This document shows positions 1-64,000 of a stretch of 64,000 bases of DNA, in pieces. The stretch lies in the NCBI GenBank assembly GCA_001557505.1, contig LSAX01000009.1:1364001-1428000 (forward strand). The letters run 5' to 3'. The stretch is from Reticulascus tulasneorum. Its lineage: Eukaryota; Ascomycota; Sordariomycetes; Glomerellales; Reticulascaceae. The notes beneath the pieces were generated by a model, which saw nothing but the letters and a program-made list of their open reading frames with translations, made no database searches and was not told the DNA's origin. A program made the translations under genes and the position numbers. How positions within the stretch are numbered: position 1 is the first letter of the stretch; every line of letters starts with the position of its first letter.

Positions 1-1421
1 ATGGTCAAAAACAAGTTGAGCCTCATCCTCCCCAGGCTGGCCCGATTCCGAACGTCCTGCACTACCACACGCCTCTCGTATAAGAATAGCGGTCTACAGA
101 TGTATGTATATCGGCAGGTCTCAGCAAAACCAACCTCACCATGCAGCCACACTGCAACGGCGAACCAGGAACACACCCAGTTCCCCAGCAAGGAGCATCC
201 CGGTTTCCTCGCACCTCTTCTGGAGAGCACACACACACCCATCGCAGTCGCATTTCCCTTTCCGTTCATGCACAATCCCCGTTCACGAGGCTGCAGCCTC
301 GGCCTCCCAGTGCATTGCTTGGAAGCACCCAATCTGCTTGAAACAAGAGAAACCTGGAGAGTGATGGGGCCCGCGGAACGTGCGACACGTTTGAGGAAAA
401 AATAACCCCAGCTTCTCACACCCCGCACCCCCGCCTCCCCCCGCCGACTCCCGGCTTCTACCAGGATGAGCGTCGTCTGAAGTCCCGTGCCGCAATCTAC
501 GTGTCTCAAATGTATGAATGGGGTCAATGTTTGGCCGAGCAAATGAGAACTGGGGAACGAGGCACTTCGTACAATTCCATTGTCGTGAAGAGTTCGTTTA
601 GTTCAAGAAGGAATAGTCGAGTTGCGGGGACAGCAGCGATCTCCCGCCACACCTCTCCTTGAAGTCTATCTACAGTCCTGGAAGAGAATTGGGCATTTTT
701 CTTCAGCGAGGTGTTTGGGAAAGAGGTTTTTTCAATTCTGTATATAGATAGATCAAGCGTCATATGCCATCATCCTATTAGCCTCGCCCCCATGAGGACG
801 GCTTCCTGCTAGCAGCTGGTCTCTCCAACGTCTTTGGCCTCTCTCAAACGCCCAAGGATAGACAGCAGCTAGCTTGCGAAAAAGACAGCTTGGTTCAGCT
901 AAAGCATCAACGAACGCATCGATAGAAAGTTTGTAGGAAATGCATTTTCGTAATTAAACAAAATATGTAGCCACCCTCCTCCAGCTGCAACTACCGCCAC
1001 CGTATTCTCTCAGATGCATTTCGGTTTCGTTTCCTACGCAATCCGTCTCGTCTCATCTCTCATTTCCCTCCTCCGCCCCTTTCTTCTTTTGCTCTCCAGA
1101 TCATTGTGATACAAACGACCCGCCTATCCCGCCGGTATCCCTGACATGGACACACCAAAAAAACTAAAAACGAACCCAAAAGCAGATGGCCCAGTTGGGG
1201 CCAGGATATTTGCAGCAAGACCAGGTGTATGCGGAGGTGCGAAGAAAATCAAACACGTGAGAAGACCGGCTCGTTTTGGGAATGGTCGTTGGAGATTGCC
1301 GTTTGGTCGTCCGGAGGAGGATGGTGGAGGCAAATGGTTATATCATTGGCCAGCTCTCTGGACGTCATCCGGCCGCAGTCATGCGATTAAAAGTAATGGG
1401 TATTGATTGAAGAAGTAGCAT
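1..1421. other. Gene-free flank downstream of the G-alpha gene
   Basis: No open frame here has a recognisable domain or a plausible exon structure. The frame open from base 1 to 405 is low in information and overlaps other frames on both strands. The part next to 1422 presumably holds the G-alpha 3' UTR. CT-rich sequence around 1040-1100 is the only compositional feature seen. Confidence 0.6.
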
Positions 1422-2676
1422 TTAAATCAGACCGCAGAGACGAAGATTCTCTTGGATGATGATGTCTAGATGAGGATTAGCAACAAGTCATCGACTCAAG
1501 TGAAAAATTGGGCGGTAGCTTACCATTGACAGCCGCCATGACGAAGCGGATCTGAGTGGTATCCGTTGCGCAGGTGAAATGCGTGTAGATCTGCTTGGTC
1601 TCATGCTGGTTCAAGCTGACGAAACGGTTCAGAATGTAGTCGCAGGCCGCAGCATAGTCCTCGCCTCCCTCGTAATCAGGGAAGTAGTTCTTCATTGGGC
1701 TGATGGGCAGCTTCTCCTTGAAACGATCGATCTTATTCAAAAAGAGGATGATAGACGTCTTGATGAACCATCTCGAGTTGCAAATGGAGTCGAACAGAGT
1801 CAGCGCCTCTTGCATACGATTGACAGTCTCGTCTTCGAACAAGAGCTGATCGTACTCGGAAATGGCGACAAGGAAGAGGATGGTTGTGACATTCTCAAAG
1901 CAATGAATCCACTTCTTTCGTTCTGATCGTTGACCGCCGACATCGAACATTCTGTAAGTCAGGTCGCCAATGATGAAAGTCGTCTCGGTAATACCGGTTG
2001 TCTTGACACGCGATCGGAGGACATCCTGGTCATTTGGCATATAGTCAGGCGCGGCGATACGAGCGATATTGTCGAAATAGCTACAGGCTGTTAATAAAAC
2101 CACAGGTTCAGTCTGCGTAGGCCAATACTCACTATCTCGCCGAGTCGTTGAGCTGGTATTCTCTGGACCGCTTGAAGCACTCTTGTACACCACGATCCTT
2201 CCACAACGCCTCAATCGCGCTGCCGACCTCCGGAGGTAGAACATCGCCCTCGATCTGGGCGGGTTGCATGAAAATAGTCTGAACGTGGTACTCCATGCGT
2301 TGGTCCTCGAGCGGGAGCTCCAACGACTCCATAGCCTCGAGGATGACACGCATTGATTGCACGGTGTTGCTGAAGATGATCTCCTTGAATGATTCCCGCT
2401 CATCTCGTGAGTAACCACCCTCGTGGATCAACTTCATCTGCTTGAGAATAGTGGACTTTCCGGATTCACCAGCACCTGCAGAAGAATTAGCAATCGGCAA
2501 CCTTGCGATGACCCGGGGAAGGGGTGTCGCTGGTCGGGGGATGTCGAGGATGGCGTACCCAGAAGGAGCATCTTAATCTCATTGCGTTGCATCATCTTAT
2601 CCCTCTTCAACTGGTTCTCGATCTCCTCATTTCGGGCCTTGCCCTCCTTCTCCTCCGTGCTCATTCCACAACCCAT
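1422..2676 (-). CDS. Group I heterotrimeric G-protein alpha subunit
   Basis: GTP-binding alpha subunit that couples membrane receptors to cAMP and MAPK signalling; orthologous in type to FadA and GNA-1. Exons (5' to 3'): 2676-2559, 2475-2133, 2080-1524, 1465-1422, all joined by GT-AG introns of 83, 52 and 58 nt. The product is 353 aa, the exact usual length of the family. Visible features: N-terminal MGCGMS (myristoylated Gly2, palmitoylated Cys3), P-loop GAGESGKST near residue 40, switch [12 protein letters not shown], switch [20 protein letters not shown]. The last 44-nt exon encodes [14 protein letters not shown]; the Cys at -4 is the pertussis-toxin site that marks group I. Without that last intron the frame would run on into a false C-terminus, so the exon choice is secure. 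The group assignment rests on family knowledge. Confidence 0.97.
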
Positions 2677-2930
2677 TTTGGCGGTTGTTCGTCTTTACTC
2701 TGATGGATTTAGAGAGGGGTGCGATGAGATGGATGATAATCGAATGTATCGTCGGGGATTCTGGATCTCAGGTGGACCTGTTGACAAATCAAGAGCTGGT
2801 TAGCAACGCTGCGGCAAGAATTCCTTTTATTCGACGATGCGTGATCTTAAAAGCCGAAAGCAGATGGTAACACTGGCAGAACGGGTTCCCCCAGCAGTTC
2901 TGACTAGTGATGGGTATCTGGCAAGGAGGC

Positions 2931-2957
2931 GAACGAGCGAACGAGCGAACGAGCGAG
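2931..2957. repeat. GAACGAGC microsatellite in the G-alpha upstream region
   Basis: Three perfect copies of the 8-mer GAACGAGC followed by a partial fourth, about 255 bp upstream of the G-alpha start codon. It is probably in the 5' leader or core promoter. No function can be assigned. Confidence 0.8.
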
Positions 2958-4649
2958 TCTTTTTTGTGGACGAGGCCACTGTTTCGCGCCTCGAAGAGGA
3001 CACAACAGAATCGGACCGCCGCCCGGTCGATCGCGATGTGCTGGGAAGCATCTCAAGACTCACCTATTCTCATTGATTTCACGTCTCAATTGGCGACGGC
3101 GAGGAAAAGGGAAAGCGAAAAGGAAAGTAGCGTGACGAAGTGTTCGACCAACGGAAGATGGATGGTCGCGAAACAGGCTTGGAGACTTTTTGGGGGAGGA
3201 GAGGAAAAGAGGAAGGGCTGGGAGGTGTGTCTAATGTGTGGAGAGAGGAGAAGATGGGTTTGGATTGCTGGGATGGGATGGCGAGCCGGGGGGGGCGGCC
3301 AATGCGCGCCAGTACGATTTGGGTTGGGCCACGGGTGGGTGGTGGACTGTGCTGTTACACAGTGCGTAAATCCTCTGGTGCGGCACAGGGAAAGGGGGGC
3401 TCTCGTCATTCTTTGGAAGGCCTGGCGAACCCGGATTCCAGGGCGGCCAATGCCTGTTTAGGGGGTTTGCAGGACCTGCATGGGGGGAGGAAATGGCCCG
3501 AATGCACAGTGCACACTGGACCTGGCAGGGGGGTACCCAACTTGGGTATGCAAGTAAGGGGAAACTGGAACTTGAGCCTAGAAACGGAACCTGTCCCTGT
3601 GAAGAAGCGGGCGTGGAAATCATGGATGCATGTCAGAGGAATTACCCAGCGCCGCCAGCGGGGGGGCGGAGAGAGAGTTTTGCCCGCATCCAGTATGTAC
3701 ATTCCCTCATCAGCAACCCGATTGAGGTATGCGAAGTATGCGAGTACCTATTTGTGAATTGTACGCACTGGCTGGACGGGGTCTGCAAGAAAGCCCCCAT
3801 CTGCGGCCCTGACTAACATGATGCTTCCAGCGCTATCAGAGGCTAGCTGTAAATGATGGTCGCGGGATCTGAGTCTTGACAGGCGGATATGAAAGGTTCT
3901 GGATGTCTGGAAGCCGGTACTGGCTGGCTGCTCCTTTCTCCTTTCTCCTTTCTCTCTCTCTACCTACGGAGTATCCAAAAACCCACTCTGCTTGTGGATG
4001 CAGAACCTAGACCGGAGTTGTAGCGACACTCCTCCACTGCACGCGCACTACAGCACTTCGAGGCACATCTGTAGAACATTCACTTCCCCCCTACCTTAGG
4101 TTATTATAGGAATTGTCGACGGGAGGGTATCCTGTCCCATGCTGTGGAAGTTAGCTCCCCTGCTTAACCGAAGGCTAGAGGCAAAAGTCCATTCCGTCCA
4201 GGAACCAAATTTTCTCTCTTTCATGTCTTTATCCACCGCTGAATCTAGGCAGTACAAAGAAAAAGCAACTTCGGACCGGGTTTGACCCACCGGCAATTGA
4301 GGAAACGCTCTTCTTATCGCGTTCGAAAGGGCGATAGCCTCGCCAATCCCGACGGAGGGCTTGAGAAAGTTGAGACGTCACTTCGTCCCTTCTAGCGCTG
4401 CATCTCCCATCAATTCTCCTCCTCCCGGGTGCCGATCTCAGCTTCGCTTCAGTACGCTCGGTCGTGGGTGACAGCAGAGAAACACAGACTATCCGCACAT
4501 CTCCCTCATATCCTTTACCTCTGCGCCCTAGTAAAAACCAACTAACTACGTAGGTGTGCGTTGTAAAGGGGGGGTGTCTGTTTCAGATCGATCATTTTGG
4601 ACGCAATCGCCATTTCTCCCAGATTCCTGTTGTGCAACCAACACCTGCC

Positions 4650-4875
4650 TAACCAAGCGGATCGTAAAAAAACAGTGCCGCTTAACTGGTAGCAGTCCGG
4701 AAGTTTGTGACAGCGTAAGAATCTAACGAATATTCGATTAAGGTAGGTAGTTTAGTACATGATTATTCGCTGTAATTTTCAGTCCAATGCGCCTGTGAAT
4801 ACATAGTAGCTATCAATTAGGTATTTGAATATCCAACTGCAAAAGCGGCACCTTTTTTTTACGATCCGCCTGCTA
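4650..4875. mobile_element. MITE-like inverted-repeat element, copy 1
   Basis: The stretch at 4655-4683 is nearly the reverse complement of 4843-4870. Both arms share the core GCGGATCGTAAAAAAA followed by GTGCCGCTT. TA dinucleotides lie just outside each arm (4650-4651 and 4874-4875), which would fit a TA target duplication as in Tc1/mariner/pogo-type elements, but spacing to the arms differs by one base. The interior is AT-rich and has no open frame. A related element lies at 37971-38277 with similar arms and a similar subterminal sequence, which supports a dispersed non-autonomous family rather than a chance palindrome. Confidence 0.65.
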
Positions 4876-7800
4876 ACTAATAAGGTAGCTATGTATCACT
4901 AGCCCTTCCAGGCCTTCGTACATGGTCGGCTAGTCGCACGATCATCCTGCTTTCTACCAAAGAAGGCTCCACCAACAAGAGTCAGGACGAAGCATGCCCC
5001 AAATTTCACACCACCCACCGATGTTGTCCGCTTCAAGGTTTCTCTGCATCCGTCCATCTGCAACCTGTGCTTGGCCCCATCACGGCACATCTCGGGCCTT
5101 GCAGCGTACTTCTGACCTCTGATTCGCCCTCAGTAACCCCTCGGCAGCCAGGTATCTGATACTCTATCCTCCCTCGAACCTTGCATTATGTAGGGGTGGC
5201 AGACCAGCACCGGAGATCAACGATGCTTGCTTGACTGGACATTGTGGAACTTCGAGATATCAGGCTCATTGCGACCTTGATTCGGATCATGGACGTCCCA
5301 AATGCCTTCCCCCATTATTCAACTCCCCAAAACCCTCTTTTTAAAGGTCCGAAGCTCCCTGATCTCCCGAGTCGCAAATCTTAAAATCAAAGACCTACGA
5401 AGCTGACCGGACGACCAAATCCTAATAACCTAATAACTCTTGCGCAAATCCAATCGGGACGTCTGGCGGCGACTCAGGCTACGGAGCTTAGGTCGCACTA
5501 AAACCTCCCCCAACCCAAGCCTGCTTTCCCTCCTCCGAACAGGGTTGGTGGTCCTTGTTTGAGGAGGGAATAATCTAGAATAATGACCCGTAATCGAGCA
5601 TTATCGCGATGCAGATGGCCGTTGTTTCCGATCATTCTATTCTCATCTTCATCAGTTTTGTTTGCTCCTCTCTCTCCATGCAGGGCGGCGAGGTCTGTTT
5701 GCCTCTATTGTCGGTCTATTGTCCGCCAACTGCAGGCTGCCGCTGGTGGTAGATCTCCTTCCCTTTCCGCGTCAAAGCCATCTGCAACCTCTTCCCCAAA
5801 AGACCTCCACACGGCAAAGATGGGTACGGCAATGACGACTCCGAGCATCCGCACGAGTCCAGTCCTGTCCTGGGCCAGTACAGTCCCGCCATATCAAACC
5901 CACCCAGCCGATAACCTTCTCTCTCTCCCGTCTCAGATACCCGGGCCATTCTAGCTGGCTTGGGCCGTGCCGTCTTTTGACATGGTTCAAACATCCCAAG
6001 ACAGTACGCATCAAAGATCTGATACCAGGCTGGGTCTGTGTATCACATTGATTAAGTGATGCGAGAAATGCCGTGCTCTGGGGCAGCGTCTTTGTCAACT
6101 CGTCTTCCACGGCCCCCCCAGAGGAAATCGAGCCGTGAATCCAGGTCAAGACAGCTGTGGCCCTGACTCAGGTCCGTTTTTGTTGATTGGCCGCCACTGG
6201 AGTTCAAATCGCCAGGAGCAATAAGGTGAGATTGGTGGTTGCCCCGTTTGTCGTCTGCCAATAAAGCGCCACGAGATGAGCATTTGGAGCCACCAGTTTG
6301 CTCGGGTGACTAGCCCGGGATGATTATAGCGAAGGGAACTCCGACGCTTTACTAGGCTACCTAGTACAGACAGCTGTCCAGCGAGATGCCTACGATGCTA
6401 GATGCCAGCACGTAAAATATCCAGCAACGGGACAAGCACTGACTGAAAGGCAAGCTGCAGGGGGACTCTCAATCCATCTGTGCCACCAGACCACTGCTGC
6501 TACAATTCCTGCCACTCGGCGAAGTCAAAGACCGACAAACTAGGTCTGCCCAACAATCACCTACAGTTGCAAGCTGGAGGTCAGTGTGGTCAGACCTCAA
6601 TATTACCCACCACTTCACCTCGCCATGAAACACCGTGCCATATTAGCCGGGATACGATTGCCATGCAATTGCCAAAATCCCACACCCTGTTCCCCGTAGA
6701 TCTTTCGCAAACCTCTTTGGAATCCGCTGATGTGCTGTTGGCAAGATGATGCAAGCGTGGATCCGGGACCACTTCCTCAATGACAAGCTTCTCAACCTCG
6801 TCTGGAATGGGCGATCATCATGGCTTTAGCGAAATCCTGGGGAAGAGGCTCACCAGCCACCGTAGGCCGCTCGAGGGAGTCAGTCCTTGTGGCAACACAG
6901 CTAGCTGTCTGTCTGTGAATGAGATGCCCCTGAGACTTAGTGTGTTTGTGTCAACCGCCGAGCCAGTGATCGGCTTCTTACATCTTCTAACGGTGAAGTC
7001 AAAATGTCTTTGAAACATGATCACTCTCGGAGTTCAGGAATGCCCTTGCAAGTTCTTTCAAATACCTTTCCTCCATCCTGGCGGGCACTAAATCGCCCGC
7101 TAACACCGGTCATATGCCATTCTGGCACACTGTCCCTTTGGATAGTCCATCTCGTTCCTGAACTAATTTAATTTCAATTTCTCTTGGTTCGTAGACGGCC
7201 CCATTCTAAGGGCTATTGAATCTAAATAAAGGCCCCAGAGTCCAAGTGGCCACATGGCCGCCTCCTATTTTCCAATAATGACACGCATGTCGAAGTCTAC
7301 ACATGCAAAGATTTTGGCGAACTTGGCGACCTTCTTCCCTAAGCCTGAAATGGCAATCCGAGTGGATTTGGAACCAGGATTCAGGAGATCACAAGGCAAG
7401 GTAGCCAAAATGAGGTTACAGTTTCTCTGTGGGCCCATTCTTTGTTTCCGAACGTCCCAGTGCCATCAGAAAGGAAGCAATAACGATGCTGGATGTTCGT
7501 ATGCACTTAGCAGTGCCCTGTGGATCAAAGGTTTTGAAATTGCATACTGCCACTCAAGTAACTGCTCAAGGGCTACGGATTTCTGGAAAAGCAATCTTTG
7601 GATCGTAATCTCCAGGATTGCAAGGAACGGGGGGGTTCCTTGTGACATCGGTCGAATCGGACATGGGATGATAATGTGCTCTGACCGTTTTCAGAGGAAT
7701 CGAAAACCAAGGGCTTCTAGAATCCTGCGAAACCATGGAACGATCCTCCTGACGGCGTCCCTGCTGATGACAGTGCCCCATTTGGAAATGCAACTGTACG

Positions 7801-8427
7801 AAACAGCTCGCACTTGCGTATTTCGCATCTCGCTTCTCTATGTAATCTATACGGCAAGGTCTCTCCGCAAGGGAGCTTACGTAGTACAAGCCTAATGAAC
7901 TGCGCCGCATTGGGACGAGCCTTTGAGATGAGATGCTCTAATTGCAGTTCGTGCGACCCAGGTCGCAATGGGTTACGGGCACTGATATGCACCAAACGTC
8001 AACGAAGGAGAGACGCGCGAGTGAAAACCAACTTCTTTGACAATGTTCGCAATAGCCGTGGTATCGTACAGCAGGTCCCGCCCCAAAGACGAGACTTGAA
8101 GTTGATCACTCCTTTGACGATTGCCTTCCCCAGATTCCAGCGATATTAACATGCAGGGGACGGGACGGAAGGCTGTGTGCTGCAGTCGGGTGGTCGCCAT
8201 CCAACCGACAATTGGATTGGCCGGCCAGCACTACCTAATTAGTATGTAGATCAGGGACAAATAGCGGACCTCAGCAGAGCAACGAGGCGACCTCTTAAAA
8301 AGCAAATGAATGTTTAGCGTCTTGCTCGCGACAACCTCCCCTCTCCTCGCCAACAGCTGCAGGAATCAATCCCTCGGCCCGTCAATCATTTCAATTACCA
8401 TCTTTAGAGGCGCATTGGTTATTCAAG

Positions 8428-9274
8428 ATGGCTATCCCCATGACCCGCTTAGGCGGTCGCGGTAAGCCGCAGCACCTGTCCCATGATGTCATTCTGAACA
8501 TCCACCGCTCGACAGCTGTGTTACGCGTTGACGGACGAGTGTGCTGATCAATTGGACTCACCCGCAGCCTTCAACCATGCCACCAACGACGACGATGACG
8601 TTGAGCGCGAATATGACCGTCTCCGCGACCTCGCCCGTGCCGAGGCCTCCAAGCGCAACGCCTGCTTCGACAAGTCCCACGAAGCCTACGGCCGCGGCGA
8701 CGGCGCGGCGGCCAAGCAGCTCAGCGAGGAGGGCAAGCGCCACGCCGCAAAGATGGACGACTACAACCGGCAGGCCTCGGATTACATCTTCCGCGAGAAC
8801 AACGCGAGCGAACGCGTCGCAGGCGACTGCATCGACCTGCACGGCCTGTTCGTCGAGGAGGCGGAGCGCATACTCGAGGAGCGCATCCGCGCCGACCAGG
8901 CCCGCGGCCAGACACACCTGCACGCCATCGTCGGCAGGGGAAACCACAGCGCCAACCATGTGCAGAAGCTGAAGCCGAGGGTCGAGGCGCTATGTCGCGA
9001 GCTGGGGCTGCAGTACTCGACGGAAGAGAACGCGGGCCGCATGTATATCAATCTGCAGGGCGGGAGTGCGGTGCCGCCGCCTGCGGCGCCGCATCCCGGC
9101 GGTGGCTACCATGGGCCGCCTGCCGGGGGGTATCCCGGTGGTGGGCAGCCGCAGCATGGCGGTGGACAGCATCACGGGGGCCAGCAACACCCGCCGCCTC
9201 AGCAAGACGCGGCCGGGGATTTGCTGGGGAAGCTGTTGCGGAAGCTGGAGAAGAGCTGCTGCGTGGTCATGTAA
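8428..9274 (+). CDS. DUF1771 plus Smr domain protein with C-terminal CaaX box
   Basis: Exons 8428-8461 and 8568-9274 (246 aa), GT-AG intron of 106 nt. The first exon encodes MAIPMTRLGGR; this start was chosen because it splices in frame to the domain and has a good donor (GTAAGC). DUF1771 covers about residues 22-88, rich in basic and acidic helices. The Smr domain starts at the IDLHGL motif near residue 98 and holds the GRGNHS loop; it ends near 175. Smr domains bind or nick nucleic acid, and the family member in yeast is YPL199C. A Gly/Pro/Gln/His-rich low-complexity stretch follows (about 178-225), then an amphipathic helix LLGKLLRKLEK and the C-terminus SCCVVM. CVVM fits a CaaX prenylation box, and the preceding Cys could be palmitoylated. 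The gene is tail-to-tail with the calponin gene. Confidence 0.9.
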
Positions 9275-9727
9275 GGTCCGGTTGGATGGCGGTTTGCATG
9301 TGTGCATGGGATACCTGGCTCATTTTGGGGTATGGGTTCATCGGGGTTTCTGGACGATGAAGGGGGGGAGGCGGTTCATAGTATAGACGGGGGGAGGGTT
9401 GGCTATAAATGATATCCCGGATATAAAATACCATTGTATGCGTCGGTTGATCGCTGGTCCCTCCGCGCATGTATTCGCGAATGCTGGTTCATGCATAAGT
9501 GTGTCACCAGAATTTCACAAGATAGAGAGTCGCTTATCGAAGTTCCCAGCATTGACAGTACCTCGTCAGCGGCGAGAAAACTGCTAAGCAGTTCATTGTG
9601 AGCCCTCTTCCATTTGTCTAAACCAGCGTAAAAGCATGTCTCATATCCCATTACCCGCCGTCATCCAAGCTCAATGCCCCAACCATGGACGCCGCGATCT
9701 TAAAATTCGTTACCAAAAGCAAGGCCT
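9275..9727. other. Tail-to-tail intergenic spacer
   Basis: 453 bp between two converging genes. It should hold both 3' UTRs. Nothing else is seen. Confidence 0.6.
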
Positions 9728-11819
9728 CTATCTATTAGAACCAGGTAATGGTCTAGGCCCCACGATCTGCCGTCTCCCTGAACCGATACCCTGCCCGCCT
9801 TTGTTTTGGCTGTCACCGCCAGTATAGCCGGACCATTGGTTGACATCCCATCGTCCGCCGATACCGCCGCCAATGCCATCCACGCCTTCGCCGGTTCGAA
9901 CTGCCTTTGCAGTTTCCTTTTGTGCCTCCTCCCATTCACGTTGCCTCTGACGCTCCATCTCCATCTCTCGTTCGAGGAGCGACTTAGATGCTGTGCCGCC
10001 TGCCTTTGTCTTGTTCTGGCTTTGCGCGCGCCGGCGGTCCTCTCCGTCTCGCTCTGCCGTGGCACCAAGCTCTCGGGAGTACGTTTGCTGAGGCGCTGCT
10101 TGTGGAGGAGGAGGATTGCTTGCCAGATACCGGTCTGTGCGGTTCTGCGGAGCGGGAGATGAGGCCGCGTATGCTGTTGGGTCGGGAAGCGGGCGTCCAC
10201 CACCGGTCGTATGGGTCTTGACCTTTTGCAGTGGTGCCACCACTGTTGGATCAGGAAGAGGGCGAGCAGATTTCGAGGGTGGGGAAGAGAGAGCGTTAGT
10301 TTGCTGAAGATCTTGTTGTTGTTGCCATTGTGTGCGAATAATTTCACGTTCGTCTCTGGACCAAGAGTCTTGGCGGCTGGGTGATCTGGGTGGCAGCGCT
10401 GGTCGCGGGCGGCTCCTAGATCTGGCCCTGGCCTTCGAGTCGCTGTTGCCAGAACTGCCAGCAGTATGCCCGCGGGACCGTTCTTGTCGCTCTCGTTCAT
10501 ACTCCTGTTCCCGCTGGCGAGCCTGTTCGAGCTCTTTCTCAAGTTCGGCAATTCGGCTACTGTGTTCACCTCCTTCGCCAGTCCGTTGGGGCTTGATAGG
10601 TTGCTCCGCTTGATACTGGCTGAGAAACTGGCCGCGAAGCCGAGCGTCACTACGGCTTCTTGCACGGCGGCGTTCATCAGCCAACTGAGCCTCCGCCTCC
10701 TCTTCATCTTTGCGGCGCTTTTCCTCCGTCAACTTCCAAAGTCGCTCTTCCTCCTCCCACTTTCTCTTCTCTTCTTCGGCCTTTCGCCGCTCTGCGTCTC
10801 TCGCTCGCCGAGTTTCCTCCTCCCACCTCCGCTCCTCTTCAAGCCGAGCACGTTCCTCCTCAGCTTCGAGCTCAGCTCTCCGTCTCTGCTCTTGTTCCTC
10901 CATCTGCAGTCTTTGCCGCTCTTCTTCCGCTGCCTGCTCTTTTCGCTTGCGCTCCTTCTCGGCCATGTTAGGAACGAAAGGCCCTGCACTTGTGATCTGT
11001 CTTCTTCCGCCAAACGCTATGCCCAAGTTGCCTTGGCTTGCACCGCCCATATAGCCGTACTGAGCGATATTCCACGCGGGCGAGGTCGCCCCTTCATGCT
11101 CTCTCTTGCTCCAGCTACTAACCGGCGCAGGTGAGGTGGAACCGTTTGATGGACTCTTGGTCGGGCTCTTCGTAGGACTCCATCTCCCGGACCCGGAATC
11201 GCCAGTCTTATGCGAAGTCAAATTCGGTCGTGGCGTTCCAAACGCAGATGACGCATTGCTGGCATTGGACATCCCACGTCCGCGGGTAGGTGACGTCGCT
11301 GCAGGGCCTGTAATCTGTGGGCTTAGAATCCCACCACGTCTTGGGCCAATTGCTGCAGGGAAGTTGGCTGGGTTGGCAGAGTTCGCAGCTCTGCTGAAAG
11401 CGCCAAGGCACTGTAAGACTTGCGTCGGATCCTTCTGTTCGTATAAGTCGACTGTGAGAAACGTGTCGTGCTGCTGTAGGTTCAGGGGAGGCGCCTGACA
11501 TGCGCGCAGGAAATGGGAGATGTTTTCCATCTGAACGAAGGGCATAGGTGATTTCTTGAACTTGACACCGGGTGGAGGGATGGCGAGATTGACCAATCTA
11601 AAGAGAATGAGTTGTTAGTGGTCGTCGATACAACCGAGGGTAGAGGTCTTGCCTGCAAAGGGCAACGCCATCCTTGAGGCCCTCAAGAAGATCTCCAGAA
11701 GGTAGTCGCTCGCCTAGAATGCCCTCGATCCAAGTCTTGACCTCGTGCGCCGCTGCCGGCGTATATTTGTCTAAGCGCATTTTGCGCAAGTCCTTGTCCA
11801 AGGACGAAACCGTCGCCAT
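9728..11819 (-). CDS. Calponin-homology actin-binding protein (Scp1/transgelin-like) with long coiled-coil tail
   Basis: Predicted actin cross-linking protein. Exons 11819-11653 and 11597-9728 give 678 aa. The single CH domain lies at about residues 15-125 (KTWIEGILGERLPSGDLLEG, then LKDGVALCRLVN, then the FVQMENISHFLRAC motif). The intron inside the LKDGVALC-RLVN motif has a GC donor (AG|GCAAGA) and a TAG acceptor; using it restores the family motif exactly, while no GT donor nearby does. After the CH domain come a Ser/Pro-rich linker, short RRQI-type repeats resembling calponin repeats (one near GGRRQITSAGPF, another in the last 20 residues), a long Glu/Arg-rich predicted coiled coil, and a Pro-rich tail. 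Yeast Scp1 is much shorter (about 200 aa); long-tailed forms are usual in filamentous ascomycetes. Confidence 0.9.
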
Positions 11820-12326
11820 ATTTGCGACACCGGAATCGCGATCTGGATGTGATTTACACGCTCGTCGAGACTGTTGCTGGGTTCGCCGTTGGGTTCGGAG
11901 GACGTTGCAATGACGCGGCTTTAGGCGCTGATGTCGGTTGTCGCGGGGGGGACGAGGCCGGAGTGAGTATTGGGAAGACGTTTCCGAGTCGCACGGTAAA
12001 GGAAATGATGATGGGATTCGAATAACTTCTTTGCTAGGCAATGGAGGAACAATAATAGAGAATAAACGATTGCAATGTGTGAGAATAAGTCATGGAAGTC
12101 CTTGGAAGCCGCCCATCCACTGTGGTGGGGATTAATTGTTTATGGAGAACCCTGGGATTACTAGCACCTCACAGTGACGTGGGATGGAAGTGGCTGAGAG
12201 GAATTGTGGCGCATGCTTCTTTCGGAAATTGAGTGGCGGTGCGAATCTTGACCTCATCACCACCGCCTCATTGCGAAAACCATGAAGTCCTGAACGAAGC
12301 TTCCTAGATCAAAGGGCACGGTGCAG
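11820..12326. other. Divergent promoter region, calponin / NDUFAF2
   Basis: 507 bp between two divergently transcribed genes. It must contain both core promoters. No clear TATA box or known operator was recognised. Confidence 0.5.
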
Positions 12327-12977
12327 ATGTCTTCGACACGGATTTCAGCGTTTCTTGAGACTTGGTATAAGTGGAAAGCTCTCAAGCTGCCATGGCGGAG
12401 CAAGTTTCTCATTGGTATGAGGTTTTGCTAGTTCGTGTGTCTCCTTGCCATTAACAGCACTCTAGGTCGTGACCTCCAAGGGAATACATTCTGGGAGTTC
12501 CGTGATACTCGTGGAGTTGGACCAGGCCGCTTCAGACGTATCGTCAAGTATCCACGGTCCACGCATCTCTCAGAAGTCAAGGTGTCGCCGTTGTGGCACC
12601 AGTGGCTGCGGCATACCAGAGAGCAGCCGCCATCGCTACAAGAACAATCGCAGGACCTTGTTAGGCAAGAGCAGATGAAGTATCTTGCGGCACAGGCAGA
12701 TGCTAGGTGGGAAGCGAAGCCCAGGGTAATGGATGCGCCGGGCCAGGAGTACGGTCAACCGTTGCCCGCTCTACAGGCTGCGACGGACGTGTCCGCCGCA
12801 TTGGAAACCGGGTCACCGACGTCCAGTGGAGCAGATGGTGCCCAGCGTCGGACTGACGAGGATAAGCCTCGTGAAGCGGGCAGCAAGAAGTACGATCACG
12901 ATCCGTGGGAGCCAGCGAATGCCCCCAGCAAAGCGTGGCAGCCAGATGCTTGGAATCCGTCTGGGGGGAGGAAATGA
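12327..12977 (+). CDS. Mitochondrial complex I assembly factor NDUFAF2-like (B17.2L/mimitin)
   Basis: Exons 12327-12414 and 12466-12977 (199 aa), GT-AG intron of 51 nt. The first exon encodes an N-terminus of about 29 residues with the WYKWKALKLPWRSKFLIG motif, and the splice joins it to RDLQGNTFWEF, the hallmark of the NDUFA12/NDUFAF2 family. The family assists late assembly of NADH:ubiquinone oxidoreductase in the inner mitochondrial membrane; NDUFA12 itself is a structural subunit. The long acidic C-terminal part with DPWEP and a second WQPDAWNP motif fits the assembly-factor paralogue better than the shorter subunit. The start ATG is the first one in frame before the conserved segment. 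The gene is divergent from the calponin gene. Confidence 0.88.
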
Positions 12978-14017
12978 TAGAATGACCCGCTGCGATCCTT
13001 CTGCTTGAGTCAGACGATTTTACCAGTTTAACGGCAGCCTGTCTCTAGTGTCCTGAAGCTCGATATACGACGGAGAAGTTCAGACTACAGTTTAGGACAT
13101 TCTGCAGCATGGGTGTATGAATATAGTAAAACCATGAGACGATTAGTCACAATGTTAGGAATAATCTACCAATATCTCCACTAATCAGACGACATTTGAA
13201 GTATTGCTTCTTGTTGGACGTGCCAGCGTGACTGTGCGATGCTAATTCATCTCACGCTCTATTTATCGGCTTGGTTGGTTTCTGGCAAGGCTAAAGCAAT
13301 GTCACCAGTGTGCGACTTGGAGATATGTAGAGCCTATTCTAGGGTTCACTTCCTCAGGCATGGCTATCTTTAAACATCATGTTTAGACGAACTAGAATAA
13401 ATCTGGCAATATGAACGCGACCACCATCACCCTTGCTGCCAACCACTGTCAGATTTCAAAATTACAGTGCACCTCAGATTACTAACGCCTATCAGACCTT
13501 GTCCATGCTTATTAAATGAGCCACGGTGCTAGTCAAAGCTGTCCACCCGGTTTCCAGGCTCTCACCTGGCCATACGACCGTTTTAGTAAGGGAGCGTAAT
13601 TCCAAAGGCTAGAAAAGGCTTGTTGTTGGTTGGTGGAACTCGTGGCTATGATGCTTCGATGTGTTTACTCACGGTGTTTCCCCAACTCTCATTTAGCCTG
13701 AACACCAGACCCGTGTCTACTACCACCCTACCCGGTGGGGAAGAACAAGCTTCTAGAGAAAGTAGCTCCATCCCAACGGCCTCGCGTACCTTACATGGCG
13801 ATATATTGTCTGTAAATGGAGCCGGAAATCATCCACCGTGCCGGATTCCCTAGCCTACCCCCGGAGCAATGGCTACCATAGCATTGGAGCGCATCCACAG
13901 GCGGGATGTCTGTATTATCCGTTGTGCAGGTATAATAATAGCATGTAGTAGCTGCCTCTCATGTCCGTTTCTTGACATTTTCCTTTGCTTCGTTGGTGTC
14001 AATTGAAATCAACGGCG
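12978..14017. other. Intergenic region upstream of the carboxylesterase
   Basis: 1.04 kb with the 3' end of the NDUFAF2-like gene and the esterase promoter. Short frames are present but none has a domain or a signal peptide. No repeat was seen. Confidence 0.5.
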
Positions 14018-16148
14018 ATGGCTCGTGTTGTAGGCGTCCTGGCCCTCCTGGCCGCTGTTGTGACATGTGCTCCGTCTCCGCAGGGCCTGAAGTCGGATGT
14101 TAGTATTCTAATTGATAATGACCTTCGAGGCAAGTGAAGTGCAACAGCGGGATGAGAACAGATTGGCTAACTAGCATCCAGGACCAACAAGCCCATCCGC
14201 TAACTCTGGCATACTCTTGTTGGAAGGCAAGCATTCGCTCAAGGATGCCACCGCTGCGTGCGAAGCATTGGGAGAACAGCTATGGTCTCCCGAACTGAAG
14301 ACCTCAAGTATCCAGCCAAACTTGAACTATCTTGCATATCAGAAGACTGCAGCATCTGCGTATTGGATAGCAGCCAAAGGCAACGAGCCAAGGAGTGTCG
14401 ACCTTGAGGGCAAAATTGCTACAGCTGATAGCTCTGCTGCGCTTCCGGCTATCTGCACACAGTCGGCGCCATTTTCGAGTGATTCAGCGCAAGACAAGAG
14501 CAGCAAGTGGCAGGTCACTGTCCACTCGAACAACGAAGACTTGACTGGGTCCGTAGCTGTGGATTATCTCCCTTCTGACTGACATGCTAAACCATCTGAT
14601 AGATACCGAGACAGAAACAGCTTTCGATTCCTCGGCATTCGATACGCGGCTCAGCCGGAGCGCTTTGCACATTCGACTGCGTACAGCGGCTCTGGAGGGA
14701 ATGCGTCGGCCCTCGAGTTTGGCCCTCAATGCTACCAAGGGGGCAAGGGGTCGGAGGACTGCTTGTTCTTAAATATTTGGACACCATACCTTCCTCGATC
14801 ACGGTGCTCTAAAAAAGGACTGAAGCCAGTGATGTTTTGGATCCATGGAGGAGCCTTTACCGGTGGAGTTGGCAGTGACTCGACTTTTGATGGTGGCAAC
14901 ATCGTTTCTCGAGGAGATGTTATCCTGGTTGCCATCAACTACAGGTTGGGAACGTTTGGCTTTCTGGCATTGGATGATGGAGTTACTAATGGCAACTACG
15001 GTCTGGCGGATGGGATTCTTGCACTCGATTGGGTTCGCAAGAATATTAGGGATTTCGGAGGAGATCCGGATAGGATTACCATTTTCGGCCAATCTGCTGG
15101 AGCCGGTGCCGTTCGAGCGATGATGGCTTCTCCGAAGGCTGTTGGGAAATTCGCAGGTGCTATTCCGGTGAGCAACTTGGGCGGCCTTGTATACGGCACA
15201 ACGTACTCGAAGTACTACACTATCAAGGAGGAGGTCGAGGTCGTTGGCAATGCCATTCTCAACGCCACGAACTGCACGACGGCTGCATCACCAGTCGCCT
15301 GTCTTCGCGCAGTCCCCGCAGACACACTCTCCGGCGTTCGAACGGTTGCTCGATTCCTTGTTGTCGATGGCAAATATCTAACATCTGATGAGCTTCCACT
15401 CAAGGGACCACCACTGCCGCTCCATCTCATGATGGGTATCACTGCCGAGGACGGCCTTCCTTTCATTAGTTATACTCGGAACGTCACAGCACAAAACACC
15501 GACTGGCTCACTTCTCAAGGACTGCCATATCCACCACGGGATGTCTTCCCTCTAAATGACATCAGCAACCAAACCCTAGCCGTGGATCAACTTGGCGCCC
15601 GCCTGGCAACCGACGCCGTCTTCCGCTGCATTGATCAAGCGACTGTTAATGCTGGGCTTGAATCAGGTGTTTTGGGCTCAGAGGTATACTATTATGAGTT
15701 TGAAAAAACATACCAGACCCCCGGCTGGCCACAGCTTGATCTTTGCGAGGCCCCGAAGAGTACTGCCCACCCGCTCGGCGACCCCGAGTCACCAGACAAC
15801 AACCTGCGTTGCCACTCTGGTGAACTTCTGTACATATTTGGAAATCTCGCCCGGCAGGGGCTGCCATATCGGGATGAAAACGACCTGCCCATGGAGCAGT
15901 ATACCCTGGATGCGTTTTCGTCATTTGCCAGGACGTTCAACCCGAATCCAGATCCCGCATTCTTGGTGGCAAGGGGGTTTACCAGCACATTGAAGGCGCA
16001 AGAGAGCACAGGGCCATGGAAGCCAGCTGTGAAGGGGAACTTGGAGATGAGAACGTTAGATTGGCCGGTTGAAGGAAATATGATGCAGGATTTCAAGGAT
16101 GTGGAGCAGTGCGAGTGGTTGAAGCTGCCACTTGACTACTACCTATAA
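14018..16148 (+). CDS. Secreted type-B carboxylesterase/lipase with N-terminal Cys-containing extension
   Basis: Exons 14018-14129, 14182-14548 and 14603-16148 give 674 aa. A signal peptide is clear (MARVVGVLALLAAVVTCA). The first intron uses a GC donor (GAG|GCAAGT) and a CAG acceptor; only this junction keeps frame into the next exon. The second has a GTCCGT donor. Residues about 35-145 form an extension with a Cys-Ala-x-Leu-Gly-Glu motif and a second Cys (AICTQS), resembling a C-type-lectin-like fold seen in many fungal esterases of this type. The alpha/beta-hydrolase part shows FRFLGIRYA, the EDCLFLNIW disulphide segment, oxyanion HGGAF, nucleophile elbow GQSAGAGA (Gln in place of the usual Glu), acid in ITAEDG and catalytic His in CHSGELLYIFGN. 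Probable role: extracellular ester hydrolysis; the substrate is unknown. Confidence 0.92.
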
Positions 16149-16857
16149 CATATTTTTATCGTTTCGAGCACTAATGACAAATGGGAAGTTGTTTAAATTC
16201 TCACCATTATCCAAATCGTGAATATTATCATGCAGTGAAATCTTACTGGCGGCTTCCCTAACGTATAGCAAATTCTGCCCCTTCTATGCCAACCCTCCGA
16301 CGATACTTAATGGATATCTTCTAAGCAATTAAGATTTGAACCACCACCAGCCCAGAATACAGTGGCCATCGGAATGGTGTTGCCGAACTAGTGAAGATTA
16401 TCTGGACCATTGGTAGAGCTTGAGAGTATTTGTAGCATGTTGTCTAGGGATGTTGAGTCGAGATCAACAGGAAAGGGGGGTCTCAGGCTTGTGATGGCTA
16501 CGTGAATATAGGGGGGGATAGAATCGATAATATACAGACGGCCACAAGCAGTTTAAACCTGCAGTTTCTTTGGCATATCCTACTTCTGAGGTATACTGGC
16601 AGTCTGCACATCAGGGTGAGTGCAGTTAAACCCCTTTCTCTCCGTTCGGATCACAGTCAATTCACAAGCAATTCACAAGCAATTCAATGTATCATGGCAT
16701 TGCCATTAGCAAGCTATCTCAGCCTCCAAGCTCTCCACCTATGGACAGAAACCTCCTGAGCATTTAGGTGCTTGTGGAATAGGTAGATAGATGGTATCCA
16801 TGCCACACAAGTCGCCTTTCGTATTCCATATGGAGCAACTAGCCAAGGCAGCTGCCT
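16149..16857. other. Tail-to-tail spacer, esterase / secreted protein
   Basis: 709 bp between converging genes. It is somewhat AT-rich and has a short tandem repeat of the 11-mer AATTCACAAGC near 16659-16690. No gene is seen. Confidence 0.6.
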
Positions 16858-17613
16858 TCATAGCTCCACAGGTAGAAGTCCACTACCTTCGCCAGTCATG
16901 AGATCTCTATTGCCAATCCAGTAGTTGAGAGGCCAGTTGCATTCATGCATACCGCGCACCTCGACCTTGTCTTTGACTGCGCAATCCTGGTTTCCCTGTG
17001 TGATCGTGCTAAGCAGGTCACCATCTCCGATTCTTATATCTTCCACAAAGGGCGTCTCCGGGAGAACGCTGACAGCATATACGCAGGAATTTCTCTGCAT
17101 GAGAATGAGCCAGCCGTTGAAGCTGTGGTCGAAGTTCTCTGGGCCGATAGTCCAAATTCCATGGGTTTCAGAGATTAAGTGGTGCAGGGTTTTGCAGTCC
17201 ATGAGGTTAGCGGGATGGTTCTGAAGACAAGTCATCGTACTGCGGTTGCAAGCTCTGATCGGCGTCTTGCTCAGCTCGAGATTGAGTCGCTTCGAGAGGC
17301 TGGGCAAGTTTTCCGTGTCTTTATTATGGAAGACTTGGCTGTTGATTATGACATAGCCGCAGCTTCCGTCTTCCAGAACGATTTCTTGACATACTGCTCC
17401 GGGGAAGGGGAGCTCGCCATCTGCGAAGATATCGAGGCAGACAGAGCCGCAGTTGGTCCCTGGTCCAGGGACTGGTTCGACAAGGAAAGTGGGTCGAAAA
17501 GGTGGCAGGCCAGAAGTCACGGACGAGGCGGGCTCTGTGTACGTTGGAGTGGCTGTCGAGTAGATCGAAGTGGGAGAGGCGTGGAGGCCGATTGCCATGG
17601 CAAAAATGATCAT
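16858..17613 (-). CDS. Small secreted cysteine-containing protein, Hce2/Ecp2-like pattern
   Basis: Single-exon frame of 251 aa starting at the ATG at 17613; the open frame extends upstream but has no earlier ATG. The first 12 residues (MIIFAMAIGLHA) look like a short signal peptide. A Ser/Thr/Pro-rich stretch follows, then a Cys-containing core with about ten Cys. The segment DCKTLHHLI, then GIWTIG, then SCVYAVSV has the spacing of Hce2-type domains (homologues of the Cladosporium fulvum Ecp2 effector), with a final Cys in CNWPLNYWIG. This is pattern similarity only; it could equally be an unrelated secreted family. Hce2 proteins are secreted fungal proteins, some of them plant-infection effectors. 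No activity is claimed here. Confidence 0.6.
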   Translation of the reverse strand: MIIFAMAIGLHASPTSIYSTATPTYTEPASSVTSGLPPFRPTFLVEPVPGPGTNCGSVCLDIFADGELPFPGAVCQEIVLEDGSCGYVIINSQVFHNKDTENLPSLSKRLNLELSKTPIRACNRSTMTCLQNHPANLMDCKTLHHLISETHGIWTIGPENFDHSFNGWLILMQRNSCVYAVSVLPETPFVEDIRIGDGDLLSTITQGNQDCAVKDKVEVRGMHECNWPLNYWIGNRDLMTGEGSGLLPVEL

Positions 17614-18197
17614 GTGGGCGAGTAAGATGCGAGTGATGATAGATAGAGCCAACGTGGCGAGTATGATTCTGCTTTTCAGACTCTTGGGATTTGAGTGATT
17701 CAGTAAGAGTTAAGAAAAGTCACGGTGGCTTGTATGTTCGTGGTGTTTTGAGGTTGTGAGGAGGATGCTATATCGAGAGACGAGTGGAAAGGGTTTGTGA
17801 TTAGAAGAGAAAAAAAAAAGAGTTTATTGTAATCTAAAGCTTGAAAGAAGTAAGAACGATCTCGAAGCGCGACTGACGAGCCTTCACTGGTGAAGTTGGA
17901 TATTTGTGAGCTACTTGTGAGAACAAGAGGCTGCTGTAGTAAAGAAGGACACATAAGCCGTGTCTGGCAAGTATAAACAGTTCATAACCTGCGGTCACGC
18001 TAAAGATACTTCCGTCACTGTCCGTTGAACTCAATATGTACAAAGTTTCGACTTGCTCATAAGACCAGACATCTCAGAGCTTCTCCAGAAATCAGTATGT
18101 AATGCTCCTATTTAGCAACCAATCGCAAACTCCATCTATGTTTACACTAGCTTGGGTATATCTCAGTCTCAACATGTACTCGTACGCCTAGTCTCAA
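17614..18197. other. Spacer between secreted protein and haspin-like kinase
   Basis: 584 bp, AT-rich. It contains the promoter of the secreted-protein gene and the 3' end of the kinase gene. A purine-rich run lies near 17800-17820. Nothing else was recognised. Confidence 0.5.
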
Positions 18198-19790
18198 TCA
18201 CCGCTGTTTCCTCCTAGGTGATCGTCGAAGACCTATCTCATCCACGGACAGATCCTCCAACTCCCTTGTGATAATGATGCTCTCCTCATGTTCAACCAGG
18301 CCCGAGGTGTCAATACACATCAGTTGCTCCTCCCGTATCCACCCTGCCTCGACCGCAAACCGTACGACGTCCGCAGAACTGCCGAACGATGGAACATCCG
18401 GCTTGGCATCTGGGTTGAGATGTGCCCACATCTCTTTAGTGATTCGCTTAAACTGAATAAGCTCTTTCTTTTCACCCTGGAAGTGACCTAGCATGTGCTG
18501 GTAGAGATAAGCCAGCCACAGAACGTTGGTGTATGGCGCATATACATCCCAGCTTATGGGGCCGTCTATTCCTTTATGGTAGGGAGAGTTGTGTGCTTCT
18601 GGAGGTAGACATTTCCTGTCACCCCGGATCAGGAAGGATCGCATTTGGCGATAGACTTTGCACTGAGGTGCGTGGGTGCTGGTGAAGATTCCGAGGTCTT
18701 TCTCGAGATCTAGCGCCACAGGATTGGACTCGTCCATTGACAGATCTTCCGCTCGGGATAGTCCGTAGTCAAGAATGGTGATATCCAGCCCAGAGTAGCC
18801 AAAATACGACCCTGCGTTTGCTTCGGTCCTAGTAGTCGCCGTCCCAGTCTGTCTAACACACAGATTCCCTTCGTGGAGATCCCGGTGCTTCGTAAATTAG
18901 CTTTATGCTTCTTGGCAGAGACCGGGGAAGCTTACCTCGAACAAGTTGAGATCTTCGGCCCTTGCCAGAGCGATGGCGACATGGAAGAAGATGTCCCATA
19001 CTTGACTTGTAGACACCAACTCAAAATCCTCGAGAGCTTTCCCAGCATCGCCGAGCTCAACAACAAGAAATTTCGTCCCATCAAGATACCGACTAGGCGA
19101 TGGATAGAACTGCAGTCTATCAGGATCTTGCCGTTTCATTTTCCGATGAAAACTTTGGTGCGTCTCAAGCAGGCCTTTTGTTGCTTTGCCCTGGATGATG
19201 TACCTTTCCTTGTACACCACGAATCCTGGAATGTCCGCCAGCCATTCTGATATCCTGAGCTCCCCAAGAAGATCATCTGGCGAATGAGGCTCCTCATCCA
19301 CGAGCCCTGACTTTTCCTGTGCTTTTGTTTGCGGTTTGATTGGGGATTCCAAACGAATGACCTTGATTATGCTGGTTCCCCTGCCATTTCGCACCCGATA
19401 AACTTCGGCAAATGATGCTTCCGCAATCTTGTCTATCCTGTCTCCCGGCGGGCACACGTCGTGCCAACTGAGCACGCGCAGGTCTGTCTCGAGTGCTTCT
19501 GGTGGATCTGCATTTTCGAGCTCATTTTCATTCGTATTTGATACCGACTCTTGCACGACTGTAGACGGCAGCACTTCCACTTCATCCACTTCAGGTTCGA
19601 CGACAGTACTGTCATCTTTGATTTTGATGGAAGTGAGGTGTTCCGTTATTTTGGTTATGGCATCAGCCTCGGCATCGAAGTGCACATCTGGTGGTGGATT
19701 CCGTACTGGACTTTGAGGTAGTTCCGCAAACACTCGTATGGCTTTAGTCCGCGTCTTTCCATACTGTCGAAGTGTACCGGGCCGTGACAT
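18198..19790 (-). CDS. Haspin-like serine/threonine kinase
   Basis: Exons 19790-18936 and 18887-18198 (514 aa), GT-AG intron of 48 nt. The start is the ATG of MSRPGTLRQYGK; the frame runs a few codons further up but with no ATG. Near the N-terminus FAELPQSP is a short motif common to fungal haspins. The kinase core begins at about residue 165: a Gly-poor P-loop (AEASFAEVYRV), Lys in IIKVIRLE, a haspin-type insert, the HRDLHEGNLCV catalytic loop at the start of exon 2, and LDYGLSRAED in place of a normal DFG segment. Haspin phosphorylates histone H3 Thr3 to recruit the chromosomal passenger complex in mitosis. The C-terminus RRSPRRKQR is basic and could bind DNA or act as a nuclear signal. The promoter is shared head-to-head with the CCDC47-like gene. 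Confidence 0.88.
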
Positions 19791-20103
19791 CTTGATTTCA
19801 AATGTCAAACCTGAATTAAAACCTCCTATTTCGTCAATCTCACAAACTCGGGGCCATCTTCCAGTTCAAGGTACCTAGTAGTATTGATGATTGGTGCTGT
19901 TGGCCAGGCAACACCAAACTGGCGCCAAGCTGCAATTAGGTATTTCCGCTTCCGGCTTTTGACCCTGAACGCCGGAGACGGGATCCAAGCCAACCAGATT
20001 CAGAAGGAGCTTGGGTGTCCTCCGAGCACTAATATTCCCATCGCTGTGCACACTCCAACAAGCTTGCAGCTCTTGTCTGCATCCTTGCCATCACAGCAGC
20101 AAC
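19791..20103. other. Bidirectional promoter, haspin / CCDC47-like
   Basis: 313 bp between two divergent start codons, so the two genes share a short regulatory region. No TATA box or known site was recognised. Confidence 0.6.
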
Positions 20104-21547
20104 ATGGCCGACTTCCTCAACAACCTCTTCGGAGGTTCCAAGTCATCCTCAGCAGCGCCGATCCCGAGCGGAGACTCTGGTATGCCCTCAATTGCCTTGC
20201 GCTCAATGCCCAGCCACACGGGTTGATGATGGTGCAAATAACTGACGCAATTTGCAGATTTCGCAGACTTCGCGGAAGCCCCAGAACCGGCCCCAACGCA
20301 AAGCCCGTTCAATTCTGCTTCCGATGGCCTGAAGCTCGGCACAAACGCGCCAGTTGCTACTGGAGTGCCATATACGAAATGGTATAACGTCCATGAGCGC
20401 CACTCGTTGTCGGAATTTAAGATCGAAGGCTTGATCCTCGGTGTCAGTGCCGTCATCTTCTTGCTGCACATCATTGGCACCAGACTCAATCGCTCGAAGG
20501 CTAAGGCGTGGGCGAAGGCGCATGCGCCGCTGCTGAGAAGCGAATTTGCATCTGCTGGCTTCAGCTCCTTGCCTACCGTTGACAGCGAGCCGGACAATAT
20601 TACAGGTCTGCTGAAGGAGAAGTCGCTCTTTGAATTCTCCAGCTACGGAACTGGGCGACAGAATGTCGCGTTCATGGATGTCAAGCTCTCTTTGAAGAAG
20701 CGCTTCAATCCCATCATCAACTACTCGGAGCTTGCCTTGGGATTCTTCGTTGAATCCTTTCCCATGCCCGAAGATTCGGTGGAAGCCACAATCTACCCCT
20801 TCGACGGCAAGGAGTCGCTTACGGTTCCCTCGGTTCCTGGCACTCATGAATTGCGCAGCAAGGAAGGAAAGAGCACCTATGATGGATTCGTCTGGGCTGT
20901 TGTCAACAAAGCAACAATGAAGCAAGTCCGAGAGGATCGCTACGATATCTCCATCACCTTCACCAAGGATAACACGAAGCTTCCAAATTGGTTGACCGTC
21001 ATGAGCGAGAGCGCTGAAATCACCGATAATCTCCTCACCCCGGAACTGTGCAAAGCTCTTGAGCAAGCCGGCGAGTTGTTTGACCACCTCATCATAACCG
21101 ACCAAGCCGTTGAAAAGCCGACTACGTAAGTCCCCTGTCGTCCTGTAACCTCCCAATCTCTAACACAACTGTAGCCTGGAAGAGACTAGCCCTCGAAAGC
21201 GCCTTTATCTCCACTACCGCCTCCCATCAAACAACAACTACGACTCCCTCCTGCCCCTCTTCAACTACTTTGTCCGCTTCCCCGACATTCTCGTGTCCGG
21301 CGCGCACTTCCGCCCCGAAGTGCTGCGCAAGGTAAAGAGCGTCCGCGAAGAGACAATCGCACAGATCAAGAAGGGCGAAGAGGTTGAGAAAGCTGAGGAG
21401 CGAGCCCTGGAGAGGGAGCGCGTAAAGAAGGCCAAGCGCGACCAGGAGCTGAGCTTGTTGGACGCGAAAGCGCAGAAGAAATACCTCGAGAAGGAGCGCG
21501 AGAAGGAGTATCGCAAGAACATGAAGAAGTCGACCACGCGCGGGTAG
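20104..21547 (+). CDS. CCDC47-like ER membrane protein (DUF1682, PAT-complex type)
   Basis: Exons 20104-20179, 20258-21125 and 21175-21547 (438 aa), introns of 78 and 49 nt. The start MADFLNNLFGGSKS has a good context and is the only ATG that splices in frame. One hydrophobic segment near residues 82-99 (ILGVSAVIFLLHIIG) anchors the protein. The middle part (SLFEFSSYGTGRQNV, then SLKKRFNPI) is the conserved DUF1682 core. The C-terminal 80 residues form a highly charged Lys/Glu/Arg coiled coil ending KKSTTRG. Animal CCDC47 (calumin) is part of the PAT chaperone complex for multipass membrane proteins and binds calcium; the fungal role is inferred from this. Confidence 0.9.
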
Positions 21548-21673
21548 AGACCGAAGGCCCGTGCTAGTCCGGGTCGCGATTGACTGCGGATGTGTTTCTA
21601 TATGAGCGTGGGATAGTACTGTACATCATGTGGGAGGCTCCTAAAAAAGATTTGGTTATTTCTAGCCTCTAGA

Positions 21674-22206
21674 CTACTTGTCTTCAGCTAATATTCCTTC
21701 GACTCGCTTCACCTTCTCCTCAAACCCCTGAGTTTTGTCTGTTCTGCAGTGCCACAGTGTCAACCTGTCGTCCCTAAAACGTGACTGTGCCGTGTTCGTA
21801 AAGGGAAACGTACCTTGTGCCAACCCTCATGGATGACTGGATCCGCACTGCGCCGGTGCTGTGAACGAGCGTATGCGCCTGCCCAATGACCTTGAACACC
21901 TCATCCCAGCTTCCCTCTATTTCGCATCGTGAGTGAGAAGACTCCTTCTCGAGGCAAGAGGGCCAGATAACGAACCAACTGTTGTGCCGGCCGAGTGCAT
22001 CTGGTACTTGAGCCCGCTGGCCTTGAGCAGCTTCTGCACGTCCGCAACCTCTTTCGCCACTGAGACATTGCCGGTCCCGACCTAGCGTGCCATCAGCAAG
22101 ACATCCTCATGGCTGTGGATGTGGGGGGGGGGGGGCAAGGGCGCACTGGGACGAGGCAGAAGTCTGCGTAGCATTTTGCCGGCGTTGCGAGGGTTGAGTA
22201 ATCCAT
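21674..22206 (-). CDS. UPF0045/Ecm15-like thiamine-binding-fold protein
   Basis: A small gene split into four exons, each too short to stand out as a frame: 22206-22147, 22081-21976, 21916-21814 and 21743-21674. Introns are 65, 59 and 70 nt, all GT-AG. The spliced product is 112 aa with no stop and all phases consistent. It shows YADFCLVPVGTGN, then MHSAGTTVEGSWDEV, then VRIQSSMRVGTRTDKTQG, which match the conserved blocks of the UPF0045/Ecm15 family (MTH1187/YkoF fold, some members of which bind thiamine). Length fits (yeast Ecm15 is about 100 aa). The first intron has a 13-G run on the + strand. The gene is tail-to-tail with the CCDC47-like gene. The cellular function of the family in fungi is not established. 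Confidence 0.88.
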
Positions 22207-22628
22207 TCCTACGTGTAACTGAGGATTAATAGGAGTGGCTAGGGTGACCTGTATTATCCAAGTTTGCAAATGATCGCGGTTGGGAAGGGTTGGAGGTTGA
22301 AGCTGCAGCAAGATACGAAATGTAGGGAGCCAGTGGTTAGAGACGGGTGAGGCGGGAGATTGAATTGGGGTCCTATGATGCAATGCCGCGGGGCAATTTT
22401 CGGAGGGGCAGCTTACACTCACTCAACATGTGCACTGTTTTCCATCCCGGGTATGAGTTCATGAAGCATATTTCATAATCTAGAGTCTCTACCTTTGTCC
22501 AATTCATGCCTGTGACCGTTCCTGTCTTTTCCGTGGTATCCCTATAATCCAAATCCCAATTCCAATCCCCCAGACGCCGTCGCTATGCTGCTTAAAAAAA
22601 AGAAAAGTTCTCCCATAATCTCACAAAA

Positions 22629-23759
22629 TCAGAAGAGTAACACGGCCGCCGCCAAAAATGCGACCATCGCACCGCCCTCCATCCCAAACCTCGTCCCTTT
22701 GCTGCTCCCGCTCGGCACGTTCGAGCTTTCCTCATCATCCCTCCCGGCCGAATCAGTGATCCCGTTCAGCTCATCCGCCGCGTCGAGGGCGGGGCCTTTG
22801 TCGTAGAAATCCACCAGCATGAACACGGGCTTGATACCCCATTGCGTCAGACATGTCTGAGCGTGGAAGCCGAGAGCGCCCGGGATGGAGGTGGAGGGGC
22901 TGTTGGTGGTGTCGATGGCGCTGACGGCGGGGATGAGGATGTCGGAGCCGAGAGACTGGTACAAGAAGTGGTTCATGAGCGGGAGCATGTTGGTTCCGAT
23001 GGCGGACTCGGCTGTGCTGGCCGAGGTGGGCCGGTCCAGGCTGCAGTTGAATAGGGAGAGGGAGGTGACCTCGAAGGCGGTTTCGAAGACATATGTGAAT
23101 TCGGAGAGGAGGTATGGGTAAGTGGGCGAGTAGTTTATGGAGGCGATGAAGGTGACAAGCCGGGTATTGTTGCTGATCATCTCCTGCAGCGTCGGCCAGT
23201 TGCCCGTGGCGGTCGTCGAGGTAGGCGTGTACCCGTACTTGGAGATGCCCGAGGCCTCAAAGACCCGACCAAAAGCTTCAGCATCCTGCTCGTCCGAGTT
23301 CACCAGCAGCAGCGTCACAACTTCGTTCGGGTTCTGGTCCATCCAATGGCGCACCGCCTCGAGCCACGTCTGCAGAGCCCCAGCGTCCAGCAGCTGACAG
23401 CTCGAGTGACACAGCTCCAGCACGCCGTTCTCCAAGTGCACCTGCGCCTGCAGCAGCCGCAGACCGGAGCCTAACGCGACCGTGGCGTTGAAGAACTGGT
23501 TACCGGACAGGGAGTTGCCCGTGCTCTCGTCGCGGAGGAAGGCGCTGTTGTGGGCACCCATATGCGTGACGTTGTTGTAAGCCCGGCCGCACAGTTCGGG
23601 AGAGTTGTTGCATGCTTCTGATTCTGCCGCGGCCTGCGGCGTGCCTGTTGGAGAAGAAGACTGTATTACGGACGAGGCTTCTACGTCTTGGGGGAGTGCG
23701 AAACCTGTAGAGGAGAAAGCGAGGATGGCTGCGAACACAGCGAGGAACGAGCGAACCAT
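22629..23759 (-). CDS. Secreted, probably GPI-anchored PI-PLC X-domain-like protein
   Basis: Single exon, 376 aa from the ATG at 23759 ([21 protein letters not shown] is a good signal peptide; an ATG-less extension of the frame upstream was not used). The region from residue about 50 to 310 matches PLC-like phosphodiesterases: HMGAHNSAF holds the first catalytic-type His, LELCHSSC the second, then a conserved [15 protein letters not shown] block and [12 protein letters not shown] near the end. A Ser/Gly-rich linker and a hydrophobic tail ([12 protein letters not shown]) fit a GPI signal. Many fungal relatives keep the TIM-barrel but have no proven activity. Likely located at the cell surface; the substrate is unknown. 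Confidence 0.87.
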
Positions 23760-25477
23760 GTTGGTGGTGGTGGGACAGGTAAACCCGACCAACAAGTAAA
23801 TAACAGCTAAGAAGACAAAGGAAAATAGCGAAGCTTTAGGATAAAAAGCTCTCCCCCTACCTGGGTGTGGAAAAGGCGGTGCTGGCCCATGCCTTTAATA
23901 CCAAGACTGTCAACGTCACTTTTCGCACCAGCTGTTGTTTTGCTTGGTTTTGTATTTTCTTGCCTGCTGCGGGATATCAGACAAGGAGAACGGGGACGAT
24001 CAGCCCTCGATGTTTGACGAATTGCGTGGCGAGTGGGGCCCGACAGTGGGCTTGGGGGGTGCCAGTGCTCTGCGCCCCCCCTGTGACGCCCCGCTCTTCG
24101 GGGCCATGGGATTTTTATGGTGGGTGCCGTTAGGGGACTATGGGATGCAAGAGGGCGAACGTCAGCCCCCGATGTGAAACCAACCAGCTCTCTTGTATCA
24201 GATTACGAATCCAGGTGCAGGCCACTGCGCCGTGCGAGTCAAGAAAGTGTATCTGCACCGGGGTATGTAGCTTGTTGGTGTTGGTGCTGGTGCTGGTGCT
24301 GGTGTTGGTGAGGGGATTACTTGTCTGGCAATTACGGACTACATGAACCTTCGCTCGTCGAAGCTTCATTATGCCTTCGCAGGCCACGGACACATGGGAC
24401 CGGACACCTGCCGGACACTACCTATTAGGGGGTAGTTTGAGGCACATAATTACCTATCGTGTCTGGCTTATCAACTAATGAGTTGGAAATCTATAATAGG
24501 CATGGCAGACGTACTGTAGAGAATGCAGAACAGAGTTGAATTGAGTTGGATGCGTGCCTTGCTCGGGATTGGGTCCTGTAAGAGGATGATGATTGCTGAG
24601 GTGAGAAGACAATCTGATACCAAGACCAGCACACAGTATCTCGTCATATCGTAAACACCAACCTATTAGCTACACAGGCAGGTCGCTGGCCAACAACAGA
24701 CACACACAGCTGACCGGCTATTCCAAAGCATGGGCGACGGGCGGAGTCCGGCATCTTCAAACCCTCTAACCACTGGCGAAGAACACTAACGAGCATGCAT
24801 CCAACGCCGACTGGAGCAATTGGCGCTCCCGGCCCTCTAGCTACCTATACTTCTGGCCTGTCAGCTTCTCACCCTCTCCCGCAGCGACCTCAGCACTACC
24901 GTGGTCGGGATCCCCATCCATCGGGCTGTGCTCAAAGTCCCCCATCGAGTGGCGATGGGTGCTGCCTGCTCATCCTTCATACCTAGTATGTAACTAGTGT
25001 GATGCGATTCTGTAAACTATCTGGCATTACCAACTGCTTTATTTTTATCCGACGTCTCCACTAGGACACGCATATGTGGACGCTTCGAAGAATACGTTCA
25101 TATCTAGCTACAACGTCCGTCAAGGAAGATCCCACGTCATGGTTGTTTCAGAATAACCATTTCACTGGCGCGGCAGTTTTTGACGATCTTTGCCCAGGCA
25201 AGGGCCACTTGCTTATGTTTTCAGGACTTTAGATCCCTGCTCAGGTTACGTGGTCGGGGAGAATGGAGAATGTATGTCTACTATGCTAGATGGATGTACT
25301 GAAGCTTTACGTGTAGGGTTATATCCATTTGGGAATCTATAGCCGCGTTACGTTTTGCCTTTTTGTCATGCTGTCGTCTACTCTTCAGGCCTTTTGCTCC
25401 TGACTGAATGCAGCATATGCTAAATCATCTTCGCGGGAGGAGTCATTCTATTTCTAACAACCAGACATTCACAATCT
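23760..25477. other. Intergenic region between PI-PLC-like gene and Cdc37
   Basis: 1.7 kb with the PI-PLC promoter on the left and the Cdc37 3' UTR on the right. It contains a hexamer microsatellite at 24275-24310. Short frames on both strands have no domain. No RNA gene was recognised. Confidence 0.5.
24275..24310. repeat. GGTGTT/GGTGCT hexamer microsatellite
   Basis: About six copies of GGTGYT in tandem. It lies in non-coding DNA about 520 bp upstream of the PI-PLC-like start codon. Confidence 0.85.
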
Positions 25478-27074
25478 TCACGCTGGATCGTCGGCGTAGT
25501 CGGACGACTTCGTGCCACCGGACCCAGCTTCCGCCTCCATCTCCTTCAACTGCTGCTGTCCCTCCTCGGTCGTAGCGTCAATGATCTGTTCCTCTAGACT
25601 CAGAATGCCCGCCTAGAAATCTTGTTAGCAAACCATAGACCAGAGCTAAGTCCCCGCAGTACCGAAGGACTAGATATCAACTCACTTCACCCAGTTTCCA
25701 GACCACATCCTCGGCCTCCTCGACCTTCATCTTTCCCAGCACCTTATTGACCTGCTCCAGACTTTCGCTTTCCAACGCCTTCCTCATCTCGGCAGTGAAG
25801 CCCTCGAATATCTCTCTCGCGTTCTTGACTTCTTCTTCCTCGCTGTTCTTTGGCGGGATCCGGATCTGGATCACCGTGCCCGGCTCAACGGCATGCAGCT
25901 GAATCTGCTCCACGCCCTCCGCCTCGTCCCCTTCTGCAGCCCGCTGGGCAACAATCTCTTTGGACCGGTTCTTGATCCGCATGTACGTGTCCTGCACGTC
26001 TTTGAAAAACACATCCTGCGCTTGGTGACCCTTAGTTGTAATTCGCTTGAAGAAAAGACCAACACCATCCTTGCCCAGCGCCCGGCAGTATTGCAGCAGC
26101 AAAGCCTGGTGCACGTACTGCCGCGAGATGTCTTTGCCCTCCAGCGCTGCATCAAAGGCAAGCATGAGGAGCCCGTCCGTCTCGCGCTCCGTAAGTATTT
26201 GTGGATTCTTGGAGAGAAATTCGAGGCTGGTCCTGTAATCATCTGGCTTGATTTGGGCAAACTTCTTGGCCGCTGGCGAAGCCTCGACAAGTTCGTCTTC
26301 ACCATAGGAAGGGCTACTTTCCGCGGGTGTGGAAGTCGAGAAGTTGGGGTTCAAAAGCTCGACTTTCGACTGCTCCTCCTTCTGCTTGTCTGCGGGGGTC
26401 GACTTGGTAACAAACGAGCTGTCAAACCCAGTGTGAATACCCTCGCTCGTAATCTTCCGACCTTCCTCCTTCTCCAGCTCGGCCAACTTCGCAACCAGGT
26501 CCTTCTGCAGACCCTGCACCTTCTTTAAGTGCTCCTCAACCTCCACGACCATTCCCCCATATCGACTCGCCGGCTTCTTCTCGTCCAAAGTCTTGTTGAC
26601 CTGGTCTAGTAGTGTGGCCATCATCTTCGAGTACGTCGGGAGTGGCTGCTCGTCCGAATGTACACCCTCTGGCCGTGGCGGGGGCTGGTCGTCCTCCGGG
26701 TTGCCGACGGACTCCATGACGGCCTGGAAGGCCACTTCGCCCGGGTTCCTCGTTTCAGCTTCTGCGGCGTGCGATTGGAGAGCGGCAAGAAGAGAAGAGA
26801 TACGCTTCATCAACCCATCGTTGATGATTCGCTCGTATTTGAGCGTCGCAATCTGGTGCTTGCGTTGATCTCGCTCCTGGTGAATCTGGTTCTGCTTCGC
26901 ACGGATGAAGGAGCGCTTGTCAACATTAGGATGCACCTCGATGTCAGAGTCGTCGCTGAGCTCCAGCGCGTCCTGGTCTGGCGTGTTAGCAGGCCGGTCG
27001 ACTGAATGGGAGTGCTCAACTGAGACGTGCTCTCAGTTCAGAGAGCTTACCCATTTGCTGTAATCGACAGGCAT
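25478..27074 (-). CDS. CDC37: Hsp90 co-chaperone Cdc37
   Basis: Exons 27074-27051, 26972-25686 and 25612-25478 (481 aa). The first exon is only 24 nt and encodes MPVDYSKW; the second begins DALELSDDSD. Joining them reproduces the invariant Cdc37 N-terminus with Ser14 in an acidic CK2 site, the phosphorylation that controls kinase-client loading. Of two nearby AGs at the first acceptor only the second keeps frame. A coiled coil spans about residues 30-115, the Hsp90-binding middle part follows, and the C-terminal helical part ends EEGQQQLKEMEAEAGS and then SSDYADDPA. The last intron (73 nt, donor GTGAGT) must be removed or the protein stops three residues early with loss of 44 residues. Role: delivers protein kinases to Hsp90 in the cytosol. 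Confidence 0.95.
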
Positions 27075-27761
27075 TTTGACGATGTTGTTTGGTGTTCTTT
27101 GACAGAGTCTTTACCAGGAAACAGGCTTCAACGCCGACTAGCAAGACTCGAATCTCTTTGGGAGCAAAGAGGTCGAGAAATGCTTTGTTTGTTAGAAAGT
27201 TCTAGAGCGTGCAAGAACGGTGCGCTCTTGCCTAGGTCGGTTTGGAGGGGTTAGGCATTCTCACCGGACAAACCACCCCACTTTCCCCCCTCAGTACGTA
27301 CACAGGTACTTACTAACCAAGATCTGTAGCTTTCGAACTGCACCTAAAACTGCTGAGCCCTCCCCCTTGACACAGGCCCTCCTTTTGGCGAGCAGATGTT
27401 AAAGGCTTTGTGAAGTTGCTGTAACCTTGATGATGGAACCGCTATATCCACTGTATGATGTTCTTTGATTCAGAGAAATGGTATACGATTGCGCCGCACA
27501 TTGAATGATGTCTATGCCCTACTTGGCCCGAGATCTTTTGTCAGTACTTTAAGGTAGTGTTTTCAACAGTTCGCGAAGCCCCCCAAAGCACACTTACACG
27601 GAAACATGATACATAGTACCGCTTCAAACCTACTGCCTCGCAAGTCAATCTCCCATCTCATTTCTTTTACTTCAGTACTTAAACCCTTTGCTATCTATTA
27701 AAAAAGAAACCTTACAGATACTTTATTTAATAAGAGTTTTCCTCGATTCGAGGAGCAATGC
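27075..27761. other. Cdc37 promoter and spacer to the tRNA gene
   Basis: 687 bp. A heat-shock-element-like site lies at 27195-27207. The rest has no recognisable gene. An inverted repeat of 13 bp (CCTCGATTCGAGG) lies at 27741-27753, just beyond the tRNA terminator. Confidence 0.5.
27195..27207. promoter_or_regulatory. Possible heat-shock element upstream of Cdc37
   Basis: GAA-AG-TTC-TA-GAG: two perfect and one near-perfect alternating nGAAn unit, 121 bp upstream of the Cdc37 start codon. Placement fits Hsf1 control of a chaperone gene, but short matches of this kind also arise by chance. Confidence 0.35.
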
Positions 27762-27768
27762 AAAAAAA
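27762..27768 (-). terminator. RNA polymerase III terminator of tRNA-Leu
   Basis: Seven consecutive T on the minus strand, 6 nt after the last tRNA base. This is the usual Pol III stop signal and supports an active tRNA gene. Confidence 0.85.
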
Positions 27769-27774
27769 TAATGG

Positions 27775-27931
27775 TGATGAGAGTGGGACTCGAACCCACG
27801 CCCGTTTCCGGACCAGGAATTAAAGTGTTAAGGATAACCTTAACCTGGCTATTAATTCCATTAGTACACATGTTTACACGTGTTCGGAAATCAGGGTTTC
27901 TTACCGCCATAACCAACTCGGCCATCTCACC
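27775..27931 (-). tRNA. tRNA-Leu(AAG) with two introns, one spliceosome-like
   Basis: Exons 27931-27905, 27848-27838 and 27818-27775 give an 82-nt class II tRNA. Acceptor stem GGTGAGA/TCTCATC (one G-T pair), D arm with A box TGGCCGAGTTGG, anticodon stem CCAGG/CCTGG with loop TTAAGGT (anticodon AAG, read as IAG), variable arm CCG-GAAA-CGG, T arm GTGGG/CCCAC with B box GGTTCGAGTCC, discriminator A. The intron at 27837-27819 (19 nt) sits one base after the anticodon and contains CCTTAA complementary to the loop, as expected for endonuclease-type tRNA introns. The second insertion, 27904-27849 (56 nt), lies between base 26 and 27. It begins GTAAGA, has TACTAAT at 27866-27860 and ends TAG, as a spliceosomal intron does. 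Its removal is required for the cloverleaf. The identity is firm; the splicing route of the 56-nt insert is inference. Confidence 0.9.
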
Positions 27932-28606
27932 CTTTGTTGAGAGGATCGTGCATAAATTCATATATCAGGGGCGTAATAAAAAAACACGCGATCTAACTTA
28001 CACGTGATTGACTTCACGTAATTAATGTCACGAAAGGTCACATAAATCACAAAAACATAACATAGATTATAATCTAATATATTAAGACCTTTAGGGGGAA
28101 ATCCCCTCAGACCTCTAAATGGTATATAACTCATGGATAAGCCTATATTAATTAATTTTAAAGAAATTTTAGATTTGTTTGAATGTGAAAATATTCCGTA
28201 TAATCGATGAACTAGCATATTAGGCTTCTTACTAATAGTTCCATAATACATAGGTATCTTACTATGGTCACAATATAATCGGTTAAGATGGAGAGCTTTT
28301 GCACGATATGGCAACATTATTGGGAATGTGCCATGGTTATAATATTGCCGCCTTGTGAAAAGAAGTAACTTAGACCACCTAGAATGCATACAACAGGCAC
28401 CCCCGACAAATACTGTTTTCACGCCACACAATTCGCATCACAACATCAGAAATGTGGACAGTCTATAATTGATATAGAGAAGAGCATATTATCATTGAAT
28501 CTTAAATGCGGCAAGCCTTTGTGCTCGCTTCGTCTAAACGCCATGCTGAACTGGACAGCAATTGAAGCAGTCACCACCCGTATGGCCGGTTCCACCCTCA
28601 TCCTGC
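27932..28606. other. AT-rich block between tRNA-Leu and Mot1
   Basis: From about 27960 to 28500 the sequence is visibly much richer in A and T than its surroundings. A 157-codon frame on the minus strand (27958-28431) is Lys/Ile/Tyr/Asn-rich, has no recognisable domain and no nearby exon. The block starts almost at the tRNA 5' end, a common landing site for retroelements in fungi, so a decayed, possibly RIP-mutated element is a reasonable guess. No terminal repeats were seen. Confidence 0.5.
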
Positions 28607-31600
28607 TCACTGCATGGTCTTCATGAAGCCATCCAGATCGAAACTCTCTTCATACTGGCGATTGTCCCAAAGCTCGCCCAAGTCTTCCATCCAAGGTTTC
28701 TTGCCAGGTTGCTTTAGAACATCGCCAGTTTCGATATCCACCATGTCCTCCTCTCGTCCCTCGATTGCGTTTTGCGCGGTGTCAGATATAAGACTAGGTC
28801 CGGAATCGCCTAGATTGAATAGATCCAGGATTTGATCCGTGTCCATCGTAGATAAGCCTGCGTTCTGCTGGTTTACGACAGTTGAGGCAACATCAATCTT
28901 GAAACGTTGCAGGCTGAGAATCTTCTCCTCTAAAGTGCCCCTGGTGATGAGTCGATAAACGTTGACCACTTTCTTCTGACCGATGCGATGCGCTCGGTCC
29001 ATGGCCTGGAGATCCTTTTGCGGGTTCCAGTCATGCTCAACGAAGATTACGGTGTCGGCGCCAGTCAAATTTAGACCGAGGCCGCCGACGCTGGTTGTAA
29101 GAAGTAACACATCGTAAGATGGATCGCTGTTGAACTTGTTTACGATGTCCTGTCGCTTGTTGGCTTCAACAGAACCGTCCAATCTCAAAAACGAGACAGA
29201 TGGCAACATCTTCTTGAGGACAGTATTCTGGACCATGTCGAGCATCTCCTTCATCTGACAGAAAACCAAGGCTCGATGGGGCTTGATGGGCTGGTAAAGA
29301 GGATCGGAGTTTTCCGAGCCTTCGACGCCAATGCCGCAGTCGACCAGAAGATCCCTTAGAGCGGTCAACTTTGGCGCGTGAACAGGATCCTCAAGACTCG
29401 TTCCCTTCTTGCTGAGGAAGCGCTGTGTCTCTTCGTATAAGGTATTGCCTGGCTTCATGACGAGAGCGGGGGAGTTGCAGAGCTTTCGCATATATTGAAG
29501 AGCTTGGAAGATGTGGGCCTTGGCCTCCTTGTCTTCGCGGCCAGCATCCTCCTGTAGCTTTTTGCCCTGCTTTCTAGTGAACTCGTCGAACAGTTTCTTT
29601 TGCAGATCACTGAGATCGCAATAGTAGTTTTGCAGGATCTTTGGTGGGAGATCATTGAGGACCTCTTCCTTGAGGCGTCGCAGGAGGAATGGTAAGACTT
29701 GTTTGTGGAGAGCTTCTATGGCAAGCGCACCCGACTCTTGTTCCTTTGATGACGCTTTGCTGAAACGGCTGGCTTGGATTGGTCTTGCGAACCGGTCAAG
29801 GAAGACCTTTTCTGCGCCAAGGAACCCCGGCATCAAGAAGTCGAAGAGCGACCAGAGTTCGAGCACGTTGTTCTGAATCGGCGTGCCAGTCAAGATTAGC
29901 CGATGATTGCTGGCCAATCTCTTGACAGCGATTGTGATCTTGGCCTTGGGGTTCTTGATTAAGTGGCCCTCATCCAGCACAACATAATTCCAGGTGTACT
30001 GTTCAAGCGTTTCGCAATCATTGCGACAGACATCGTAGCTCGTGATCACAATATCCGTCTTGTCAAGCTGATCCTTCAGTGCCTTCCTTTCAGCTGGTGG
30101 GCCAACATAAGCTGTGACGCTCAGGAATGGAGCAAAGGTTTTGATTTCCTGTTGCCAATGGCCAGATAACGTGGGAGGGCATACAATCAGTGATGGAAGT
30201 TTTCGGTAATCTGAAGCACCAGTTTTGGTGAACTCCTCAGCCCGTTGATGGTGGTCGCTCGCAACAATGCAGAGGGTTTGAAGTGTCTTTCCGAGACCCA
30301 TGTCATCGCAAAGAATGCCATGCAGGTGGTACTTGTTGAGGAAGTGTAGCCAGTTGACGCCTTCCTGCTGGTAAGAGCGCAACTCGGCCTTGATGGCGAC
30401 CGGCATCTGGAACGATTCTACCTTCTTTGGGTCGAGAAGTTGAGCGATGAACGTTCGCTCGCGATCCCTGCCCTTCAGCAACTCCTCGGACAGACCCGGA
30501 GGATCGGGAATGCCGGCCTCGAGGGGCACAAGCTTGACTAGAGTAGCGAAGGATGTTGTGGCGATAAGACGGATCTCGTTGTCGGTGTCACTCATTCGAC
30601 CCAGAACGGGGACGATGAGGAAGATGACATAAGGCAGAATCGCGTCTCCCATCACAGCAATCAAGTGATATATAGCCTCAATTGCACCTTGGCGGTAGGT
30701 CGGGTCAACAGGGTTGTTAATGGACGGCAACACCTTCTCCACCAGAGCGGTCATGCCCTCTACCGTAATAACGCTGCAGATAGTGGCCATACATTTGGCC
30801 GCCATATAGCGGAAGACTGAGAGTTCGGAGTGTAGAGCTTTGATAACCAATGGAACCATTTCCATCACGAATGGATGGATAGCCCTGTCGAAGGTTGGAG
30901 TCAATGTTCGGATGAGTGACATGGCGTCAACAATTTCCTGGCCGAATGTGTGCTCTGGGTCTTTAGCTTCAGCTGGTAGGTCGCCAGTGAATGCTTTCAC
31001 GAGCGGATCCTCCATGAACACTCTCAAAGTCGGGACGACAGTGAGCACTACGGCACCGTAGGTCTTCGACAAAATTTCCAGAGCCTCCTTAGCGCCGCGG
31101 CGAGTGATGCGTGCCGCCTTCACCTCCCTTGCCCACTTCGCAGCATCGGCATGATCGACTCGATCTTCTTCCTTCTGCATCGAAAGCACGACATTTGTTT
31201 TGGTGGCATGGACCGGAAATTCCGGTGTTTCCGCAACCTCGACACAGGAGAACTTAACAAGGTTAGAAACGACCTTTTCAGCAGGTCCGCGACGGCCCAA
31301 CTCGGTGAACAATTGGACCAATTTTGCGATGGTACCAGACGAGCGACCTTGCAACTCTTGATTCTCTTCCGTCTTGATGCTGTCCATGATGCCTTTGATG
31401 AGAGGGCTGGGTTTCTTTGGCAAGACTTTGATAGCAACCAATGCGCATGCTGCCGCGGCTTTAACGCGCACATCCCGGGCTTCCTTTGCTGCTTTCGCCT
31501 CCTGAATTGCGGTGGCAGTAACGTCCCGAGCTTCTGCTAGATTGCTGCTGGCCACGAGTCGTTGACCAGGGGGCATGGACTTCTTGAGCTTTTCAAAGTC

Positions 31601-34574
31601 ATCGTTGATGACTTTCTCGGCAACAGCAACAGAGAATGCACCTGGTCCAGCTTCCGGCTCACCCTGCACAACAACAGCCAGAGTTGGAAGCTTGCTGCTG
31701 GAGACCTTGCCATGATCTCTAAACATGTTAAGAAGCTGCTGGCACTGGGATCGCACTCGTTGGACGAAGCTGACAAGATCTCGGTAGTGCGAGGGTCTTT
31801 CCTGCTCGATGATATGCTGCAACGGCGCTACGAATCGTTTCGCGTCCTCGGGGGACATTGAATTGCTAGCAGATTCGTCGATGATCATGCAGGCCGTGAG
31901 CTGTGTTGAAGAATAAGGAGACGTAAGGCCCGGGAGGATATGTAGATCATATTCGCCGAGGCTGGCAGATGGCAGCAGGGACATGATGAGGCCCATTGCC
32001 TTTGCGGCCGACACCCTGGATCGCACTAAGGTATCCATCCCGACCAGATCAATGTCTCCCAGGATCATGTGACCATCGACATCATGGGCATGCGACGAGA
32101 CGGGGATATCATCTATCTTGGTCGACTTCCGGCGCCGCTTTATCGCTCTCTCTGCTGTATCAACAGGCGATGCTTTCCTTACAACGGCCGATGCCGCAAT
32201 CTGGGCAGAATAAGTGCCCCCCGAGGGCCTCTGGAACAAGGTGGCGTTCATTGGAATGGGATTCCGCGAAACGCCGATGGGATGTAGAGTCAGTTGCATC
32301 ATGGGCTCGATGTGCGCAGCAAACTCATCTGCGAGAATGGCCGGGTTCTTCCCAAGACAGCGAACAAGAGCTGCCCATACCTCCAAGGACATTTTGAGAG
32401 TTTCCCTATCCCTCTCAACAAGAATGTTCTGGAAGATAAGTCTCAGGATTCTGCCGTTCAGCCATCCCTTGGAGCCTTCGCTTCCAAGATTTACAAAAGT
32501 CATGAGAGCTTTGAGAACGGCCAAACGGACAGACGTGATGGTATGTCGAAGGAATGGGTAAAGCCTTGGGACCAAAAGAGTGAATGATCGCTCTTCATCT
32601 TGCGCAGCAGATGTTTCCATGGCTTCAAGGACCTCGGGAAAGCCGCAAAGTGTGGCGAGAAGGTCCATGATTTTGCCAGTACTGGCACTTAGGTCGTCTC
32701 CGAGATCCGAAAGACTACCCCACACGATATCGATGAGTCCATCGATCGATCCGGGTCGCATAGTAACGAATTCTCGAGCCATGGGCAATAATGTCGCAGC
32801 GCTCACGGATCGAACATCGTCATCATGGTCCTGGAGTCCTTTCATGACGACTCGGATGATGCCGTCAATCATATCCCCGTCCTGCAAAAGCAGATCTTTT
32901 CTTACCGCAACGACGTATCTCAGCCCAACCATGCCGCCGTGGCAGACGGCCCAAACATTCCTGTCAAGTTGGAGATCGTCTTGCATGACCATGCGGTGCA
33001 GTATTCTGTAAATGCCATAGACGGACTCCGGCGGGACATGGCGAAGAATTGAGCCAAGTGTTTGGCCAATGGACTCCCTAATAGGGGCCACAGAGGTATC
33101 TGCACTGTAATCGGTAAATCGATCGAGCATGAGCACACAGCAAAGCCGACAAGCCAGGTCGTCCAGCCATATCTTGTTCAACCGATCATTCTCCACACGT
33201 GATTTGGCTCGTATCCTTCCAGCTCCTCCGCCATGAACTCGGATCACCTCCCTGAGCCCCATTGCAGCTCCATGACGAGTTTCCCACGTGGGATCGAATA
33301 GATCGATCTGGAGAAACTCGCAAAGGCGGTCGTACGGCCATTCGGCACCTTCCATACTCTCGTCGGCCTCGAGCTCCGACTTGATGGGCAATAGCGGCCC
33401 TTTGAACTCGCTGACGACTTTAGTCTCTTCGTCGACATCTGTTGGCCGCTCAAGGTTAAAGTAGTCGTTCACGCCAGCATTCTTTTTCCCCTCTCCATCA
33501 ACCATCGGCGTGTCGTCAACGAGGCCCTCGGAACCGGCAGTGGTGGTCCGTCTTATCGACAAGTCTCCGAAACCACCCTTCCCTTGAGCAGCCTTTTGCG
33601 CTTCTCGTTTCCGCTTTCTTTTCAGGACGTTGAGCTGTCTCGAACTCAGGCCGGATTCATGGGTGGACTGGCTCTGACCAGTACCTGTGATACTATCGCT
33701 GCGCGAGAGATCGTTCCCGTTGGTCGTATCTTGCGGTGTTCGAGGACTAGCCGAGTTCTCGACGACTACAGGCATCTCCTCATCTTCAAACTTCCGTCCC
33801 AAGAGCCCCAGACGACCGTTGAGGGTTTTCTTTTGGTGAGCTAAGCGGCCGGCGGGGTCCAAGGCAACCATGGCATACTCGATGTTACCACCTCTCAGAA
33901 GCTCCCGACCGTACTTGAGAATGTTCTCGACATCGAGAGTCTCGAGTTTGAAGAAGTCGTCGTGAGCGAACGGGGAAGAGTCCTTGTCCTCTTCTTTCTT
34001 AACTTGCCCGTTTTCCGCCGGATGCTCCTCCTTCTTTGCAGGGGCTTCGGCCTCATCTTCATTGGGATCATAGGTGGGAGCATTTTCAATGATCTGGCCG
34101 ATTGCCTTGGCTGCCGTGGATCTTGTCTCCCAATCCTTGTGCCGAAGATACGGAACAACTCTAGAGAGGAGATTGAAGAGCTCATCCGGATGCAGCTTTT
34201 GCCAATCAGCAAGCTGGTTGACCGCGGTGTCTCGGATCAATCTGGTGCTCCCAGTCTCGAGGATTCTACAGGGAACATGTCAGTAAGTCTCTGATGTCTA
34301 ACTCCTTGGACCTCTTTACGCGGTCTTGGAGCATGCAAGAAATCAAGGGCTGAGCCCTTCTTAGCCAGACTTATTTTCAACCTTCGGTGAAGGTCAAGTC
34401 TCGACGTGAAGGAAGAGCCCCTCGGCATGTTCAAACCAAGAGCAGAGTAAAGTTGAGATGGGATGGATGGAAAGGGGTGAACTCACGTGACCAATCGGTC
34501 GAGTCTATGAACAAGGTCAGTCTGGTCCACGTTAAGAGCTGCTCAAAGAAGATAGGAGCTTACCTCGACGCCAT
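28607..34574 (-). CDS. MOT1: TBP-removing Swi2/Snf2 ATPase Mot1 (BTAF1)
   Basis: Exons 34574-34564 (11 nt), 34504-34487 (18 nt) and 34265-28607; product 1895 aa (yeast Mot1 is 1867). The two micro-exons plus the start of exon 3 encode MASRLDRLVTILETGSTRLI, which matches the conserved BTAF1 N-terminus. N-terminal HEAT repeats that clamp TBP cover about residues 1-1250, interrupted by an acidic linker after residue 80. The ATPase follows: Walker A in DDMGLGKTLQ, DEGH box (VVLDEGHLIKN), LTGTPIQNN, and the helicase C part with FVEHDWNPQKDLQAMDRAHR. The C-terminus GELWDNRQYEESFDLDGFM is the conserved bridge. Mot1 uses ATP to strip TBP from DNA in the nucleus. Introns are 59 and 221 nt. Confidence 0.97.
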
Positions 34575-35723
34575 CTTGTCCTATGATGTATTCGCAAAGG
34601 GTTTCATCCTATACTGAGAACCTAAAGCGCCGCATGGGTCAGTACAAGGAATTCTCTATTTTGGCACAAGGCGCCGAAGAACTTCGCGTTGGCTATGGTT
34701 TGGTGGATAGCTTCAGGGAGACACGGGTGAAAGGGGCGGGACCCCCAAGTCAGAATGGACTCATGGCATGGTGACGTGGACAACGGGAGCAAGCGGCGTA
34801 GGGGGTGACGCTGGTGCAGTAATCAACCAAAATATACATGAACATTTGATATCGACAGAGTAGTAGTAGTAGTAATATGAACAGAGCCCTGCCTGGGACT
34901 GGTGCAAGTGCCACTGATGCCAAGACATCAACGCCGTCTGCAACCGGCGTCTATTGCCTTATATGCAAGTGTCGAGTAAGGCAGTATGGGTGGCAGTTTT
35001 GCAACCGGGGAGGGGGGATGAGATAAACAGAAATGGAGAAGAAAGCTCGGGCCTTACCTGGACTTGCTGATCGATTATTATTATTTGGGGGACGATGTTG
35101 GTGCATGAGTGCGCTGGGATATCGAGCCAAGGGGGCTTTGTATCATCCAATATATACTACCGAATGGTTGACTGATTTGAGTGGGGGAAAGGGCGATAGA
35201 GTGAGCGACTGCTGCATGCAACAGACAGTGCAGTTATGGTTGACTGACTGACTGACTTGCCTCAGTGATTGTGTGACTGCGTGACCGGGCTAAGTCACTA
35301 CAGTACTGAGGGAGTGAGTTGAGTGGGCGAGTGCCTGGATGCACGAGGCCGAAGCTATTCAGCTGGCCTGTGAGTGCATGCAGTAGGGGATGGATGGAGG
35401 CAAAAAGTAAATAGACAAGAAGGGGCAAATGCAGTAGCGCAAATTGTGAGCCTCGGAAGGGTGAGGCAAGCGACTGGTTGTGCTGCTGTGACTTTTTTTT
35501 TGGCCGTGGTTCCGTGAGCTGCGACTGGGTGAGAGTGTGTGGTGCGCTTTTTGTGTGGTTGTCGGGTCTAGGCCTGGGTCGGGTTCGGGGTCAGACTGGC
35601 TCCTGCTCTCTCGCTTTTTATCTTCACGCGGGACTTCTAAATGTGGGTGGAGGGCGAGCTATATGGCAGGTATGCTCGTAGTATTTTTATACCCGTGGAC
35701 CCGTGGATGGCCAGCACCACCAC

Positions 35724-35738
35724 AAAAAAAAAAAAAAA
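35724..35738. repeat. A15 homopolymer
   Basis: Run of 15 A in non-coding DNA. It could be a polyadenylation relic of a retrocopy, but nothing upstream resembles a retroposed gene. Confidence 0.9.
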
Positions 35739-36820
35739 GCCAGCCGTTCCATCCCATGCCACTACCAGGTACCCAAGGTATGTGGCGGCGGGCCAATAGG
35801 TACCTACCCACCCCCTACACAAGTCCAAGCTTCTGCACCGCGCTTGGTCTCGCTTAATCTCCTTAGCGTCATTTCTTAGGCTCCCCGACTCCCTGCAAAA
35901 AGATGCAGAGACATGCCCACCACCCTCCATCCAATCCACACCGTCTCCGCCACTCTTCCCAATGAACCCTGTTGGCCTTTCCTGTTCGGGCTGGGAAACA
36001 ATCATGGTCGTCGGTCGTGGACATGCTTCGGTCGTGAACCTTCAAGCTGCCTCCCATCATCCCCCTAACTACCCTAATTAATGAGCATGGGTTCGGTTTG
36101 GATCCTTCACTGTGGGTGCGATAGCTGACCAAGTGTACTTAGGATGCGTCTACACTTTGGGGGCGATCACATAGTCTACCTAGTACTTATCCGCCGCCGC
36201 CGCCTAGCTGTCCAGGTAGCCTCCGTCTACTCCTCCCGTTGATCAATGTACGAAAGGCGAAGATCAAGCTATCGATGATTCGTCTCCTCCCCCACCCCCC
36301 TGATCCGACTGCCCGTAGGCACAGTGAGATACCAGAGTGAGAAAGAGAGAGACACATACGGTGATAAAGAAAGAGCCTTGGTGTGCAGAATACCTGGAGA
36401 GGATGACTCGCTGGGATCTCTCGGACTTGATGGTCGCTCCCTTGCTCCAGATCTTCAACAGGTAGCCTACCCTTAAACCAATGTCGATGCCTCTCCCACA
36501 TCCTGGTTCCGTCTCATTATTTCCTTTCCCACCTGACCGCCGTTGATTTTGAACTTCCCCCCAAAAATCATCGATGCCTTGGCTTTGTAGCAGGCCCTCG
36601 AAATAAATATCACACTTCTATCCGTAAGGCTGGCTGGTTGCTGAACTCTTCCCCTCCCAAGGCCAGCTTGAGCACTTGGACTGGTGAGAGGAGGTACAAA
36701 TAAATAGATAATTAGCGAAGAACTCGGCTTTGTCTGTGCATGCATGTATGGATGTATGCCCAGCAGGATCGAGTCGGATTCTATCCCGATCCTGAATCTT
36801 CTTTGCCGCAATATTAGCTG

Positions 36821-36836
36821 CCCCCCCCCCCCCCCC
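36821..36836. repeat. C16 homopolymer
   Basis: Run of 16 C in non-coding DNA. Length may be variable between isolates or affected by sequencing error. Confidence 0.9.
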
Positions 36837-37970
36837 AATGACGCTACCTTCCTCAGATGACAGTGCAGCAACCATCTTTTCCAAGCGTCCAGGTGGCCCA
36901 GGCATGCAAAGGAGCAGGCAATGATGGCGTTGTGGTTGCATGCAGCCACCACGGGCCTGGGGCAGCCAGCGGCAGAACCTCAAACCGGAAATCAGTTGGC
37001 GTGGGGTAAGATTACCATATGAACGAAGCCTGGGACGCACGCACAGCGGACGGGGGCAGGACGGGTTGGATTGGACCAGCGCTGACCCCAAGGCTAGGTC
37101 GTTCCCGCGATCCTTGTTAGCTGACCGGCAAACCACTCGTGCCATCCACTGGCACGCCATCTGTGATCTGTCTTGGGTCATCAATGTTGATCCGTCAAAC
37201 TCATTTCCTGCAGCCACGAAGCCTTCAGTAAATAACTTGTACTGTATGTAGCAGCAGTCGCGCCATCCATAAAACAGATAGGATTCCGAGCAGAGCAGTA
37301 CAAAAAAAGAAGGGAAAAAAAAAAGACGGTGTAGATTTCTACCATTTCAGGGCGCAAACACAGCCTGCGCCGTTTGACTACATTTTCATAATCTGTACCG
37401 CATCCCTGGTGCACGGCAAACACGCAAGTCGCAGGTGCGCCCATTCATGATGCCTGGTAAATGCGCATAGTAAAATGATGGAGTCTCCACCGTGATACAA
37501 CGAGCTCCATTCATGCTGAGGGTCAAACTTGATCGCCCGGCAGCCCGCTGGGTAAAACCAACCAAGCCGACATGACAATGCCCGGGGAAACGGTTCACAC
37601 ATACTGCGGTTGCATGCGTGTCTGTCAACATGGTTGGGGCTGTGGTTAGGTCACCAGAACGGTTGGTTTGACTACCTACCGATGTAAGTCCTCATCGACG
37701 ACTGGTCCATCGGAGTGCTCGGCAGAGGATAATCTGCAGGAGCATCCTTCATACCCATACATCGTAGAACACATGCGAACATGGACTGCTCGGGATCACG
37801 GCCCCATGATGATTAGTGCATTTCCCGCGGAGCAAGACGAATGCCCAGAGCTTGTCAGGTCACACACCCCAAGAGCCGCATCCTGTTAGCGTGCGTCTCC
37901 CTGCCATTAGTGGCCCCAGGAGGGCGGGTTCAAAAGGAGGTCTATTCAACTGCGTTGCAAAGGTTATCTT

Positions 37971-38277
37971 CCTGGCAAGTGGGTTGTAAAACACAGTGCT
38001 GCTTTGGCGAAAAGATGGTAGATTCAATTTCGCCAGTTGCAGGTAATTTTTCCTCTCGGAGAGTAAGTTATGTGAAATGAAAGTTGTGTATGTTATCAAA
38101 TATTCCAATCACTGCTATAGTCACGAATATGTTCATCACAATACTCATATGAATAGCTACTTCAATATCTTGATATTTTCGATATGTTCATTACAATATT
38201 CCATGAATAGCTAGGGACGTACTTGAATGTCCAGATGGCAAAGCGGCGCTGTTTTTTTTACGAGCCACTTGCCTGGG
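37971..38277. mobile_element. MITE-like inverted-repeat element, copy 2
   Basis: Left arm 37971-38008 and right arm 38238-38277 are imperfect inverted repeats; the right arm reads (reverse complement) CAGGCAAGTGGCTCGT, then A8, then CAGCGCCGCTTTGCC. The core matches copy 1 at 4650-4875, and the subterminal sequence beyond the right arm (TGGACATTCAAGTA here, TGGATATTCAAATA in copy 1) is shared as well. The interior has no coding capacity. Two direct repeats of about 34 bp lie inside at 38124-38158 and 38180-38212. The arms have diverged, so the copy is old. Confidence 0.7.
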
Positions 38278-38784
38278 TAGTAAATAAGCAGCATGCGTAT
38301 GCCCATATGGTCTATGAAATCCCATACTCTCGACACGCATCAAACTGGGTCGAATATACCCGCAGCAGCGACAGGAGCAGACGGTGTCCATTGTTGACAG
38401 AACTCGCACAAGAAGCATACTGGGGACCTACACTGTGGGTCTTCTATTGCTCTGGGCTTGAGGTACGCTCTCAAAATGAACCCAACCTGAGGGTCCCGGC
38501 CAATCTCTCAACCTCTATTATGTCAGAGGGACGTGTGCATGCATTGGTTTCGACTTTGATACTCGTAGCAATAGAACCACAAAGACCAGCTTACTTGTCG
38601 ATGATCGAAGCTCAGGAAAAGGGGAGGGGGTGAGGAGAGTGTCAGTACGGTGCCATCATACTGTGCGTAGATGTATTAATTACTGTATTTACATTGAACC
38701 CCTCCAAACCAGGTTCCGCTCTTCCTCAGGCACTAAACTAGACACGCGCCCGTGATTTTCATGTACCGCAGAACATCGCGATAG

Positions 38785-38790
38785 ACGCGT
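38785..38790. promoter_or_regulatory. MluI cell-cycle box upstream of SMC3
   Basis: ACGCGT, 165 bp upstream of the SMC3 start codon. This is the MBF (Mbp1/Swi6-type) binding core that drives G1/S genes, including cohesin genes in yeasts. A single 6-mer is weak evidence by itself. Confidence 0.35.
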
Positions 38791-38954
38791 CGCAACTGTG
38801 GAAGTCGCACATAAGCCCACAGTCACCGCCGATCAATCGCAAACTTCCCCATATCTGGAACAGCTCTTGCAGCGGCTTGTCAGTTTCTTGAGTCAGGGAA
38901 TACTTCCAAAGCGCAACCTGGCTGCCCGTTGCGGCGAGCAACTCCATCTCGACA

Positions 38955-41900
38955 ATGTATATCAAGCAAATCATTATCCAGGGCTTCAAGAGGTGCGCAA
39001 CCTGCCACAACGTCTTTTTGTTGTATACTGACCTCGGAATAGTTACAAAGACCAAACGGTCATTGAACCCTTTTCTCCCGGAACGAATGTCATCGTCGGT
39101 CGCAATGGATCCGGCAAGAGTAACTTCTTCGCTGCGATTCGCTTCGTCCTCAGTGATGCCTATACCCAGATGAGTCGCGAAGAGCGCCAGGCGCTTCTGC
39201 ACGAAGGCTCGGGGTCCGCTGTCATGTCCGCATACGTTGAGATCATATTCGACAACAGCGACGAGCGGTTCCCGACCGGCAACAAGGAGGTTATTCTGAG
39301 GCGCACCATTGGCACCAAGAAGGACGAGTACTCGGTTGATCGCAAGGTCGTCACGAAGAATGATGTCGTTAATTTGTTGGAAGCCGCCGGCTTTTCGAGA
39401 TCGAACCCTTACTACATCGTGCCCCAAGGCCGTGTAACCGCCCTGACGAACATGAAGGAATCGGACAGACTAAATCTGTTGAAAGAGGTGGCTGGTACAC
39501 AAGTCTACGAAGCCCGCCGCACCGAGTCCTTGAAAATCATGAACGAGACGAATAACAAGAGAGAAAAGATCGATGAGCTGTTGGAGTACATTAGGGCGCG
39601 TCTGACCGAGTTGGAAGAGGAAAAGGAAGAGTTGAGAGGGTTCCAAGATAAAGACAGAGAACGACGGTGCCTCGAGTACGCGCTTTTCTACCAAGAGCAG
39701 CAGACCATTCAATCGCATCTCGATAGCATAGAACGACGGCGACAAGACGGGCTTGAAAGCACCGACTCCATTCGAGCGGAGCTCCAGACGGCTGAAAAGG
39801 CAATCGCCAAGCTCGACGCAGACATTCACCAGCTCAACCGTGAAATGGATATGCTGAAGATCGACCGCCGTCAGTTGGAGGAAGACAGGCGCGAGACTGC
39901 GAAGGCTAGAGCCAACGTTGAATTGAGAGTGAAAACCTTGGCAGATGGCCAGTCCGAACAAGAGCAAGCTCAATCTCACCATGCCAACGAATTGGAGTCT
40001 GTGAAGAGAGAAATTGCCACCAAGGGACAGGAGCTTGCCAAGATTATCCCGGAGTACATCAAGCGAAAGGCGAAGGAAGCAGAAGTGAAGCAGCAATTGG
40101 ATACTGCTGACGCCTCAAGAACTCGTTTAATCCAGAAACAAAGTCGAAGCTCCCAATTTAGGAACAAGGGAGAGCGCGACAAGTGGCTGAAACAAGAAAT
40201 CGAGGAATTGAATTTATCTCTCAGCACCCAAAAAGCAAATCGAATGGATGCTGACGAGGAGGTCAAGCGGGTTGAGAACTCGATCAAACAGCTGGACAAA
40301 GAGATCACCAATCTGAGAACACAACTTCAAGGCTTTGGAGGCAACAGAAGCGAACTCGCCGAAGAGGCGCGATCAGCTACGGATGCTCTCGACAAGCTGG
40401 ATGAAGACAGGAAGAAGCTGCGCCGAGAAGAAGAGAAGCTTGACACGATCATGCTAGACGCTCGGCGCGAAAGAGAAAGGGCAGAAAACGATCTCAGATC
40501 GTCTATGGACGGCGCCACCGCTCGTGGACTGGCCACCATTCGACGCCTGAAGCGCCAGAAGGATATTCCTGGTGCGTACGGCACTCTGGCAGAGCTGCTC
40601 GAAGTCGGCGATGCCTACAGGTTGGCGGTCGAGCAGCATGCCGGCAACAGTTTGTTTCATTATGTCGTGGACGATGCCAACACTGCAACCGTTCTTGCCA
40701 ACACCTTGTATAAGGAGCATGGTGGCAGACTGACCTTCATGCCACTCAACCAGCTTCGTCCCAGACCAGCTAACCTTCCTCGAGGACAAAACGATGCAAT
40801 CCCACTGCTCAGCAAGATTCGATATGATTCGAAGTATGAAAAGGCATTCCTACAAGTTTTCGGGAAGTCTGTTGTGTGCCCAAATCTATCTGTAGCGGCT
40901 CAATATTCGAGAAGCCACGGAGTTGATGCTATTACACTGGATGGTGACACCACAAACAAGAGGGGTGCAATGACAGGCGGCTTCATTGACCCGAAGAAGT
41001 CTCGGCTTGAAGCAGTGCAAGCAGTCAACAAGTGGCGAGACGAATGTGACCGACTAGACAACCAGATCATCGATATACGGCGGCAAATCGAGCAAAAGGA
41101 TCAGGAAATCACGAAGGCCATGGGCGAACACCAGAAGGTTCAACAGAAACTGCGACATCTGGAAGGTGGCTTCGATCCGTTGAGGAACGAGCTGAGCGCT
41201 AAGAGCGCGCATCTGGAGAACGAGAGGACTCACCTAGACTCAGCTGTTAAGCGTCGCGAGACAGTCGAGAAGAACATGAAAGACTTTGCGGAAACTCTTT
41301 CAGCTCGCGATGCCGAGCTCGCGTCAGACTTTAAGAAGGCCCTGACAGCCCCGGAAGAACGACAGCTGGAAGAGCTCAACACAATCATGCAAGACTTGCA
41401 TAAGCAGTGGAATGAAATCAGCAAAAAGCGAAGAGATCTCGAGGGCCGAAAGCAGATCCTCGAGGCTGATCTGCGGCAGAACCTTGAGCCAAGGTTGGAC
41501 CAGCTTACCAGCCAAGCTTTCGAGAACACTACCTCTGCTGGGTCTTCCGGAAATCTCAAGCAGGCGCAAAGGGAGCTTCAGAAACTGCAGAAGGCCATGA
41601 GTGCTGTCGAGGGCAGAATAAAAGAAACAGAGGAGAGGCTGGAAGACCTGGGTACCAAGATCGACGAGCGGGAAGCAAGGAAGGTACAACAGGAGCAAAC
41701 TCAGAGTGAGATTGCTGCGCGGGAAGCCAGGCAACGCAACTTGATCGAGAAGAGCATGTCCAAGAAAGCCGTGTACACTGCGCAAGCCGCGGATGCTGCG
41801 AAGGCTATCAAAGATCTGGGCGTGCTTCCTGAAGAGGCATTCGACAAGTATGAGCGCATGAACCCGAAAACCGTAAGTCCAAGAACATCGCTCCGTCAAG

Positions 41901-42722
41901 CTCAATGGTTGCTAACTCTTTCTCCGTAGATCGACTCCAAGCTGAAGAAGGTCCGAAGTGAGCTGAAGAAGTATCAACACGTCAACAAGAAGGCCTTTGA
42001 GCAATACAACAGCTTCACGATGCAACAAGACCAACTCCTCAAGCGCCGGGAGGAGCTAGACGCGTCGCAGGGGTCGATCGAGGAGCTCGTTGCGCATCTC
42101 GATCAGAGAAAGGACGAGGCAATCGAGCGAACATTCAAGCAAGTCTCCAAGGAATTCGCCACCATCTTCGAGAAGCTCGTCCCTGCGGGCCACGGCCGGC
42201 TGGTCATCCAGCGCAAGACCGATCGGCGCGTGGATCCCGACGAGTCAGACGAGGAGCAACGGGGCAGCGTAGAGAACTACACCGGTGTCGGCATCAGCGT
42301 CTCTTTCAACTCCAAAACGCTGGATGAGCAGCAACGAATCCAACAGCTTAGCGGTGGTCAGAAGAGTGAGTCCCCAAGAAGACCGCCTTGGTCACAGCCA
42401 AAGTTGCTAACATGTCCCAGGTTTGTGCGCCCTCTGCCTAATCTTCGCCCTCCAGCAGACGGAAAGCAGCCCGATGGTCATCTTCGATGAAGTCGACGCC
42501 AACCTGGACGCGCAGTACCGTACGGCCGTCGCCGGCCTTCTCGAGTCCATATCCAAGGACGCGGGCACCCAGTTCATCTGCACCACCTTCCGACCCGAAA
42601 TCGTGCACATCGCCGACAAATGCTACGGAGTGACGTTCCACAACAAGACCAGCTCCATCGACTGCGTCCCGACAGAGGAGGCCCTGAGCTTCGTCGATGG
42701 CCAGGCGACAGGAAAGCAATGA
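38955..42722 (+). CDS. SMC3: Cohesin subunit SMC3
   Basis: Exons 38955-38992, 39043-41872, 41930-42365 and 42421-42722 give 1201 aa, the normal SMC3 length. The first exon encodes [12 protein letters not shown] and the splice yields the invariant [13 protein letters not shown]. Head: Walker [10 protein letters not shown] near residue 32, then the SMC3 motif [15 protein letters not shown]. The two Lys residues that are acetylated by Eco1 in other species lie in the conserved segment near residue 105 ([13 protein letters not shown]). Long coiled coils flank the hinge at about 515-675. The C-terminal head has LSGGQKSL (an intron falls right after GQK) and Walker [15 protein letters not shown]3 pairs with SMC1 and Scc1 to hold sister chromatids together. 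All introns are short GT-AG. Confidence 0.97.
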
Positions 42723-43062
42723 GACTCTGCGTGTCATGTTGTGGTTTCGGCGTGTGTGCTATGAGTACGAGTAATGGGCAGGGCAGTATGGCGTTGGGGA
42801 GGAACTGTTGGTATTACGGTGGGATATCATGTGCGGGATGGGTCCTGTCTTTAAGGGCCTGCCTGGTCGGGTGGACTGATGATCTGCTTTGCTTTTGGTC
42901 TCTTTTATGTTGCTATTCCTACAAGCGCGTTGATACTAGCATAGCATCACTGCGTCCGCTGTAAATGAAACAAAGTCCTCTGGATCATTCGTTAAATCTC
43001 CCGCCTCCTGCGATTATGGTATCTAGCTTCACTTTTGAACTCCACCAAGCCACAATGCATAC
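42723..43062. other. Tail-to-tail spacer SMC3 / Dbp9
   Basis: 340 bp between converging genes; 3' UTRs are expected here. Nothing else is seen. Confidence 0.6.
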
Positions 43063-45233
43063 CTACTTAGACTTCGGCCTGGCCTTGAACGACCGAAGGG
43101 GGTCCCTCTTCTTCTTCCCAACCTTGAAAATCCGCCCCCCAGCTTTCCTCGACCCCTTGCCTCTCTGCTTGCGATCGCCCTGCTTTCTGAATGGGACAAA
43201 CCCGACCTCGTCTGCCGCCAGCCCCTTTCTCCCACCAGGAGGCAGTAAGTAGTCGGGAACGTGTGTAGCCCGTAAATGTGCCTGCGTGCGAACTGCTCTC
43301 AGCTCCCCGTCGTGGCGCAAATGATGGGCCTCTTGCGGGTTTTCTTCGAAATGTCGCTTCAGTTTTTCGCTGTTTAGCAGCTCTTGTCTCAGCTCCCTAG
43401 TCCTAGCTTCCCTTATCGAGACTTTTGTAACAGCACGCTGTTTGACTAGTCAGTACTACATTTCTTCAATCTGGGGCTTCCGCGGAAAACTCACGAGAGC
43501 ATCATTCATGCGGTAGCGAAACGCATCAACTTGGGCCATGTCGAAGACGTACGGCTTCACCTCCTTGCCCTTCTTTGCTTGCTGCTTGATTATTTTGTCG
43601 AGGACCTTCTCGTCGTTTTCGGTGGTGATGACTGTGGTGGGAACATGTTTTCGGTAATTTGCCTTTGGTATTACGAATGAGAGGGCCATGCCGGTCTGAC
43701 CAGCGCGGGCTGTGCGGCCTATGCGGTGGGTATAGGATTTTGAGGATGTAGGGAGATCGAAGTTGATGACTGTCGAAACATTCTGAAAGTCGATACCTCT
43801 GCTTATTCCATACTCCTTATCCTTCTTCGATGGCTTTTGCTTCTTTTTCGGTACAGCATTATCCTCTGCTGTGGTGGTTTTGTCCACCTTCTGTTCACTT
43901 TCGTCTTCATTTTCTTTGTTCGACTCTTTAACGCCCAGTGCCTCATGTTCGTCCGAGGCTACATTGTCTGGTTAGCGGTGATGATCCGTAGGTGAGGTCC
44001 ATTGCGTTTGTGGTGCGTGGATGGTACTTGTAGAGCTTCTCTAAAAGGAAAATGTCCACGAGCAAGGGAATCTGCTGTTCTCGATATAAGGCTTACCTAT
44101 GATGATGTCGTAAACACCCCGATTGAACTCTTCTACGACGTTTATTCGACAGTTCACCGGTAATTCTGAATTGAGCACAACACTCCGTATACCGAACTAC
44201 AGGCGTCAGTCAACTGCAAGCATACACACATACTTCCCACGTACTTGTTCAAAATATAACCGTAGGCGGTAGCACCTGTCGATATCGGCAACGAATATTA
44301 TACTCTTGCCGTGAATCAATTTCAGCTTGTATATGACGTAAATGAGAAGGAATTTCTCATCCTCAGCGCATCTATAGGAAGGTCAGCACTCGTACTCTAA
44401 ACACGAGAGTTGGCATTGGTAGGTCATACTTGACGACGTATTGTGAGACACCCTCGCCTTCTGCTTCCGGTTCTTCGAGGTCGAGAAGAGCTGGATTTCG
44501 ACAGAAGATCCCTTTCAGCATATCAAGCTCAGGGCTCAGCGTAGCGCTAGTGAGAATAGTCTGAACCCCCTTCGGCATTGACCGAGCAACGTTTTGTAGG
44601 TCTTCTTCGTATCCATAGCTGAGCACCAGATCTGCTTCATCAAGAACAAGGTGCGTGAGCTTGTCGAGAGAAAGCGACGAGTTGTTCACGTTCTCCCAAG
44701 CTCGTGCGGGTGTAGATATAACTATGTCCGGTGAAGCGGAGAGGAGAGAACGTAGGACCGCGGGGGCGAGTTTGTCGGTGAGCTTGACGGATTGAACATC
44801 TTTGGCACAGAATGCCGAGATTGTCTCAATGACTTTGTGTATCTGGTCGGCCAATTCCCTTGTGGGGACGAGGATTAGAGATGTGGTAGCCGCGGAGGCA
44901 TCAGTCTAGATCAGTTAGCAGATGTCCAGGTCTTCAAAGCGGACTGTAAAGCCGACATACCTGCTTCCTCTTGAGTATGTGATGCAGAATAGGTAGTATA
45001 AACGCTAGGGTCTTTCCCGAGCCTGTCTTTGCCTTCGCTAACACGTCCCGGCCCTCCAATGCTAACGGGATTGCCTTCAGTTGTACCAGAGTGGGTTGTT
45101 TGAAATTCTGCTGAGCAATTGCCTGCAACAACCTCGAGTCTAAGCCAAGGTCTGCAAACGAGGATCCCTCAGCTGCTTTCTTGTCTGGCTGTGCCGTAGC
45201 AGGTTCGTTGTTTTCGTCGAGTTTTCGTTTCAT
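43063..45233 (-). CDS. DBP9: DEAD-box RNA helicase Dbp9 (DDX56-like)
   Basis: Six exons: 45233-44961, 44905-44430, 44371-44245, 44196-44097, 43958-43495, 43437-43063; 604 aa. Introns are 55, 58, 48, 138 and 57 nt. Motifs in order: [14 protein letters not shown] with the Q motif, AKTGSGKT (I), PTRELA (Ia, restored by the first splice), STPARAWEN (Ib), [13 protein letters not shown] (II), TSATLSPE (III), [15 protein letters not shown] (IV), [15 protein letters not shown] (V), [10 protein letters not shown] (VI). An acidic then Lys-rich insert at about residues 335-385 ([14 protein letters not shown], then [12 protein letters not shown]) is typical of Dbp9. The C-terminus is very basic ([16 protein letters not shown]). 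Dbp9 acts in 60S subunit assembly in the nucleolus. Confidence 0.95.
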
Positions 45234-47404
45234 TGTGCCTGTAGTAATCTTTGCATGTGGTTGACAAAAGTGCTCACTTTGCCAGTAAGTCGTCTCTCGA
45301 CTCTGTAGGAAAAAAAAATTGTCGTTATCAGTAGAGGTGGGGGGTCTTATCGACTATTTGATATATGCATACATTGGATTATCAACTATTGTCTTATTGT
45401 ATGGTATAAGTAGATATGCACACGGCCTTCGGCGATCATCCCCGAGCACATCATCAACACCCAATAATACTTGTCTAGACGTGAATAAGCCACAATTATG
45501 CAGAAGAGCATTAGAGTCTGTATTTACGTGTTAGACACAAGCCTGTGTTACCCTCAAGTCCGTGGTGAATTTTAAGCTAACAAGCAGGCAAAAACTACCA
45601 TAACTTCCGTGTTTGCCTTGCAGACAAGCTCCAACCAAGCACATTCGAAATCAGCACCAAATACAGTTTAATCTTGGGCCGCAAACCGCTCATAGCGCTG
45701 GTTGTGCCGGAGAATTCAAGGATGGTGCGCCGAGATGTTCTGGCTCCCGTCTTTATCTCTTAGCTGTCCCTGGTTTGTTTGATCTTCGTCTGTTTCAACT
45801 CTCTTCACCCCACCAAAGTTCAAGGCAGAAGACAGTGCTCCAGTGCTTGTTGAACTCTTGTCCGCGATATTTCCGTTCGGTGAGAGATGTTTTGATGAGC
45901 AATGCCTGTCAAGCCAGTCTCCGATCAGCTCCTTTGTCTCGCAGCACGCGACATATTGTCGTGAGACACCCCAGCTTGCTCTATTCCGGCTCAGCACCCC
46001 TCGCTTATCATGATCATCATCATCCACGTGGTAGGCGACTTACGGATCGGACGAAGTCGGGTTTTGGGGTTCTTCGAGTACGTCTTATGCTCCAAGATGT
46101 TGCTTGACGCACTTTGGATCGGGGGCATGCTGGTCTTAAGACCCCCCTTCGGGCTACTGTGCTCTCCACTCTTGAGCCAGTGACAGAAGTTGGAGAGTTC
46201 CTGTGGGTCTCATGGTACTTGAAGCTGTACTTTAACGCTTGGCCAAGACGACAGAAATGATGGACGGACCAGCTCAGAACAGCTTAGACCATCCTCTCGA
46301 TTTGCCGCCGCTCCCTGAAGTGGGGGATGTGTTCGAGTTTTGCTGTACATTCTCTGCAACAAGCAAAGATACCACTTCACCGCTGCGCATCTCATCATTA
46401 CCATTCGAAGACGTTTGACTCTGCCGTCACACTTTCTTAAGTCAGGTTTGATGTCGAGTCAAACACTCAGTAAGGATAGTCTGCCAAGATCCAAATCAAG
46501 GCAGATCAAAGGCAGATCGTGAAGTGTTTCCAAAGAAAGAACCGCGCTGGTCTTTGCAACGGTCTAGAAGCTATTCTGGGGATGCTAGTCGCATCCGTTT
46601 TTCAAACAGTTCACCTTTTGTTGTCCATCATTCGTCAAACCATTGCTTGGCGAAGACACTCGAGAGGCGTCACGTGATCTGGTTTCGAGCTGAAACTGTC
46701 GCATCAAGGAGCCATCCAAAATCGTCAAACGGTATCGTATCCACCCAGAGGTCCGGGCCAAGGCCGGGGTTGGCCGTGGGGAGAGCTCGAGAATATCTCG
46801 GGCCTATGTGTGTCAAGTTGTCTTTGTGCGCAACTGAGGGATTTATTTTTGGGGTATAGGACTTTCAACTACCTTCAGAGCATGTGTAGATGCCCTCACA
46901 TTGGAAAGTAACTGCTGAGTTCTTGTCTCGAAACGCGACACTCTGGTTCGCCCGACCCCTCCCTGCCAGGCCCATCTATTCAGATGAGACAGCTCGCTCT
47001 ATGTTGATCGATATGGCCATCGGTTTGAGTCCAGTTAGAGGGGAAGCAGTCGCCGTCGCGGCAAAGCAGAGCTTCCCCTACCCCACTGTCAACAGTCTCA
47101 ATTCTCGCGCCTTGTGGGGGATGTTGACTTTCCTTCGGTTTGACTCTTCAAACTTCTTGGCGTTGATCTGGGCAGAGTTGGGACTGACTCTGATGTTTGC
47201 ACTATCATGGTCTCTAACTGTTCTGGTGCTTCATACCAGGCCCTCTCGGCAGTCTCGCCCGAGGTCCTCCATATATAAAGACCATGTAGCTGCGGACGCT
47301 CTCTTGTTGCTTTTCCCTTTCCTTTCTCACCTCACCTCTTACTCCTCCATCTCATCTGTTTCCTTTCTCTTCTATGTAACAGCTGGACTGTACAGTTTGT
47401 CACC
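45234..47404. other. Divergent upstream region, Dbp9 / proton ATPase
   Basis: 2.2 kb. The right end holds a TATA box and a CT-rich leader for the ATPase. A 177-codon frame (46890-47423) overlaps the ATPase start in another frame; its start lies upstream of the TATA box, so it is probably not transcribed. No other gene was recognised. Confidence 0.5.
47271..47280 (+). promoter_or_regulatory. TATA box of the proton ATPase gene
   Basis: ATATATAAAG, 125 bp upstream of the start codon, followed by a CT-rich tract (47312-47375). This is a typical layout for strongly expressed fungal genes, where transcription starts after the CT tract. Confidence 0.6.
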
Positions 47405-50400
47405 ATGGCACCGTTTAAAATAGCCAGCCTGATTGGTCAGGGCAACAAGCACTATCCTACCCCCGTTGCCACTGAGGTTGAGCCTGAAGACGAGCACCAA
47501 ACCGATCTGGAGACTGGCAATTTCTTGCATGAGCGCCAGAGAAACAACCGGATCGGAGACAAGAACGATGGTGACAATCCTTACCTAGATGAGTATCGAG
47601 CGTATGTACCTTCTCAGCCACATTGATCAAGTGTGATAGACAGTACTAATACTTCATTTGATAGGTTAACCCGCTACATCGATACTTATCGAGATCCGAA
47701 TGCAGATGTCGTGGAGGAGGAGGAAGTGGAGATAAGCTCTAGCAAGGCGCCTTGGTGGGCGTTCTGGAAAGGTCGCAAAGGTGGCAAAGCCGCTTCCTTG
47801 AGCGACTTTGTCACCCCCACCGACTGGGTGAACACAGATATCCGAACTGGCCTCGACTCCTTGGAGGTTGAGCGCCGACGGAGGCACTGTGGGTGGAACG
47901 AACTTACCACCGAGAAGGAAAATATGTTTGCCAAATTCATCGGCTTCTTCCGCGGTCCAATCCTTTACGGTATATACTTCTTCCATGCTTTGAGTTACTT
48001 AAGTCATTGGATGTCTTCTAATAAAGACCAATAGTCATGGAGGCCGCTGCAATCCTTGCATTTGCGCTTCAGGACTGGCTTGATGCGGGTAAGTTTCGTC
48101 TTGAGATCCAGTCGAGCTTGAATCTTGTTGCTAATCCTGCTTCGCAGCTCTTATCGTGGCCATTCTGTTGCTTAATGCTGCTGTTGGCTGGTATCAAGAG
48201 AAGCAAGCTGCCGATGTCGTTGCTAGCTTGAAAGGAGATATTGCAATGAAAGCTCGAGTAATTCGCAATAGTATTGAACAGGACATCAAGGCTCGCGAAC
48301 TGGTACCAGGCGATATCGTAAGTTTCCCCCTTCAAACTGTGATGTCAAAATCACAGAACGAAACATTCATTGACTAACTTCTTCGCACTAGATCGTCGTC
48401 GAAGAAGGCCATGTAGTTCCCGGAGATGCAAGGCTGATCTGTGACTACGATAATCCGCAGGGGCTCTCTGAGTACCGGGCGGAGCTCGAAGCACAGGACG
48501 TCACATCTCCAACCCGCGAGAAATTCGATGAAGACGATGACGACGAAGGCACACCTCACATCGGCCACTCCATTGTGGCAGTTGATCAAAGCGCTATGAC
48601 CGGAGAGTCGCTCGCCGTTGACAAGTTCATGACAGATACCGTCTACTACACCACCGGATGCAAGCGCGGAAAGGCCATCTGCGTTGTCACTTCTGCCGCG
48701 CCGGCTTCCTTCGTTGGAAAGACTGCCAGTCTCGTCCAAGGAGCTCAAGACCAAGGGCATTTCAAGGCCATTATGAACTCCATTGGTACGACACTGCTCG
48801 TTTTAGTCGTATTCTTCCTGCTCGCCGCCTGGATTGGTGGTTTCTACCGAAATCTGGAGGTTGCCGAACCAAAGGAGAGCTCCGTCAACTTGCTCCATTA
48901 CGCGCTCATTCTACTTGTTATTGGCGTGCCTATCGGATTACCGTGCGTCACCACAACCACCTTGGCTGTCGGCGCCGCATACTTGGCCAAAGAGAAGGCT
49001 ATTGTGCAGAAGCTCACAGCTATCGAATCCCTTGCTGGTGTAGATATATTGTGCTCGGACAAAACTGGTACCCTGACGGCGAATCAATTGAGTGTTCGAG
49101 AGCCATTCGTCATGGAAGGTGTCGATATCAACTGGATGATGGCCGTTGCAGCCTTGGCATCCTCGCATAACATCAAGGCGCTGGATCCCATCGACAAGAT
49201 CACCATCTTGACTCTCAAACGATACCCCAAGGCCAAGGAGCTCCTCGCCGATGGCTGGAAGACCGAGAAGTTCATGCCGTTCGATCCCGTCTCCAAGAGA
49301 ATCACCGCGACCGTCACCCACGGAGGTGTCAGATACACATGCGCAAAGGGTGCGCCCAAGGCCGTTCTTGCTCTCACGGACTGCACTGAGGAGCAATCAA
49401 CACTCTTCAAGGAGAAGGCAACCGAATTCGCACGCCGCGGCTTCCGATCTCTTGCCGTTGCCGTCAGGGAGGAGGACGGTCCCTGGGAGATGCTGGGAAT
49501 GCTCTCCCTCTTCGACCCTCCCCGAAGCGACACTGCGCAGACAATCGCCGAAGCCCAGAACCTCGGTCTGTCCGTCAAGATGCTGACTGGTGATGCCCAC
49601 GCTATTGCTGTCGAAACCTGCCGCATGCTCCAGCTTGGAACCAAGGTGTACAACTCGGACAAGCTGCTGCACAGCGACATGGCCGGCACAGCCGTCCATG
49701 ACCTGTGCGAGAGGGCAGACGGCTTCGCAGAGGTGTTTCCCGAGCACAAATACCAGGTCGTCGAAATGCTCCAACAGCGTGGCCATCTGACAGCCATGAC
49801 AGGAGACGGTGTAAACGACGCTCCATCCCTGAAGAAGAGTGATTGCGGTATCGCTGTCGAGGGTGCCACTGAAGCCGCCCAGGCCGCAGCGGATATCGTA
49901 TTCTTAGCGCCAGGTCTCAGTACGATCGTTACCGCCATCAAGCTCTCTCGCCAGATCTTCCAGCGCATGAAGGCGTACATCCAGTACCGTATCGCCCTCT
50001 GCCTGCATCTCGAGATCTACCTCGTCACCTCTATGATCATTATCAATGAAACGCTGCGTGTCGACCTCATCGTCTTCCTTGCACTCTTTGCCGATCTCGC
50101 CACAATCGCCGTCGCAGTAAGTACCTCCTCACACCCTCCTTTACCTTAAACCCAAGTTTCTAACATTCTCAGTACGACAATGCCCATTTCGAGAAGCGGC
50201 CGGTAGAATGGCAGCTCCCTAAGATCTGGATCATTAGCATCGTGCTCGGCACTCTTCTCGCCTTGGCGACCTGGATCCTCCGTGGCACGATGTGGCTTCG
50301 TGAAGGTGGCATCATCCAGCAGTACGGATCCATCCAGGAGATTCTCTTCCTCGAAATCTCCCTTACGCAGAACTGGCTTATCTTTGTCACCCGCGGCTTC

Positions 50401-50805
50401 GAGACCTTGCCTTCATATAAGCTCGTCGGTGCCATCGCAGCGGTGGACGTCCTCTCGATCCTCTTTGCCGTCTTCGGCTGGTTTTCAGGCGGTCTCGGCG
50501 AACCCTCGTCCCCGCCCTCGGTCAACCAGTTTCTGCACCCAGACGGCAGGACGGACATCGTCACGGTAGTCATTGTCTTTGTGTACTCAGTGGCGGTGAC
50601 CATTGTGATGGCGCTGGTATACTACGTCATGACCAACATGAAGAGCCTGAATGACGTGGGCCGCAAGAAGAGGAGTGTTACGGATACGATGATTGAGAAC
50701 ATACTCGCGCAGCTCAGCAAAGTTGCGCTGGAGCATGAGAAGGATGCAAATGGTGGTGAGAGGTATTACTTGGCCAACAAGGCTGTTGTCGAGGAGGAAG
50801 GTTAA
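47405..50805 (+). CDS. Plasma-membrane proton-pumping P-type ATPase (P3A, Pma2-like)
   Basis: Exons 47405-47601, 47665-47969, 48035-48088, 48148-48317, 48392-50116 and 50173-50805; 1027 aa. Introns are 63, 65, 59, 74 and 56 nt. Couples ATP hydrolysis to proton export and sets the membrane potential that drives nutrient uptake. Motifs: A-domain DQSAMTGES, M4 VIGVPIGLP, phosphorylation loop CSDKTGTLT, KGAPKAVL in the N domain, MLTGDAHAIAVETCR, and hinge AMTGDGVNDAPSL. About ten membrane segments are present. The protein is about 100 residues longer than typical Pma1, with an extended hydrophilic N-terminus (RYIDTYRDPNADVVEEEEVE, then PWWAFWKGRKG), which fits the second, Pma2-like clade of filamentous fungi. 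Confidence 0.95.
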
Positions 50806-51506
50806 AAGAAAAATGGAGGATTAGATACCCTTGATGCCAGTAGGCAAACACGCGATATCGCCACAGTCGCTTATGCCCATTCAAATATTAAATACAGTTA
50901 AATTTCAAAAGTAACTTGTCTCTGTCAGTAAACACAGCGCTAGGGAGAATCTGCTTGAGCTGTCTGAGGTGTTGCATCAAAATCACACCATGGCTTTGTG
51001 GGTGGACAATCACAGGTAAAGAATGTTATATCAGGGTTCGTGACGCTACCCACTGGCTCGTACTCTACAACGAGCTGATGCCTGCTGTCCTGGTCGTTGG
51101 TGGACAATGGACTTCATCGTTTTGCTGGAAGTTCAGTCCAGGATCTGGAGCAGGCAGTTGACTAGATTTTTGGGGATGAGTACTGGGAAACCAAGCCTGA
51201 ATATGGAGAGAGTACTTACTTGGTAACAGCTGTGTATAGAAGAGTTTAATAGCCGTTAGCATTCAGCATGGGTCAATTAAAGGTCTGAGGCTACGGACAA
51301 GGGAGTGCGCCGCGTATAGTTCCCCCCTGCACACCATCGAACCCCTCCACCACTAAAATCACAGCAGACCCCTCACTAACGCAAGGCTGAACATCAATCC
51401 AAAAAAAAAAAAAGCCCCCCATCGTCCCAGACCGCAACCTCCACCACTCAAGTTTCCCAGCCCAGCTCCTCCAAACAACTTTCCCAGCCCTTTCACAAGC
51501 TTCACA
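50806..51506. other. Spacer between proton ATPase and Faf1
   Basis: 701 bp containing the ATPase 3' UTR and the Faf1 promoter. An A-run (51399-51412) is the only notable feature. No gene was seen. Confidence 0.55.
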
Positions 51507-52456
51507 ATGCCCACCGTCCTCGGCAAGCGCAAGGCGCAGAACTCGGAACCCACCATCTCCCAAGACGAAGCCCAAGCCATCTTCCAGCGCCATTTCGAAG
51601 CGCAGTTCAAGCCCCTCCCCAAGATTCGAAAGCCGCGAATAGTGGCGCCCGTGGAAGTCGAGGTCGCAGAAAGCGAGGAGTCTGAGTGGGATGGCGTATC
51701 CGAGAACGAGAAGAGTGTGTATCCTTCCAATTGACTGTAGAGTGGCATTAAATTCGAGATACAGACGAGTCAGCGATCCAGGTCGTTGACCACACCTCTG
51801 TGGAGACGATTAATACGTCCATGATGAGCAAACGAGAACTCAAAGCTTTCATGGTACTACCACCTCTCCTCCTTTTCGCCCAGTAGCTAATGGTCCAGTC
51901 CTCCCGGCCTCCTTCTCAAATCACCATCCCAGAGCCTACCCCAATCACCCCCTCAGATGAGGACCCCGAAACCTCTGCCAGCCTCCTGGCGAACGACCTC
52001 GCACTCCAGCGCCTCATCGCCGAGTCTCACCTCCTCACCCCCTCTGCCGCCTCGCAGTCCAAACCCTTCTCGACCGGCCGCACCCGCCACAAAGCAACCG
52101 ATCTTCGGGTTCAGGCCCTCGGGCCAAAGATAGACAGCATCTACACACAGGCCAAGATGCCCATGTCCATACGCAAGGGCATTGTCAGCGCCGCTACCGC
52201 GCGCGAAACCAAGCGGCGAAAGGAAGCGCGCGAGAATGGCGTGGTGCTGGAGAAGGAGCAACGGAAAGGAGAGGACAAGAAGCGGCGGGACCGGGGCATC
52301 GACGCACCGAGTGTGGGGAGGCTGAAGGGGGCGGAGTTGAGGTTGAGTGAGCGGGACATACAAAGTATTGAGGGCGGAGGAGGAAGAGGTGGGAGAGGAG
52401 GGTTTGGTGCGAGGGATAGGGGTAGGGGTAAGGGGAGGGGGAGGGGGAGGAGGTGA
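51507..52456 (+). CDS. 40S ribosome assembly factor Faf1-like protein
   Basis: Exons 51507-51714, 51765-51853 and 51899-52456 (284 aa); introns of 50 and 45 nt, the latter near the lower limit for the window. The diagnostic segment is SKRELKAFMSSRPPS, formed across the last splice. The N-terminus has an FQRHFEAQFKPL motif also typical of this group (DUF4602; yeast Faf1, human C1orf131). The middle is rich in acidic residues, and the C-terminus carries Arg-Gly repeats (GGRGGRGGFGARDRGRGKGR), an RNA-binding type tail. Faf1 acts in early pre-18S rRNA processing in the nucleolus as part of the SSU processome. The donor of the first intron is GTGTGT, weaker than others here, but the product is consistent in frame. 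Confidence 0.82.
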
Positions 52457-53003
52457 GAACGTGGACTACGAGGCGGGATGAAGCCAAAGCAGATGTTGGG
52501 ATTAGTATGACTTATTAGCGACTGCGCATCGATTTTGCCTGGTTGGCCGCAGGTCCCATCTTTGGCCGCAACAGACGTTATATTGACGACGACACCACTC
52601 CGAATCTCCGCGATAATAGATTCGACAAGGTAGGGGCGCCAAGAAAGGAGATTACAGCTGTGGTCTGAAATGGCCGGGGAGATGAATTTGAACTCTTGAA
52701 GCCTCCCACTGAGGCAAAATAAGAGTGGCCCCCTCATGCTCGTCAAAGTCAAGTGGAATATTGACGGCAGTATCTATAAGAGCTGGGAAACGAGAGTGAC
52801 AGTAAGACAATATTATCCCCGATCAAAAATAGTGGACACCAACTACATAACCATATGACGATGTGGTCGTCTTAGAACAGGGTACGAGGTTGAGCGTTCC
52901 GGACAAGGCCACTATTATCTCTGCCATCAGACGTGCAGCGAGACATGACGACTTTGCAAAACATCCTAGTCTGGAAGACCAACTATATTAAAATATTATA
53001 ATT
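52457..53003. other. Tail-to-tail spacer, Faf1 / Zn2Cys6 regulator
   Basis: 547 bp of non-coding DNA between converging genes. The part next to 53003 is AT-rich. Nothing else was recognised. Confidence 0.6.
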
Positions 53004-54726
53004 TCATACGCTGAAGAATTCGCGCTTGAGACTCAAACCCCCATCAGCGCCAAGAGGCAGAGTGTAAAACAGTACAACATAGCCAAGGCTACCATCCTTG
53101 AGTACGGACCGACGCTTAATTCTTACAATTTTGACCCTTTGCTCCTCAGGCGGCAGCAGCGCTCGTTCGTTGCCATCCAAAAAACAACGCGCTGCGTCGC
53201 CATCGGTGCCGTCCTCCTCGAGCTCAATGAGCCTTTCACACACTCGGATTATCAGATCCCGGTTCCAGAGTCCTTCTTGCGCCGGTGCCCTGCGGAGAAG
53301 TGTCAAAGCCTGGCGCCGTAATACGGGGTGTCTGCATTTGGATATCGTTATATAAAGGGCTGGGATGAAGGTTATTTCGAATGTGAACGACCGTGTCGTC
53401 CCGAGACGTGCCATCAAGTTCATCGCCATAGTCGCATGGGACACCACGTCCGCAAAGTCGGCGAGATGGGCATCGTAGGCCACCTCGGGGCCATCTACGC
53501 TACTAATCTGCCAGACCATGATAATCCTCCGGTGGAATAGGAGTATGGAGGATGCTACGGCTTCCAGCTCGGTTTCGCAAGCCCGGCTAGCTCTGAATGA
53601 CACAAACCGCACATGCCATGCCTCAAGAGCGGCATCGACCGCTTGCCAAGAGCATTGTATCGTACTCTCGTGTTGCTGGGTTGGGCTCGGCACAGTATTG
53701 TCTACCAGGGATGTTGCGGCCAACTGCCTGGACTTCATCCCTTCATACACTAGGCTCTGTGTGAATGATATCAAGCTGTTGAGTTCTTTCCGAGCCTGGT
53801 CCATCGAGCGGATGACATCATCAGATCTTACCGACGATACTTGCACGTTTGTGGTCAGATTGCTAGTGCTGCCGAACATGGCGCACTGAATGGCCATCCT
53901 TGAAAATGTGGCAGTAAGATTCGCAGAGTATGGTTCGTAGCCCTTGTCATGGTTAGACATGAAAGGCGCATTTCTTCCTCTTTCAAAAAGATTCAAGGCC
54001 TCATCTTCGTTCCCTTGCAAAGCCTCAATACAGAAGAAGAGCATACAAGTGACGCCAGCCAGCAGGCTATCACCATGCCCCTCTTGCATGGAAACAAGTG
54101 TCGACTGAATGGCCTTATGATAGTGCCAAATGGCAAAGGTCAAGGGGGTCACCCCGGAAGCAGCCAAGTTATCTGACAGCCCCCCGGAGTTAGATGCTGA
54201 AGTGTCGGCCCGCATTAAAAGGGTTCCGATGGCCAAAACCGCATGTCGTATCGCCGGCTCCGCATGACTGCGTTGCGGTACCAGGCGCGACCACAAGTCA
54301 ATGTCAATGTGGCCAGATAAGGCATCTGCACCGCCGTGTACAAAGTAGGAAAAAGCCCGGTGCTCTTCTGCGCTCTTCGTGAGGGATACCGCCAGTGGTA
54401 TTTCCGACAGTGGGGATAGCCCGGCCTCGTGCAGAGCACCTGCGACGGAAGTAGACTCATGAGATCCGGAGAGAGCCTTGTAATTCTGGGGATAACCGTC
54501 ACATTTTCTCCCGGTACTGGTACAACGGCGGCAGTGGGGTTTGTCTTCATCACATTTTATACGGCGCTTTCTATTAGGCGGTTTTCTGTGTTAGTCGAGC
54601 GAAATGTATCCCGGAGGCACGGTGAGACAACCAGTCGACTTACTTGCAGGTAAAACAGCCAGTCCTCTCCTTACGGCTACCGAGACGCCCGCCGTTCGGC
54701 CGACCAACGGGCGGTAGATGCCTCAT
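53004..54726 (-). CDS. Zn(II)2Cys6 transcription factor with fungal-specific TF domain
   Basis: Exons 54726-54644 and 54570-53004 (549 aa), GT-AG intron of 73 nt. The binuclear zinc cluster is split by the intron: exon 1 ends in GCFTCK and exon 2 continues KRRIKCDEDKPHCRRC and then GRKCDGY. The spacing C-x2-C-x6-C-x6-C-x2-C-x6-C fits the family. The start ATG gives a short basic N-terminus (MRHLPPVGRPNGGRLGSRKE). From residue about 95 the protein resembles the short fungal-specific TF middle domain (HAVLAIGTLL, then LLAGVTCMLFFCIEALQGN). It is a nuclear DNA-binding regulator of unknown targets. The nearest candidate target is the divergent membrane protein at 55663, but this is only position. 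Confidence 0.9.
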
Positions 54727-55662
54727 CTGGGTCCAGTTTGATTGATCAGATGGCTGCGATGCAAAGCTGGCATTCTTCGGGCTCTTTCTGATAGCCAGGA
54801 CGAAAATAAAGGCACAGGGTAGTCATGGGGGCTCCAGTTTGGTTGTGGGGGCCAGCCTGGGGGGCTGAGCGCCAAATCCTGCCGTTGTGTAACATATGGG
54901 GCAACAGGCAGGGTATAGACGCTGATCTCATTGGGCTGCTCGCATTGTGGGTCAAGATGTCTGTGCCAAGCCTATCGCTGTCAGGTCTGTGTCGACGACA
55001 ACCTGTAGGGACGCGCCAAAGGGAAAGAAAAGTGAAAGTGAAAGTGGTTTGTTCGAACCGACGTTCTCGTGATGTTCGTGGGGTGAGGTCGATCAACCTG
55101 CTCACAAGCTAATAACAGGTGCAGAAACAAGACTAAACCGAAGTGCGTAGCCAAAGAAGAAACCGTGAACCAGATAGAGGTTCATCTGTAAGTTGATAAA
55201 TGTCCGTGGCAGCTAAGGCGGGTATGACGCCTTCTTGGCTGTAATGCCCTATACCCAACGGACGCCATCCTGTCGGCTGGCGCATGTCTCGCCAGGGGTA
55301 GCATCCTGGAATCAGGATCAGCGGGGCAAGGCGGTACTTCAAATTGCCAAGCATAGGACGATATCTGTGTCACGTACAGAATATGGGTGTGTCGGCGAGA
55401 AGGGTGGTTTGGCAGAAGCTGGGTGCTGGGTGCTAGGCCGTACAAATACCCATCTGCTCCCGTCATCCAACCTTGCTTTCGGGCTGCCCTTCTCTCTCTC
55501 TGGTCATCACAGCTGCTTCTTCTCATTCGTCACTGGTAAGATACACTCTGCAGCCTTCCCATGCAATCTCGTCGTCGACAGTCAGCTCCCCTGGCCGAAG
55601 AGTAAACCACTGAACTTGGGCTAATAAAAACCAGGAATCGCCAAAGGGACTCCAACGCTGCT
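54727..55662. other. Divergent promoter, Zn2Cys6 regulator / membrane protein
   Basis: 936 bp between divergent starts. No CGG-type inverted or direct triplet pair that would be a convincing Zn2Cys6 site was identified by eye. No gene was recognised. Confidence 0.5.
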
Positions 55663-56097
55663 ATGTCAACCTCAGATCGGGCCATTACCGCCCTGACCAG
55701 TACTGTCACGGGCCTGGGGGTCGTCTGTGGGCTCTTGGGACTTGGGTTGGTCATTGCTCTGGTCTTCATCTTTAGACAACGGCGGCATAAGCAAGATCCA
55801 TTACATCCGAAAAGAAGTGGGCAGTCATTCAGCGCGTCCGTCCAACACCACCGTCCGGATTCATCACCGAGCAATGTCTACCTGGGAACTATCAAGCCGA
55901 ATGTCTCCTCAGAGTATCAGAGGCAATGGACGGGTCAAACAACTTCGCTGCCGGAGGCTCCAGGAAACCAGTCAAATCAATATGCATACTACCAGGCTGT
56001 AAATCTGGAACAACTCGGCGAGTTGGATGACGAAACACATAAAGTGGCTGAAATGGAGGCTGGACAGTCAGGAGTTGGCCCAAATCGTACGCGTTAA
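55663..56097 (+). CDS. Small single-pass membrane protein, orphan
   Basis: Single exon, 144 aa. A short Ser/Thr-rich N-terminus is followed by one transmembrane segment at about residues 17-37 (GVVCGLLGLGLVIALVFIF) and the basic stop-transfer RQRRHK. The cytosolic tail is hydrophilic with several Tyr and Ser, and an acidic part EQLGELDDETHKVAEMEAG. No family is recognised; the layout resembles the membrane and tail portion of fungal Mid2/Wsc-like proteins, so an unseen upstream exon with an ectodomain is possible. Divergent from the Zn2Cys6 gene. Confidence 0.5.
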   Translation: MSTSDRAITALTSTVTGLGVVCGLLGLGLVIALVFIFRQRRHKQDPLHPKRSGQSFSASVQHHRPDSSPSNVYLGTIKPNVSSEYQRQWTGQTTSLPEAPGNQSNQYAYYQAVNLEQLGELDDETHKVAEMEAGQSGVGPNRTR

Positions 56098-56232
56098 AGC
56101 TTTTCACACAAGAGAAATATGATCTCGATTCCTCTACAAAAATACCATGGATAAGCCATCACGGTATTCTCATGTTCTTAGCGTAGCAGCCCCAAAAGCT
56201 TGAACGGCCAATATCTTCTGCCAGTCTGCTTC

Positions 56233-57007
56233 TCAGTGCCCATAGTCCCACACCAACCTTACAATCTTGGTAGACGGGTTACAGTGCTTCAAAATCGTAA
56301 GGAGCACTTCCGTGATCTTCGCCATGGGGACGCGGTCTCGCATATCGTCCAGGTAGTGGTCGTCGACTACGCGCTGGACAGTCTCGTCGACGGCCGCTTC
56401 CACCATCTGCCGATCAGTCCAGTCAATCGTATCGCTACCGATTCTGCCATTCATGTCGCGGGAGGTTTGACTTTCGCGCTGACTTTCTACAGGATCTTCG
56501 GCATCGAATATTTCAAACCCAAAGAGGAAGTTGTTCAGATCCTCCCATACAGGCTCTGAGTACATGGCAGAAAGGTTGGCGATGAATTTGAGACCACCGT
56601 TGCGGCCCATGGTCTCGAACATTTGGATGACGCGATTCCAATCCTGCTCGTCTAGTTGCGGGTCGGGCATATCTCCATCCCACAGAGAGTCAACATATGG
56701 ATCGCGCATGTTGTCGGGACTGAGACTAATATAAAACGCATTTTCGGCGTAGAAAATTGCTAGGGTTTCAGTGCGGATCGACTTGCAGACTTGGGTCAGC
56801 GCTGGAGGAGCCAGCTTATGCACCGTGGGCTCGTAGCCTTCCTCGATGAGTACCATGCGGTAGATTCCGTTGCGAACCTCATTCGGGAGATCGGGAAAGC
56901 GAAATGGGTTCTACAAATGAGATGTCAGGTGCATCCAGGAGGAAGGAGTTGTGAGCCAGCCTTACCACGTCTTCCTTGGGTATGATGGTTGTCTTGATTG
57001 GCGCCAT
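56233..57007 (-). CDS. 2EXR/F-box-like domain protein
   Basis: Exons 57007-56966 (42 nt) and 56910-56233, 239 aa, GT-AG intron of 55 nt. After the first exon (MAPIKTTIIPKEDV) the protein starts NPFRFPDLPNEVRNGIYRMV, the LPxEvRxxIY motif of the 2EXR/F-box-like group that is strongly expanded in filamentous ascomycetes. It is followed by LAPPALTQVCKSIRTETLAI and FYAENAFYI, also typical. The rest is acidic and helical. Function of these proteins is not established; some may be ubiquitin-ligase adaptors. The splice joins the short first exon in phase 0. Confidence 0.75.
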
Positions 57008-59266
57008 GATCACTCGTTTGCGAGATTATCACTGCTTACGGGCGACTAATGGGGAAGAGAGACGGGGTTTTCTGCTCGTTTCAAAGCCACACTGCTTCTC
57101 TCGTAGTATCACCGACGGGAGATTTCAGGTGGTTTCTGGGGGAGCTGAGGCTGCGGTTATGAGGTGAGGTGAGGGGGTGGAGGAGAGGGAAAAGAAGAAG
57201 GCACGGAAGAAGGGGAGCGGAAGGAAGGGGAATGAATGAGTTAATAGCTCTTTCCTCGTAAGAGAAAAGGAAGACAGTGACACTGTAATCATGTCCAAAA
57301 AAAACCAAACCCAACAAGACAAAGAAACAAGAAGCAAACTCACCAAACACAAAAGTCTTTGCCTGGAAAAGCTCGTACCAAACAGTCTGACAGTAGTGTC
57401 AGACACCGCCGCCCTGGTTTGGCCCAAACCCGAAGTGAAATACTGATGATCCAGGAATTAAGGGCTCTTGAATTGGTCCTCACTTGGTTCCTGGCGTGGG
57501 TGCTGCAATTACACCGAGACCTCGCAGCTAGTTCTTGAGTTTAGAACTAAGATGATAAATCCATGGCTATTGAACACTGCGGCTTTGAGCACAGAGGACG
57601 ACAGCGCAGCGCAGTTAAGTCTATATCATTAGAAGTCCAGCCGGCCAAGTTTCGCATCAGCCAACAGCCCTGCCGAAGCGGCCCAATGCTCATGGCGTAA
57701 CCTGTCTCTGCAATGGATGCTCCAAGAGAAGAGTCGGAATAGCATCTGTCATAATTATATCTAGCTATGGTAGCGGAGCCGTTTGGCCAACCAAGAAATA
57801 TTGAGAAGCCACTATGAGAGTCACTACGATGAAAGTGATTTCGGCGGAGAATTCTACCATGACACCTATATATACTCTGCATGTATATGGAACAGTGAAC
57901 CTCTTACGGTGTAGTTATTAGGAATGTCTGTCCAGTCCACTGCAAATTGTGGCCTAAGTTAGTTAGAACAGAAAGGTAGTTTGTAAAGACAATGGCACGC
58001 ACGCTATGTCTAAAAGGTCAATCGAAAGGATTGCAGTAGCTTACTCTATACTAGAGAATGATTCTAGTTGATAGAAACCGAGAAATAAAGTATGGTTCAC
58101 CTTAAACATATGTCTTTACGCATTATGAACGCCACCCCATTCTACATATCCCCGTTGGCCACATTAAACTACCTTACTATTTATTGCACACATCAGAAAT
58201 CTTTCGGCTTTGCCTCGTCGAAAGTCGCTGGTATTGATACCTGCGTGGCGTTAAATAGTTTAGAGGCGAAAGAGCACAGATGAGATTTGCTTTTGAGCTG
58301 AAGAACTTCACAGCCAGCTGCCTTACGAGCATTTTCATGTTGAGACAGATCTGCGAAACCCCAATTTTGGTCTATAGAAAGTAACGGTATATAAATTGTA
58401 TATATCTTACTAACGAGGAACGATAATAGGCCTAGAACAGGATTTCCTGCTCGAGCTATTTCCAGAGCCTTACATTTTCCTCAGATGATGGAACAATCTG
58501 GCAGAATCTCCAGCTACTGGGGTTGAGAGGTAGAGTAAACTACCTAGTCTGGATCTTGGGCTGAACAGGAACACGGGAAACTCTACACCGAACGGCTTTC
58601 TAACACGAGCTCCAAGGTTAGCTTTATTGCATCACCGGCCCAAAATGCGAACGAGTTGTTATCAACACAAAATGAACATTCCTAGATTCTGGCGCTGCTT
58701 TCACTTTTGTAACATGTTGTCTTGTCCATCTCTCTCATAAGTGGAACAAGAACAAGTCTCTCATCCCATCCATCCCTGGTATCATCTGGGGCCGCCTCAT
58801 GTTCAACCCTCCCTAGACGAAGAAAAACGTGAGAAACGAATATCGAGCTATATATACAGATGCATGTCGTCTTTCTTCGGCATAGGGTCCCCCATCCCAT
58901 GCATGAAATCCCTTTTCTTTGCATACGCAATTCGAGGCTACCTCCCTTGTCCCTCATAGCGTGTCTATGTTGTTGGGTCCTTTTGTTTTCGCCGGCAAAA
59001 TAGTCGGCGTATCGACGATTCCGACTAACGCATGAAATAAAAATGTAAAAGAATTCTCGTCGTAAACGTAAAAAAAACGCCGAGTGGGTAATCCGTGCTA
59101 GATTCCATCTCTGGAAAAACCAAGAAGAAAAAAAAAGATGCCTTTAGATCCCATCAAACCCATTTGTCACATAATGCCGCCATCTCTAGAAACGCAGACA
59201 AGTATTGAGAAATGCCAAGTGACAATTCCCAAATTTGGCAAGAAACTCCTGTCGAATGTGACTGGT
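57008..59266. other. Intergenic region, 2EXR gene / Ste12
   Basis: 2.26 kb, upstream of the 2EXR gene and downstream of Ste12. It is AT-rich between about 57890 and 58700. Short frames lack domains. The Ste12 3' UTR should lie near the right end. Confidence 0.5.
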
Positions 59267-61720
59267 TCACATTATCGCACTGGCGTTCATCGCCGGTTGG
59301 CTGATTGTCATCGGCATGCTAAGCGTTTGAAGGCTGTTGAATGTCGGCATGCCCTGGCCCGAGCCCATAGACGTCGGTGTGCCGCCGTGGGCAACCGCGT
59401 TGAGGGACCCGGCGATGTAAGCATGCTCCGAGCTAGGAGAGGCTTCCTCGAGGGATCCGAGCTGGTCTTCACCAGAGTATTCCTCCTCGTCCTCGCCCGA
59501 GAAGTTGAGGCCGCCTTCGGCACCGTCGCCACGATCATGAGTTCGCTTGTGCCTGTTAAAGTACCTTTGTTAGTCCATGTTGTGTGACGGAATCTCTTTA
59601 GTCGATCTTGATGGCTGTGTGAGGCTGATGCTATGTCGTGGGTTGATGGTGTAGGTTCATTATACTTCAGGGCATCACACAACAGCTTATCGTTTGACAA
59701 AGAAAAAGACAAATGAAAGATAGAAAGGAAAGAAGGGGCATACTGTGCTAGGTTGTCTGATCTGGAGAATGCCTTGCTACAATAAGGGCAGATGTAGGGT
59801 CTTTCTTGTGTATGTGTTCTCACGTGTCTGGAAGTTTAGTCAGATACACGGCAGGTGTATTATTGTGACAAAAGAAAATAAGATGATTCTTACCGCTTGA
59901 GGTGCTCGAGACGCTTGAAGAGGCGGCCGCACGTGGGGATGGGGCAGGAGTGTGATTTTTGAGGATAGGGTCCAAGTTCCATGACGGTGGCTGAACGAGC
60001 CCGACGAACGACGCCGTTCGGGCCGTGCATTCCTGGTCGGCCACCATTCATTGAGCCATCACCAAGATCTTCATTCGTCAGCTGGGAGAAGTCTTGCTGG
60101 TGGTGGAGAGACATGGGGTTGAGGGCAGGGCTTCCTTCAACGGCAGAGAGCGGAGTCCCGTGTCGAGACATGTCAAGCATCTCCTTGTGTTGCTGCATAG
60201 ACATGCCTGAGCTGCTGTAGGCAAGTCCAGGAGGCGAGTTGTCTCCCGACTCATCACCTTCGGCGACGGGGCCAACAGATGCAGACACTGATCTTCGAAG
60301 GTCCGAAGGTCTATGCGCGGCGGCCTGTGCCTGAGCAGTTGCAGCAGCGATGGCCGACATGGAGGGAGGGATGGACGAGCGCCGTCTTCGCTGCTTGTAT
60401 GTGGGCGAACCCTCGATAACAGAGTAGACATTGTTTGCACCATAAGCCCTCGAGAATTGAGGCCCGGCAAGGTTGGAAGGAGGGAGCTGGATCATTCCAT
60501 TGAGGCCGTTGACGCCAGCCATGTGGTCTGGAATGGCGGTGTATAGACCGGTCTCCTCGTTAGCAATGTATGCAGGCTCTGCCGACATGCTCATGGGCTG
60601 CTGAGGCGGTGTGATCGGCTCGAACGAGATCCCTCTGTTGGTGTAGTCCTCGTACTGGGATGAGACGAAGGACGGAGCCGGAGAGTATTCCAGGCCGTAG
60701 GCGGGCATCGACGCGTGCCTTTGATGGCCTTGCGTGATTGGGACACCGTTTTGGTTGTACTGGACACGGCTGAAATCAGGCTCCCTCTTGACTTGTTGAG
60801 GCATGGCCTGAGCCATCGCCATCTGTCCGTATGGGTTCATGGCGTCCATCCCATCCGGTAAAGGGGCCACCGACTGTGGAATCATCTGCGGCGGGGGCAT
60901 CGAATCGATTGCCCTCATTACTGGAGAGGTCGTCTGGGACTGAGAAAAAGACAGCTGCTGGGCACTGAAGGATGAGGAGTTGGCTTGCTGGGCCTTGGTC
61001 AGTTGCTCATAGAGCGACTGGGAGGAGTCGTATTGGAAGGAGAGAGCAGGCTCGCTGACGGCCATGGTGGTGGCTTCCTGGCCCATCTTCTCCCTCTTCA
61101 GATCACGCTCCAGAGCATCGAGGAAAAGTCGATCGTGTGGTACGCTATACCAGTAGAACACCTTTTGCTTCTTCTGCGTCCGGATGCAGTTGTTCTTGTA
61201 GAGGAAGTCGAGGAACGGGCTCTTTGGCTCTTCGAGGGAGGCATCGGTCCCAGATTTCAGGTTTCTCAGGTCTGAGAAGATGCCCTCTTCGAACTTCTTG
61301 GAGTTCTTGACAGGTCGGCCGAAGGCTTGGAATCGGAAGGAGAGACATCTCACGATGTCGGTACCAGAAATGTGAAAGAGGTTGTTCCTGTGGATGGTCA
61401 GCGGTCTCGTCACCCAACAGTCGTAGGTTAATCATGTAAACATACCATAGCACGCATGAAACATATTCGCCGGTGGGCAGGAGAAATCGTCGGATGTACT
61501 GGTCTGGTTGCCAGTCGACGGGAGCAGAAATAAGAAAGTATTTCACTGCCTCATTGTCAGTCGAGACTGCAGAGAAACGGTCGTGGTAATGGTGGAACTG
61601 ACGGTTGTCAACTTGCTGTAGCGCCACCTGAGCGTCGTGGGGCAACGCTTGCTGAGCCTCAGTGCTCAGCATGAAGGTCTCTGGTTTTTGAGGAGCCATG
61701 GCTGCATGTTGTGAATACAT
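59267..61720 (-). CDS. STE12: Ste12 family transcription factor with C2H2 zinc fingers
   Basis: Exons 61720-61603, 61545-61446, 61387-59894, 59827-59744 and 59552-59267; 693 aa. Introns are 57, 58, 66 and 191 nt. It is the nuclear end point of the pheromone/invasive-growth MAPK pathway. The STE homeodomain-like region lies at about residues 38-165 ([20 protein letters not shown], then [17 protein letters not shown], then [19 protein letters not shown]). A long Gln/Ser/Pro-rich middle follows. Two C2H2 fingers sit at about residues 555-605 ([19 protein letters not shown] and [21 protein letters not shown]), split by introns 3 and 4. The first intron has no stop and a length divisible by three; splicing it (GTCAGT...GCAG) restores the family sequence DNLKYFLIS, while retention adds 19 residues. 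The fourth exon encodes most of the fingers. The start at [10 protein letters not shown] is used; a second ATG lies 21 nt on. Confidence 0.95.
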
Positions 61721-64000
61721 CCTGTTCTAGATCCAGCCACTTGCGTGGGCTTTGCGAATTGGATTTGACGACGGGTGTCGGTCGCGTCTAGACCGGGTTG
61801 AGAGAGAAATCTCTCGAGCTCTGCCACTCAATTGGGTGGGTAGCGAGGCCTTGTTGGGGAAGACACAAGAGAAAATGCCGATCGATTCGAAGATCGATGT
61901 GTTGTTTTGGGATTTGGAAAAGGTTCTGGAAAGGCGCTGCCTTTCGGATGAGACGAGGATGTCGAGGGAGTTTTGTGTGTTTTTGGTTTGCAAAATGTCG
62001 AGTCCAGCCCGTGGGAATAACTTTTCTGCACACTGTAATCTGCAGGGACACCCAGCTTTTGCGTCAAGCGAATGATGGGATGTTCGAGCAGAGGTGTAAG
62101 TGTGGACCGTCAAGGTGATTTGGTTGATGCGATGGATTGGGGGGTGGGCAATGCCGAAGTCGAGGCCGGAGTTTCTCGCGAAACAATGGATCGAATGAAT
62201 TAAGGTGTTTGTGGAAACAAAGATGTCATGTCAAAACAAAATAGTGAAATCTCAACAGCAGACCCGCGTGTCGATGGTCATCAAACAGCCAGGAAGGTCT
62301 TCGCGATCGCAGTGATGGACAAGCGTGCGACGAAGAGTGTCTGATGTGTCGACGAAAGTCGGGGACGGGGGGCGAGGGAGGGGATGATTTGCCTCTGGGG
62401 GGGTCTGGTTGAGATGGGAAGAGAAAGGTATGTGCGGGTTCCGAAGAGGAAGGGGGAGGAGAGGGGAGGAAAGTGGAGAGAATGGAAAAGAGAGAGATGG
62501 GAAGAAAATTGGTCTTGAAGAGAGAAGATTTCAGAAGAGTTTGAGAATGGGAGGACGACCTGGGGGTTTAATGATTTTCGAACGGGGACTCTTTGGGACT
62601 GAGAGGAGGAGGAAGAGCAGAGAGAGAGTGAGAGTGTGGTTAAAAGAGAGGAAGGGAAAAGCGCAGGGGTGTGAGGGGGGGGGGGTGTGGATGGTGCTGT
62701 GTGGTGGCTGCTGGGCCGGGGGGGTGGAAGTGGGAGGAGCAGGGGAAAAGAGTGACCTGATCGAAAAAGAGAGAGAGAGAAAGAAAGAAAGAGAGAGGGG
62801 AGGCAGACGGGCCTGGCTTGCTGCTGAGTGTGGGCGTGTGTGTGTGTCTGCTGGAGGTGAGTGGTGGTGGGTGCGCTTGTACCCTGTTCTGGTGGTGGGG
62901 ATGGTAGTGCAGCGCAAAAGCGGTAGGGATGGATGGCTGAGAGACAGCGAGGCCGAGAGACAGACAGGCACAGCGAGAGAGAGAGAGAGACAGGTACATG
63001 CGGTAACTATTCTCGTAGCAGTGCCGCACAATGGGCGGAACCAGCACACGCAGGCAGGCAGGCAGGCAAGCAGGCCTTGCGATGGCCAGGGTCCGAATAG
63101 CGGCAATTGTCCCCTCTGGCTCCCCTTTTCCCCTGCCCTTTCCGCGCGGTGCACACACCCACAAACGACAGCGATACACACAGAGAGAGAAGAGGTGCGA
63201 TGGGCGATGGGCCGATTCTGGCTGATAGAGGACCCCGGTCTCGAAAAACGGGTCAATGTCCAAGGGTGGACTGGGTCCGGGAGGACAATGCTTTTCGGCA
63301 CCAAAGGCCAGTTGCCGACGAAATGATGCTGCTCTTGAACTCTTGTCTTTAAGCACCCGGAACTATTTCAACTGCACTTGCACTGTTAGATGTGATATCT
63401 GACCCTCTGCTTCTGACCCCTTTCTTCCATTGCTTCGCAGAAGAATAAGTCCTGAAAGGGCGATTTTCAAAGGAAGCATCACGGGTTCGACAGGGTGCTT
63501 GAGCGAGCCCAGCATCAGAATGGCCAGATGCAAAGCACGGAGCACGAAGAAGTGGTGGTCAGGCTGTTGTCATCCCCACCCGGCCGCCCAGGGCGTGTGT
63601 ACAGAACGTGGATGGATGGCCGTGGAACAGGGATGGCTTGGATAGTCAGGACAAGGGGACGGACCAGTACGAGAGGGAAAAACTGGGGGAGAGAGATGCA
63701 GCAGGGAACACACTGAGCTGGCTTGTGGCTTGCTCTAGAATAGAGCAAGAAAACGAGAGTCATTCAACCCGTTGGAACGGCTTCTGGACAGAGTCTCTCC
63801 AGCCGCTACAGCTTGTCGTTGCCCATCCTCTTCCCCGCTCTAGCAGCTTTTCGTCCAAAAATATACACTATCTTCACTTTTCTGCTATGTGTTCGGCGTC
63901 GAAGCACATACCACGGGCACAGGCGTCTGGCGGTTGCTGAGACGGACGCTCTCGTCGTCAGTTTTAGCCCGCTGATTGGGTACACGGCGGAATAGCTTGA
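61721..64000. other. Ste12 upstream region, repeat-rich
   Basis: 2.28 kb. From 62350 to 63000 the + strand is strongly purine-rich (GA tracts, including short GA repeats near 62770-62800 and 62970-62990). A (GGCA)n tract lies at 63051-63075. A 305-codon frame on the + strand (62409-63326) owes its length to this composition: it is Arg/Glu/Gly low complexity without a domain. It is probably the long promoter and leader of Ste12. Confidence 0.5.
63051..63075. repeat. GGCA tetramer microsatellite
   Basis: About six imperfect copies of GGCA in the Ste12 upstream region. No function can be assigned. Confidence 0.8.

Follow-up and report, generated by a model that had tools for sequence, protein, structure and literature searches.

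The tRNA-Leu(AAG) gene in the window, the whole 64-kb stretch of DNA analysed here (on contig C35 of the 43-Mb, 35-contig host genome), is interrupted between positions 26 and 27 by a 56-nt insert that would probably be removed by the spliceosome; by extension, the same would hold for another 19 inserts, spread over 17 further tRNA genes. "Isolated oddity" is the wrong description of this insert, which is a member of a genome-wide class: in a partial census, 20 inserts were found in 18 of the 47 tRNA genes examined. The initial annotation had proposed a spliceosome-type intron for the window gene, and this reading fits every sequence test made here and is strengthened by the additional genes.

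Structure of the interrupted tRNA-Leu(AAG) gene

The gene and its parts are as follows.

27775..27931, minus strand: tRNA-Leu(AAG) gene, nucleotides 1-73 plus two insertions (from sequence, stem pairing and ARAGORN)
27905..27931, minus strand: 5' exon, positions 1-26 (ARAGORN on the insert-free sequence)
27849..27904, minus strand: mRNA-type insert, 56 nt, at 26/27 (cloverleaf search, ARAGORN)
27899..27904, minus strand: GTAAGA, 5' splice-site-like
27860..27866, minus strand: TACTAAT, branch-site-like, with the branch A predicted at 27861
27849..27851, minus strand: TAG, 3' splice-site-like
27838..27848, minus strand: CCAGGTTAAGG, the segment separating the 56-nt insert from the 37/38 intron
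27819..27837, minus strand: ordinary tRNA intron, 19 nt, at 37/38, with partial complementarity to the anticodon loop
27775..27818, minus strand: 3' exon
27913..27924, minus strand: A box TGGCCGAGTTGG, uninterrupted
27786..27796, minus strand: B box GGTTCGAGTCC, uninterrupted
27762..27768, minus strand: T7 run, likely Pol III terminator

The insert had been placed between bases 26 and 27 from the letters alone, and the position is confirmed to the base, with ARAGORN calling tRNA-Leu(aag) with a 19-nt intron on the insert-free sequence and tRNA-Val(aac) with a 67-nt intron when the insert is left in. In a cloverleaf search blind to the splice signals, two cuts that differ by one base shared the top score, and one of them yields GTAAGA...TAG. 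The insert lies at 26/27 and not at 37/38, and the normal 19-nt intron from which it had been distinguished is indeed present separately. The proposed start, branch motif and end of the insert all stand, and only the spacing needs correction, since 11 nt rather than 12 follow TACTAAT. The rest of the tRNA is intact, as had been claimed, with 7/7 pairs in the acceptor stem and 5/5 in the T-stem, and after intron removal the gene is predicted to have the cloverleaf, A box, B box and terminator of a functional nuclear tRNA gene. Neither a default ARAGORN run nor Rfam at gathering scores reported a tRNA in the 64-kb window.

A MOT1-like gene lies upstream on the same strand, its stop codon at 28607, approximately 675 bp away. 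Between the two genes, the stretch 28040-28300 is AT-rich (28.4% GC vs 51.9% in the window) and has no match among the other loci examined. A mitochondrial origin of the flank (27932-28606) was rejected, with no match at E 1e-3 to the loci compared, which include only a portion of the mitochondrial contigs. The proteins of the window have their nearest matches in Sordariomycetes. Among the matches listed for a PLC-like protein of the window, the best are 54-69% identical and come from Colletotrichum, Magnaporthiopsis and Xylaria, and the SMC3 of the window has a Colletotrichum match (70%); Colletotrichum and Magnaporthiopsis are Sordariomycetes.

Census of interrupted tRNA genes

On the whole genome, the Rfam tRNA model gave 63 scored matches, mostly on small mitochondrial-looking contigs, while the majority of nuclear tRNAs escaped it; the search was therefore switched to B-box plus T-run patterns. 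The partial census (a B-box search together with B-box plus T5 patterns) yielded 47 candidates read as nuclear tRNA genes. In the six B-box plus T5 searches, the ratios of reversed-pattern to pattern matches were 12/188, 11/105, 13/61, 16/12, 7/48 and 2/32; from one search 100 of the 105 matches were examined, plus those of the remainder with CCC.

Two of the 47, L036 and L096, were kept as doubtful. A segment of approximately 51 nt in L036 (GTAAGT...CTGAC...AAAC) was left out of the insert count, and L096 (C12:1518932) is tRNA-like with a C-rich insert of approximately 111 nt, at or near 37/38, that contains repeated TCGGTCAGGC-type units. The 47 omit at least seven pattern hits (C32:527645, C32:574893, C2:3168109, C32:894794, C4:758644, C32:2933748 and C35:852339) and L123 (C34:273545-273601), a bacterial-like tRNA-Asn remnant that scored 28.4 bits, below the Rfam cut-off. 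Loci forming no cloverleaf (L044, L071, L088, L104) and the B-box loci of one search that form no tRNA were dropped, as was a repeated element with a B-box-like end and no Rfam match (L101, C15:389100-389540; L107, C17:716190-716630), whose two similar, dispersed stretches contain A-box-like and B-box-like parts and a T-run and are possibly a tRNA-derived repeat. For a fungus with a 43-Mb genome the nuclear tRNA genes found are few; most anticodons have a single gene, and the majority of genes have a 37/38 intron.

The inserts, with positions numbered by hand from the sequences, are located as follows.

Leu(AAG), window: 26/27
Leu(AAG), contig C6 (L002): 15/16, in the D-loop, GTAAGT...TCTAAT...AAG
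Pro(CGG): three inserts, after 20, at 34/35 and at 50/51
Arg(ACG): 19/20
Lys(CTT), two genes: 18/19 in each
Ile(AAT), two genes: 17/18 in one, 26/27 in the other
Leu(TAG): D-loop
Leu(CAG) (L110, C17:3563793-3563846): 23/24, ATAAGT...CTAAC...CAC
Leu(CAA): 18/19
Thr(TGT): 29/30
Ser(AGA): 35/36
Arg(TCT): 34/35
Gln(CTG): 33/34
Asp(GTC): 50/51
Ile(TAT): 34/35, tentative
Lys(TTT): variable loop

The sites range from the D-loop to the T-stem, some falling within the anticodon and none placed at 37/38, and most of the 18 genes contain both an insert and a 37/38 intron. An intact family of Leu(AAG) genes elsewhere would have spoken against the initial annotation; none was found, and the one further Leu(AAG) gene detected has an insert of its own at a different position, which also removes the idea of an isolated insert. 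In the Leu(AAG) pair and again in the Ile(AAT) pair the two genes are interrupted at different sites, which points to repeated gains.

Splice signals and insert length

A 5' splice site, a branch site and a 3' end are present in all 20 inserts, 19 of which are GT-AG and one AT-AC. All pass the 5' splice site test (GTRNGN or the AT-AC variant), and all have a fungal-type branch site 9-14 nt before the insert end (the criterion was YTRAY type, 7-22 nt from the 3' end), although only the weaker TTAAY form occurs in Arg(TCT), Asp(GTC)_a, Lys(TTT) and LeuCAA. The chance of finding all three signals in a random 51-60-nt interval of the window is 4e-5, rising to 1e-4 if any of 8 shifts is allowed. 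Spliceosomal introns are known to include a rare variant that combines AT-AC ends with U2-type signals, and we know of no endonuclease feature to which such ends would correspond.

Among structurally equivalent cuts, the one with signals was taken. As this choice was not blind to the signals, the cuts were also scored on the cloverleaf only, in a blind test covering 17 genes (Pro(CGG), with its three inserts, was left out). The chosen cut was among the best in 12 of the 17 and within 1.0 of the best in 15. The exceptions were LeuCAA, where the chosen cut scored 25.0 and the best 26.8, and Ile(TAT), where it was absent from the top 40 and which also has a 31-39 mismatch. For the AT-AC insert of Leu(CAG), the blind best cut was unique.

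Four mRNA introns of the window served for comparison, the last of them in an ATPase gene which we take to be plasma-membrane H+-ATPase-like.

38993..39042, plus strand: SMC3 mRNA intron 1, 50 nt, GTGCGC
41873..41929, plus strand: SMC3 mRNA intron 2, 57 nt, GTAAGT
42366..42420, plus strand: SMC3 mRNA intron 3, 55 nt, GTGAGT
50117..50172, plus strand: intron of the ATPase gene, 56 nt, GTAAGT

All four begin with GTRNGN, have a CTGAC or CTAAC branch and end in YAG, which bears out the likeness to the window's mRNA introns noted at the outset. The inserts measure 51-60 nt (mean 55.25, n=20) and in this resemble the mRNA introns (50-57 nt, with only four compared); most 37/38 introns are shorter (9-31 nt in 30 of the 33 parsed). 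Stable hairpin formation by the inserts was considered and rejected as too weak (z of -1.94, -1.77 and -1.51 for three inserts). By 5' site, branch site, length and signal tests, the inserts are candidate U2-type spliceosomal introns, and the consistency of the signals across all 20 speaks against a recent random insertion in the window gene.

Pol III signals

Of the 18 interrupted genes, 16 have a readable GG-ended A box, because inserts at 18/19 start with the G needed to complete it; the GG is lost in Leu(AAG) on C6 and in Ile(AAT)_a. An internal run of at least five T occurs in one of the 18, LeuCAA, whose insert holds a T5 run that could stop Pol III. As the census required a T5 run, the terminators are no independent evidence. 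The U6 gene of the same genome was considered as a further candidate for an intron and is uninterrupted on inspection.

Predicted mature tRNAs and uninterrupted copies

On the insert-free sequences, ARAGORN reported a tRNA in 17/17 and the expected anticodon in 15/17, the misreads being Ile(AAT)_a, called His(atg), and Leu(CAG), given a four-base anticodon. When the same 17 genes were left unspliced, it found nothing in five, the wrong isotype in eight and the right one in four; Lys(TTT) is called Lys with and without its insert. Acceptor stems of the interrupted genes are without mismatch, as are most T-stems. The mature sequences of the two Lys(CTT) genes are identical (73/73) and their inserts match in 47 of 62 aligned columns, at the same site and with GTAAG, CTAAC and CAG all retained. 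Under the genetic code, the reading of lysine codons depends on Lys(CTT) or Lys(TTT), from which we infer that these inserts are removed.

A genome search with the 18 spliced sequences gave 34 matches, 32 of them exons of the same 18 genes. The remaining two are an uninterrupted tRNA-Asp (C15:804677-804748, 81%), known only as a search match, and a decayed inverted copy of the nearby interrupted tRNA-Asp gene, insert included (L127, C15:800717-800780), matched here at C15:800717-800736. Uninterrupted copies thus exist for Asp(GTC), which together with the decayed copy suggests that the interrupted Asp member may be dispensable. For 14 other isoacceptors (Leu AAG, TAG, CAG, CAA; Lys CTT, TTT; Ile AAT, TAT; Pro CGG; Arg ACG, TCT; Thr TGT; Ser AGA; Gln CTG) this search and the census, in which only the best candidates were scored, found no uninterrupted copy; the search did detect an Asp copy of 81% identity, so closer copies would be detectable. 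Approximate yeast queries for Phe, His, initiator Met, Asn and Tyr had no match in the genome, which indicates that some tRNA genes escape the search methods used; gaps in the assembly are a further possibility.

Proposed pathway and alternative explanations

The A and B boxes would direct Pol III transcription of the interrupted gene, the U1 and U2 snRNPs would bind the 5' site and the branch site, and the spliceosome would ligate positions 26 and 27. The tRNA splicing endonuclease would then cut out the ordinary 37/38 intron, and the mature tRNAs would be used by the cell. This order is suggested by Pro(CGG), Arg(TCT) and Gln(CTG), where an insert lies in or directly before the anticodon, such that the loop required by the endonuclease would form only after the first step. 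As far as sequence can tell, it is likely that the cell relies on its mRNA splicing machine to make these tRNAs. Much of the tRNA set would then probably pass through the spliceosome and subsequently the endonuclease, among it every lysine tRNA found and every leucine isoacceptor but TAA, making translation directly spliceosome-dependent. Introns, an AT-AC one included, would have entered the tRNA genes of this one lineage on a dozen or more separate occasions.

The spliceosome could also act on Pol II transcripts that span the tRNA genes, from which RNase P and RNase Z would subsequently release the tRNA. The spliceosome is normally coupled to Pol II, and read-through from the MOT1-like gene into the window gene is possible given their orientation and spacing. 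We nevertheless regard this route as unlikely, since the window gene and most other interrupted genes retain an A box, a B box and a T-run, and since U6 of S. pombe (PMC10484740) is an example of splicing in a Pol III transcript.

Removal by a relaxed, archaeal-like tRNA splicing endonuclease that cuts at bulge-helix-bulge junctions, as reported for nucleomorphs and the red alga Cyanidioschyzon merolae, appears very unlikely. Endonuclease-type introns at non-canonical positions do exist in some eukaryotes (PMC4090602), and a second site accepted by the endonuclease had been offered as the alternative for the window insert, which taken alone can form 3/4 central-helix pairs, the A-I pair included; one Pro(CGG) insert can form 4/4. 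The pairing in the window insert does not by itself decide between the two machines, and across the insert set this alternative is not supported. The A-I pair is possible in 6/19 inserts vs 22/33 parsed 37/38 introns, and the mean number of pairs out of four is 1.74 in the former vs 2.36 in the latter (random, approximately 1.5), where the L036, L096 and Lys(TTT) parses among the 33 are doubtful and the Lys(TTT) insert is outside the 19. Pairing between anticodon and intron is therefore enriched in the 37/38 introns and not in the inserts. An endonuclease would also leave the GT-AG and AT-AC ends, the branch sites and the fixed length of 51-60 nt unexplained.

That the interrupted genes are dead copies, with uninterrupted genes missed by the searches or the assembly in use instead, draws on the incomplete census, the five unmatched tRNAs and the uninterrupted Asp(GTC) copies, but is hardly credible against the mismatch-free acceptor stems and mostly mismatch-free T-stems, the Lys(CTT) pair with identical exons and diverged inserts, and the loss it would entail of all leucine anticodons except TAA and of both lysine anticodons. 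A mobile introner is not supported, with no similar insert copy in the genome at E<=1 beyond the 18 genes and the decayed inverted Asp copy, and a group I or II intron was rejected, with no Rfam match at gathering score in the window and 56 nt being too short for ribozyme introns, which are far longer.

Relation to known systems

In the textbook division, nuclear tRNAs are the province of a protein endonuclease and Pol II transcripts that of the spliceosome, U6 being a rare exception made by Pol III; to our knowledge, tRNA genes have long been regarded as closed to spliceosomal introns. The initial annotation knew of no fungal case, and the open-licence literature searched likewise yielded no paper that describes nuclear tRNA genes with spliceosomal introns. 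If the reading as spliceosomal introns is true, the spliceosome would routinely act on short Pol III transcripts, tRNA supply would come under splicing control, and the failure of standard tRNA finders to detect such genes or to name them correctly would be explained. The genome would also offer some 20 natural test cases of intron gain in structured RNA genes.

Like the ordinary 37/38 introns, the inserts interrupt tRNA genes and have to be removed, but they differ in position and length, in their GT-AG or AT-AC ends and branch site, and in the A-I pair, which is not enriched. With introners and introner-like elements they share the occurrence of many introns of one style in a genome; introners, however, are near-identical copies, whereas nothing similar to the present inserts was found elsewhere at E<=1, apart from the one decayed Asp copy. 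Between one and three introns, in the D-arm, anticodon arm and T-arm, are described for nuclear-type tRNA genes in PMC4090602 and the abstract of PMC9602550, the former ascribing the non-canonical introns of nucleomorphs and Cyanidioschyzon merolae to the endonuclease. As portrayed there, those introns are endonuclease substrates and include ones of 3-24 nt in Guillardia theta, whereas the present inserts measure 51-60 nt and have spliceosomal signals. In S. pombe, splicing removes an mRNA-type intron from U6, which Pol III transcribes (PMC10484740), and the present genes would share with it a short spliceosomal intron within a non-coding RNA made by Pol III. That case concerns one gene, with the intron near the U6 catalytic site and explained by reverse splicing, whereas in the present genome 18 tRNA genes are interrupted at many sites and its own U6 is uninterrupted.
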